Positions 1-64,000 of a DNA stretch of 64,000 nucleotides are shown piece after piece; position 1 is the first letter of the stretch; each line of letters begins with the position of its first letter. The stretch covers positions 1,550,001 to 1,614,000 of the forward strand of contig NC_060027.1 of the NCBI RefSeq assembly GCF_021134715.1, read 5' to 3'. A model generated the notes under the pieces. That model had not been told where the DNA came from. It did not search any database and saw only the letters and a program-made list of their open reading frames with translations. A program made the translations under genes and the position numbers. This stretch comes from Daphnia pulex. Taxonomy: Eukaryota; Arthropoda; Branchiopoda; Diplostraca; Daphniidae.

Positions 1-2212
1 AAGGTAAACTGGCGCCCTGGTCCACGGTTTGTAGTAATAGTGATTGAAATAATCGGCTGAAGTGGCCAAACCATCACTGTGTAAATAATAATAAAAACAG
101 TGTTTCATATAAACCTGACAATGAAGAAGAAAGTCAAATGTTCTATTGGCTACCACATACAGGCGAGTGGGCCAAACATTAGGGTGCAGATCGTCTCTAG
201 CGTAAACGTAAAAGACAACAGCTTGGCAAGTGAGTCCAACAGCGGCCAGCCAGGCGAGTCCCCATTTCCTCCATCGCCACAGCGGATAAATGAAGAGAGG
301 AGAGACGAAAAAGAGTTGCATGTCCACCGCCAGGTACCACTTTTGACCCATGCACTATGCACCAGCCGACCCATTTTTTAAATAAGACGCTAAACTTTGA
401 AATTTGGTTGTTGATCTTATTACCCCGTAATCAGGATCCACAGGAAACAAATTATTAACTATAGGAAAACAAAATGTGTAGAGATTAGAAATAATGAACT
501 TTTTTCCAATGAATAGAAAAACTTACTGTAAAGAAACTGTCGCCACCAGGCATTGCGACAAGCGTTTGAAAACTTGTTGACATCGTACCAGTAAGGACCG
601 ATCCCGACGTAGACCATCAGAGTTGCGATGAAACCGAGGATGAAGGCGTACACGATCGTCAGTCTCAGATAGCGATGCAAATAGTAAAGGCCGACGTTGA
701 ATTTGCCTTTGTTGCGGTCCAACTCACGGAGCAAGAGGAACGAGACCAGCAAGCCGCTCATCAGGAAAAATGTGTCGACAGAAACGCTGGAATTGCCAAT
801 CGTTTGCATGCCCAAAGTTCTGAAATCCTGAAAAAAGAATTTGAATAATATCATTCGCATGGAATAATTGGTTTACCTCGGTTATCGATTTGATATTCAT
901 GATCTTGCCTGCAGCAAGCGTGAAATTGTGGGCCAAGACGACCCAGCAAGTTGAGAAGAAGCGGATGCCGTGAATGCATCCAAAATTGTCGCTCGAAGCT
1001 GCCACTCTCATCGACAGGATTTTACGGCCGTTGTTCAAGATCGAAAAGCAATGCAATGCGCTCAAGAGTTTCCCGTCCTGCTTGGCATCGAAATCAGTCC
1101 CGTGGTACATTCGCCAGGCTTCGTGAACGGTCGCCATCAATACAAGTAGACCGACAAGACTCAGTACCACACTGTTCACAATAAAAATAAATTAAATAGT
1201 TTCGTCTAAAAGCTTTTGAATTAAATTACATGACGGTGATGGTGGCTCCATCAAATGTCGGTGGTTTATTGCTTTCTTTAAAGCAATATTGCTCGTCGGT
1301 GACGGTGACTAGAGAATAATTAGCGATGACGTAACTGCCAATGAGCTCGGCGACCGCTTGACCGAGATCAGCCGCACTGCAAGATGACGGCAGGCAGAAG
1401 GTGGTGCTCGGTAAAAGGTAAGTGTTGGCATCTACGACGGACACTTTTGGGTCGACCCGATCCAATCCCAATAATCCCAAAAGCTGAAAAATGGTGATTA
1501 GGTTGCCCCGTTGCTCCTCGTGGTTATCGCTGAATGATTCCGGAGGTAGAATTTCGGACTGATCAACGGCCGTCGGTTTCAAAGAGACGATGCAGTATTG
1601 TCCATCAAATCCAGGTGCTCGAACGGCCAGACATTCGTCGAAAAGTCCATCCGCGTGAATATTGTTGGATCCAAACAATCCCGGCGGAAGTTTGGCTGAA
1701 GACTCTTGCACTAGATTTTTTAACAAAAAGTAATGTCATAGGACGGTTTAATTTCTTTGCTTTATCTTGTCTAAACAAATGAAAAATAATTAAGGTCATT
1801 TGTTCAATATCTCAAATCTCCTATTGTACTCTTCATTTTTATCAGTTCTTACGACATGGAGAATATAATGACGCAGTTTCAATTTCAACTTACTTTGTAA
1901 GGACCAGAGACTCTGGTTGGCGTAGAGGTTATGAACGTAGAACTGGCTGTCTTGTGAACATTGTTGACTGATGTTTTTAGCCACCGCCGTTGGGAATGAA
2001 GAAGATTTCAGTGCGGCAAAAATGTTGTGAAGTGTTGACGTTAAATCAAAAGTGGCCCCGGTTTTCTGAAGATGCTGGTTGAATACGTTCTTCCATTTTT
2101 CAAAGGATCGTTCACTCTCCGGGGAAATGATTAACGCCGGATTTAAAAATTGCTGAGATTGGCCTCCTACCCAAAGTAGAAGAAAGATTATCTTCCACAG
2201 CATTGAACCCAT
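1..2212 (-). CDS. nrf-6: NRF-6-like acyltransferase 3, copy A (3' end beyond window)
   Basis: Membrane protein of the nose-resistant-to-fluoxetine family: a secreted-side NRF domain followed by a multipass acyltransferase-3 domain. Exons on the minus strand are 1894-2212, 1230-1710, 877-1171, 527-827, 424-458, 161-354 and <1-76; all junctions are GT-AG and phases agree. Exon 1 starts with a signal peptide (MGSMLWKIIFLLLWVGG). Exon 2 carries the family's CLPSSCSAADL motif. Exon 3 has a TM segment and then FGCIHGIRFFSTCWVVL, the usual start of the acyltransferase domain. Exon 4 has SVDTFFLMSGLLVSFLLL. It is clearly paralogous to the complete copy at 4846-7906, with exon 2 two codons longer. The gene runs off the left edge in exon 7, so the C-terminal TM helices are not visible. 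The family is implicated in lipid or xenobiotic uptake in nematode gut; the substrate is unknown here. Confidence 0.88.
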
Positions 2213-2284
2213 AATGAGTGGCTCAAATGGACAACAGGCAGCACCAAAATTTTCGATGGACGATCAACGATCACATCCAGACTA

Positions 2285-2292
2285 TATTTATA
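2285..2292 (-). promoter_or_regulatory. TATA-like box of NRF-6 copy A
   Basis: TATAAATA on the minus strand, about 75 bp upstream of the start codon at 2212. The equivalent position upstream of copy B (7980-7987) reads TATACATA. Position and conservation between duplicates support a core promoter; this is inference. Confidence 0.5.
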
Positions 2293-2649
2293 CTTCTAAT
2301 CAATCTCAGCAGTCCCTACTACTTTTTATCTTTGGAATATGACACGGCGATATGTCTACATCCGTTCTGTCTTGTATCTAATAGACTTGACGTTGCGCAA
2401 TGTTAGTTTTAGTGAATCACATTAAAAATTAAATCAAGAATTACCACACAGATTTGAATAATATAGGTTCCTGGTGCACCGCGAAGTCTGCAATGTTTGA
2501 CGTGTGGGTCGAACCGTCGAAGTAAATGACATCTTTCTCTTCATTTAATTTCTTTACGCACGGATTTTTCTAGTCTTGACGCTTATTTTACAACCGGAAA
2601 ATTTCATTTAATTAAGATCCCCGTAAAGTGTTATTAAAGCTCCAAGATT

Positions 2650-3240
2650 AATTGAGAAACTTTTTTCAAAAATTTTGGAATTTGATTGTTTGTACCCACA
2701 GACAAAATTGTGAGGTACAAAACGGAGCCCTGATCTGCAGTCGTTCGACAAATGAGTTATTTTATTTTTATTTTCAATTTTAATTTTCCTACTTCCAATT
2801 ATTATTTGATGAACCCTAACTTAATCTACAAAAAGGGTAAGAGAAATCAATTCTACCCGCCTAGATCAGGAATAACAAAACTCCATAGCCCACTAATTGC
2901 GACAATTTACAATCAACGCCAAACAGACAGTAAAAAGGGAGAAAAGAGATAAATGTTTCCTACCTTGAAGCTCGGAAAACACGGCCAAGCATCCACAGGT
3001 ACTCCATCCGCAGCATCTACCAGGCGGGATAAAGAGAAAGAGGGCGTCACTCATCGTGCTCAAACCCACACTCACACGGGTGTACACGAGGTCAGAAGGG
3101 ATTTAAAGAAAGGAGACGAACTCGACCGACATCGGTGGTTCCGGCTCCAATCCGACGAGATGCTATTGATCTAACAAAAAAAAATAAAAAATGGGTCACA
3201 AAAAAAGGGTGACCGTCACCGGGATGCCCAGTTCCAGCGA
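2650..3240 (+). repeat. Interspersed repeat with internal hairpin, copy 1
   Basis: Non-coding block nearly collinear with 8330-8960 and, in inverted orientation, with 31590-32130. Shared landmarks in order: GGAATTTGATT and ACAAAATTGTGA, then ATTTGATGAACCCTAAC, then GAGATAAATGTTTCCTAC, then AGCATCCACAGG and CTCCATCCGCAG. These are followed by a CACACTCACACGGGTGTACA hairpin segment, then CGACCGACATCGGTGG and ATCTAA. No open reading frame is conserved between copies. It sits 5' of NRF-6 copy A and probably travelled with the gene duplication. The remote inverted copy shows it is also interspersed. Confidence 0.6.
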
Positions 3241-3779
3241 AGACTTGTGGAAAATTGGTTACACCCTAGATTGTATTGGATCGGACTGAATTCGATCGTG
3301 GGATGGTCGAAAGTGTTTACTGTGATTTTTCAAAACTTCCGCATCTTCATCCAAACTTCTGCATCTGGAAGAGAATGTTTTGGAATATCTTCTGGGTGAT
3401 ATTTCACTATAAGTCTCTCAAGGAACGGTGGGGGTCTTCGACCGATGATGTAATCAGTGACAGAGATTATCAATTTGAAATTTTTCCCCTTCAATCAACG
3501 TTAAATTTGGAAGCGAAAGACTAAGTTTGGCTAGGGATTACTACGATGCCATGAGGAGTTTATCTGGCGGGTTACACTCACTTTACTGGCTGGCTTCTCG
3601 AAGAAGACATTAAAAAAAACGCTGAGTATTGATTGAGTAACAAAACACTTCTTTTTTAACACTTCACTATTCCAAGGCCCATGTTTAAAAAAAAACTTCT
3701 TTTCTGGACTCTAAAAACGATGGGAAGTTAAAGATAAATGATGTCAAAAACAAAATTGTAGCACCCAATTACAGACAAT

Positions 3780-4235
3780 AAAGTGGAAAACTCAAACTTT
3801 TACTTTTGCACTTACAACCCACCCCCCCCCCCCCGATTCTAAAAAAAAAAATCGAATTCGCATCGAATTGTCCTTCAATTAAGTACGATTGTTACTATGT
3901 GTTACCTTTTAAATTTAATGACGGTGTCACCTACTACTTATGCCAGGGGGAACGATAAAAATGGGGTTTCGAAATACATTTGGTTCGGCAGCGACGACCA
4001 ACACACCTGTCAGTGCGGCATCGAAAGCAAAGCAAGAGAAAACAACGTCATCATTGTCGTACAAGTCGAAAAGGAAGAAAAAAAAAACGTTTTTCCTACC
4101 TTTAATAAGCCTGGGAAATACGTACATCCACACTCACACGGGTTAACACGAGGACAGCTAGGGGAACCGCCACAACAAGACCCTGGGACTCTATTGGAAG
4201 CCAAGAGGGGATAACCTGTTAATATCTTCATACAT
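3780..4235 (+). repeat. Related repeat, second subfamily, copy 1
   Basis: Matches 9240-9645: a poly-C tract, then ATCGAATTGTCCTTCAAT, GTACGATTGTTACTATG, a TATGCC-GG-GGAACGA block, and GGCAGCGACGAC with CACACCTG. It ends in the same CCTACCTTTAA, CCTGGGAAATA and CACACTCACACGGGT hairpin module as the first subfamily. The copy is shortened in the middle of the hairpin module. There is no coding content that I can support. It belongs to the NRF-6 duplication unit. Confidence 0.55.
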
Positions 4236-4334
4236 CACGCTGTTCAAAAGAAAGGGATAAACAGTTTAAGTAACTGGATATTTCTCTCGATCTGGAATAA
4301 CATAATTGGCATATTTACTTGGTGCGTAATATCA

Positions 4335-4720
4335 AGCTTCATTTAACTCACTTTGAAAGGCCCAAAGAGTCCGGTGTTGGCGTAGAGGTTGCGAACGTAG
4401 ACTTGACTGTCGGTAGATTTGTGGCCCACAGTGGTGGGGGAAACGATGAACATTTGAGTGTGACGGAAATTTCTTAAATGCTCTTGAATGTGTTCACCAA
4501 CTTGTCCCAATTTCTTTCACTGTCCTGTGCAATTCCCAACCAAGGATTCATCAATCGTTGGGTTGGTCCTCCTGCAACCAGCACGATAATAAACTAGCAT
4601 CCAAATCCAGCCCACAGTGAAAAAAGGTGAGCTAGACGGAGCGACTAGGACAAGATCATTCGTCAGCAAAGACTCATAGACCCCCGATTGAACGAAAATT
4701 TTTTTCATATTAGCAAGATT
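4335..4720 (-). pseudogene. Decayed first exon of a third NRF-6-like copy
   Basis: Read on the minus strand, 4335-4420 aligns with the end of exon 1 of the two neighbouring NRF-6-like genes. The shared landmarks are the GTTGGCGTAGAGGTT and CGAACGTAGA segments and a TTTCAAAGTGAGT end, where the intact copies have a splice donor. Further upstream the match continues weakly through the region of the fixed TTCTTTCACTGTCC and GATTCATCAATCGTTG segments, but the frame is broken and no signal peptide or later exons follow. It lies just downstream of copy A's 5' flank and upstream of the 3' end of copy B, as expected for a remnant of an older tandem copy. Confidence 0.6.
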
Positions 4721-4845
4721 CAGTTCACAAATTTGAATTTAAAATGTTACGTAAGCTTATTAATGCAAATATTTCAATTTAGACAGAAATTTTGAATGAA
4801 AATTGGAAATATTCCATCAAAGAAATTGGTTCTGAAAGATCCTAT

Positions 4846-7800
4846 TCACGCATCGATTTTTTTACGCTCAGCATTTAGTTTCTCGTCAGCGGGAGAAGCG
4901 GTCATTTCTTCACGAGGTTGACCTGCAATCCAATCACAACATAATTTGCTAAAGATCACGTTTGATATTATAGTTAGGTTACTTTTGGATTTGGAAGAGA
5001 AGACAAGTTTCTCCAAGTTGAGGAAAGATGCTTCTAGGGTGACGGATACCAGAAACGCCAATCCAAAAGTCACGACGAGGAGGCCGAAACAAACTGTGAA
5101 CTGCTCAAACAGCGTGTAGTAAAACCGTTTCCGCATGGCAGAGTAGTAGACCACAAGGAAGTCGTAGTGGATCAGGTAGACGCAATAAGTCATACGGCCG
5201 AGTGGTAAGAATCCTTTCCATGACAGCAGCCGATTCACGAAACCTGTGCGCAATGTATAAATCTAAATAGAGGTCGAAATGAGTTGGAACTGATTGGATA
5301 ATGATACCTCCATAGCCTCGAGAACAGGCGAAGATGATCCAGGCTATGACAAAAGCCCAGGCCGTTCTGTGCAGAGGGCCGTAAGTCATTTTGAGCAGTG
5401 TGCTGATCTCTGGCACTTTTGACGGGTCGACATAAGGCGTTAAACCGTAGACGATCGCCAATCCGACCGCTGCGGACAATGTCCATCCCAAAACCACCAA
5501 AGGCTTGAATCATGAATAAATTATTAACTATAAAGGCAAATTGCTACAATATACAAATTATTTACCTTGGCCAATCGACTCTGGGACTGTTTGGTTACGT
5601 GCAAGAACCATCCTGCCAAGATGCCCACAAAATAAGGTGGTGCTCTTGTCCATGGTTTGACGTAATAGTGATCGAAATAATCGACAGAAGTGGCCGAACC
5701 ATCACTATAATAAATAATAATAAAAACAAAATTTCATTTTAACCGGTCGATAAAGAAGAAAGTCAAATTTGCTGTGCCAGCACATACAGGCGAGTGGTCC
5801 AAACAGTAGGATGCAGATCGTCTCTAGCGTAAACGTAAAATATGACAGCTTGACAAGTGAGTCCAACAGCGGCCAGCCAGGCGAGTCCCCATTTCCTCCA
5901 TCGCCACAGTGGATAAATGAAGAGAGGAGAGACGAAAAAGAGTTGCATGTCCACCGCCAGGTACCACGTTTGGCCCATGCACTATATGCCAGGAAATGCA
6001 AATTTTTAGTTGAAGATGTTCTAAACTTTTAACTCAATTTTATGGATCATATTACCCCATACTCAGGATCCAACGGAAACAAATTATTAACTATAGGAAA
6101 ACAAAATGTGTAGAGATTAGAAATAATGAACTTTTTTCCAATGAATAGAAAAACTTACTGTAGAGAAACTGTCGCCACCAGGCATTACGACAAGCGTTTG
6201 AAAACTTGTTGACATCGTACCAATAAGGACCGATACCGACGTAAACGATCAGAGTTGCGATGAAACCGAGGATGAAGGCGTACACGATCGTCAGTCTCAG
6301 ATATCGGTGCAAATAGTAAAGGCCGACGTTGAATTTGCCTTTGTTATGGTCCAACTCCCGGAGCAAGAGGAACGACACCAGTAAGCCGCTCATCAGGAAA
6401 AATGTGTCGACCGAAACGGTGGCGTTGCCAATGGTTTGCATGCCCAAAGTTCTGAAATCCTGAAAAAAAGAATTTGAATAATATTTGACTGTTACAAACT
6501 ATCGGCATGTATAATTAATTTACCTCGGTTATCATTTTCGTATTCATGATCTTGCCTGCAGCAATCGAAAAAGTGTGACCCAAGACGACCCAGCAAGTTG
6601 AGAAGAAGCGGATGCCGTGAATACAGCCGAAATTGTCGCTTGAAGCTGTCACTTTCATCGACAGGATTTTACGGCCGTTGTTTAAGATCGAAAAGCAATG
6701 CAATGCGCTCAAGAGTTTTCCGTCCTGTTTGGCATCGAAGTCAGTCCCGCGGTACATTCGCCAGGCTTCGTGAACGGTCGCCATCAAAACAAGAAGACCG
6801 ACAAGACTCAGCACCACACTGTTAACAATAAAAATAAATGCAATTATTTCGTCTGGTTATTTGTTAAAAGCTTTTGAATTTAATTACATGACGGTGATGG
6901 TGGCGCCATCAAATGTCGGTGGTTTATTGCTTTCTTTAAAGCAATATTGCTCGTCGGTGACGGTGACTAGAGAATAATTTGCGATGACGTAACTGCCAAT
7001 GAGCTCGGCGACAGCTTGACTAAGGTCGGCAGCGCTGCAAGATGACGGCAGGCAGAATGTGGTGCTGGGTAAAATGTAAGTGTTGGCATCTGCGACGGAC
7101 ACTTTTGGGTCGACCCGATCCGGTCCCAATAATCCCAAAAGCTGAAAAATGGTGATCAGGTTGGCCCGTTGAGCCTCATCGCTGAATGATCCCGTAGGTA
7201 GAATTTCGGACGGATCAACGGCCGTCGGTTTAAAAGCGACGATGCAGTATTGTCCATCAAATCCAGGTGCCCGAACGGCCAGACATTCGTCGAAAAGTCC
7301 ATCCGCGTGAATATTGTTGGTTCCAAACAATCCCGGCGGAAGTTTGGCTGAAGACTCTTGCACTAGATTTTGTAATAATAATTTTAATAATGAATGGATT
7401 GCACAATATTTGTCCCAAATGTCGGGACGTGACATATTCACTTTTCGTTATCTTGTCTAAACAAATGAAAACAATTGAAGTTCATTTGTTCAATATCTTA
7501 AGTCTCCTATTTGCATGGTCCTTCATTATCAGTTCTTATACGACATAGATGAAAATATAAATGACAGCAGTTTCAATTTCAACTTACTTTGTAAGGACCA
7601 GAGACTCTGGTTGGCGTAGAGGTTATGAACGTAGAACTGGCTGTCTTGTAAACATTGTTGGCTGATGTTTTTAGCCACCGCCGTTGGGAATGAAGAAGAT
7701 TTCAGTGCGGCGAAAATGTTGTGAAGTGTTGACGTTAAATCAAAGGTGGCCCCGGTTTCCTGAAGTTGCTGGTTGATTACGTTTCTCCATTTTTCAAAGG

Positions 7801-7906
7801 ATCGTTCACTCTCCGGGGAAATGATGAACGCCGGATTGATAAATTGCTGAGACTGGCCTCCTACCCAAAGTAGAAGAAAGATTATCTTACACAGCATTGA
7901 ACCCAT
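4846..7906 (-). CDS. nrf-6: NRF-6-like acyltransferase 3, copy B (complete, 763 aa)
   Basis: Complete gene of 10 exons: 7588-7906, 6888-7362, 6524-6818, 6159-6459, 6056-6090, 5788-5981, 5566-5704, 5308-5503, 4983-5243 and 4846-4922. The total is 2292 nt (763 aa plus stop), and all phases are consistent with GT-AG introns. Order of parts: signal peptide (residues 1-20), cysteine-containing NRF domain (about 20-260, with CLPSSCSAADL), then a multipass acyltransferase-3 domain (about 300-730). The latter includes GCIHGIRFFSTCWVVLGHT, VDTFFLMSGLLVSFLLL, LAVDMQLFFVSPLF, and GFLPLGRMTYCVYLIH near the last helices. The tail is short and charged. Exon 5 is a 35-nt microexon, conserved in copy A. The protein is predicted to sit in the plasma or vesicle membrane. 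The acyl acceptor is unknown. Confidence 0.92.
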
Positions 7907-7979
7907 AATGAGTGGCTCAAATGGACAACAGGCAGCAACAAAATTTTCGTGAATGAACGATCAACGATCACACAGACAA

Positions 7980-7987
7980 TATGTATA
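7980..7987 (-). promoter_or_regulatory. TATA-like box of NRF-6 copy B
   Basis: TATACATA on the minus strand, about 75 bp upstream of the ATG at 7906, in a flank homologous to that of copy A where the same position is TATAAATA. Weak by itself; supported by conservation of position. Confidence 0.4.
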
Positions 7988-8329
7988 CTCCTAATCAATC
8001 TCAGCAGTCCCTGCTACTTTTTATCTTTGGAATATGACACGGCGATAGATCTACATCCGTTCTGTCTTGTATCTAATTGACTTGACGTTGCGCAATGTTC
8101 GTTTTGATGAATCACATGAAAATTAAATCAAGAACTACCACACAGATTTGAATGATATAGGTTTATGGTGCACCGCGAGGTCTGCCATGTCTGAAGTGTT
8201 GGTCGAGGTAAATGAAATCTTTCTTTTCATTTAATTTCTTTACAAACGGATTTTTCTAGTTTTGACGTTTTTTTACAGCCGGAAAATGTCATTTAATTAC
8301 GATCCCTATATAGTGTTATTAAAGCTCCA

Positions 8330-8960
8330 AGGTTAATTGAGAAATATTTTGGAATTTGATTATTTGTTCCCACAGACAAAATTGTGAAGTACAAAACCGA
8401 GCCCTGAATTGCAGTCGTTCGACCGATGAGTAATTTTTTTAAATTTTAAATTTTAATTTTCCTACTTCCAATTGTTATTTGATGAACCCTAACTTAATCA
8501 TCAAAAAAAGCAAGAGAAATCAACTCAACTCTAACCGCCTAGATAAGGAATAACAATTGTCCGTAGCCCACTACATGCGACAATTTACAATCAACGCTAA
8601 ACAAACAGTAAAATAGTCGGTCAAGTCAAACAGGGAGAATAGAGATGAATTTTTTCCTACCATGAAGCCCGGAAAAGCATCCACAGGCCAGGCACTCCAT
8701 CCGCAGAATCTACCAGGCGGAATAAGGGGCATCCTCCGTCCTTGTGAATACACCCACACTCACATGGGTGTACACGAGGACAGAAGGGATTTAAGGAAAG
8801 GGGAAGAATTCGACCGACATCGGTGGTATCTCCATCGAACGAGACGATGTTTATCTAATAAAAATACCTTAAAAATGGGTTACGAAAAATGTTGACAGAA
8901 ACAACAACAGTAGGGAAGAAAATGAGACAATGGGTAAACCTTGACCTTGACTTATTTTTA
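8330..8960 (+). repeat. Interspersed repeat with internal hairpin, copy 2
   Basis: Collinear with 2650-3240 (offset about 5.69 kb, the same as the NRF-6 exon offset) and with the inverted copy at 31590-32130. The hairpin module is clearest here: GTCCTTGTG, then AATACACCCACACTCACATG, then GGTGTACACGAGGAC. It is followed by GGGATTTAAGG and CGACCGACATCGGTGG, then a T-rich TTATCTAATAAAAAT end. I see no conserved coding frame. Confidence 0.62.
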
Positions 8961-9239
8961 ATAAACAGGAGAATTTAAGGTTTTCATGTAATGTACTGCA
9001 ATTGTGCAGCGTATGCATTATACAATATCAAGCAGGTTGCAAAATCAGTACCCAATAAGCGATAACTGGCGATGACACTGAGATTGTTGTATAGATGACA
9101 GGTCCAGCACAAGCAAAACTGGCATATCTTGTGAAAGCCCTGAAATTACGGTCGGGAAAATTCACCGCATCTCGAAAGGGAAATTATAAATTTTCCCCGG
9201 TTTCACTCCCTTTACTGAATTGTAGTACCCTTTTACAAT

Positions 9240-9645
9240 TAAAACAAAATGGAAACTCTCTCCCTCCCCTCCCCCCAGTCAATATAAAAATCAAATTCGA
9301 ATCGAATTGTCCTTCAATAGTACGATTGTTACTATGCACCTTTTAAATGTGACGGCGTCGTGTCTCCTATGCCTGGTGGAACGACAAAAATGGAAATGCG
9401 GAATACTTTTGGTCTGGCAGCGACGACAGCGTCCACACCTGCCAGTAAACAACGCCACCCAATAGTCGAAAAGGAAGAAAGGAAATACATTTTGTCCTAC
9501 CTTTAAGCCTGGGAAATATACGGTCAGGCATCCACAGATGCTCCAATGAATCCACCAGGAGGGATAAGAATCGTCCTCGTGAATACACCCACACTACACC
9601 CACATCGACTCTATTCCCGTCCAGTTGAATTCGCCCAGTCAAAGT
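9240..9645 (+). repeat. Related repeat, second subfamily, copy 2
   Basis: Matches 3780-4235 over most of its length (CGAATTGTCCTTCAAT, GTACGATTGTTACTATG, TGGTGGAACGACAAAAATGG, GGCAGCGACGACAG). It ends in the shared module with CCTACCTTTAAGCCTGGGAA, GCATCCACAG and TCCTCGTGAATACACCCACA. It marks the outer end of the sequence shared between the two NRF-6 duplication units. Confidence 0.55.
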
Positions 9646-10272
9646 CCGTCAGAGGCTGTGATGAGTCCAGCAGCAGGGACAGCACCAGTCATCCACCACC
9701 ACCAGTTTAGCCATCCGGCAGCGATTTTCAATCAATTCGTCGTGTCGCTGGTCGATCACAGCCTCTTGAAATTGTGCCAGGACGGTGACGTCGTGGCTCT
9801 GTCACGATACCTCGCCCTCCATCACGACGAAGTTCCAGCCAGGAGCCTCAACGCCATCGATGCCACTGGGAAAGTCAAAACATTTTTTTCAATCAACGTT
9901 TCAGATTGTGCCATTTATGCATCTATGTCCTTTTTTTTACCAATCAGTTCTGGTGGTGGAGGAGAAGGAGCTTCTGGATTTATTGTAAAACTTTTTGATT
10001 GAAATATCAGGATCTATCTTCACATCAGCATTCAAATTTCGTCGTCCCGCGGATTTAAGTTTCCTATTAGAGCAACACGGTGGGCGGCAATATCCCCCCC
10101 CCCCCATCACCACCTCCGGGCACTCCCAAAGTCATTCCGCCCGAAATGAGACCGAGCCATGCAACAGTCAAGGAGTCCCATTCGATCCTGAATCTGACTT
10201 GAATGGAAACGAACTGAAAAGAAGAAAAGATGATTTATGTTATTTAATAAATAATGAGACTCTTATTATTTA
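9600..10272 (+). pseudogene. Ankyrin-like gene fragment
   Basis: A stretch opening with a good acceptor (CCCGTCCAG before 9625) reads through a Ser/Pro/His-rich segment. It then reads SLLKLCQDGDVVALSRYLAL and SLNAIDATGK, which resembles the start of an ankyrin-repeat region. The repeat is cut where a TPLH-type motif would be expected. After a T-rich stretch, a second open piece (about 10030-10270) contains ADLSFLLEQHGG, again ankyrin-like, then PPPP- and Ser-rich sequence and a stop. No start codon in context, no complete repeat and no clean intron joins the pieces. I take it as a partial or decayed gene copy. The parent gene is not recognised. Confidence 0.35.
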
Positions 10273-10948
10273 AATAGCTCTCATCATTGAACGAATCAAA
10301 CATTTTTTTCATGTAATCTAAAAAATTGTTCGTGAATAAATGTTGCGACGCAGATAGAGACCACAGCGTTTATCAGATAAAAGACCACATCACCTTGGTC
10401 ACTATCTGCTGTGCTGATTGCGACGTGGTACTGTTTGCTGCCAAAACAAGTGGGCTGACAAGTCGAATCCCGAAGCTCGCCGAAGCCTGAACGTCAATGT
10501 GGGTCTTTTGCTGCGTTCGAAAGTAACTGTCTGTAGAGCATAAAAATTCCTTATTTCGAGTTGTTATCTTTTGTTCGTCTTCGCTTGGCCTCCAGTCGTT
10601 ATTTGTCCGCATTGAGCAACTTGATATTTGTCAAACTTTTGGTCGATCAAAATTTCACACAAATTTCACAGCAATAGTTCAACCCTCCCCGATCCCTTAC
10701 ATAAATGTCCAATTCTGATTTTGGAAATTGCAATCCTCCAGTATGTGAGAATAAATGAGGAAACTAATGAAAGATTTGACTAAGTAGGCACCCACAACAG
10801 ATGCTACACTTTCATTATACCTAATTGCAATGGTAAATTTCCAAATATTGAGTATCAGTAAACAAAACTGAGCCATGATATCTCATTAGGCAACAAAATT
10901 TCGACTGTCCAAAAAGTAACTAATGAAAAGGCAATAAAAAATTCTTAC
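10273..10948. other. Intergenic, no gene seen
   Basis: AT-rich sequence between an ankyrin-like fragment and the last visible exon of the truncated cyclin L. I looked here for the missing second cyclin box and SR-rich tail on the minus strand and found neither. A 79-codon minus-strand frame at 10373-10612 has no recognisable features. Confidence 0.5.
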
Positions 10949-11762
10949 CAGGAAAGTTGGACAAGTTGCTTGTTCTTCTCAAATCCCAATATTTGCAGGT
11001 ACATAACAACAATCTAGGACAACAAACCATGATTACATGAATTATGTAATGAAGACACAATAAACCTAATGAAAATTACCTTGTGTGGATGTTTGACATG
11101 AACACAGAATCCTAATTCTTTTAGAACTCTTCTTTCAGCTTTAATAACTTGATTCTTTAAATTAATATATCCTTGGTCAAGCAAGACAGGTTCAATGGTT
11201 CTAACGAAAAGATAATTGGTGTTTAGGAAAATGTAACAACATTTTAAAAATAACAATATTTACTTTCCACCACGAACTTGCTTGATGTGCTCAAAAACAG
11301 ATATCACATCTCTAATTCTTCTTGGGGCCTCCTCAACTTTGGAGGCACAACACAGACATCCCATAGCAGTTATTTCCATGGGTTGTCGAACTAACGATTT
11401 GCTATGATAGAATCTGTGAAACAGAACTTGGCCTGTTGCCATTGCAACCTGTAAATGAAAGAAAGAAACATTAAGAAGACTATATCTAAAGCCAATTTGC
11501 CAACTTCCTATTGTATATTGTAAAAAAAAAAAACCTGTGGTAATCTTAACAAAATTCCGGCAGTTTGGATTAGTTCACATCCAAGGATCCTGAGATCCAT
11601 TTCTGTTTCTGGGTCCAATCCATCGAGACTGGAAGCAGTACACGCAAGTCTTTCTGTTGGAAGGAGGCAATTTTCTAAGTTTATGATTACACGACCATAA
11701 GGCTTGGAAATTTTGTCAGCCATTTTTTTTCCGATGGGGATACATACAAACTCTTTCATCAA
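10949..11762 (-). CDS. ccnl1: Cyclin L, N-terminal part only (truncated copy)
   Basis: Cyclin L partners CDK11-type kinases and acts in transcription and splicing. Four exons agree in phase: 11535-11762, 11264-11448, 11080-11200 and 10949-11013. They encode [18 protein letters not shown] and [20 protein letters not shown], then [32 protein letters not shown], and [18 protein letters not shown]. This covers the first cyclin box (about 200 residues) with no stop or frameshift. Exon 4 ends in a normal donor (GTAAGA), but no following exon is found down to the ankyrin-like fragment. The second cyclin box and the RS-rich tail are therefore absent. The start at 11762 gives [17 protein letters not shown]; a downstream ATG (MADK, 11723) is also plausible. 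It is probably a partial duplicate; misassembly is an alternative. Confidence 0.72.
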
Positions 11763-12323
11763 AGAAACGAACGCGAGGAGAAGTGCCTACGTATATGTCT
11801 ACCCTCGCTAAACTATCTACAGACGGCACCAGGTGGCAGCACTAGTTTTTAGCGCCAAATTGAAAACAAAATTAGATAACAAAAAGAATCTCTTTAGAAA
11901 AAAGTTATCATATTTCTGAATTGGTGAAGAAATTTTGATCAGTCTATTTGTTGTAGACGAGATTGCATGGATCAGGTAATGCACACATCAAATGTACAAC
12001 GAGGAGTTGGCTGATCAGGGTTTACAACGTAGACAAATTTTTTAGATCCGCTTTTTAAGCAACTTTAAAATAGAAACGTAAAACAAATGAAAATCATGGG
12101 GAAGACTAGTGCATCAACAGAGAACTGATTTGGCAAGAGGGACTTTGAAGAGGGAAATTGGAATACCAAATTGAAAAGAGAAACGGGACGAAAGAATTAT
12201 AAGTCTCATCGCGAATTCACTTTAAGGGAAACAATCGGAAACATTGGGTTCGGTTTGTTTTTATAATAACGAACGAGGAATTTGTAACTTGGGTTTAAAC
12301 GGGACAAATATCGACCATTACGT
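11763..12323. other. Intergenic, no gene seen
   Basis: Short spacer between two minus-strand genes. It holds the upstream region of the cyclin L fragment and the 3' flank of the RNF216-like gene. I see no clear TATA box, repeat or RNA gene in it. Confidence 0.5.
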
Positions 12324-15296
12324 TTAGCCCAAAACTAAATCAATGCGGATGTTGGGATTAGAAGACGCCAGTTCGGCTCGAGCCTTAGCGGCACTTTTTG
12401 CAACTTCTTCTTCGTGCATCTTTAAAGTATCAGAAAACAAGGGGCATTTAGCATTAGGAGGTTTGATAGGTGTCGGTTGGTTCGGCTGATTGGGTGGAAG
12501 GTTCGAAAAGTGATTGTAGTCCTTTATTTGCTGTCGGCAAATGTAACACATTATAGCTCCACAGGGACAAACCTATAATGGAATAATAAAGTGATGATAT
12601 AATACTTGTTGAATGTTACTAAGAATAAAAAAATATATACCATTTTATTGCAACCATACGCTTTGACAAAATTCTTTTTGCAACTAGGACACTGTCGTAC
12701 AAGCGCTTCCGTCATTTTAGTCTCAACGTAATTGTTGAGTCTTTGCTTCATAGCATATTCTTCGCAGCGAAGTGGGGAATGGTTCACCTCGCGACACTGA
12801 CGGCTAACAAAGAAAAAAAGTTGTTATTTACACAAAAGGGGATAGCATCAAAAATATTATTATTATTATTTTTGTAATTACTTCTTACCATGATATTTTT
12901 AAACATTCTGGGTTGCGACACGTGAACAAACGGTCATCATATCCAGGCACTACGCTGTATTCACAGAATGGACAAGATTCGATTCCTAAAAAAAAAACGA
13001 AGATATAAAATGCCCTGTGTTAAACAATTTGATCTTGAATACCTTCGATTCCAGCTGCCAGAACTTCTTCGGCCTGTCGCCTTTTTTCTAAACAGCCAAA
13101 AATGGACTTTTTAAGCACCTCCTGTTAAAAAAAAAAGACTTAATTTCTAACAGAAATGCAAAATTTCTGAAAGAAACTCGACCTTGAGATCATTAAGAGT
13201 ATACTCAGTGGAGCAATCAGGATATAGGCACGGAACACGAGTTTTCATCAAACCAATTAGTTCTTCCGATTGCCTAGAATAGCAAAGATATTACAATGCG
13301 TGAGTTACAAGCTGTTAAAATTTAATTAAATATAAAGACACTTGCCGGCGGACGCAACTGCGACAAACCCCATGTCCTTGCGGACAGTAAATGAGATCAT
13401 GTCCAATAAGCTCATCTTCGCAACAAATCGGACAGTCCAACAAAGTTCCAGTTGTACGAGATAGAGTAATAGCGTCCTTTCGAATTTTTTCTTTATGCCG
13501 CAAATACAATTTAATATCAGGTAGCAGACCAACAAAAGCAATCTGCAAAACAAAGAATTGCGTTTTAGTTTGCACAAAGAAAACAAAACAGGCAACCTTA
13601 CCTCTTGGATCAAAAACAAATCTTTTGCAGTTCCCAAACATTCCTGGGCAAATCGCTTCGTTTTCATTTGATTAAATGTCGGGTTTTTAATAAGATTGAA
13701 GTATGTTGGAGTGTAATGGTGCTTGTTAATTTTAAATAGCCGACGGATGTTCATCAAGCTCGCCAATTTAAAATCTTTTTTCAGTTGATTTATGGCTTGA
13801 TCGCGATACGCCTGAAAAGAAACATGAAATCAGTTATTATGTCTAATGAATTAAGGTTTTCAAAATTTCAATTTACCTTATCTGTGACTCGTGTGTCCTC
13901 GATAAAATACTTTTGAGGGTCATCGTACAGCTCCAAAAACTCTTCGACTGTAAAGAACTTATTTGCAAGAACGTTATATTCTTTTCTTCTATTGTAATCG
14001 GCTCGCGTAGGAAATTGCATATTTCCTTCCAAAATCTCTGTTAGAAAGCCTCTGATTTTTTCTTGGTCACCTGTGGATAAAAATAATTCGCACTTTTCAT
14101 TAACAATAAGATTAGTTTTAAAATTTGCAAACCTTGAAAACTGTTAACTCTCTCTTCCAAAAAATCTGGATCTGCATCGGGAACCGCCCGAACGAGAAAT
14201 TCCACTTTTTCACTGATGAAGCTTTCGTAAACGTGTTGGAATAGACGTTGGTGTTCAGGATTCATTTCCACTGGTGGATTCCAAAGTACATCAACTTTCG
14301 GTATAGCGAGATTTGCGTCCGTCATGATCATTCCTATATACTCGTCCAAAATCGCAGATGATTTACGTAGCTCGACGTATTCGGTTGCCTTGTAAGCTGA
14401 AAATTTGACATTAATATCCTGAACAGCACTGAGTGTAGCCTTGTGAAACTTCATCGATGTTTCTTCCAAATTCTCTTTAGGAATCGTTTCATTTTTCGAG
14501 GGTCCTGCAGAATGAAGGATAAGTGGATCAGTCAAGTTCTATAGCATTTGAAAGATACAAATGTTACCTGCAGTTGAAGCTGAAATTACAGTAGCAGTAG
14601 TTGCTTTGTTGTCTAGCACAAGAATAGTTTGAGAGGATGTGCCAGCATGATTTGTCCGAATGGAACCTTGTGCAGTGCTGCCGCTCGTAACAGGACGTCG
14701 AGTTGGTGCCACTTGATTGATTTCACTAGCAGGGCGAACTCGGTCTACAGCTGCAACGGTAACCGATGGACGACGTGGATCATTTTCCACTTTAGTTGGT
14801 GTTACTTTCTTGGCAACGCTACTTTCTTTAGAAACTTCCGATATCTGTAGTTTATTTCGATTTACTACGTTCGGCAAAGCAACAGCATTTCCCGATGTTG
14901 AAGGTCGATTCTGATCAATCACTACTACTTCAGCTGCAATAGTAGTTCGAGGAACATTTGTGCGGGCAATTATAATGTCAGAATTTAGAGGCTCTGGTGG
15001 CCTTTGCAGTTCCGCCCACCTGTAAAAATTATTCCAGATATTAGTACAGTGGAAAAAAACTGCAAACACATAATTTTTATAGCTGTTTACCTTTGTTGCT
15101 GCATAGCGAAGTGATTTCCAGCTGATAGCTCTTTGCCAAGCATTGCTTGTAAATCCAGTACAACCAAATCAACACGCTGATTATCTGAGGCATAAAGTTC
15201 AAGAAGTGCAACCAACATGTCTTCAGCTACAAATTTGTCTACAGCATTTGCCTGAAGAACCTCCCGAATTCGGGCAAGATCATCAACGAAAGCCAT
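12324..15296 (-). CDS. Rnf216: RBR-type E3 ubiquitin ligase, RNF216/TRIAD3-like (769 aa)
   Basis: Eleven exons with consistent phases: 15091-15296, 14568-15019, 14133-14504, 13877-14070, 13602-13811, 13346-13542, 13183-13273, 13043-13121, 12889-12985, 12641-12803 and 12324-12572 (2310 nt). The N-terminal 340 residues are mostly disordered (Ser/Thr/Val-rich, exons 2-3). The RBR module follows. RING1 is LLDCPICCEDELIGHDLIYC and CPQGHGVCRSCVRRQ. IBR is CPFCEYSVVPGYDDRLFTC and NPECLKISCRQC. RING2 is CPSCKKNFVKAYGCNKM then VCPCGAIMCYICRQQ, where the Cys after Val is the likely catalytic thioester cysteine. A helical, Lys/Glu/Ala-rich tail follows. RING1-IBR-RING2 ligases form a ubiquitin thioester before transfer. 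A 5' UTR acceptor (CGCAATAG) lies just before the ATG. Intron 6 appears to be GC-AG. Family call strong; one-to-one orthology with RNF216 likely. Confidence 0.92.
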
Positions 15297-16418
15297 ATTC
15301 TATTGCGAGAAAGAAATAAACGACATATTAATAAACAATAACAAGAGATAAACAGCTGTCTCAAAAAAAAAATAATAAAATAAAAGATGCCTTATCACCA
15401 GATTAACAGTGCATGTGTCAATGGGAAAACTATCCATTGTGTTTTTTAAGAATTACCATTTTTTTTTTAACCTTAAAAGAAAAGCTTTGCTCTGGGTAGT
15501 TTATAGAAATTTTGCATTGTTGAATTGTGGAAATGTTTTGGGGACTCACTTCGTTTATGAAACAGATTCAAATTCAAAGTCGACCCATTTGCAATCAACT
15601 GTATTATTATTCTTATTTTCTTAATAGATACTTCACCAAAACTTTCTAAAAACCGAAACCACACTGAAGTAGTATGGCAGTACTGGAGTGTTGAGCACTT
15701 GAGTTCTAAACTTTATTTCTGGAAATATAACTATTCCTAACTGCATCACCCCTTTTTCATAATTAAAAAAAAAAATTTAAGCTAGATAGAACTAGAGCAC
15801 TTGGGCATAAGTTATCATTTATGGCTGATTCAAAAGTTGTTTAAGAATCTGACGATGTCCCTATTATCATCTATCCTATGTCATGTTAACCTGAGAATCA
15901 AGGACAGCCACTAGGTATTAAAATATGAAATCAGCATACATACCCTCTTTGAATTCACATATGTTTTACCAGCTGTCAAATCCCCACACAGGCCATAAAC
16001 CTTGGATTCGTTGTAGAAACTATTAGATAATTGACTTCTTCGAATCAAGTCTCACACACGTGTTTATTTTTGTGAAATAACCAATTTGAACACGATGTTG
16101 CCAGACCAGCCCAGACCTGCAGCTGCAGCTACTTGGCTGGTAGGGGAGGATGGGGGCCATTCATTTAACCAGTTAAGTTAACCTTAACCACCAGAACTCC
16201 TTCAATCTAAACAAGCAAGTGAGCAACAGCATGAGAATTCTTTTCTTTGCTCGGATTTTGGAAAACTAGTCGCTAGATTTAATATAATTTTTAGAAATAC
16301 ATAACAAAAATCGAAAAACTTTACACATGTTTATTTTATGTTTACGCACTATGTTCGACTTGTTCACTTTAACGAGTTGTATCGGTTTTATTATGGCAAG
16401 TTTTTAGTGCCACCCAGT
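15297..16418. other. 5' flank and probable 5' UTR intron of the RNF216-like gene
   Basis: An acceptor directly before the RNF216 ATG (minus strand, TTTCTTTCTCGCAATAG) implies an untranslated first exon somewhere in this AT-rich stretch. I could not place it. Short open frames at 15409-15664 have no coding features. A GC-rich CTGCAGCTGCAGCTA patch lies at about 16120. Confidence 0.4.
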
Positions 16419-16495
16419 TCACCCTCAACCCGGGGATTCAACCCTTCATCTCAACCCGGTTATTCAACCCGGTGACTCAACCCGGGGATTCAACC
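16419..16495 (+). repeat. TCAACCCGG minisatellite
   Basis: Five tandem, slightly diverged units of about 15-18 bp built on CTCAACCCGGGGATTCAACC (variants: CCGGTTATTCAACC, CCGGTGACTCAACC). The array is short, about 77 bp, and not flanked by a gene. The CCCGG core gives potential CpG and GATTC/TCAACC periodic sites. Function unknown. Confidence 0.7.
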
Positions 16496-16499
16496 TAGC

Positions 16500-18850
16500 T
16501 GTTTTTTGCGCCATCTAGCGGCCAATACAATAAATACGCCTACAAACTATAGAGACCGGCATCTCCCTCGATATTTCCCTCGTTTTTGACACCACGAGCG
16601 CCACATGCTTGGTGAATTTTATCAAGCTGTGCGCGGAACAAAAGAAACTGGACTGGAACTGGATAGAAGATCTTAATTGATGACCTGTTGAAATCGCATT
16701 GAAACGATCATCCACTATTATACCGTCGCTTGCACGCGTTTCCTTGTGGGTCACGCAGGATGTTTTGCTAATAAATTATTCGTGATGTTTTGGGTTTTCC
16801 CCTTTTGGCCGCTGGTGCTGTTTCTTGGTGGGTTTGCTGTGTGTGAATGAAACAACAACCATTTCAGTCTGGTTGTTGCGGTTGTTCGCTACACCGCCAT
16901 TAAACAGCCCGTGTTGCTAGCCGAGTATAGACGCGTATATTCGCCATTGACAATCGATGGATAAATGCATAATTTGTTGCATCGACATTTGATAGAATTC
17001 CTCTGTCTTATTTATTTGTTACATGGAAGACATTTCGATTCATTCGAACGTCAAGTGGCTGTGGGCTTATATAGCCGCAAAAGCCGCACGGTTATATACG
17101 TATATTTAGGTGATTTGCATATATCAACGTGAGTGTCGGGATGCAATGTGTGACATTGACACACAGCGACCCAACCATATCCGGGTGTCGTTTTTCTATT
17201 GTTGCTGTTTGTCACGCTGTGAGCTTATATTATTCACCTTCTGCAATGTTATGGCGCAATCGTTCGGGATTGTTAACTCCGAGTCTTTGCCCGCGTGCAA
17301 AATGGGCCGTTTTCCTTCCTTAATGACGCACGTCTCTATTAGGTATATATATATATATCCTTATAAAAACAGAAGAACGGGAGCGTTCGTGTCAAAGGAG
17401 CACAACCAGCCAGCCAGCACAGCTCCCGGGCTTTTGGTGCTCTTGTTATTCTGTGATGTGCTGCTGTGTTCTGATGTTATATAGATTCTTCCGCGCGCGC
17501 GTCTGTGTGTGCTGCTGCTGTGCTGGATGGTTTAGCTGCTGCTGCACAGATCAATGCGACAATGGTGCTGGAGCTTTTGACTTTTAGAAGCTCCGGCCTG
17601 ATGTGCGGGACCGATCCGTCACTTTCACGAAAACGAACAAGGACTCACGGCCTCATACGACCCAATATAAATATATAGGAGATATATCTCCATCGAGAGA
17701 AGAAGAAGAAGAAGAAAGTTAGACGGAATAAAAAGAATAAGGCAACCGACGGCAGCAGCAGTATATAGGCTTTCTCCCCTCTAGCTCGCGCCTCTTCTCT
17801 CGTCTCTAAGACTTTTTTGAGAGACGAGAAAATCCATTTGGCTGTATCAATGGATCCCATGCTGCTGCATTTTGGGACGGCGGCGGTGGCAAACTGTGCT
17901 GCTGGATGCTGGATGCTGTTGCCGGATAGAATCTATATAAGACGCAGGGGCCCAGCAATACAGTAATATTATATAAGAAAAGAGCGAGAGAAACGGGCCA
18001 ACGCGATTTTTGGCACAAGAGATTCTCTCCTATATATTGAAAAGCCCCTCAGCAAACAGTCGGCACGTCATTTATTGATAAAATGCACACCACGCCAACG
18101 CCGCCGCCCCGGTGCTGTGAGCAGCGCACGCGAGCACAATCACATCGCACAAAATATACCAACGAAGCCGCGCGCTATATATACGGTGAGACAAGCGGGA
18201 ATAAACCTAAACTATATTATTACACACACGCAAGGAATAATACTAATAAATAAAGAAATAATCAAAAAGGAAAATAAAAAATCAGCTTAAAAAAGCCTCA
18301 GCATATAATAAGCACCCGGTGCGCAACACCGACCGACCCAACAACAACAACATCCAGCAGCGGTCACATTTCATTTCTGCGGCCGCCGCGCAACTTTTTC
18401 CTCATCTCTTTGCTGCTGCTGTGCTCCTTTTAACTTTTTTTAAGGGGGGGGGGATTAATCTCGCGTAGCACAAATAAATCACGAAAGATTATCAAAAAGA
18501 AGAAGCGCCACTTTTGGCGGCCATTTTGAAGGACTTCAAAGAGCTAAATAACGTAAGAAATCGGTCTATTCTATAGAGCCAATCAGGGTGATTGTAGAAA
18601 CATAGCTATACATAACAGGAGCAATATTTAGTTCTATTTGTGGCTGTTAAGTAGAACTTCAGCAATATAATATGTCTAGAAAATGTTTTTGACGAAGGTG
18701 GTGACCTCGGTGGTGACTTTGAATTATATTGCAAGACAATAATTTGGTATAGTATTAGTACAACACGTTTTCATTTTATATGGTGATGTGTGCGTATAGG
18801 CCGGAAAAGATTTCAGCCATTAGAGTTGATTGGCCCAGTTGAGTTTTGAG
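16500..18850. other. Gene-poor, low-complexity region
   Basis: Contains microsatellites and Ser/Gln-type triplet runs: TA repeats near 17343-17358, GAA repeats near 17699-17716, several GCTGCTGCTG clusters, and a nine-base poly-G near 18446. TATAAAA-like boxes occur at about 17362 (CTTATAAAAACAG) and 17933 (CTATATAAGACGC). They could be promoters of an untranslated first exon, but I found no coding exon attached to them. Open frames here are in-phase triplet repeats and not convincing genes. Confidence 0.4.
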
Positions 18851-21800
18851 TGACGCCGAGAGACTGATTTGTACACCTGCAGGTATTAGTGAAATATGAG
18901 TTTAATTTTTGATTTTCAGTTATTTGATTGATCCATTGAAAAGTTTTTTAAGATAATAATAAATGAACTGGATATATGAGAAGTTTGAGTGTCTCTGCTT
19001 GTCGCCCATTCACAATTCAAAACAGAAATGAACGAACTGCAACGTAATTTCTTTTGACGTAATTACTAATACATTTTAGACAATTGGAATGCTTATGACA
19101 ACGCAGTTTAACTTTCTTTATTTATCGTAGGCTGAATATCGGTCGATGGTAAACTTCCCGACAGGTAACTCGGTTGCAACGAGTAAATTTGCAGCGTTTC
19201 CCTGACCTTTATTCTAGCTATGTCGAAATTAACTGAGGAAATCTCCCAGAATATAAATTGCACCACGTCTCAAAGTGCGTTGATATGAAATCATGACCGG
19301 AAACTGTGAAAATTCGTATCCTACTACATTGACCATGAATATATTTAGAAGGTCCGTCTTCTCCTAATAATCTTCTATCTTGCTCATTGATTGAAAATGA
19401 TATAATTGTTTATTCAAGGACAACATTTGTATTTCGGTCTTTCCAATTGACCAATCTCTCTCAGATGAATTGTTTTCTAATGACGAAAATCTCGTGTGGT
19501 TCGTCTCGCCCGAAGGCTGGCGGGCAACGCGAAACTGCAAAAGGTGTGTGTAATACGTCTACACTGTACCTGTATTGACGTTGTCATGACGCAATGGCGA
19601 TTGATAAGGAGGGTATGTCTTGAATACCGAGCGCAGCGCCAACTACTTAAATTTCGGAACACAAAGGGCCGGGTGCAATTGACAGACTGCTACGTAGTCC
19701 TCCAGTGTTTTCGATCAAACATTTAAAGCGAATCCCGTTTCTTTTATTTTTTTTCCCCGTCCGTTTTAGCAGACAGTCAAAGAGTTCCCTAACGGATGAG
19801 TATAAAGAGAGTCTACAACACCCTGGATAAAAAATGGTGGGGAATACTATAAACAGCCGACAGAATTATTAAAGGCAATTTGGTATATAAAACTAACAAC
19901 AAGTTATATTTATATGATAATGTAGGCCGAAAAAGATTTGATTACGTGAATCGGGGGAGATAAGCGTGTTGTTATTGTATATAACAGCACGCGTCTTTTC
20001 TTATTTGATTTTCGGGGTTGCTGCTGTTGAAAGAGAAATTGACTTTGCGGCTCGGCGAGCATCATCAGAGGTGTCGAAATCGGGAAAACCTAAGAAGCCG
20101 TGACGGCACAGCACACACGGCACGGACGCCAGCAGCCACGCCCTTTCGCTCACTTTGAAACGTCTTTTCTCTTTCTCTCTCTCGTCGTCCGCGCTCACGT
20201 TCGCCCGGCTTCTTAAATAAGAAAAAATGGGCAGCCAAAGTGACAGCAGCAGCGGCTGGATGCTGCTGTCATGGCCAATCCATCAGCAGCCGCGTTGCTG
20301 CTGTGTTGCCTCTCTCTCATCGGCGGGATTTACAGTAAAATTTAAAAAAAAGCCGCGGCTACTGTTTATATTGTTTGTAACTTGCTTACACATTAACGTC
20401 AATAAAAGAAGAAAAAAATAAGCCCAAAGAAATTGAATATTCAAGGTGTGTAAATGAAAATGAATAAGTTAATTCCGCCTGATCGATCCCGCTGCTGCTG
20501 TGTTCCGGTGCGGGAGCGTTCATCAGTCAGCGGCCGAGCCAACCGTGAATACTGTTTCAAAAGAATATATATAAGAAAGAAAAATAGAAATAGTCCAACA
20601 ACTATATGGAACAAGAAAAATAAAAGACACAAAAGGTTTTCTATACACTCAATCTCGTCGGCTCCTGTGCTGTGCTGTGTGTGTGGACTGTGGACTTTTG
20701 GCTTTTATTTATCTACCGTGGAGTGTTCTCTCTTTTGCTTCAAAAGAGTAATGGCGACTGCATAAAATGACCGCCAAGTTGGCCGCATTTATACAAGTCA
20801 GGGACGCAAACTTTATAACAAATGGCTTGTTTTGTTTCGTTTGCCTACGAGAATGGATGGCCCTTCCTCTTATTGTTCGAGTCGTTCCGCTTACAGCCCA
20901 CAGACTAGAATATACACATCTAAATAACGATCTTCATTATGTTAAGTTGGCAAGTCAAAGTGGCGTTGACATTTCCAACTTAATCCGTCGACAACTTTCT
21001 TAGACACCCCACAGCTGATGACTGTGTGTTGAATTGATGTTTATTAGAATTTGCACACGCAACACACTCTCGCAGCACTTGTTTGGAAATCTATGACGTA
21101 AGAAAAACGATCATCGATTTTTATTCCCGGCCGTTTTCCTTTCCGATTAGTCACCTTTTCGGTATTTACCATCGATCGAATCAAATATTTGGATCGAGCT
21201 TGGATTTTCAATTTTTTTAGTTTTTTGCGATCGAGTGTCACAGGAGTGGCGGAGAGATAATGAATTGTACACCTGCAGGTGATAGATGAATTATTATGGT
21301 TTATTCTTGATTTTCAGTTATTTGTTTCAAAAACTATCGACTCATTTGAAAGTTGTAAGATAATAATGAATGAACTGATTTAATGAGGAACTTGGGCGTC
21401 GATGTTTTTCGCCTATTTCAAAATCAGTGGCGAAATGAGCGAGTTACATCGTGAAATCACTTTGTGTAATTGCGATTCCACTATTATTTATTGTTATCGA
21501 TATAAGGCATTTAATTTTTGTCAATGGCAACAGCTGACGTAGTAAAGGCATAATGAGATATTCATATGATGTTGGAGCAGGTAATATTCCGAATTTTCGA
21601 TACAAGTGATATTACCTGCGTACCACATTGAATACTCATTGCTGCTGGACTGTCAAGCTCTGTTTAATTATGCAATAGAAAACTCCCAGAATATGAACTG
21701 TATTGCCTCTAAATGTCCGTTGACGTGGATGCACGATCGGCAATCTTCGTACGATGAAATCCAATTAAATACCCGTTAACATTTTCACAATTTTCGTCAT

Positions 21801-24800
21801 CTCCGAATGGCGTTCCATCCTGTTCATTGTTAGGAAATGACATCATTGTTTATTCAAACAGAACATTTTGGTGATCTCCATTAAGCATTAACCGAACTCT
21901 CTCGGATGAATTGTTTTCGATTGACGAAAATCTCGTGTGTGACGTACCGCCCGAGAGCTGGAGGGTAACGTGAAACTTGCAAAAGGTGTACATTATACGT
22001 GTACGTACACTACCTGTATCGAAGTTGCCATGACGCAATGGTGAGTGATTAGGAGGAACAACGGACCGTCTATATTAATACCGAGCGCAACGTCACAACT
22101 TAAATGTTGGAACAAAGGGACCGGTGCAAGTGACAAGCTGGCTGCTTGTAGGCACTTAGTCTTTCAGTGTTAGTTACTTGTTTCAATCATCGTCTCAATT
22201 GAAAGCTTTAAAGTTTTATGAATTCTAATAATTTTAAATGAACTGGAATATTGAGAAGTTTGTGCGTCAAAGAATGTCTCCCATTCTAACATCAATGAAG
22301 TTATGAGGGACCTACAGTAAAATTTCGCTTTTGGTGAATACTGATTCGTATATCACTATAGGAATTTATTTAAGCAATATTTTAAAGTTTATATGTATAC
22401 ATCAACTAAAGTATTAGTTGTTGGGAGTTGAAGAAATGCAAGCTCCTTAATTTACGCCGGTTAGTCCGGCGAAAACTATGGGACTTCTCTTTCAAGAAAC
22501 CCGGACAATCTCTTACTTAGTTCATTCTAATTTAACTGGTGAAACTCCCAGAATATGAAATGCATTGCCTTAAAAAGTCCATTGACTTAAATCACAACCG
22601 GGAATTTTTGAACGATGTAAATCGATAACTTGGCCGTGTCCATTTTCGCAAGTTTCATTATATCCAAATTTCGTTCTAACTTGTTCATTGTTAGGAAATG
22701 TAATCACTCAAGGAGAACATTAGCGTTTCTCCATTGCAATCTCTCCCGGATGAATTGTTTACTATCGACGACAATCTTGTGTGTCGTATCGCCCTCGGGC
22801 TGGCGGTGAACGTGTAACTGCAAAAGATCTGTGTGTAAGTTACATAAGTTGCGAGTGTGGGAGAGAAACCTGCAAGTGCTAGTGAGTTATGTTTAATTCT
22901 TGATATTCAGTTCTTTGTTTCTACAGCTTTCGACCCGTTTGAAAACTTTAAAATCATGTGGTAAATTAACTGGATTATGAAAAGTTTGGATGTCGATGCT
23001 TGTCGCCCACTCGAAAATAGTGAAGATGTGAGCGAACTACAACGTCATTTTGCTTTGAAAGATTGCTAATTCAGTTATGATAATCTACTGCTCTACAAAC
23101 CGTGGGCGTTATATTCCTTATAAGAACATCCGTATTTTTGATTACTATTCCTATTCCAAAGAAGATATTTTCACGCGCTTCAGTTTAATTTTTTGGGGTG
23201 ATTTGATTGTGATAAAGAATCAGGATGGGTACTTTTTTTCGTCCTGTCATGTCATATGCAAATTTATCGTTTACTAAATTTCTTTGATTACAAATTGTGT
23301 TCATGCGATAGAGGCTTGAAGGATCGATCGCTTTCTAAGGGTTAGAAAGAAAAACAGTAAATTTTTTGGGGGGCCGCCTACTTTTAGCATGGGTGGTCGC
23401 ATTGTGAATTGATTATTTGAAACTTTTTGAGGTCGCGGGTTTACCTAACATCTTAATTAATTATAATGAACTGTACTTAAGTCAGCGTGAACAACCAGTT
23501 GCTCTCCATTTCTTTAGAAATGAATGCATTGAAGTCAGGACGGATGTGTGAAAAGTGTCCGACTGGTACACCATTCAATTCCGAGCCCATTCAAGTCTTA
23601 TAGTCTTACATTGAAAAGTTAATTAAGTTATAAGTCTACAGCGTACCAACTGTTGATAGGTAGAATTGAACGTACGAATGATCGGAACAGAGAGAAACCG
23701 AGAGGATCTCACTAAACCGTATCATTCGTGTCGTCAATCAGCATAGATCAATTTGGATTTAGTAGTCGTTGGTTCTGCTAACTGATAAATAATCAAAAGA
23801 TATTCAAGGTAAATATAATGTTACCTAGTTCTTTGCATTGGTAATAACTTGTGTCAAACATATGTCAATACATCTGAAGAGATTATTGAGTTAACACATT
23901 TACAGTTGCATTTGCTGATGCGCATTGGCGATGCATTCAAAGTTCTCGAAAGCAAAGTGAATTTTCTACACCAATTGGATATGAATTAGCCGTAAATAGT
24001 AAAAGTTTAGTTCTAAACTATCGTTTTTCTCACGATGACTATACCAACAAAAAATTCTCACGCGCTTTTGTTTTTAAACCAGGACTCTTTTTCTTCGTCA
24101 CATTTATCGTTTACTAAATTTCATGGAGCTTTTTGAGCCTTGGTAACGTGCCCCGTGCCCGTCAAGAAACTCCGCCACACCGATTTTTACCTTTATAAAT
24201 AATAATTTTTCTTAATTATCGCCTTGGATGACCTGGGCCCAACATAATAAGTTAATAAGTTGCCAGTGTGGGAGAGAAACTGGCAAGTGTTAGTGAATTA
24301 TGTTTAATTCTTAATTTTCCGTTATTTCTTTCAACTGGCAAGTGTTAGTGAATTATGTTTAATTCTTAATTTTCCGTTATTTCTTTCAACAACTATCGAA
24401 CCATTAAGAATTATTAAAATAATATTAAATGAACTGGAATTATGAGAAGCTTGGGCGTCGATGCTCGTCATCCATTCTTAAATCAGTGAAGCAATGAGCA
24501 AACTGTAGCGCTATTTCGCTTTCCATAACTACCACTTCGTTATTGGAAAATGCAATTTACATAAACACACATTTGTTTTTCTTTTTAAGGTATTCCACCG
24601 AAAGGATAGGAATTGTAGATTGGAGTATCAATTGTAATATTGAGTCCTACAACCAGAATATCCACTCACCGACCTTTCGTTGGATTCTGTCTATCTAATT
24701 GGAGAAAACTCCCAGTATATGAACTGATTCACACCTAAAAGTCCACTAACTAAACATTACGACCTGTTATCATGGCACGACGTACATAGCTAAAACGGCT

Positions 24801-25770
24801 GCGAAAATATTCACAATATTCGGCATCTCCAAATGGCGTTCGGTCTCGTTCATTGTTTGGAAATGACTATTTATCTGATGGAAATATTTGAATTCGTTTA
24901 TGGCCGTTTTTTCTATCCGATTAGCCGCTATTCGGTATATACCGTCGATCGAATCAAATGTTGCAGTTGGATTTTCAATTTTGTTTCAACGGTTGAATTA
25001 CGCAGCAGCCTTTAAGAGTTCATTGCCACCGATTGGCATACGATTGGCGGAGCCTGCAGGCGTTAGTGAAATTCTTTTCGGTGATTTGTTACGATAACCC
25101 ATTTGAAAGTTTTAATATATTAATAAATGAACTGGAATAATGCGGAATAATGAGAAGCTTGGGCTTCGATGTTAGTCGCTTATTCAAAATTCAGTGCAGG
25201 AATGAGCGAATCACAGCGTAATTTCGCTTTACGAGTGTATACTAATTCATTATTGATTATGAATAGAATTATAAATTAACATTAATTTTTATATTTCTAA
25301 CGTATGACGAAGATATGATTGCTTGTCTTTTAAGGATTGAAGAACTAGAAGAATGTCTGTCCCATTTGAGAGAAATTATGATCTCCACATTCATTCATAC
25401 CTTTCGTACTATTAAATCATACTGGCGTTAACTCCCAGAATTTAAAAATCAATGCCTCTAAAAGCCCGTTGACTTGGTAGCACGACCAGCAATTTATGAG
25501 CGATGCAAACCGCTTAATTGGTCTTGAATATTACCTCAAGTTTCACTTCTCCAAAATACCTGCAATCTTGTTCACTATTCGAATTTATCATCATTATTTA
25601 ATATTTATCCAACGAGAACATTTGGGTCTCTCCATTGATCAATCTCTCGCGGATGAATTGTTTTCTGTTGACGACGATCTCGTGTGTGTCGTAACGCCCG
25701 AGGGCCGGCTCTGTAACGTGAAACTGCAAAATGTGTGTGTAAGTTACATGTACCTACTGTCAAAGGGATC
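18850..25770 (+). repeat. Cluster of degenerate ~0.9 kb repeat units
   Basis: At least six diverged copies of one unit, all in the same orientation. Block a (CCTGCAGGT-TTAGTGAA, TTCTTGATTTTCAGTTATTT, AATGAACTGGA, GAGAAGTTTGGGCGTCGATG) is at about 18875, 21268, 22170, 22865, 24275 and 25050. Block b (ACTCCCAGAATATGAACTG, AAAGTCCGTTGACTT) is at about 19240, 21690, 22545, 24705 and 25430. Block c (GTTCATTGTTAGGAAATGA, GGATGAATTGTTTTCTATTG, GTGAAACTGCAAAAG) is at about 19370, 21820, 22680, 24840 (short) and 25560. Block d (CATGACGCAATGG, ATACCGAGCGCA) is only at 19585 and 22030. A 55-bp stretch is locally duplicated at 24278-24390. Unit order is a-b-c-d. Unrelated sequence (19740-21240) separates units 1 and 2. 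Confidence 0.75.
19740..21240. other. Spacer inside the repeat cluster, low complexity
   Basis: Rich in CAGCAG, CTGCTG and CTCTCT runs, with a TATATATAAG patch at about 20562. The stretch at 21120-21225 (GGCCGTTTTCCTTTCCGATTA through GATTTTCAATTTTTTT) resembles 24898-24985, so part of this spacer also belongs to the repeated family. No gene that I can support. Confidence 0.4.
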
Positions 25771-28173
25771 AATTCTCAAGGTGACAAGTGGTGAAATGCT
25801 CTTGAGCAGAACAACAGCCGTCAAATGATATAGATGTACTATACTCCGGAACTGTCGTTGCATCTCATTAATTGTTTGTAGCAGATGTCGTGCTGCATAT
25901 TTTGGCAACCACATACAGGAAGGCGTGGTTGCCGTTGGTTACCATCATCAATTTTAATTTCCTGGAAGTTTCCTGAAATCAAACACATAATCTTTAACAA
26001 TCGCGGTCGAGCTGAATGATTGCCTGTCAGTGAATGCAACACGGATAAATTGGGCGGTAATATTTCAATGTGGGGTTGTGCAAACATGTTGGAGAGAGAT
26101 GAATGCGCTAAACAATATCATGTCGTACGAATACATTTGTGAATTTTACTTTTCCATCGATCAAGGAAATAAATGGGCGACAAATTCTGTCGACAGGATG
26201 TTTTCTATTTTTAACTTTTGAGATTATCCAGCGCATCCGGTTATTGAGAAATGTCGCCAATTGTTTGAAAATTTTATTCTTTAGATTTATTTTGACCTTT
26301 CATTTTACTGTAGGCGTAGGTAGTATTATATAGGTGCGAATGTTGTATCACGACATGCCCTTCTATTAGTTCAAGGGTCAAGGGTTTCGCGCAGCCGGAT
26401 GCATCCGGTTTTTCTCTCTCACACGAAACATAAGAAAACAACTTTCACGATTCTCTGCTGCTATCTACAGGAATATGACTGGCTCAGGTTATTTCCCTGT
26501 TTCTTCTTTTTTGTTTGTCAAAATTGTCTGTTGTTATAAGCGGAGAATCCTGCCAGCAGAAGTTGCGAAAGTGTTTTCAGCCATGACCTTGGCACAGCTG
26601 ATTATAAACAACAAAAAATATGTACTAGGGAAAAGGGGAATCCCACAAGCTCATCTTTTATTTTCTCGTTCGTCACACACATCCATCCGGAATTGAATGA
26701 TTGAGACAGGGTTGATTTCCATTTATCTTATTGTTGTATAATACGCTACAACAAAGTGGATTCCGATTTTGTATGTGTTTGACCTTCAGTTATAACAACA
26801 ATAACTATCTCGATAACGTTTTAATATTATTCCGGATGCTGGAAGAACCTTTTCCGATTTTTCTCGGAGCAGAGATTTGATGAATTGAAAAGGTTATGGG
26901 ACGACACGCATTTGACGAAGATTTACTAGCGGCTCTTTTGAGAAAAACATGTCTGTATGACTATAACGGGACCGTACATATGTTGTTTTTAATTTATTCC
27001 GGAATACTTTCGATTTCTCTTTGGTCGGAATTCTTGAAATTATTCCTGATTAAATATTCATGTTCCAGAATCGTCCGACCGTGAAGACCTTCGTCCATGT
27101 ATTATACCCAATCAGCCGCTGTATAACTATTATCACAATTCGATCAGACGCCATATAAAACGAAGAGTCTTCCATCATCCAGCAGATAATCCATTTCACT
27201 CTTTTGTTTCCAGGAATCAAAAAATGAAATTTGGATAAAACAAGGTCCGTTCAAAGTCACCTTGATAAGTAGAACAGCGCTAAAAGATTTATATACGTCG
27301 TCAATTGTTTATATTACGATATGAGATGAGCGAGGAATGTTGTTGGCACGTTTTTTCCGGCTGTTGTGGCCGTTTAGACACATGAGGACATTTTGAAAAA
27401 AGAGAAAAGAAAGAGAGTCGAGGGTCAATTTGAATTCGTTTGGACAGGACAGTTTGGATAATCACGTGGAAAGAAGAAGAGATGATGATGATGATGGCCC
27501 ATTGTCTGCTGCTGCTGTAAGGTCGTGATTCTGTTGTCCAGCTACACACACACGCCAACTGTCGATCGATGACTCAGCGCACGTATTATAATCATCGCAA
27601 GAAACGAGAGTTTGCGCTGCAATCTTCATCTGCGCTATGCAGATGATCACACGACCGAATAGACAATCAGACAGTCATTTGCATATGCTAATCAACACTA
27701 GTACCTTCTCTCTTTAGCTGCTGGATGTGTCGCAATCATCGGCAGTTGTACACAGGCGAACAGCTATCGAATAACTCGGTCGGTCGGTCAGTTGCGCGCT
27801 GACCGCCGCGCCGTGAATAATAAACGCGGATGGCGTCGCAACAGCAGACGACGATGACCCAGCCGATAAGCGCACAGCCAAACGGATAGACAATCCCCCG
27901 CTGTACTCCACCTGCACCGACTATCTTAATGGTGTCGGTGTGGTTTTTTGGTTTCAAATTTCAATGAACTTTCAAAGAGAGAGAGAGGCGGCAAATTCAA
28001 ACCATGTATGTGCATCTAGGCAAAAGATTGCACTACGTGTACGGCAGCACGAATGTGTGTCCAGCAATCGACACACTAGGTAATTTATGTACACAAAATC
28101 ACTTGGACTTTTACACCAGCACAGCAACTTTTGTCGGCTATACCTTTAGTTGCACTTGGCATCGTCACTAGCG
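25771..28173. other. Intergenic, no gene seen
   Basis: AT-rich flank of the repeat cluster passing into the upstream region of the first secreted-protein gene. Short open frames have no signal peptide, domain or consistent splice signals. GATGATGATG and ACACACAC runs occur near 27480 and 27545. Confidence 0.4.
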
Positions 28174-28180
28174 TATAAAA
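28174..28180 (+). promoter_or_regulatory. TATA box of secreted-protein gene 1
   Basis: TATAAAA, about 97 bp upstream of the ATG at 28277. A plausible initiator (TCGCAGTTG) lies roughly 25 bp downstream of the box. Confidence 0.6.
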
Positions 28181-28276
28181 AGTGCGACCGTGTCGCAGTT
28201 GTTTCGTGACCACTAGTCCGTCTGATCCGTGATCTTCGGGACCAAATATTGAATTAAATCAGAATAAAAGTTAACC

Positions 28277-29128
28277 ATGTCGTTTGATAGAACTAGAGAA
28301 AAGCTGCAGGTATTGTTTTATTCGTTACGTCATAATTATATAGGCAAAACCGTATCATTTGCGGTCGAATAGTACCGCAGTTTCAGTTTTGTTAATCTTT
28401 TTGTTATTCCCAGCTGACTGGTCGAATAATTATTATTATTATTCCGCATTAAACAAAAAAACAGGAACTCATTTGCATGGTTACCTTGACGTCGATGGTC
28501 GTTTTCTGCCTCATCACGCCGACCACTCTGGCCGCTTCCGGATTCCTACAACCGGCGCGTACGTGAGAATTTTGTTCCAAATTTGAATTTCAAATGAGAC
28601 ATTTATTAAAACATTTAGAATTTAAACTTTGATCGCATACAAGAGTGTAAATAATAAATGTAGGCTGACAATTCCAAATCAGTGAACTTCCATTATCAGC
28701 CGCCGGAAGCAAAAATGGACACGACGGGGACCAAAACGACGACGACAACAACAACGACGACTACGACCCTGACCGTCGACGACACCAACGTCTCGTTCCT
28801 CTTCAAATTGAAAGTCTACCCGTTCCGGCACAAATTATTCGCGGCCGTGACAGCCAACAACCATGAGATGATGAAGGCGACGGCCCGGTTCGGCGGACCG
28901 GAGACGGGCGTCGTCAAACGGCCATCTCCTAGCGGAAATAACAACAACAACGGCGTCGTGGCTTTTGGCGTCGATCTCGGACTGCCAGGAACGCTGGGCG
29001 GAATGGGCTACGGCCACCAAATTCCATTCTCTTTCCCGTTTGAAACATTTTCCATTTCGTCCGTCCAGGTGCGGACGGAATCTCATCTGGCTAATAATGA
29101 CATTAGCGACGATCACGCCGAATACTAG
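28277..29128 (+). CDS. Small secreted or signal-anchored protein, unknown family (190 aa)
   Basis: Three exons: 28277-28309 (11 codons), 28465-28558 and 28683-29128; phases 0 and 1 agree, donors are GTATTG and GTACGT. The N-terminus MSFDRTREKLQ is followed by a hydrophobic stretch from the second exon (MVTLTSMVVFCLITPTTLAA, residues about 16-35), either a signal peptide or an anchor. The rest has a poly-Thr run (TTTGT... about residues 60-72), then NVSFLFKLKVYPFRHKLFAA, a Gly/Asn-rich stretch and a C-terminus ending DDHAEY. I recognise no domain. It shares the tiny first exon and TATA promoter with the genes further right but lacks their S-x-E repeats. The start is chosen because the upstream TATA box and the downstream donor fit it. 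Confidence 0.68.
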
Positions 29129-29497
29129 CCCCAATTTAATTTGACAACATATTTTATTTAGTGACTAATTTTAGATTGAATGAATGAGAATAAAAAAGGG
29201 CCAAATGTTTTCCGTATTTCTTAAAATTTTATTGCTCAAATTTCCGAATACAAAAATGAATTTACTCCGCCACCACCGTCAAGGATCGCAAAGTTTGTTG
29301 TTTTATTGCAGCGATATTGGTCCAGCAATCCGCACAGCTTCAGGGATGGATCGTGTAATACACCTGTCGAATCAAAAAAGAGAAAGGAATTGTATACTGA
29401 TGCCATTCTCTTTCCAGCTCAATTAAATGAAGTTCTGGATTTAATTGACTTTGATTATTTACCTGGAATCTGTTTGATGATTGATTGGGTAAATTAT

Positions 29498-29888
29498 CTA
29501 CCAATATCCGCGGTAAACTTCACGGGATTCGCCGGAATTGTTTTCGACAGAGTTGTAACCGTAATAGTTGCTGGGTCGGTATTGCTGTTGTTGAGGGACT
29601 GAGACAACTGGACGGGCCCAGTTGCCAGCGTACGGGTTGTACTGCTGCTGGGCGGCGTAAGTGTTCTGGCGGACCGGATAGCTCTGCTGGACTGGCTGTT
29701 GGTAGCGGACGATGGTTGGCATGGCGTTGCGGCTGAAATAATAACGGCCCTGCGCATCGACACCCACCAGCATCACGGCCAAAACACAAGCGACGAGCTA
29801 AAATAACATTTAAAAAATTCAGCTGATTAATTTAAAGATAAATGTTTTAATTAATTTAGATTTTTACCACGGCGATGAAGCGAGACAT
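29498..29888 (-). CDS. Small secreted Tyr/Gln-rich protein (106 aa), cluster gene 2
   Basis: Exon 1 at 29868-29888 encodes MSRFIAV, then a phase-0 intron with donor GTAAAA. Exon 2 at 29498-29797 begins with the signal core LVACVLAVMLVGVDAQ. The mature protein (about 83 aa) starts GRYYFSRNAMP, is rich in Gln, Tyr, Asn and Pro, contains GNWARPVV, and ends SGESREVYRGYW. The start and the W-A-R-P block match the next two minus-strand genes, so these three form a subfamily. The short first exon that splits the signal peptide is typical of arthropod cuticular and other secreted structural proteins. No chitin-binding R&R consensus is visible, so I do not call it a CPR cuticle protein. Likely an extracellular matrix component. 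Confidence 0.78.
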
Positions 29889-29957
29889 GTTGAGGAGAGA
29901 TGGTTTGGATTGGAAGGCACAAGACGGAATGAATTTTCAACAGTCAGCGGCTCCAGT

Positions 29958-29964
29958 TTTTATA
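29958..29964 (-). promoter_or_regulatory. TATA box of cluster gene 2
   Basis: TATAAAA on the minus strand, 70 bp upstream of the ATG at 29888. The three subfamily genes have the same box at 70-77 bp from the start codon. Confidence 0.65.
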
Positions 29965-29969
29965 GCGGA

Positions 29970-31589
29970 ATAGAAACACACGAGACGGCCCATTGTTGTT
30001 CGCTCATGTGTGCGATATCCTTGAATTGTTCCAGAACTCGTTGTGGGCGGGCAGAGACGATTTGGCGCTTATCGGCTCCTCTCTCTTTCGCATTTCCGTG
30101 ATGCGCCTTGCGTCTATTATAATTGCCACCATCTCCAAAACGCCCTCACGCTTTTAGAAAAACCTGAAACCGCAAGAATAAAAATTCCCCTCGACCCGCA
30201 TGTACACGTAGTATACTTTACTGGTATCTGCGCACTTGAGATGGTCTCTACGGCTGTTGTTGCGTCAGTTTATTAAAACAAAGCAGAGGAGGAGTAGGAG
30301 AGAGATAGCATCAACACACACCTTTTTTTTTGCCCATTTTGAGAGTTATAGGTTTACGGTTAGTTGATTATTCCGTGTGTGATTGGGCAATTGAGGGTGT
30401 AGCCCGTAATTATACAATACGGAGGTGTCCATAGATCTTGGCCATCAACACTGTCGATTCATCATTTTATTATTTTCACCCCTCGGAATTTTTTAAAATT
30501 TCATTTCTATTTTTTTAAATGAATTATTTCTTATAACTTCGTGAGCTGAATTCAATAGTTTATGGCGTGCAGTCTAATTTCGTGTGAACCCGAATATTGC
30601 GGATCACGATATCATTTCGAGTAACAAATATTATGAGGTTATCAGGTACATTATTTCAGCCTTGGGCTACAATCATCAGATGTTTCGCATAATCGAAAAT
30701 CGTGAGTGAGTGTCGAATTTCTTTTAGATAAAAATAGTAAATGACGTCCTACTTTCAGATTCTCTGCCGCGCTCCATTTGTTTGTCGTCGCCGTCGTCGT
30801 CACGATGTGAATTGAGTGAAGCCATCCGTCAATTGACACAAGGTGTTTCGCCAGATTGATTTGACATTCATGGATTCAAAACACCAAATCAGCAGGGGCC
30901 ATGTCGACCCAACAGGCCGTTCTCTTCGTCTAAACAATTGACTATGCTGTAATGTCTTCCATCCATCAATCTCATACGAACTAAAAGAAATAAAATTAAA
31001 AAATAACTTATTCGGTTATTCCCTTTTGGTTTCCAAGATGTTCGCGATTTTTAATCATTTCTAGTATCGATATCTAGGCTAATTAGAATATTAGTGTCGT
31101 CTGCTTTCGATGGTTACAAGTAAAAATGTGGTCGTCGTGTTAATTCTTGGCGCGAATCTTTATGGAATAGCTAAATATTACATACACCATGCTCTTTTGC
31201 AGGTAATAAAATTAAGAATACCGATTAAGTGTTTAAGAGAGCTTAAATAGAAGATAAACCTGTTCCAGATTAGTGAAATATTCATTTCTGACTAGCATTT
31301 ATCACGTTAGCCCCCCTTTGTCATGTATGGCAGTTTTGTTTGCACTTTGTAACCTTTTTCTTTGTGCACATTCCAGGCCAGAGCCAGAGCCAGAGCCAGA
31401 GTCAGTCATAACCACAAGATTTGCAAGTATTTCTAGTGATGGACATGTCGTCAGCAACAATCTCAATCTCATCACTTGGGTAAAGATTTTCGTTACTTTT
31501 GGACTCTGTGATGTGCTAAATATTTTAGTGAAGCATGACTTGCACAAATGCAGTGCATTACATGCAAACCTTAAGTTGTTCTGTTAATT
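29970..31589. other. Intergenic, no gene seen
   Basis: AT-rich sequence with a GAGCCAGAGCCAGAGCC hexamer run near 31381-31400. No open frame shows a signal peptide plus splice signals like those of its neighbours. Confidence 0.4.
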
Positions 31590-32130
31590 CAAAATTATGG
31601 TTTACTTACCATCTCATTTTCAACCTTCCCTAACTTGTAAATGTTTCTGTCAACATTTTTCGTAATCAATTTTTTATTTTTTATTAGATAAACAGCATCC
31701 CCCTTAACTGGAGGAACTACCGATGTTGACCGAGTTCTTCCCTTTTTCTTAAAATCAAATATGTCCTCGTGTATGCCCATGTGAGTGTGGGTGTATTCAC
31801 GAGGACCTCCTTTTTCCTATTCCGCCTGTGGTGGATTCTGCGGATGGAATTGTGGATGCCTGGCTGTGGATTTCCCGGGCTTCAAAGTAGGAAACATTTA
31901 TCTCTATTCTTACTTTTTGGACTATTTGATTGGGTTGATTCGTGACATGCGTTGACGACTATTCCTGAGCTAAGCAAATTGACTGCAACTGTTTTCTCTT
32001 GGCGTTTTTGTTGACTTAGTCAGGGTTCATTAAATAACTCAATTGTAAAATTACTGTAGATCAGGCTTGTTTTGTTTTGTACTTCTCATCTTTGTCTAAT
32101 CAAATTCCAAACTATTTGAACTTGAACACT
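31590..32130 (-). repeat. Interspersed repeat with internal hairpin, inverted copy
   Basis: Reverse complement of the element at 2650-3240 and 8330-8960. Read on the minus strand it contains GGAATTTGATTAGACAAA, GAAGTACAAAAC, GAACCCTGACTAAGTCAAC, GAGATAAATGTTTCCTAC, GCCAGGCATCCACA and CCATCCGCAGAATCCACCA. The hairpin GTCCTCGTGAATACACCCA / TGGGCATACACGAGGAC follows, then GTCAACATCGGTAG and TTATCTAATAAAAAATAAAA. It lies far from the NRF-6 genes, which shows the element is mobile or was copied independently. Confidence 0.68.
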
Positions 32131-34161
32131 TCAAACAAAGTTCGACTAGAATTTTTTGTTGTCCAATCGGTACCTGCCACCACACCGGCATTTCCTCTTT
32201 CTTAAATCAGATACAAACTAAAGAAGATTTAGTCTGTCCCCTCAAGTATTTTGATTGCGTTGTATTGTTGAACAAAAAAAAGAACGACAAAAAAATGTGT
32301 TTATTGATCGACACTTCAAGGGAAAAAAGATGCGGTGAATCCGCCCGTATAGTTCCAGAAGAAGAGTTCCGCCACTATGTACACGACACGCACTATGGTC
32401 GTGATTGGCATATGAAATGATAGCGGACACACACCAAAAAAAACAAACAAACACGCATAGACGACGGCGGCGTATTTAAATTTGGAAAATACGCCACACC
32501 AAAAGTGGCAGTATCTTCCTGAAATATTTCCAGCCACCCCAAACTTGTAAATTTTTATTTATTTCTGATTTCACATTCAACTCTAAAATCTTATGGTGAT
32601 CAACTATATCCCTTCACATTTCTATATGTACTATTTCCTGCGATAGAAAGTTACAACGTCGATGGTATGGTACTGTTCTTTTCAATTCCGAGTGAGATAA
32701 CTCGTTGGAATTCCTTGGCTATTTCTCCTATCCGCTATTTTTTTTTGTGTGTTGGTTGTTGTTGCGTGTAGTGACAGTAACTGATTGCTGGCAACAACTC
32801 AGGTACCGTACACACGTCTTTCTTTCTCGTATTCATATGCGCCCATCTTTTTATTATTCTTTGAAGCTTTCAAGGCGGACGTCTTTATATGGCCTTATCA
32901 AATGCAGTTATATGTGTGTTATAGGGTCTCTGGGGCCTCTTTTTTTGGTTGGGCTGATGGGTCTAGAAGCGACTAATTAAAAACCTTTTGACCTTAAGTT
33001 GGCCTCGTGTTGGCCGGGAGGAATAGAGTCTAGTGCCAGTGATGAGTCTTATACAACAATAAAACCGTCACGATTTTATTTTTTCGGAAGGCCATATACG
33101 TTTGCGGTTGTTGCAGCAACTTTATTGGCACCTGTAGATGTACTCAACTGCGCACTGGAATGCGCTAATGATTGTTTAACTATCCAAAAACTTGACTTGT
33201 CGTTCTAGGACATTTTAAAAATACGCCGCTGATTCTTATCGAAACAACAACCGCAATAGTTGGTCAAATTTGGCAATTATCGAATTGGTCGAATGATTGG
33301 CAGGTGCTACGATGACGTGTTCGATCCGGGTGAAAAATCGTTTAATTCTTTAAAAATCAACTGCAGTCCAATTAATACAAATTAGGGGATAATTCACTAA
33401 TAGAAAATGGAGCGCATTCATTTAATGCCAATAAAAGTGATTGGCCTCTGATGGGCGACAAGGGCGAGTCCTCGAATTTTATTGGTGGACCGTGGCCGAG
33501 CGTAATCTAGCGCATCGACGGACACGCAACAACCGTCAATAAAAAAATCTATTTCCGTCGCAAGTGTTTCATTACTCATTAGATAATTTCGTGTATTATT
33601 ATACAATAGATTATACAATACAACTGGCAGAAAAAAAAATTGATACACGAGTAATAGCACTGGGTTGCTGTTGTTATACATGAATTGAGGCATTCAACTG
33701 TTTCGAATTAAACACGAAACACAATTTAATTGTTTTAAATTTGTTCTCGGTTCGTGATTTTTCTTATTTTTTGGGGTTGATCAAGTCGGTGGCTATAAAA
33801 TTGTTGTCCGAACTTTTGGGGGGGGGGCAGTTTGGGCCAGCAAATCACACACACACACTCTACGTTGTTGTTTTTTCTCCCAGTGTCAGCTATAGGGTAT
33901 ACATAATAGTAGTATACACCTGTGACCTGTCGACCGAAAAAATACAAAAAAGAATTTTGTTAAAAAAAGTGAAAGGGAAACCGTCACGCATGGGAACAAT
34001 TGAGGAGAGCGCATCACGTCAGGCCGTCCTTAAACAACAACAAAATGGCGTCTCTGAATCGTGTTTTTTCGATGTTGTTGTTGCGCTATTAACTGCGCTT
34101 TCTAAAGTGAACGGTTGGAATAATAACAAAAAAAGATGGGCAGCGTGTGAACGCAACTCAC
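32131..34161. other. Intergenic, no gene seen
   Basis: AT-rich, with an eight- to nine-base poly-G at about 33822 and a CACACACACA run at 33848. Frames at 32705-33208 lack recognisable features. Confidence 0.4.
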
Positions 34162-34885
34162 CTAGAATTTGCTGCGATAGGACGCCAAGAATCGTCTGTA
34201 AATATCCTCGTCGGACTCGTCGGAATGGTAATAAGTGCTGGGCGCCTTTTTGGCAATGGGTTTGGAGGCTGGTCGTCTGTAGTAAAACTCGTCCGACTCG
34301 CTGGAATCCGAGTGGTAATAGGAGACTGGGGGTTTATTGGCCACCGGTTTGGCCGGCCTGGTCGATGGTCTCCGATAATATTCGTCCGATTCATCCGATT
34401 CGATCGAGTCGAATTTCCATTTGTATTGCGTCGTTGTTGTTGGCTTTTGTTGCACTGCTGCCGGCCGTGCCCAGCCGTTGTTGCCGAACGGGTTGTATGG
34501 TTTGATGAAGGTGTTGTAGTCGGGCTTGAATGAATCGTAATCGTCGTCGTCGATGGAATTGATTGAATTGATGGATTTCTTCTCCGCTACGTTCGGAACT
34601 GTCTTGTAGCGGCTGGACAGGGCGGACGGGCGGTAGTAGTATGTGTTTTGGGCTCCCGTCTCCATCACCATGACGGCCACCGCGCAGGCGACGAGCTATA
34701 AAATACAAATCAGACATGAAACAAATAAATTGGTGAAACAAAACAGACGACAAAAATCTCAAAAGGAAAGTGAACGGAAAGGTGGAAACTTTCACTTTGT
34801 GTGCCGACTGGGAATGATTCCCTGCCCAGTCTAATGTTTTGTTTTGTTTAGTTTTGTTTTTTACCGTGAAGGAGCAGCGAAACAT
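34162..34885 (-). CDS. Secreted S-x-E and Tyr-Arg-Arg repeat protein (184 aa), cluster gene 3
   Basis: Exon 1 at 34865-34885 encodes MFRCSFT; donor GTAAAA, phase 0. Exon 2 at 34162-34695 starts LVACAVAVMVMETGAQ (signal core). The mature part begins NTYYYRPSALSSRY, has an acidic DDDDYD stretch, NNGWARPAA, and then three diverged repeats of about 27 residues. Each repeat has a Ser/Asp/Glu cluster followed by aromatic-Arg: SDESDEYYRRPSTRPAKP, SDSSESDEFYYRRP, SDESDEDIYRRF. It ends SYRSKF. Multiple overlapping S-x-E sites fit secretory (Fam20C-type) kinase targets; that is inference from motif alone. Paralogous to cluster genes 2 and 4 by the N-terminal Y-Y-x-R block and the W-A-R-P block. Confidence 0.8.
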
Positions 34886-34955
34886 TCTTTTGCTAGTTGG
34901 GTTCGGTTTGAAATGCACTCTGGGAATGAAGACTGGCTGGTGGATGGCGACTCTC

Positions 34956-34962
34956 TTTTATA
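34956..34962 (-). promoter_or_regulatory. TATA box of cluster gene 3
   Basis: TATAAAA (extended: TATAAAAGAG) on the minus strand, 71 bp upstream of the ATG at 34885, at the same spacing as in the sister genes. Confidence 0.65.
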
Positions 34963-34969
34963 GGCTAGG

Positions 34970-37141
34970 CACTAGACTTCTCTTTCAGCTACAAACAAGT
35001 AACCAAAACATGAACCACCACGCAACTCTCCTTGAACAAGCGCGCTGGCGACCCCTGCAAAGTGTTGGTATACACTACAGTAGGCGGGCGGATGACTCCT
35101 CTCTCTTCTTCTTCTTTGCATTTTTGAATTCCCACCGAGATGATTTCCCAACGACCTCACCTGTCAAATTTGGCTGGTGCCACCAAAGTTATTTCTTTTT
35201 TTGTTTTTAATATTTTTCAAATTGCGCGCGCCGGTATTGCACACACCGGCGGATGAGAGCGCAATTGATTTGACGCCATCAGAAACGTTGGGTTCGTTAT
35301 TAATGACCTGCCGTGCTGGGTATAACTGATGCGTGTAATGAAACGATTAGCATTTAACGGGAAGGTTAGATTGTCGATGGGCCAGCTATAGCGGACCGCA
35401 CAGCTTTTTTTTCACTGGAAAGTCACCAACTGGGTGTCTGTTTCAATATCGTTCAGCCTTGCCATTTTGTTTTTTTTTAAGACTTGGCTATCATCTTTTA
35501 TTTTTATCAATTGATTCAGCACTTTCCTCGCCATTGATCATATCGTGAAAGGCACGAAAAATGGGCACTGATCTGAATTTTTTCGGGAAGTTAATGCGCA
35601 ATATGGAATCGCAATTGCGCAAGTCTCGAATTCAACGATGGCGTGCAGCCAATCGATTAATTGGTCATCGATTTTTAACTCTTCATCTCGCACCTTTTAA
35701 GGCTTTTTTTTAGACTATTGTGAATTGAATTTCTACCGAGAACTGGTTTTTCTCAACAATTTCACGTCTAAACACGGGGGCCCATCATTCGTCGAATTCG
35801 GACACGTTTTGAGATTAGAGGATTCACTCGCGAGATTCGTTTAAAAATGGTTGACGTGAATGGGCAGCAGGAGACGAGACGCAACATTTTCTCTTATCTC
35901 TCTTATAACTTTTGGCTTCCACACAAGCGCTGGTACATCATCCGTCTCTCTTTGCAACAGAAAGAAATGAACGTACGCAAATCAGGTTTCTCTCTCTTAG
36001 CTAGTTTGAATCATATCGCCATCATCAGAAAGCGGAAGGCACAGCAGATGGCGGTAAAAGTTTGACATACGCAGAGAAGAATGTCAAGTCTCTTATGTAA
36101 TAGAAAACGTGAAATCCAACAAGTTTTTGGTTTTTTATACGATCGGCGTTTCAAGGTAATGGACAACAAAATCACGACACGACGTGAAAAAAAGTCTACA
36201 ACGTTTTTAGCCAATAATAATCTGATTTTTGGAAGTGTCATACAATAACCGATTGCGAAATCTTCGTTGTTTTTTTTTGGTCAGAGAAGAGGACCCACAT
36301 GATGATGCACAGCTCAAACATTTGTCCCTGAATCTATAAAAGATTGGAGGGTTTTAAGAGACGACCATCATCCCGCAATCTTTGATTGCGCAACCGAAGA
36401 ATCGCGTGATTTTTCCCAGACAAATTATTTTGACATGTTTGCGTTTGAAAACGCAACTGTGTGACAGTCAGAGTAGAATTGAAAAAAAAGGAACAATGGC
36501 GGGAAATTCAAATAATAATAATAACAAGTATATAGTAATTATTATCAAAATTGTGTATTATATTTAAAATACGACCGACAGGGCAATTAAACAACAACAT
36601 ACGAGTTACACAGCAGTGAATGAATCGGTGGCGGGGGAGGGGGGGGACTTTCACTTCAATTAAACGTTCATAATTATTAAAAACTGGCGAAATTGTTTCG
36701 TCCTCCGCACGTCTATCAATGCGCAGATCTGAATTTAGGCTCTGCCCACGCAACCAAACGCGCTACTGGGTCGTCAGGTATATAATAGTTCAAAGACAGA
36801 GCACCTTTTTTTAAAAACCAAAAAAAAAAATCTTCTCTATCCGCACCAACAAGTTAGAAAACAAAAAAGAGAAAGGCAATTGCGCTTCGTCTATGCATAT
36901 TCGCCAGGTCATTTCTTCTTCGTGAAAAACAAATGGCCGCCAACGAATAATACAAGACTCTGCGTTTTTCTCCACACTGCTGAGCGCAGTTTAAAAACAT
37001 CTTTTTCTTTTTCTTTTTTGGTTCGAGTTTGATTGGGGCTTTCTAATCAAAAAATTAATAGGGTGAATAATATCTATCCGACCCCGCCTATTTTGATACA
37101 TTGGCCAGGATATGATTATTATTTAGCCACACCGCTAATTA
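34970..37141. other. Intergenic, no gene seen
   Basis: Contains a CGCGCGC patch near 35225, a GGGGGAGGGGGGGG tract near 36635, and TAATAATAATAAC repeats near 36514. A candidate TATA (GTATATAATAG) lies at 36777, but no coding exon can be attached to it. Confidence 0.4.
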
Positions 37142-37758
37142 CTACCAGCGTCTAAATTCACGTGATTCGACCGAATGATCTTCGACCGAATCGTCGAATC
37201 GATTGTTCCATCTGATTTGTTGATGCTGCTGGACTGGCCGGGCTGTAACCGGTGATGGCCGGCTCCAAGCGCGGTTGTTGTTGTTGTTGGTGACGGTATG
37301 CGGGTTGTTGTTGTTGATGATGGATTGTCTCTGGTAACGGGGAACGGCAGACGGGCGTCGGTAGAAACTGGACTCGATGGAATCATCTTCGATGGAGCCC
37401 CAGTTGTTGTTGTTGTTGTTGTTGCTCCTGGGGACGTGGGAATTGATCTGGTTGTTGTTGTTGGCTGTCCAGGGGTTGCTGATGGGCTTGTACTGCGTAC
37501 TGGCATGGATGGAATTGCTCTGCATCGGTCTGTAGCGGTTGACGGGCATGCTGTTGCGGTAATAATAGTTGTTCTGCGCCAAGGCGCCGTTATCCATCAG
37601 CATCACAGCCGCCACCACACAAGAGAGGAGCTAATTTTAAAAATACAAAATCAAATTTTATTTCTTTTCCAGTTGTGGCGGTCTCAATCGGCTGAATCAG
37701 AAAATTTTTTTGTGATTATTAGATTTGAATTTTTTACCGCGAATGAGTAGCTCGACAT
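37142..37758 (-). CDS. Secreted Asn-rich S-x-E protein (169 aa), cluster gene 4
   Basis: Exon 1 at 37738-37758 encodes MSSYSFA; donor GTAAAA, phase 0. Exon 2 at 37142-37630 begins LLSCVVAAVMLMDNGALAQ. The mature protein starts NNYYYRNSMPVNRYRP, matching cluster gene 3 (NTYYYRPSALSSRY) and gene 2 (GRYYFSRNAMP). It has several poly-Asn runs (AAC/AAT repeats), an acidic SIEDDSIESSFYRRPS unit, NRAWSRPSP (the W-A/S-R-P block), and ends EDHSVESREFRRW, very close to gene 2's ESREVYRGYW end. Poly-Asn is encoded by long GTT/AAC triplet runs that are prone to length change. Predicted extracellular and intrinsically disordered. Confidence 0.8.
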
Positions 37759-37832
37759 GATATTTCTGGGGAAGTTCGCTTGGATTGAAATGCACAGTTG
37801 GACTGATGACTTACTCGTCGCCGTACCTCGCG

Positions 37833-37839
37833 TTTTATA
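37833..37839 (-). promoter_or_regulatory. TATA box of cluster gene 4
   Basis: TATAAAA (context CCTATAAAACGCG) on the minus strand, 75 bp upstream of the ATG at 37758. Confidence 0.65.
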
Positions 37840-40800
37840 GGAAACGCCGAAGCAAGGGGGGAGGGGAGTCGTATAGTCAACCGCTGAGACCTCGCGGTGC
37901 TCCCGCTGCACACACGACCGACATCCTTGAGAAGATTCCGCCGTGATCCGCGTGCTGGGCTTGATGAGGGGGAATTTTTTTCCTTACGTACGTATACACA
38001 TTGGCGTGGGTGATGCGGTAATTTGACATGAGACTCTCCTCTCTCTTTCTTCTTCTTCTTCTTCTTCTTCATCTTCCTTCTTATTCACGCAGTTCCGTGT
38101 AAGGCCGTTTCGTGAGTGCCCCCTCCATCAGCTGCGATGGAAGCGGAACGACCTCTGCGCTACCAACGCGTGAGGGTATATTCCAACTTTTGCAATCGGG
38201 TTAGGGTCGTGATTGCAAAGATGCACCTGGGAAAAAAAACCCAAACGATGCCGGGAAAAAAGTTACACATCCGCCAGATTCTTCTTTTGTATTTGAAAAA
38301 TTATATTGTTTATCTAATTTGGGTCATGTCGGGAGCAGCAGGTGTTGGCAATTTTACTTGCGCGATAGGCTGCGATGTGTGTCATTTCCACTGGGCGCTG
38401 GCCTCCACCAAACAAGTGACGATTTGTGACATTGAAACAATGAAACATCGTGATGATGTGACGAGAGTTTCCGCTGTCGTTCAAGGAAGTTCTCTCTTTC
38501 TTTTTCTCCCTTCGACTTTGGCATCACGATGACACGACACAAGATGCATGACTCGTCTGTTCATCTCCAAGGACGTCAACAAGTTCAGCTTTTGATAATC
38601 TTTCTTCTATGCTCTCTAGCTGGAATTGTTGTTTTGTTTGTAACATTTTTTGGTTTTCAATTGTCCCGCCAAAACGCAGAGCCATTGGCCAGCCAGCTGA
38701 GGCTGGTTTACCGCAACGATTATCTCAGCCTTTGTGTAGAGAGAAGGTTCTATTCTCGTGAATCACCCAAAGAATTTTTATAAGGAAAAAATTAAAAATT
38801 GGAATTTCTATCGAAAGGAATTTGATGGGCCAAGTTTTCAAGGTAGCCTTTACATAGAGAAGTAGAAATTATAATTGTACATCGACATTTTTTTTATTCT
38901 TGACGTAATAAGGTCGTCCTTATGGGATGGGACTGCCATCGACGTTCGACATTGACGTGGGAAGAATTGTAACACGAACCGTGTGAAATTTGAGCGTGGA
39001 AACGAGTTGCATTCCCACAGGGTGTTTAGTATTATATGGCGTCTATCTAGTGGCGAAACTTATTTGTTAATGACGTCGAATGATTTATAGAATCCAACCC
39101 TCAGAGCATTGTATTGTTGTACAGTGGGTATAACGCAATACCAGGTGTAATTACTCTTTCGTACGTGTGTAAAAAAGGACATCCTAGTATAAGTCTGTAA
39201 TTTACTCCACCCGTTTTTGAATTTCCCGCGCGGTGGAGAAGATTATTATTATTCAGTTTTTCTTTATCGAGGTCGCTGTTGGAATATTCATGAGCGCAAT
39301 GATACATGTAAATAATAAATGTGATGGCGAAATGACTGAATCTTAAATAATAATACCGAATAATACCGCCATTTAAAAGGAAGAGAAAGAGTTATTTGAG
39401 CGCACGTGACTAGACGGAGAGTCGCATACCGTGCAGCCAGTAGAGCGTGAGCCCGAAATAATTCGTCTATCCGGTACCGCCGGATGATGACATTCAAAAA
39501 ATCTCGTCTGCACAAAGATGGAACCCTGTCGGTTTGCATAATGGCGGAATAAAAAAAACCCCGACAGATAAGATGGAAAGGTGAAGAATAATGGGACGAC
39601 ATTAACAACCCAGAAAACAAGGGCGATGAGCATTTACCAAGTCGAAAGTTCTAGCGCAAAATAAAAGAATTACATTTGATTGTTTTTCTCTTATTTTTGT
39701 TTAGGTTATGTGTAAGGTGTTATACAACTTTCTTTGAAAAATGAAGAATGTTTGCGAGCGGTTTTACTCGTTTTCTGAACCCATATTTGGGTATCGACTC
39801 TATTGTATGCTAACAGCGTATTAAAAACCTTTAATTGTATTGTACGAAACCAGTATAACTCTTTATCTTTTCCCCATATAGCCGGTTTGCATCTGTTCAA
39901 TTAAAGTTGAAAGTACTGCGGGTCCTTGCGGTAGACGTTGTAATTGCTCCCGACGGGCCGTCAATTGACGATGCAACAGTCAATTTTCCTTTTGATTTGA
40001 ACTCCCGCATTTCATTTAATGTACTTTTAAAAACACATTTTTGGCGCTAAAGTTGAATTTCGTATAAAAATTGGGCAACTTCGGTATAACCTCGGAATTC
40101 TCATGTCCATTTCTGGCACGTTTTGTTTGTTTGTTGGTTGGTTTTATGGACTGACGGATTGATGCTCATCGTCCAGCAGTTGCCTCATCATCACGGCGAG
40201 ATATACTCCCGTCCATACATCACCAGTTGAAATCATCTAGCGCCTTTTGTTTTTCCTCGTAAAACATTTTGGAAAAACAATCGAAAATGTACGTACCTTT
40301 TCGTTATTTTTCACTCGGCGATGGCCTCGTGAATCCTGTCACGGGGTGACACCGAAAGGAAAGATTTGTTGAAGGTCTTTTGTATACCTATGGATTTTGC
40401 ACTGCGCTGAATGGATGGCCGATGCTGAGATAGTAGAAACAGTTCATCACGATTTATTTCTCTTGTTTTATTTTTTACCGGTCACGTTTGAACAAGGTCA
40501 CAATCAATACATTTAGTATATATTTTAAGGTATGTACCCAACAGGGTTATAACCCATAACCATCCCTCCCGCCAAAGAAATACAAATTGAAATAATGTAG
40601 AACACATAACAAAATTATGGGGCGGAAGTGAAAGGGGTTCTACTGCTACCGTCATTTTATAAGGACATTCTGAGCCAATTGAAATCTATTTCCTTATTTT
40701 AATTGCCGTCTAACCTTCGCTCTCCAATAAAAATCGTCCCCGGCGTTCGTTCGTTATATATTTCTGCTAATTTTGAGAAACAAGTGAGAAATTCAGATAA

Positions 40801-41739
40801 GAGTTGTTCATCATTTATGATTCGAGCCTAATTTTTCCTATATGCTAATTAAGTTTTGACGCATCGGTTGGAGGGGCTGGCGAGGCCGCCGTGTTCTCGT
40901 TTTGGCTTAGACTTATCCACCGCGTCCAGCCAAAGTCCTTTCACTTTTACGTGTACGAGCCAAGTATAGCAGAGCATAAACAACAGATGCCAGTGAAATC
41001 GGAGCTTTGGTATTCGCAAATTAATTCAAGCTAAATAACTTGTAGCCATTATAACGAAATCTAATTCAGGTTGTTTGATTAAATTAAGAAATTTAACCCA
41101 CTGGGCGACAGTGATGGAGAGGACGGTCGTCCAAATTTCTCAGAAAATCGCCGTCTGTTATTTATTTGTTTTTAATACTCTAGATGCTCCCATAAAGTTC
41201 TACCTTTTCTTATACAACGATTATTCATAAAAGGTATATGAATTTAACTTTAGTAGAAATATAGGCGCTCCTTTAAATTGAGTCTCCAGCCGAGTTGGAA
41301 ACGCAAGACGAAGATTCATCATTTGAATAAAGAGGCTGATCAAAATCAAACAGCGGGAATCTTAAACATCTGAACAATAATACTATAAAATAATCCTGCA
41401 CAGCCCTTTTATTTTTGCATTCATTATAAAAGGTGTTGTAGCGTGTGCCAATTTTTTTTTTCCGGAGTTGTTTTGTTGTTGCTTTCATTCCTCATTGAAA
41501 GGACGAATTGTGGCCTGTGCCTAGGTCATCGCCAATCAGCAACGTGAAGAAATAAAAAATAACGAGACCAAGATCACTTGTATAGGAATTGAAACAAGGT
41601 ACTATGACAACCTTGTGCGCTTTATAGTAATAGTAGTATAGCCAAAAAATAAATAATCCAAGGTTCGCCATTTCATTCCTGGTGCACACACACACACACT
41701 TCAATGCGCCAATTCGAAACAGACTGGGTATCAGATTTG
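37840..41739. other. Intergenic, no gene seen
   Basis: Contains a CTTCTTCTTCTTCTTCTTC run at about 38049 and several TATTATTATT patches. An open frame at 38116-38532 has no signal peptide, domain or splice context. I see no RNA gene. Confidence 0.4.
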
Positions 41740-41747
41740 TATAAATA
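41740..41747 (+). promoter_or_regulatory. TATA box of cluster gene 5
   Basis: TATAAATA (TATAAATAGCCGG), 74 bp upstream of the ATG at 41814. Confidence 0.65.
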
Positions 41748-41813
41748 GCCGGTCGGGTGCTGACTGAAAATTATAACCACACCGTTTTCCAAAGCGACCA
41801 GTTCACCATTAAA

Positions 41814-42491
41814 ATGTGCCGTCTTAGTTACACATTGGTAAGATCATTTTTAAATAAACTCTATTTTAATTCTACCGTTTTTAATTAAAAGTATTGCGTC
41901 ATTTTTCTTTCTTTCCAGTTGGCCGGAGCCCTGATGGTTCTGGCAATGCTATTAAATGAAAGCAGCTGTTTCACTCTTCACCGTTTCGACAACATCAACA
42001 ACGAACGCCGCGATGATTCCGCCGACGCCAACCCCGCGACGGCCACCGGCTCTGGCGATGAACCGTCATCCCAACATCAATTATTCAAGCGCAGCGCTGC
42101 CGCCCTGCCGGCCCAGCAGCCTCAACTCACGGCGGCCGAGTGGCAACTCCTCTTGCAGCAGATGATCGGTCAACATAATGTCGACTCGTCCGACGAGTGG
42201 AGCCTCCGCCCAGCAGCCACCAACGTCGGAGGTGATCGTCGTCAGCAGTTGGACTGGGATGCCAGCGACGAGCTGGAACAAGACGATGACGACTCGTGGA
42301 AGAACGTCGATCTGCTCAAGAAACTGTTCGGAAATTCCTGGGAGTCGGTCAAGGATATGCAGTTTGCTCACACGTCCACCGAGGACTTGATTGAAGATTG
42401 GATTCGTAATACGCAACTTCAAACTTTGGCGTGGGGTGAAAGGCACCAGCACCCATCATCTTCTAATAGCGGCTCAGCTGCAACACTTTGA
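41814..42491 (+). CDS. Secreted acidic protein with SDE motifs (198 aa), cluster gene 5
   Basis: Exon 1 at 41814-41837 encodes MCRLSYTL; donor GTAAGA, phase 0. Exon 2 at 41919-42491 begins LAGALMVLAMLLNESSCFTL, completing the signal peptide. After a Ser/Ala/Thr/Asp-rich segment comes FKRSAAALPAQQPQLTAAEW with a helical LLLQQMIGQHN. Acidic stretches DSSDEWSLRP and DASDELEQDDDDSWKNVDLL follow. The C-terminal half (KKLFGNSWESVKDMQF, EDLIEDWIRN) looks amphipathic-helical and could fold, unlike its low-complexity neighbours. S-D-E and S-T-E sites are candidate secretory-kinase targets. A K-R dibasic just before SAAALP could be a propeptide cleavage site. No known family is recognised. Confidence 0.78.
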
Positions 42492-45400
42492 TAGGATAAA
42501 ACCGCGCAATATTTCGTCTTCTTTTATTGTTGTACATATATGCCTGTGTGATATCCTATTATCGTTGTTGTACAGTCTGCTATTGGGTGTAGACCGCCTG
42601 AGCACATTCTCTTTATGCAAATGCACATTCAAATCTCCCGCGCACCATTCGAAAAAAGAATACAGAAAATTCACGAATTGTTTTGCGTTTAGAATTTTTT
42701 GATCGGATCGTTTTTTGGAGAGACTTTGTTGTGTTTATATTTGCGAAAATTTGCACGTGAAAGAAGACACGAACACAACACGAAGGGTCCGGCGATTAAC
42801 TTTGCCGTGTGTTAACGAATCACGTAACGATATTGCCGGCTGTTGTTGGCCATCAACTATCGGCGATGCATATCAATCAAGCGCATTTTCTCTCTGATTA
42901 AGAATGCGATTGCTCACTTGTTTAATATTCCGTTTCTCTTATTTAACCAAAATGCGCTTCCACACACGAGAATTATTTAAAAGTGGCGGGCGAAATTTTT
43001 ACTTTCGTTTGAACCGACGTGACTCGGCATGAGGTTGCGCAGCGGATTTCTGAAATAACTAAAAACTTTTTATTTTTCTAATTTATCCTTAGTAATAATC
43101 AGACAATGAAAGGGATTATCTTAGGTTTTCATTCAATTGTAGAAGGGGATGTGCGCTCCGGGCTATCGGCCAAAGAGTTGTCGATGCCAACTGCTGTGTT
43201 ATTGAAATTTTCTATATTCGGCGGAACACACGTGAAGCGAATCTGGCCAGTCATAACGTCAGACATTTACATTTGATCAAAAAAAAAAATACAAGACGGA
43301 AATTGAGTAGAAAGGGAGTGTCCAATGACAATCGTCAAGGTATAGCCGCACATCGATTAATCTGACACCAACAAAAAATGTATTTTCATATCCGATGCTT
43401 TTTTTTCTAGTGACTTGAACGCCGCTCCCGCATAAATTTCAATCGTCATTTTCCCGACGAGCCTTAGCCTTTGCACTTTTGCAGTGACTCGTAAGGTTAA
43501 AAATCTAAAAATAAAATACCCCCTCATTTTTTATTTCGACTTAAACGCTGGATATAGGTAACCGGGTACACAGAAGATTTTTAAGATGATTAAGTAATCA
43601 ATTCAATGAACCCTGCCACCTTTAAACCGGTAGCGCTAACCTATATTTTTTAATTCAAGGTCTGTTGGGTAAATAATTATACCCTACATAACAGACAAAA
43701 ATTAAATTAGCATTTGTTTTATATTTTTATTTCTATTATTTTATTAACATTTGATGTTAGAAAGAGAAAAGGAAACTTTCGGTTTTGGTAGTCGAGTACA
43801 AAAGTCGATAAACAGATGGCTCCTTGAAATATAATACTGCCAGTTGTGACGTAACTTTTGATTTGAATGTTCATGACTCACGATCGACACGAATAATCGG
43901 CTCGCAGGCGGCGGTATCAATGCTAACTTTGAATCAATGAATTTTTTTAAAAACAAAAGATTTTTCATTTGAATTGATTATGCACACCGCCCTACGTCAT
44001 ACGTGGGAAGTATCTTTATCACGCCGTCCGTCTGAGCTGCTGCCGTTACATATGCTAAACTGCCGACGGGCATAACGAGATGCGCTCGAAACTTTTTTGA
44101 ATTAGGCAAATTTAATCAAATTACCCGAAAATTCATAAATTCCCTTTATTTTTTGATGAATTATTCCGTTGTAGCCTTGAATGTCTTTGGCTGAACGGAT
44201 AACGAATCGGCTGTTTTTCTATATTTCGCCTGTTGTTATTCGGAACCGGTTGTTGCGATTGTCGATAGCCGCTGGGTTTCACGTAGGAATAAGAAAAAAC
44301 CAAACCAATCACGAGTTATTCAATCAGGCGAGCAAATCACCTGCACATATATGCCGTGTTGGGTTCAATTAATAACACGGCGGCGGCTTATTTGTTGTCC
44401 AAAATTCTCTAGGGTCACCCACCGTGACAAAAAGTTACGCAAGGTGACTGCTGATGAAGCCTGACAAAGGAATTTCAATAGGTTCGTGTACTTGAGCTAC
44501 TTATTTATTTTTACATCTGTTTGGCTTTGGCGCATTTGCCCAGTTTTCCTTTCAGACCACCCTGTCCACTTTTCCTTGGTTTGGTGATTTCTTTTGACGA
44601 TAGCTCATAATCTGTTTATAGTCCGTCTGCTATTTTTACATAAAAGACATTGTATACTACCTACTACCTGCAGGATGATTGCGCATTTTATTTCGCCTTC
44701 CGGCTGTCGAAAATTTTGCGCAGTCAGAAAGTTTTTCAACCGATGCAACCGCGACCTACTTTTTCTGCCACGTAATAATTTTTGCTGTGTCGTTGTTATA
44801 TTTTGTCATGTAGGAAGTTTGAAAAACTATGGGAAAACAGAAAGCTGATCGTTTTTCGAATTTTTATTCCGGCGTCCTTCCCAAAAAGAGATTACGCCCA
44901 ATAAAATTTATTATATTCCCTTTCGGCTTCCAATATGGGGTTAATGGGCGAATAATGTGAAAGAATTTATCACCGGTTTTGTTATTTTTTATTGCGAATA
45001 TAATATCGATTTATTAAAAGATCGGTTCTTAATTACATCGATTCATTAGGGGAAACAGGTGTCGTCTGCTTTGTCATCCTTGTCAATTGTCTTTTCGTTC
45101 GTTCAATACTTCTTTGTTATTACGAAAATGAGACCAAGTTTAGGTGAGAAATGAAAGGTTTTTGAAAGTGAAATGAACAGTGACAAGAAACTTTAAAATG
45201 TCACCATCAGGTAAATGATAATTTGTTACTAAATAGTAAAATACGTCCGTAATGGTATCCATTGGCTAATCTTGGAATTCTTTTCTCCCCCGCAAACAGT
45301 TGACGCAATGAGAACTCTCAACTTCCCACGTTGAGAAAGCCTTCGAAGTCACCACCACACCTGTTTCATCTGAAGGTTGGACACAATTTGAATCTTTGTT

Positions 45401-46730
45401 TATATTAAGTCCAGCGTATCTAACCGTTGGGGTTTCCTGTGTGCTGTAATGGATTTCATGCAGAACTTGTGTGTGGTGTGGGTCACGTGTGTGACACATG
45501 GGTTACTTCAAAAGAATTTTATTGGCATTGAGCAACACCACAGCTATCTCTCTCTCTACGAGTCCATAAATGTTGTGTGCTGTTACGAAGAACCCATGAC
45601 ACAGGCTAAAACTCATTTCCAGCTTCTGAAGTTTAGGTCATGAATAGAGCTAGTTCTAGTTCTAGTTGCCTTTCACTTATTACTTAGTTGGAGAAGCCCA
45701 GTTAACATCTCTGTTTGGTATGAATCTCTCGATTCCGCCTTAAAAAAACAATCGCCCAGTGTGTCAAGAGCTTGAAGTTGAAGGCTATATGATAATTTCG
45801 AATGTGTAGCCAGATAAAAATCGACCAACACTCACGACTCACCTTAAAAAACGGAAGGCAATAAAAGCATCCAAATAATAAAAGCTTTAATTCCTAGAAG
45901 GAAATCTTTTTTGGGGGGGGGGATAGCCTGCGAGCGAATTTGGAGCTTTTAACCCGTCAGAAAATAAGAGTCAGTCACGTTTGGCATTTGATATGGGCGC
46001 GAACCTGATTCCCAATTCCACCTCCTTTCATATTTGATTGAGAACGAAGCGCCTTCAACTCGAGATCAACTCATTTATGGAGATTATTTCAGTTTATCCT
46101 CTTTTTACTAGTGAATATTAAATGCAGGTCAGGGATTTCTCTTCCAAAACAATTGGAACACGGTTGATGGACAATCGACTGTGTGGGAATGTCTTATAGT
46201 CGCTCTCGAGTCACAGGTGTGTCTCTATGGGTTGAGCATGAAATCATGGGCTAGGTGTGAATTGGGTTACCAAACTACAATTACCTTCATTAGAACTGGT
46301 GCAATGTCCATCATGGGCAAACGAGTTCATCCCGCTGTTCTTACTTGATTGGCAAATATGTTTAACTGTGTCAAGTTTATTTCACGTCAACTGTACAGGA
46401 TTTGTCAAGGCATAAGGGCTCTCCTTTTTCAAAAAAAATCTCGTTTTTAAATGTTTAAATGCCTCTAAAAGGGAACGCCTTTTTAATGAAGGAAAATTTT
46501 TCGAATAAATAAACCTGTCCGAAAGTCGACAAAATCCAAATTGCATGCCCAAGTCATTGTTCCTCAAAGGACTGGAACAACCAAGCAGCCGAGTAAAAGG
46601 GACATTTCAGAGCACAACGCGCAACCAACAACCTTGCAGTGGGGTGGTTGGTAGTACAAGGCCTTAGAGATTTGTTTCTTTTATTTTTCCCACTTTTTTG
46701 AAACACACATGTGTGTGTAGCAACAAGTCG
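42492..46730. other. Intergenic, no gene seen
   Basis: Over 4 kb without a supported gene. Poly-A and poly-T runs, an eight- to nine-base poly-G at about 45913, and a CTAGTTCTAGTTCTAGTT run at 45651. A minus-strand frame at 45266-45499 is open for 77 codons but has no signal peptide or acceptable acceptor, so I do not call it. Confidence 0.4.
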
Positions 46731-46738
46731 CATAAAAA
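46731..46738 (+). promoter_or_regulatory. TATA-like box of cluster gene 6
   Basis: CATAAAAAGG, 83 bp upstream of the ATG at 46814. The same CATAAA variant precedes cluster gene 7. Confidence 0.55.
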
Positions 46739-46813
46739 GGCGGTCACCCAAAACAGATTGATGTTATTCTCCCAGTTATTGTTGAAGCGGCAAGTACTAA
46801 CCCAAACATCGTC

Positions 46814-49309
46814 ATGCGTCTTTTCAGCAGCTTAACAATGGTAAAATAAAATTTTACAATTCAATGTATTAAGTGAAACGGTGTGCAACTAATATTCTAA
46901 TTTTGTTTTTGTTTTTAGCTCTTCGTTGGAGCATTGGTGATGGCCACCAATCTGAGTGAAGTTGACGCCTTTGGCGTCCGCCAAAGTAACACAATGCCAG
47001 GAGAAGAAGAACAACATTCTGAGATGTCTGCGTCTGAAAGCGTAGCAGCTCCGGTGGTGATGAATCGGGGTAAAGTTAAATTCTCAATGCCAAAGTCGCT
47101 AATGATTGCCGCTGCTGCACAAGCTAACAATAATCCGGTTCCGAGAACTCGATTGAATCGTGTCAGAACGACCGAAGCCCCCGTCAATTCAATTTCAAGA
47201 GATTCGGCTGAAAAAGATTTCTCGCTGGAAGACCAGAAAGTGAAAACGACAACTTCGAAAGTCATCTGGTGGACTACATCGACGCCCAGTCCGATTATTT
47301 CCAGCGATTCCAAGGAACAAGACGACACTGTATCCTCGGAGAAGATGACACTGTCGATCAAGTCGGACCGCGTACTGCCGGTTAATCGTTTTAATCGTTT
47401 CCGTACGACCCCGGCCCCGACTCCAGCAGTTACCAGAGATTCGATTGAACAAGTCGAGGACGACAGATTTGTTCCGGCGGTTGGCAGGGCGGTGAACAAA
47501 CCAGCGATGCCTAAAAGTCGTTTCAACCGCGTCCGGACCACAGCAGCCCCTCAATTGATCTCGAGAGATTCGCTGGAACTCAACGATGTTTCCTTGGAAG
47601 TCGTTCGAGTCAATCCCACGGCATCACCTGCGTTGAATCGAGGTAGAACTGCGTCCAGGGGACGCAAAATAATGAATCGATTGAACCGCACCCAAACGCC
47701 GGTGGAGACTACAACAACAACAACAACTCGCAATTTCATTCTTGCCGATTCTAAAGAAGTCGATTTATCCTTTGAAGATGTCGCTATCTTGCCCACAACC
47801 ACACAGGCTCCAGCCGGAATCGAAACGACGACCATTGGTGACGAAGTCACTACATCGTCCATTTTTATCATCTCCAAACAATCTGACGAGAGAATCGATT
47901 TATCAACGGAACTTGACGACATGCTGACAACAGTCGCCATCCAGGGAACTACCACGGTCGAGTCGGAAGAACTCACCGGTACGACTGTTATCCTGGCCAA
48001 GCAATCTAACGAATGGGATGACCTGGATGACATTCTCCTTCTTCCAACGACAACAGCAACTGCCACAACAACACCAGCACCGACTACGCCAGAAATGGCC
48101 GCAACAACTCTAGAACCAACTACAACAGAAGCTGTTACAACAACAACAACTACTACTACTACAGCCGCACCGGTAGTCACCCGACCTCAATCCAGAGGAA
48201 GAGGTAAATTCCAGCAAGCGAACATCTCTACCCCTAATCAAATTTCTAGAGTCAATCGCATCCGCACAACCATGGCGCCCAAGATTTCCGGAGATTCCGA
48301 CGAGCAAAAGGATTCGATTATCATGGCAGTTTTGACTACCAGCGCTCCAGTCTCAAAAAGTCGATTCAGTCGGGTGAGAGCGTCAACAGTTCGTCCTCCA
48401 GTAACCGAAGATGCTCAGAAAGAAGCGCCAGCGGCAGCAGCAACAACAACAACCCGCAGTCCCTTGTTGGGAAATCGTTTCAGCCGTTTCAGGGCGTCGA
48501 CGACGACCACAACTGCCGTTCCAGCAACCCCTAAAGCCGTTGAAAGGGAAGACTCTGCCCCGAGGAAATTCCAGCAAAAGAAAAGTCGATTTGGCAATAA
48601 TGCCAGACCGGGCGTAGTCCGCGTCTCCGTAGATTCCGGCGAAAAGGACACCATTCTCATTGGTGACGTTATGAAAGTGAACAAGGCCAATAATGTCGTC
48701 CTTGTCGCAGTCGACTCATCGGACGCAGTTTCACAGGTGACGAAGGCGATTCCGGCAGCTGTTCGCAATCCGGCGGCGGCGTCCAGGAGGAATCCAATGG
48801 TTCGCGGCAGAATGACGACCGCCCGGCCGATTGTATCCAGACACTCTGGAGAAGAAAACGTGTCCCTGGAAGATGTAGTGTTCAAGATCAATCCATCAGC
48901 AATGAAGATCAACAGTCCATCCGATCCGGCGGTTGCTGCTCCAGTGGCTGAGGTTTCCTTGATCACTCGACACTCTGACGAACAGGTCATCGTTCCTGTG
49001 CCAGGAGGCTCATTGTTGGTGGATGTCAGCGACGAAATGCCATCCGCAACAACTTTAGATCCCATCTCCATCGAGTCTGCGGAAAAAGATGACCTCACTA
49101 TGGTTGTGGATTCTGCTGGATCGCCAGTTGCAGTCGTGGTCGACTTGCCGGACATTAGTGATGAAATCATCCCCGCCGTAGTCGTCCCCATGACGACCAC
49201 CGTCAATCCCATTTCCAGGGAGTCTGAAGAGCTTCCAGTAGTTCAAACGAGGACGAGGAAGGTTGTTAATCGAGGCCGGCTGAATCGAAAACCCATTTCC
49301 CAAATTTGA
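46814..49309 (+). CDS. Large secreted modular protein: basic R-x-x-R and acidic S-x-E modules (805 aa), cluster gene 6
   Basis: Exon 1 at 46814-46840 encodes MRLFSSLTM; donor GTAAAA, phase 0. Exon 2 at 46919-49309 starts LFVGALVMATNLSEVDA, giving a signal peptide cleaved near residue 26. The mature chain is built of about a dozen diverged modules. Each pairs a basic part, R-[FLV]-[NS]-R then V/F-R-T-T-x-A-P (examples at 47139, 47382, 47511, 48241, 48354, 48467), with an acidic part, S-R-D/H-S-x-E-x-D then S-L-E-D (for example ISRDSAEKDFSLED, SRDSLELNDVSLEV, SRHSGEENVSLEDV). Two Thr-rich mucin-like runs (about residues 280-290 and 395-435) suggest O-glycosylation. It ends NRGRLNRKPISQI. The whole is predicted to be disordered and extracellular. 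Minus-strand open frames opposite it are composition artefacts. No named family is recognised. Confidence 0.82.
47139..49300 (+). repeat. Degenerate coding repeat modules in cluster gene 6
   Basis: Protein-level repeat of about 40-100 residues (basic R-x-x-R block, TTxAP linker, D-S-x-E acidic block), with acidic blocks near 47190, 47300, 47440, 47560, 47750, 47880, 48000, 48295, 48630, 48840, 48970, 49070 and 49220. Nucleotide identity between modules is low, so the expansion is old, except the recent-looking Thr triplet runs near 47708 and 48136. Confidence 0.65.
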
Positions 49310-50619
49310 ACAACCAAAACCGGCAGCCCGAATATAGTCAAAAACGATGACGATACGTTTCCTAGACCCCCTTATCAAAATCTAACATAACCCTGTCGAG
49401 TGTGTGTAATTGAACATTTCCCATTTAGTATCCATATGTATTTGTTTATATACGGATCTGAGAAATCTTGTCGCTATTACAAGTACTCCAATTAAAACCA
49501 AAAAGTCAGTCCGTCTAGATTACCGTAGTATTCCCTTATGTTGGTTTCTGCTGGACTCTAATCTTTTTTTTCTCTCGTTTAGTGAAAATAATTAATTTAT
49601 TTAATGTGGAAATAGCGCATTGACGATTGAATAATTATTATTTCTTGTCTCTTTCTCAACGCGCATAAGCCAATTGACGATACACACAATGTCTGCGACC
49701 TTCAGAGTCACTCGTTATTGGGGTCTGGGCTGGCGTGGCAACAAGTCGAATCAGCAGTCACGCATGTAATAACCTCGTGTGATTGCCACGAAAGCGCACG
49801 TCTGTATTCCCCCGCGGGTGGGTGACATTCGGTTGGAACGTTTTGCGCAATATTTCCATTTTCAGTTTCATGATTTCTTCTGACGTGGATAACCAATCTA
49901 ATTACAATGTACCGTCCGCGCAACTTATTTGATCTTGACATTTGCTCTATCGAGAAATCGTTGGCGCATTAATATGAGAAAATCTGTGAGTCGCAACATC
50001 ACTTTGGTGAATAGAGTTGGTATTTAATTTGATGATTGGATAATTCAAATTCTTTTCGTATTTTTTCAAGGGTGGATTGGATGTTATGTAAGAAGAGCGA
50101 GGCGGTTTCCTCCCCCTGGGGCCACTATTTTTCGATTTGAGATGGGTGGAGCAAGGTCGATAATTAATGTATTCATCTAGCAGGGAATTTGATGGTGTTG
50201 AACGGAAAAATGCCCTTCATTACCCAATCCGCATTGTTTGATCTTGTAAGTAGGAATCCACAAAAAAATTCTTCCGCAAAGATCAACAGCCACTTCAATG
50301 GCCCAGAGCCAATTTAATTCAAACAATTATACCTTACCGACAAAAATAGGATGTCAATAACACTCGATTGTCATCAAGGTATTTCGGTGGCCATCTTGCT
50401 TTTAATTGAAGTGCATTCAAAGAGGGTGGATACTATCTCAAAAACAAGAAAACCTGCCTGGGAAAACAAAAAGGAACACACCCAGATTAAAATACCAGTT
50501 CGTCTTTTCCTGTTTGTCCTAAACTCTGGTCGACTGAAAAACTCCCTTTGGTAAATTTAACCTTGCTGCATAATAATAAGTTTGAAATATCCGTGAGGTT
50601 TTGACTTACGTGCGATTCG
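49310..50619. other. Intergenic, no gene seen
   Basis: 3' flank of cluster gene 6 and 5' flank of gene 7. No repeat or RNA gene recognised; short frames lack features. Confidence 0.4.
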
Positions 50620-50627
50620 CATAAATA
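50620..50627 (+). promoter_or_regulatory. TATA-like box of cluster gene 7
   Basis: CATAAATAGCC, 72 bp upstream of the ATG at 50692. The flank resembles the TATAAATAGCC of cluster gene 5. Confidence 0.55.
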
Positions 50628-50691
50628 GCCAATCCTCCATTAGAGGAAGATATACCATTTCCTCAGTCAGAATAGAAGCAGTGCTTCGCCA

Positions 50692-51920
50692 ATGGACACC
50701 ATGCATCTCGTCATCCGCACAACTATGGTAAAGTATCTTATTGTCGCACAGTATAATTGTTATGTTTTTACAATAATTGTGATTTTACTAATCATAAGAT
50801 TCTTGCCGGAGCGTTGGTGCTTGCCAATTTCGGGGTAGTTGATGCTCTCCCTATTTCCAACATTGACGTAATCGCAGAAATTGCTGAGGAGGCCGGCTCG
50901 GACGAAGGCTTGCTAACTATACCTGTTGCAACTACAACTAGAGCATCGTTATTCCATCGAAGACAAATGGCGTTGAGAGATTTTATAAGAAGTAGAACGC
51001 TGACGACAAAAGCTCCTGTTCGGATTAAACCTCTACTTTTCCCTGTCCGGAGAAACACCAATGGAAGCACGGTCTACCTCTTGGATTCTTTCAACAGTCG
51101 AAATAAAGAGGAGACTGTTTTTCAAATCAGACCGGACTTGACAAAACCAACGGAAATTCCCCCGGAACTAATGGCTAAATTCCCGATTATGTCCAATAGG
51201 AATCATTTCAACGACTATGAATTCAATCGGGTCCCTGTGACATCGCCTGCTGAGAAATACGAGAAGTATTCCTTTCAAGATTTAATGCGGATTCTCAAAG
51301 AAAACGATACAGTTGCGGGGGAACAATTGAGGACTGCTAATATTTCTTTTGATGGAATTTTCGGATATTCCGGCGAAAATGACTTCTCCTTGGAGCCTAT
51401 CGGTAAAGCATCAGCCAAAGGCGTATCCTGGGAACCGTTAAAAGAAGCCGTTTTGCATTTTCTGCAAGCACCAGCGTCAGGTAAGCTGTCTTTCGACGCC
51501 AACAGTACAGAGAGTCTCGAACTTCCAGGAGAAATTTCCACTGAATCTGATGAGTTCTTCGAACCGAATAAGGAGACCAACAGTACGACAGTTGAGGAAC
51601 TGGAGGTTTATACCTCAGCAGAGTCAACTACGGATTCCGGGAAAAAAGAATCGACCAGTACGACAGATGAGGAACTGAAGATTTCCTCAGCAGAATCAAC
51701 TACAGATTCCAGGGGAAAAGAATCGACGAAAGTTGAGGAACTGAAGATTTCCTCAGAGTCAACTACAGATTCCGGGAAAAAAGAATCGACTACTGAAATT
51801 TCGCTGGATTCAATTTTGAATTTGAACTTTTGGGAACTCTTGAAAGAAACACCTTTACCATTAATGCCAACAGCTTCAACAGCAGCAGTAGAAGTATCCA
51901 CAGAACCGGTTACCATATAA
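50692..51920 (+). CDS. Secreted acidic S-x-E protein with C-terminal repeats (385 aa), cluster gene 7
   Basis: Exon 1 at 50692-50727 encodes MDTMHLVIRTTM (an ATG at 50701 would shorten it by three residues); donor GTAAAG, phase 0. Exon 2 at 50799-51920 begins ILAGALVLANFGVVDALP, nearly the same signal core as cluster gene 5 (LAGALMVLAM) and gene 6 (LFVGALVMATN). The mature N-terminus is acidic (AEIAEEAGSDEG). A middle part has Phe/Asn-rich segments (LLDSFNSRNKEE, NRNHFNDYEFNRVP). The C-terminal third is Ser/Thr/Glu-rich with three tandem units of TTDSGKKEST and EELKISS. It is rich in S-x-E sites (STES, SLE, SDE, SAE). Predicted disordered, extracellular and highly negatively charged. No domain recognised. 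Confidence 0.8.
51591..51797 (+). repeat. In-frame tandem repeat, three units
   Basis: Three units of about 60-72 bp inside cluster gene 7, with near-identical nucleotide blocks GTTGAGGAACTG / GATGAGGAACTGAAGATTTC and AGAGTCAACTACAGATTCC then GAAAAAAGAATCGAC. The high similarity implies recent expansion, and copy number may vary between individuals. Confidence 0.72.
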
Positions 51921-52190
51921 ACTGAAAAACCAAACGTCGTTTCCACCGCAAAGTAAACGGCTATGTCGACTTATTAGCCTTCGGGGACTTTGGAATCCTT
52001 TTCGTAATTCAATCATTATGCACCATGTACATGTTATTTGCAATATCCATAGATCAGTAAATGTTGATTGATAACATCTCGAAAATAAATTATTTAAAAA
52101 GTATAATATTTTTAACTAAGAGAAAATGGTGGATACCACTAGAAAAAGGAAAACAAATTAATGCAACATATGGCCGACGTGAAGTTTATT

Positions 52191-52240
52191 GGCTGAGGCA
52201 TGGTGTATTAGTAATACACACTAATACACCATGGCTGAGG
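52191..52240. repeat. Perfect 14-bp inverted repeat between direct repeats
   Basis: CATGGTGTATTAGT (52199-52212), a 7-nt loop, then ACTAATACACCATG (52220-52233). An 8-bp direct repeat GGCTGAGG sits on both sides (52191-52198 and 52233-52240). The layout is like a target-site duplication around a minimal palindrome, or a replication-slippage product. Confidence 0.75.
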
Positions 52241-52612
52241 TGCACTTTGTTGGTTTGTTCCATAACGATGTGATAACGATGTTGACCTCTAGTACAATCT
52301 TGAGCGTCGGCATCTTTTAATTAAATATTGTAAACTATTATTATATTATAGAATCAAGATTTACGTTTCTTCTTATTCATTTCTGTTATGATTTTTTTTT
52401 AATGGTATGAGCTTGAGCTATTTGAATCTGAATCTGAAAACAAGCCCGCCATTATAAATTAAAATGCCACTAGGTAGCGGTAGCTATAGATCTTATTGCA
52501 ATCCAAAAGTACGCGACATAGCCAAAAGTCGTGCGCAGCTTACGCCGATGCGCACCACTGCGGCCGATAGCAGAACTAAACTTTTTATTACGCTTGAAAC
52601 CAAACGTAGGCC

Positions 52613-52663
52613 CAATCCTTTGTTCGAGAACCGTCTGCTTGTCGAACAAACAACAAAGGATTG
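52613..52663. repeat. 15-bp inverted repeat with bulge
   Basis: CAATCCTTTGTTCGA (52613-52627), a 14-nt loop, then TCGAACAAA and AACAAAGGATTG (52642-52663) with an extra 7 nt in the right arm. It would form a bulged hairpin. No gene annotation attaches to it. Confidence 0.6.
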
Positions 52664-52930
52664 TACCAAGCGGCCTGAGCATGGTCCCCTCGTAGAATAG
52701 TAGATTGACATTGACTAGATTCGTAGTCGTAGACTGGTCGTAGACTCGTAGTCCCATAATAAAAGGCTGTACAAGTGCCGACTCGTGCCGACTCCTCTAC
52801 TCCTTAATTCTCATTTTCGTAGTCCAAACGCAGTTGGCGTCTACTATAGAAGTAAGCGTCCTTGGTCGTGCTTGATTGTTATTTGAATCCAAGTTTTGTT
52901 AATTTACTTAACCTTAGACAAAAAAAAAAA

Positions 52931-55900
52931 ATGATTAGTCCTACACGATGCCAACCCCTGAAAAATTTCCCACTCTACTACCCATTTGGAAGCACTCGAG
53001 TTCTAAACGTTCTGAAAGATTTCAAAGATCAAAGCTTTGGTGAGAAGACTAACAGTAAAAGTACTCAGGTATTTGTTTAACATGCTTTTAGTTTTAGTGT
53101 GATCTTAGTCTTACCATGTTGACCATAATTAATTTATCTAGGTTCTCTTTCTTGGATCTGGGGACATGAGGGAAACTCTTCAGGCAACAACAGCTGAGCA
53201 TGTCAACAATCTTCACTTCCATCTTAATGATAATTGTCCATCAATTGTGGCTCGCAACATCATGATCTTGAAAATTCTGTCAGCTCAAGGTTTTGATCCC
53301 AATAAGGAAGAAGATTTCAGCTTTCTGTGGGATGTTTGGTATAATACCGAGTGGCCAGAGATCACTAGAAAACGATTTCTCATTGTTTTAAATGATCTGT
53401 TGGATGAGAAGTTACCAGAAAATGTCCTTGTTCCTGATCCAAATCATTACAAAAGTCTGAAGGAAATCTGGAAAGTTTGGCACACTATTTCTTCAAGAAG
53501 CCAATCAGAATCTGAAACGCTGTTGTGTGAAGCCAAGAAAAAGAGGTAACTCAATTTCCATTACATTCTTCAACTTTTATCTAAATTGAAAATATTTACA
53601 TTCTAGATCTGAACTTCTTGTGACATCACACGAATTAACCGTGGTCTCCCCTCGGAATTCAGATGAAAAAATAACCCATGCCAAAGCTTATTCAAGAGCA
53701 GTAAACGAGATCACCCAGTATGTAATGAAGCAAAATGCGATTGGAGACCTGAAAGACTCTGTGGGGCGGATAATTGAGCAGGAATTTCAAGCGTTTTACA
53801 AAAGAGGCACCTGCCGAATCAAAAATGCATTGAAAACGGTGTGTATAAATCCGACGTTTCTAAATCCTGACACTGAGCAATGGCAAGTCGACTACTCATT
53901 GTGCCCTTTCCTTGGCTATCTTCCATTATCGCAAGAAGAACTAATAACGTCAGTCAAAAACAAAATTCTTCTACCCACCTGCCAAAAAATTCTGAAAAAC
54001 ACAGTGGATTCCTACCGAAGTCGTGTTGCAGACATCCAAGTATTTTTCCACTTAGAAGATGCCCTGGAATTTTGTTTCACGGACGCAAACAAGTTTGACG
54101 TCATCGACTGTTCTAACCTCGTAGATCGTGTCGGACTTGCCAATATCCTCAACGCTGCAAGTGGAAAATTGTCGAATAATCCGGGAGCCATTTTGTTTAC
54201 TGTAAGTAGGGGTTGGGCTGAATTCACTCCTACTGTAGAGATGTACGTCGAGCATGTTCTTTGCTGCCCTTTGAGGATGATCCCCACAATTTATGGATTA
54301 AAACTGAATGAGCACGTGGAACTTGGATCTCGGTGTCCCCCCAGTTTGCATTTTGCCGTCCCGGCAAACCTTTCCTGGCAGAAAGCAATTCCTTTTCAGA
54401 ACATTGTTATGTCTCCTTCCCCCTCTTTGACGGATTTTTTGAACAAGCTGGCCCAGAAATGTTTCGTTGTCGAGTGCTTTCCAAACCCCAGTCAGGTTTT
54501 AAGTTATCGAATGGCGTTGTTAGAGAGGCATCATTTCTCTCCGTTAACATTTCACTACATCGTCAGCTCCATGAATCAGCGCCTTGGAGGAGATGACTGG
54601 ATTAAAGATGCTCACCTATTGGATACTTCTCCCCTTTTCAACATGACAAGACGTACATTGGATGCCTGGGAAAAGGGCCTGGAAATTTTGAAGATAACAG
54701 CAGAAATCCCTATCAACTCTATTAATAGAGATGTATTAAAGGTTTTGATTCCGCAATTGGGTTTAGCTACTTTTCGCTTGGTTCTCATGCCTTGTAGTGC
54801 GATAACCAGCAATTTTGTTCACGGAATTCTTCGAGAGTATAGACAAATCACTTTTTCCTATTCGAGGGAATCTTACGTCATCGAAAATTTTTCTCTAGAG
54901 ATGAAAGAAAAAAGCGAGAAAATTGTTGCTACCTTTTTAATTGCGTCTGATCACAACCTTCCTGAAGTGTACTGTGTATACGTGATTGAAAGTGCGAATC
55001 ATCTTCCTGTGCTCAGTTTCGGTTCTCTGAAATCCATGCACACTGAAAAGTTTCATCTTCATTACCCGTTTTCTCGTCCAACACCTTCCCCTGTTGTTGT
55101 TCCCCGTCCTGGGGAATCGTCAATAAAAGTCACCAGCTGTATCGAGTCCGAGAATGAATTTAAACTGAAGATAATTTTCGATTGTCACCAAAATGTTTCA
55201 GGTAAACTTTTTGGTTTTATTCCTAAGTTAAGAGTTAAAATTTCTTTTTCATTTGATTTCAGGACTAACACTTTCCACAGACCAATCGGAACCTTGCCAG
55301 TCTGCCCATCAAGTGACTCTCTCTCTAAACCAGCCTTCTAAGAGGAATTCTTTGACGTTGTCATTTCCTTATCCTATTCTTGTCCCCGGACTCTGCGGTA
55401 CTCTTCGTCTTAAAAAAAATTTTAGTGAACTTAAATTGAAGAAAGGATGGTGGGATCCGTGGCCAGTTGAGTTCCAGTCGAACGAAGAATCGAAATTGAA
55501 TATTGATTCTTTGAAACCTTGGGAAAATCATGCGAGCCGTTCCATTTCGGAAATTGGCTGCACCGCCTTGGATTTCCATCTCAATCTGCAATTTAACTTG
55601 GATTTTAAATTGAATGATCCAAGGCCAAAAGATGTATCTCGGGTTATAGAACCTTCCCACTGGAATTTGAGGGCTGAGCAACGGAACGAGAAAGAAGCTT
55701 TACAATCTCTCCGGAAAAGGTTCAGTTCGCTTCTTCATCACAAACTCGATTTTTTTGGCATTCAATCACCTGGATCGTTAACTACGGATTGGTGCATCAT
55801 GGCTTTAATCCACAAGCCCCTTCTCACATCTCCTCTGGGCAGTCCGGTTCTATTGTTGACTGTGATTGACAAACAGATGGCTAATATCCTTAAGAAACAA

Positions 55901-56314
55901 GGGAAATTAAACGAGGAGACATATACGAAGGAACAATCAAGAGCGATGAAGAGTGTGTCAGGGAAATCGGGAGAAATTTTCTATGTTGAACCCTCCGAAT
56001 TGTTGCTATGGAACTTGATTTTGAGACTCAACTCGACTAAAATCGTGCCTGGTTCAGAGCAAACAAGACTCCTTCCTTCGGGAATGAACAGCTCTTGGTT
56101 GTTTGCTACGTTTATGACTCCCCTTTACGTCGATGCTCCTGTTTATTACAATGACGTCCACACGACAACTACCGACGAAAATTGCTGTGGAGCTTGCAAA
56201 AAAGTCCCCCAAAATCCGAAGCGTTGCGGTCGCTGCCGTTCCATCGTTTATTGCAGTTTCGAGTGTCAACATTCTCATTGGCCAATGCACAAACTGCTGT
56301 GTAAGCGCAACTAG
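52931..56314 (+). CDS. DUF4470-like and MYND zinc-finger protein (1062 aa)
   Basis: Four exons: 52931-53068, 53142-53545, 53607-55201 and 55263-56314 (3189 nt), with phases 0, 2 and 1 all consistent. The N-terminus reads LKNFPLYYPFG, then exon 2 starts VLFLGSGDMRETLQ and NNLHFHLNDNCPSIVARNIM. This is the Gly-Ser-Gly-Asp pattern I associate with the DUF4470 domain shared with dynein-assembly factor DNAAF3 and with MYND proteins; no search was possible. The long middle (about residues 180-1000) has no recognised domain. The C-terminus is a MYND finger, CCGACKKVPQNPKRCGRC then VYCSFECQHSHWPMHKLLC, with the C-x2-C, C-x2-C, C-x3-C, H-x3-C spacing. MYND fingers bind PxLxP-type peptides. The start at the ATG after poly-A is the first in frame. 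Confidence 0.8.
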
Positions 56315-57300
56315 TAAAAACAAACCAGCACATCCCAAGTCCGTTCTTGTTCAATTTTTCATTGTTAATTATGCGGTAAATTTAATTGTTCATACCACAA
56401 TCTTATTGGAATGTTGATAAGCAAGTATTTTTTTGTTGCCGACTGTTGTTTGTTTTTTCTGTTTTTTTGTAATCGGTATAAATTGTTGTATTCAGAGTAA
56501 AATCTTCAGTCAGAAAAAGAATCTTATGGTTACAGTACTGTAAGTTTGATATATCCGAACTCCAACACGCGGCAACAGCAACAGTGACCCTACTTTTTCC
56601 ATGAGTAAGAATATAGTCTGGAAAAACGTTGCACAACTTAGTTAAATACAGTAAATCAGATAATTTTCCTCAAGTTGATAATGTTTATAATTCTCATTGT
56701 TGAGAGAAGAAGGAAGACCTCTCGTTATCCTAATGCTAATCGTCTTGTGAAATTCAAAGAAAATCAGCATTTCTGATTATAAAATGAAATGGGTGATTAG
56801 ATTTTCATTTTTAGGCTATATTTTTAGAAACTATTTTTTTTTAAATCGTATCAAATTGTTTCACTTATTTTCGTAGATTGTATTTAATAATAATCTAATA
56901 GCTTTAAACTCTGTGTCTGTGTAATAATTTCTAAATCAGGCCCTTTTTGCGAGTCGCAAACGAACTCACTGTTCCTTGTGCGTTTCTTTTGGCTAACGAT
57001 GGCTTTATTTTTCAGCCACTTTGCACATCCTGTAAAAATGTATCGGCAGTTTTGTGTGGTAATTTCTTGGTGATGACTGACGATAACTATTCCACCAACA
57101 AAGATCACTTGTTAATTGTTTGATAATTGTTTTTTTCCCTACTAAATCTATTTCACGGAGATGACGAACATTTTTGGTTTATATTTTCGTTTTCCGTCCC
57201 ACTATCGTCCGTGGATTGTAAGGGCTGTCACTAGGTGGCTAAATATTTCAATGTGTTTAGGGATTGAACTATTCAGCCCTAGTGTGTAGAGGGATGTACT
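56315..57300. other. Intergenic, no gene seen
   Basis: AT-rich 3' flank of the MYND gene. Several short minus-strand frames are without features. A nine-base poly-G lies at 57304 just beyond it. Confidence 0.4.
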
Positions 57301-57339
57301 GGAGGGGGGGGGGTCACCACAGTTTTGAGACGAGAAACC

Positions 57340-58920
57340 ATTTGTCGTTCTTTTATTTCCGAGACGCTGACCGATAAGGTTACTTCAGTCATTACTGCTG
57401 GGTACATTCATTCCTGAAATTGTTCTTCATAAAAAAAGGTAATTCCTACTCTAATTCTTAATGTTTTCTACGGTCAATTTACGGGTAGCATGGCCTTAAA
57501 TTTATATTAGCCAATTCAATGTGGCCATGCTTGTTGTACACTTGTTTAAAATGTCGTCTCTTGCTGAGTGTTGCACGCTTCGTCATGTCAAAGTACTTTA
57601 GAACAGTACAAGTAATAATGTAGAGTAACTTAATGGTCCTATGACTGTTTCCACATTAAAATTCTGTGATGAGGTTTCTGATAGAAAATTGCGCTGTTTT
57701 ATTAACAATTATCAATAATTAGTAAACTAAAGTTACATGTCATTGCAAATATTTTCTGTGATTTGTTATGTGAATTTTTTTGATTGAGAGATGCCCTTGA
57801 ATTGAGCTTGAGAAGATATGAACTTTCATTAAAAATGATTTGAAAAGTGTCAATAACTAATCTAATTTATTTTGTGACAGGTTGGTGGAGATTGTTCTCG
57901 ATGTGGAATGCCAAATCAACAAGATGAGATACCAAGCCTCTGTGAAGAGGCCTCTACCATGTTGCGTTAAGAAAATGTGCACACTAGGCAAGCTGAAATG
58001 GTAACATCTACTTGTAATATGACAACTTCAGTGGGTTAGCATCTTGTTAAATTTTAGTCCATTTGTGTTCTTTGTTCAGAATTTACTCGAGTTGGGCCTA
58101 AAATTCATGATTTAGAAGCAATTTGACAACTACCAACTGTTTCAAATAAGCATTTGTGAAAAAATTTTGATCACCTTGGGAAGAGTTACATTTTGGTTTA
58201 TTTGAGAATTTTTATATAACAGCTAAAATTATCCATTTTATATTTTTGAAATTTTATTGGTTTATTAATGTACTTTTGGCTCTTGCTTTGCAGGTTTCAT
58301 TGGTTAGAGAAAGTTTGAGCTGTTCATGGTTGTGATGTTTGGTGTGGCAGTCATTTTCTGATTGAGACGTGCACTGAAATGGATCTTCTACAGACTTGCG
58401 TGTTGTTTCAACATCATATTTCCATTTACCATGTTGGTGTCCATGCAGAGTTGAGCTGTTGTGCAAAATAACAGGTGTTGCCTCATGGCTTTCTGGTAAT
58501 TTGTTGGTGTGTTCTTCTGCTACCTGTATCTATGTTGAGGTAATGCTGGATGAAAAGTTTTATTCAATTAATAACTAATTCTCTATTCTCGTTTCAGTTC
58601 AATCGAACGGCGCCGTTCCGGACTTGATCCATTGGTGAAGCTAAGAAAATGCTGAACTTCAAGAGATTGATAAATTATTTAGTCTTAGAGATTTTCAAAT
58701 TCATTTCTCTTCTCTCTTTCCCCAAGTAAACAAAATTTCCTCTTAGGTAGTTGTGTGGATGGGTAATTGCAATGAGATTATATATTTTCTGTGAGAAAGC
58801 TCAGTTAAACTTAAAACCATAAAAATCTTGTGTACTGATAAATTTACATCTACCATAACAAACCTGAAATAATCAAAAATACCACCTTGTTATAAAATAA
58901 TAAAATTATTGAAATCAAAA
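57340..58920 (+). ncRNA. Candidate spliced long non-coding RNA
   Basis: Three segments have strong acceptor and donor pairs in the same orientation. These are 57881-57999 (TTTTGTGACAG | ... ATG | GTAACA), 58294-58539 (TTGCTTTGCAG | ... GAG | GTAATG) and 58598 onwards (TCTCGTTTCAG | ...). A possible first exon ends in AAAAAAAG | GTAATT at about 57438. An AATAAA (in AATAATAAAATTATT) at about 58906 could be the polyadenylation signal. The exons contain stops in all frames; the longest start-to-stop frame in exon 2 is about 20 codons (MPNQQDEIPSLCEEAS...). Splice signals support transcription, but coding potential is poor. A decayed gene is the main alternative. Confidence 0.35.
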
Positions 58921-59496
58921 CTACTGACTACATTTTTTTTAATCATGAAACCATTATACAAATAAAATTTTTCCCAAAAATTATTTTACAACGAAATAAT
59001 CCATATATCCAGCCCAAATTTTTATTAAATTTTAAAATTTGCTTAAAACAACCACCATATATTATTTTACTAAGTCTTTTTCGCAAAAAATTGGCGATGT
59101 CCATTTATCCCATGTTTTTTTTGTTTACAAAATTAAAAACAATTTTTCTTATTTTACAATTTTTATTTATTTTAACATAATCACATATATATTTTATGGC
59201 CCCCAGGGAGGGGGGGGCCTGTGACTTTCCCAACCGCGATAATAACATGTGCCGTTATTATTTTGTTGGTGCGGAAAGCCGGAATTTTATCTAGCAGTTG
59301 TCGACTGTATCAAAACTGACATAGAATCAGTTTGCCACAATCGTATACTGCCCAAGTAAAAACGCAAAAGACGACAGATGAAACCAATTCAAGTCAGAAA
59401 CTCACTGGCAGAGCAAAACCACAAGTAAAAGGGAATAAGAATATTTCAAATCAGCACCACGGATACCACTAAAGCAAAAAACACAAATGAAAGCAG
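58921..59496. other. AT-rich intergenic, no gene seen
   Basis: Very AT-rich, with a CCCCCAGGGAGGGGGGGG patch at about 59201-59218. Nothing else identified. Confidence 0.45.
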
Positions 59497-60007
59497 TTAA
59501 AATAATGAAGTCAGCAAATTAGACAAATTCTGGCTCAGCTGCTTCGGAATAACTCCAGCACAGCTACTTCTGGATAACACTGGCACCACATCCTGCATAC
59601 AACGGTTGGTTTTCTTCATCACACCTTTCACCATCTGGCTGCAGCGTGCAGCGTGGTTGTTGGACCTATTGAAGAAAATAAAAAAATTACCATCAGGAAA
59701 CACAAGTTAACTGGACTCTTACGACAAAAGATAAGGAGTAAGACCAAACAGAATAGCTTTGATTTCTGCAATTTTTGCGAAAGAAGTAATAGTTGGAAAG
59801 GTATTCAAATTTCTACAGTAGCAAAGCAAATTGATCTCTAGTAGTAGTAGTAAATAGTTGTAGGAAATCTGAAAAAAATAATTACTTTTGCTGTTGCATG
59901 GGATGAGACGTACGACTGGGTACAGGCAGCGAGACACACGAGGCACGACATTTCGGCAAATGTACAGGCATTTTCAATTCAGATGGCAAAGTGGTAAGAT
60001 CAATCAC
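59497..60007 (-). CDS. 3' exons of an unrecognised gene, or gene fragment
   Basis: Two minus-strand exons agree in phase: 59886-60007 (acceptor AATTTTCAG, donor AAAA | GTAATT) and 59497-59665 (acceptor CTTCAATAG). Together they read VIDLTTLPSELKMPVHLPKC, then CVSLPVPSRTSHPMQQQKSN, RCSQMVKGVMKKTNRCMQDV and SRSSCAGVIPKQLSQ, ending in a stop at 59497. The piece before, near 60008-60090, has a donor-like AAAAG | GTATTT, but a stop soon appears upstream in the frame that fits. The gene therefore either has more exons or is broken. No family is recognised. Confidence 0.42.
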
Positions 60008-60089
60008 CTGAAAATTGACACATCGAGATTTTACATTCCATTAACCTAATTAATTGACAAGAAATACCTTTTCATTTTGGGAAACGTCA

Positions 60090-60614
60090 CGACCGGCTTC
60101 TCACTTCTGCTACGTCAAGGAACAAAATGGTCGAACTGGGGCCTTGAGGACACTCGCCCCACCTGGTGGACATCAATTGGATTGCTTGCTTGCTGACAGC
60201 ACGCAGCAGCTAAACTTGAATTCTTCACGCCTTTCACTAAGTGGCACAAAATGAATCAAGTGAGGATGAATACCAGATTACTCAAACAGCTTTCCCTATG
60301 AGACAACACACAAATTATTAACTTGGCTATTTCCGATCATTTTCCGTAACTTATTCAACATAAAAATCTATAATAGTAACAAAAAGTATGGGGGTTTAAG
60401 ACAACAGATAATAATATTAAAATGAAAAGACAGTTAAAAATTATTGGAGTTCTATTGTCGCGATACAGCCAATTAGTTCTAAAATTTAAGTAACTTACCA
60501 ACATTATTTAAGTGAAATGAAAATGTACTTGATTTTGGTTGACCAGCAGTATAAGCCGTTACAAATTATTATAAGAGAAGCTTAGGTGGAGTGGATCGCT
60601 GATTTCGTTTTTCT
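60090..60614. other. Intergenic, no gene seen
   Basis: AT-rich 3' flank of the receptor gene. No polyadenylation signal could be fixed with confidence, and I see no RNA gene. Confidence 0.4.
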
Positions 60615-63600
60615 CTACACTCTAGTCACATTATTGTCACTCGGCAAAATTTGATAATAGCAATTATTTTGCGATGCAAGGTAGATTTCGCTACATGCAA
60701 GCTGCTTAGACGACAGATCGTTTACAAGTTGAGCTTCTCTTTCCTTTCGGACTTTACGCGCGCTTACTCCGGCGTCCGAATGGTAATAGGAAACGGTGGT
60801 GAACTTCAGAGGAACTTGTTGCTGAAAAATTGGAAATTTATTAAACCCCATTGGTTTTGTTTTTAACTGAATTTGTAAACTTACGTCTGGCAAAATATTT
60901 TCGATGATTTCAGCGAAGGTGGGTCGTTTATTCGGTTGAAACTGCCAACAGCTTTCCATAAGATTAAACAGTCTGTCTGGGCAACCTTCCGGCCGTTGCA
61001 AAACTCCGCCAGCCTTCACGTACTCGAGAACCTGGTCATTAGTCAAATCCTGATGGGGATGCGATGCGAGAGTTGCTATTTCCCACAACACGACGCCAAA
61101 ACTCCAGACATCACATTGGGAGGTATAGAAAACATCACATAGTGACTCGGGTGCCATCCATCGAATGGGAAGGAGCTCAATTTCTTCGTTCATTTTGTAA
61201 TAACCTTCTTCAGAAATTTCTCTTGTCAACCTAAAACCGCCAATCTTGACGGTAAGATCACTGGCCACCATGCAATCTTGTGCAATCAAACTGCGATGGA
61301 CGTACTTGTTTTCCGACAGGTACATCATGCCATCGGCAATTTCGATCGCCATCTTCAACATGGACTGAAATTATTCAACGAAATTCATTAGACAATGAAG
61401 ATTATAAGAGGATGGTCTAGCTAATACCTTAAGGGTAAGCGGTTGACGACCTTTACTGGCGTATTCTTCGTGATCGGGACGATGGGAACGTAAAAAGGAT
61501 TTCAAGTCTCCATTATCCATTAACTCCATGATGATCAACATCGGCTGGTTTACAGTGACGACTCCCAAAAGTTGAACGACGTGGTGAGCGTTCAAGTTCC
61601 TATGGTAATTGCATCAAATGTTATCTAAAAATAAATACAGTTGAAATTAAATGACAGTTTAGTTATTACTTGATGACAATATTTTCTTCTTCAAGTAATT
61701 CAATGTGCTCCTTGACGATGGCTCTTGGAATGACCATTTTAACGGCACATTTGACTTCCGGCTGTTTGGGCACTGTGTTACGCAACAGGCCCTCGTAGAG
61801 AATACCGAAAGAGCCATTACCCATTTCACGGATAAAGACGACATTATCTCGTGCTACTTCCCATTCTTTGGGGACTTTTTCTATAACCAATCAGAATTGT
61901 GATTACAAAAATTACGAAAATACAATAAACAATTTTAAATTACTGCGATGATCTCGATTTCCTAAGACAGTTCCGTAGTTTTTCCTGGTCTTTTTGTGCT
62001 TTACCAAGTATCGAATGACAAAACCCAACAATATTAATACAAAACTGACGAGGATAAATATGCCGGATATCAAACCAAGGTCAAATCCGTTAACATTTCC
62101 CTGTTTGTTAACAAATGACGCTGGGAATTAAAAGTAAATTTTTGACAATGAGAGAAAATAAAACACACCTCGATAAGGAAGCAAAATTCCTTCGTAGGTT
62201 TTCCTGTTCCGGCCAATGAAACCGCTCGAACTTGAACGCAATAGTTGCCCGGTAATAGATCGGTCATTATTTTAGTCCTTTGGCTATTTTCAAAGTCCTT
62301 CCGGCGAATGCATTCTTTAACAATTTGGTCCTTTAAGAGACATGTTGATAAATATATTATTCGACCTCATAAAAATATAATAAGACTTGCGTTGTCTGAT
62401 CGTCTGTACTCCAGTAGATATTTTATAACAAGTCCGTTGGGATCCTCCGGTTCATGCCAACCGATTTTTATTGATGGAGACGTGTAATTCGATTCGTATC
62501 TCACTATCCCACCAACGATATCATCCTCAAAATCTGTTTCAAATAGAAAAGCCAAAATTAACAAGTAATTCACGGTAATGATGTGCGAATTAAAACATAC
62601 CACTCTTTTTGGTGCGAGTGGAAGTCATAGCAGCTGTCGTACTACATAGGGTACTATTCCTGACGGGATCGTGATCATGACAAGCCATCACCTGTATGGT
62701 ATATTCGGCGTAGTGTCGTACACCGACCACAGTGTAACTCGTACCCGTCACTTTTTGATAAAAAGGGATCAACCGATTATTGCCATCGTACATGTTCGAA
62801 TGATTTTCAACGGGAGCAATTTCAATTGCTTGATTGTCGATATTTACACTGTATATAAAACAAATTATTCATTATATTTCCATTACCAGAAAAGAAAGAA
62901 AAAGAGACTTACATCGGGTCTTTGATATAGATTTTATCATGGAGATAGTTTTTGAAATCCGTTTTGAATATTTGTTCCCTTTCCAATTTTTCTTTCGATT
63001 TGGGTTCTAAAACCTTTGGTTTCTTATTATTGTCGCTCAGTGAAAGAACAGCATCTATTAAAAATTTTAAAAAATTTAACCGAATTCAACCAATTGTACG
63101 GCAGCGAAAATGTTTACGTTCAGCGCAAGCATCGAGACTGTGATAATAGTCTTGGTCGTCTTTACGCCAACTGCCAGTGACGATGTAATGCGTCACAATC
63201 CCGTTTGGATTAATCGGGGGTTTCCATTCTATAACGAGTTCGGAGCTAGAGTTGGCAGAAGCTCTTAAATCTTCTGGCTGATCTGGTTCTATAAGAAAAT
63301 GAAAACAAACATGTAAGAATCAACATAAAGCAAAAAAAAAAACTTATGACTTATTTACCTGCTGGACTTGTTCTTTCGTACAAAATTGGACTACGGGCAC
63401 CTACCCGTTTGCCCATTTGTTGCAGTGCGACTGTATACGTTTGGACGTAAATGGCGTACTGAGTGTAAGGCTTGAGATAAGTAATAAGGTGCATATGATT
63501 TTCGTCAGAATCAGCATCAAGATTAGCAGCTACATTGTTGACCCTCCACCTTTAAAAAAGGCATTTTAATGAATATCAAGACTACGCAGTAAAAACCACA

Positions 63601-64000
63601 AAAACTTACCCGTCACCACCACAAGCGTCACGTCCATCGTAATAAGAGACATTTGCAAAAGGAGCCTCGATATAAGAAATAATATAGCCCAGCAATTGGC
63701 GTTTATCATCTAACATAGCTCTGAAATTGTCCCAACTCAACAGCATTCCAACAGAGGACTTGTTAACAATAGTGACGTTGAGAACTTGTTCGTCACACGT
63801 CGCCTTATCGCCATTGGACCAAGGTGAAATGTCCACGTCCGAGTGCTTAAACGCCAAAGTTCCTGGAACGGTACTGGAGTTGACGAGCTCTTCGATTAAA
63901 TTCAAACACAACTTGGGATTGAAATGGAACAACATCTTTTTATAGATTGTCAAATTCTGCGTCTTGGGCCACAGCTGCTGCAAATTTTGATTGTCCTGAA
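60615..64000 (-). CDS. InR: Insulin-receptor-like protein with inactivated kinase domain (5' end beyond window)
   Basis: Exons: 63610->64000, 63359-63549, about 63115-63288, 62913-63054, 62601-62848, 62391-62533, 62169-62330, 61944-62100, 61670-61880, 61428-61599, 60885-61364 and 60615-60821. The window edge begins in the second L domain ([29 protein letters not shown]). FnIII domains with [46 protein letters not shown] and [19 protein letters not shown] follow. Then come a TM helix ([20 protein letters not shown]) and a kinase domain. GNGSFG, the AVK lysine, [23 protein letters not shown] and [12 protein letters not shown] are intact. However the catalytic loop is [12 protein letters not shown] (HRD Asp lost) and the DFG motif is GGFRLTR (Asp and Gly lost). 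One activation-loop Tyr is missing (SEEGYY). No NPxY is seen before the kinase domain. The tail after the kinase is short (about 68 residues). The family is certain; I infer a non-signalling or decoy/heterodimer role. Confidence 0.93.

Follow-up and report, generated by a model that had tools for sequence, protein, structure and literature searches.

What does an insulin receptor do once its kinase domain has lost the residues needed for catalysis? The window analyzed here, a 64,000-nucleotide stretch of Daphnia pulex DNA, ends within a gene that raises this question. The initial annotation, made from the letters alone, described a pseudokinase belonging to a protein with a receptor ectodomain. 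This description was borne out, and the gene is already in print as Dappu_InR-4; the pseudokinase itself has been known since 2010, when its lost catalytic site was reported. The anatomy added below makes the 2010 question, namely the purpose of InR-4, directly testable.

The coding sequence of the gene lies on the minus strand and runs from window-equivalent position 66260 to a stop codon at 60617..60615, in 20 exons separated by 19 introns; the 5' 2.26 kb, past the end of the window, were taken from the same contig. Although the annotation had confined it to 60615..61880, an interval that does cover kinase exons 17-20, the gene does not end at 61880 and reaches 66260. It spans 5646 bp and, in this gene model, encodes a product of ~1371 aa consisting of a hydrophobic N-terminal segment (recognized by eye), L1, a Cys-rich region, L2, FnIII repeats, a transmembrane (TM) segment (by eye), a tyrosine kinase and a short tail, which follows the insulin receptor family order of L1, Cys-rich, L2, FnIII, TM and tyrosine kinase. 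Pfam identified Recep_L (2), Furin-like, fn3 (2) and PK_Tyr_Ser-Thr (E 4e-80) domains, and the closest solved structures to the kinase were those of IGF1R and the insulin receptor, with the best E value of 9.4e-102 for IGF1R. Splice sites are GT-AG or GC-AG throughout. The introns between exons 17-20 (61600-61669, 61365-61427 and 60822-60884) are all GT/AG, and the claim of a clean reading frame with intact splice sites held over these exons down to the stop codon.

Both published InR-4 qPCR primers match this gene with 0 mismatches, at 62295-62318 and 62200-62230. Against its two closest relatives, paralogues A and B, the forward primer shows 2 mismatches and 1 mismatch, respectively, and neither gene offers the reverse primer a site at up to 5 mismatches. 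The available text of Boucher et al. 2010 (PMC2978223) states that only the InR-4 primers were not located in unique exons, and describes Dappu_InR-4 with 19 introns, 5595 bp and 1313 aa. The number of introns is 19 in both descriptions and the span is ~5.6 kb in both, while the lengths of 1371 aa and 1313 aa represent two gene models of one locus. Based on the exact primer match, the intron number and the span, the window gene is therefore Dappu_InR-4 (hereafter InR-4). Its in-window features are as follows.

60615..60821, minus strand: exon 20, a 68-aa C-terminal tail followed by the stop codon.
60885..61364, minus strand: exon 19, catalytic loop, activation loop and C-lobe.
61428..61599, minus strand: exon 18, kinase hinge and aD region.
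61670..61880, minus strand: exon 17, kinase N-lobe (GNGSFG, AVK, aC Glu).
61944..62100, minus strand: exon 16, TM (by eye) and juxtamembrane region, with GNRDHR against INPDYH in the paralogues.
62169..62330, minus strand: exon 15, second half of FnIII-3, holding both InR-4 qPCR primer sites.
62391..62533, minus strand: exon 14, first half of FnIII-3, with a GC donor.
62601..62848, minus strand: exon 13, insert domain plus FnIII; lacks the GRKKR segment of A and B and keeps the splice acceptor.
62913..63054, minus strand: exon 12, insert domain; an alpha-CT-like segment is kept, the KCCQC segment of A and B is missing.
63118..63288, minus strand: exon 11, FnIII-2; its donor corresponds by homology to the one in A and B, and use of an alternative donor at 63091 would lengthen the product by 9 aa.
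63359..63549, minus strand: exon 10, FnIII-1/2.
63610..64000 in the window, continuing to 64014, minus strand: exon 9, end of L2 and FnIII-1.
63147..64000, no strand: in-window part of the gene-conversion tract with B, the whole tract running from 65159 to 63147.

The exon 14 donor, at window 62391, reads GACAAC/gcaagtct, with GT at this position in A and B. Exon 16 (61944-62100) encodes an evident TM, contrary to the 2010 Discussion, which granted a beta-subunit TM to InR-2 only (PMC2978223). The adjoining gene at window 53590-56314, on the plus strand, has a C-terminal Cys/His-rich segment (CCGACKKVPQNPKRCGRCRSIVYCSFECQHSHWPMHKLLC), which we take to resemble a MYND-type zinc finger.

A whole-genome search with the kinase of paralogue A returned three insulin receptor kinase loci, i.e., InR-4, A and B, at 73-100% identity, the next among the matches listed being at 46%; a search with the FnIII stretch returned the same three loci and weak fragments. 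A and B lie in tandem, 0.57 Mb from InR-4.

C11:1032.3-1039.9 kb: paralogue A, kinase match at C11:1032.5 kb.
C11:1018.2-1025.8 kb: paralogue B, kinase match at C11:1018.4 kb.

Both carry HRD, ARN, DFG, YxxxYY, NPDY, RKKR, CCQC and long tails. They share the exon layout of InR-4, and parts of the ectodomains are up to 99% identical to it. When A and B were compared with each other, exons 1-8 were 98-100% and introns 1-8 94-100% identical, after which the two genes diverge; as read from these identities, the pattern is a second conversion or a duplication mosaic. Four D. pulex insulin receptors were counted by Boucher et al. in the portion of PMC2978223 available, and the higher number may stem from a draft model that was fused or duplicated. 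Near the start of C11, a degenerate fragment of an insulin receptor ectodomain, interrupted by in-frame stops, occurs twice as inverted copies, at ~40.7-41.9 kb (L023:3707-4888) and ~52.8-54.0 kb (L024:5499-4318); the 9-kb stretches searched there contained no match to the kinase. Four further candidate loci (L014-L017) matched only as other tyrosine kinases and were dropped.

The motif changes first noticed in the kinase, namely HRS for HRD, AQD for ARN and GFR for DFG, are all present in the sequence, together with the preserved Gly loop (GNGSFG), AVK Lys, APE and DVWSFG. With A, B and IGF1R as the reference, 13 of 19 canonical kinase positions are kept and six are changed: HRD Asp (to Ser), AAR Arg, RN Asn, DFG Asp (to Gly), DFG Gly and beta2 Val (to Leu). 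The aC Glu, the HRD His and Arg and the DFG Phe are retained; helix aC has a one-residue insertion relative to A, B and IGF1R, and in the activation loop the first Tyr is replaced by Ser with the YY pair kept. Under the sequence definition of a pseudokinase, in which the VAIK Lys, HRD Asp or DFG Asp is lost, InR-4 lacks both Asp residues and keeps the Lys. Phosphotransfer is very unlikely in a kinase from which the HRD Asp, the DFG Asp and the Asn are all absent, and InR-4 is, in all likelihood and as judged from these motifs, catalytically dead. An atypical kinase that is still active has a precedent in CASK, IRAK2 and HER3, which are described as keeping weak activity without DFG or HRD residues; we regard this as highly improbable for InR-4, in which the HRD Asp, the next Asn and the DFG Asp are replaced all together. 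For the catalytic exon alone, a structure prediction from three sequences reached a pLDDT of 38.9, too low to be informative.

Changes in the kinase extend beyond these motifs. Of the 174 sites invariant in A, B and IGF1R, after gapped alignment columns were skipped, 42 are changed in InR-4, distributed as 19/61 in the N-lobe, 3/25 in the hinge-aD-aE region, 14/44 from the catalytic loop to the activation segment and 6/44 in aF-aI. Statistical analysis indicated no significant enrichment of the catalytic positions among the sites altered in InR-4 (6/19 vs 42/174; P 0.29). Targeted loss of catalytic residues is thus unsupported as a statistical claim, and because the canonical positions are not enriched, the changes look as much like general relaxation as like targeted silencing.

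Further losses affect other parts of the receptor. The furin site (GRKKR in A and B) is absent from exon 13 and the insert-domain cysteine cluster (KCCQC in A and B) is absent from exon 12, with both exons keeping their splice acceptors and the reading frame despite the missing segments. The human receptor has both the furin site and the insert-domain cysteine cluster, and these elements were therefore lost in InR-4 and not gained in A and B. The juxtamembrane NPxY motif, NPDY in A and B, is replaced by GNRDH. The C-tail has 68 aa in comparison to 187 and 184 aa in the paralogues, although a few tail tyrosines remain, and window 56001-61000 yielded no significant similarity to the remainder of either paralogue tail. 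The TM segment and the alpha-CT-like segment are retained, as are cysteines of FnIII-2 and FnIII-3, which, from the human receptor, we take to be the alpha-beta pair.

The pattern of kept and lost residues bears on the idea that InR-4 is an allosteric partner similar to HER3 or STRAD, that is, a protein with an active-like fold and perhaps Mg-free ATP binding, which switches on an active insulin receptor, or is phosphorylated by it, in a hybrid. The combination of HRS and G-x-R is the one found in STRADalpha; the Gly loop, AVK Lys, aC Glu, HRD His and Arg, DFG Phe and YY are kept; the kinase omega (dN/dS, below) is well under 1; and few changes fall in hinge-aD-aE and aF-aI. However, the missing NPxY and the truncated tail speak against a docking role like that of HER3, the Asn position is occupied by Asp in contrast to a basic residue in STRADalpha, and the N-lobe ranks with the most heavily changed regions. 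We consider such a partner rather unlikely. As far as these motifs tell, a signalling scaffold of the HER3 type is less likely than a damping role, because the furin site, the insert-domain cysteines, NPDY and the C-tail have been lost.

To characterize selection on the kinase, a codon model was fitted to three sequences on three branches without an outgroup (282 codons, gapped columns excluded). It yielded an omega of 0.36 for InR-4 (codon bootstrap 0.21-0.61) in comparison to 0.12 in A and B, with lnL of -2214.83 for the two-ratio model, -2221.70 for one ratio and -2223.76 with InR-4 fixed at 1. A dN/dS near 1 had been named in the initial annotation as evidence against its reading; 0 of 100 bootstrap replicates were at 1 or above. 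For Fn3 (101 codons), omega was 0.61 for InR-4 vs 0.18 in A and B; an omega of 1 for InR-4 was not rejected, and the two-ratio gain was small (lnL -725.11 vs -727.31). In the TM/juxtamembrane region (51 codons), the InR-4 omega was at the bound and an omega of 1 was likewise not rejected. Positive selection in this exon was set aside in view of the omega at the bound, the 51 codons and a saturated dS. Tajima tests gave a chi2 of 20.8 for InR-4 vs A and 11.9 for InR-4 vs B. Finally, the lack of any stop in the 1917 coding nt outside the converted tract excludes a neutral distance of more than 0.037 substitutions per site at the 5% level, which corresponds to ~7% of the InR-4 branch (dS ~0.52, estimated by hand). 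This branch spans time before the losses, and its omega alone would be compatible with a short neutral tail.

The raised kinase omega, the two Tajima values, the missing segments in exons 12 and 13 and the single GC donor are what would be expected if InR-4 were on its way to becoming a pseudogene. We consider this very unlikely, given that the 1917 unconverted nt are free of stops, the splice sites are GT-AG or GC-AG, the frame remains open across the missing segments, and a truly degenerate insulin receptor copy elsewhere in the genome does show stops. In addition, the gene is expressed: ESTs of Dappu_InR-4 occur in 8 of 11 libraries (counted from Table 2) and RT-qPCR was reported in the sections of PMC2978223 available, although A or B may contribute to the EST counts in regions of high similarity among the genes. 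An already decayed pseudogene is also unlikely, as the gene model contains no stops, frameshifts or lost splice sites and the kinase omega is 0.36. By these codon comparisons, the InR-4 kinase is relaxed and in all likelihood not that of a pseudogene.

The ectodomain has a different history. Exon and intron identities, combined with a sliding comparison, revealed a sharp mosaic: InR-4 and B are 97.0% identical over 2005 columns (65159 to 63147) vs 69.0% over the other 3651, with 66.6% identity 3' of 63100, and for InR-4 and A the value is 97.3% over 1394 columns (65156 to 63763). Exon 9 encodes 135 aa that are identical to B. Of the six introns in the tract shared with B, three have 96-99% identity (99.3% over 272 bp, 96.0% over 99 bp and 97.1% over 68 bp) and the other three 81-91%, while the nine introns after exon 11 have 44-65% identity to B and 40-67% to A. 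InR-4 equals B at up to 31 consecutive polymorphic sites, against a permutation maximum of 9 (n=2000); the longest such run with A, at 6, is not outstanding (P 0.05). Between InR-4 and B, dS was lowest in the tract, at 0.06-0.12, and reached 0.24 in L1 and the first Cys-rich exon, 0.43 in Fn3 and 1.10 in the kinase. Given this contrast across regions, the divergence of InR-4 lies mainly outside the tract, and above all in the intracellular half. L1 and the first Cys-rich exon, which by comparison with the human receptor we take to include ligand-contact regions, are outside the tract, with a dN of 0.055 to B. These patterns demonstrate, at the level of sequence comparison, that ~2 kb of the InR-4 ectodomain was recently exchanged with the active paralogues by gene conversion, and that divergence of the intracellular half is old, with its reading frame still open.

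An assembly artefact was rejected as an explanation. It would not account for changes that are many, in frame and spread over exons, and the lost catalytic site is also found in the 2010 draft assembly; a single read set placed twice is at odds with a tract that is 97%, and not 100%, identical. The mosaic does have a practical consequence, in that ectodomain-based primers and read mapping can confuse InR-4, A and B. The published Dappu_InR1 forward primer (InR1F; window-equivalent 65055-65073) has no mismatch in InR-4, A or B, and the InR3F primer has 1 mismatch in InR-4 and 2 in B. Judged from these matches, earlier InR1 and InR3 expression data may be mixed across genes.

A further reading is that InR-4 has taken up another job, as an uncleaved, kinase-free receptor or an adhesion molecule outside the canonical pathway. 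The furin site and the insert cysteines have been lost on top of the catalytic site, the Fn3 omega is higher in InR-4 than in A and B (with the small two-ratio gain noted above), and a new function was also proposed by Boucher et al. (PMC2978223, available text). Nevertheless, there is no pointer to a particular other partner, and much of the ligand-binding half is nearly equal to that of the active receptors. We consider a job of this kind unlikely.

Based on the combined anatomy, we propose that InR-4 is a maintained, non-signalling receptor with ligand and dimer surfaces in common with those of its active sisters, which it damps, a reading to which we assign a probability of roughly 0.5 and whose mechanism we infer. 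The ectodomain is so similar to those of A and B that InR-4 would be expected to meet the same insulin-like peptides and to form hybrids with A or B; the near-identity of much of it to the active paralogues makes shared ligands and dimerisation plausible. The dominant-negative, decoy or allosteric partner suggested in the initial annotation is a candidate role. With phosphotransfer and docking sites predicted to be absent, such hybrids would be non-productive, or the protein would act as a ligand sink at the membrane, and InR-4 would thereby set a ceiling on insulin/IGF signalling. The remaining YY would at most be phosphorylated by the active partner in a hybrid. Uncleaved human proreceptors, as known from proreceptor mutants, bind insulin poorly, and by analogy InR-4 without its furin site may capture ligand or traffic less well. 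Loss of the CCQC cysteines may weaken covalent hybrids.

A more specific and tentative extension of the damping role assigns a part to the mosaic itself. Conversion over 0.57 Mb would keep the hormone-binding half of InR-4 like that of its active sisters, while catalysis, chain cleavage, docking and the tail, as outputs of the signalling half, could be lost freely, and the genome would in this manner retain an insulin receptor dedicated to a dominant-negative role, with an affinity that follows that of the active receptors. A conversion tract can arise neutrally, however, and is no proof of shared function. If this matched-pair reading is true, InR-4 is a possible tuner of Daphnia growth and predator-defence plasticity.

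In relation to published work, InR-4 was described by Boucher et al. (2010; PMC2978223) as lacking a catalytic site, having a long branch, being expressed and possibly having a new function, with dN/dS mostly <1. The gene analyzed here agrees with that description in the missing catalytic site, in a dN/dS <1 (of the kinase in our analysis, mostly in theirs) and in expression. The portion of PMC2978223 available makes no mention of the conversion mosaic or of the further losses, i.e., the furin site, insert cysteines, NPDY and tail. Among the matches listed in a search of the open-access literature on Daphnia insulin receptors, judged by title and start of abstract, none treats the mosaic or these losses, and Table 1 of a crustacean RTK study contains 0 branchiopod InsR sequences (PMC11024359, in part).

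One receptor comparable to InR-4 is HER3 (ErbB3), which likewise combines a full receptor architecture with a kinase that is dead or almost so, and which has active relatives. HER3 has a docking tail. It is described as keeping the DFG Asp and the catalytic-loop Asn, in contrast to InR-4, which lacks both as well as most of the tail. STRADalpha is a cytosolic Ste20-type protein, and its likeness to InR-4 is convergence, not kinship. As reported in the available text of PMC2686265, it resembles InR-4 in having HRS and a G-x-R (GLR) in place of DFG, it binds ATP without Mg via Arg215 and His200, and it maintains an active conformation; it also lacks the VAIK Lys and one Gly of the Gly loop, which InR-4 keeps. 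Non-signalling forms that retain the ligand-binding half are known as DAF-2B, Drosophila SDR and the insect decoy insulin receptors, as far as the accounts available describe them. InR-4 does not fit the secreted decoy type (SDR/DAF-2B; no TM, no kinase domain), as its TM exon 16 and kinase exons are present. By analogy, and on the partial accounts available, the nearest functional counterpart of InR-4 is nevertheless DAF-2B of C. elegans, which is described as trapping ligand without signalling and forming hybrids with full-length DAF-2. DAF-2B is a truncated, secreted splice form without an intracellular domain, whereas InR-4 is a separate gene with a TM and a kinase domain: a membrane-anchored receptor that has much of its hormone-binding half in common with two active sisters, without the cleavage site, catalytic residues, dock and tail.
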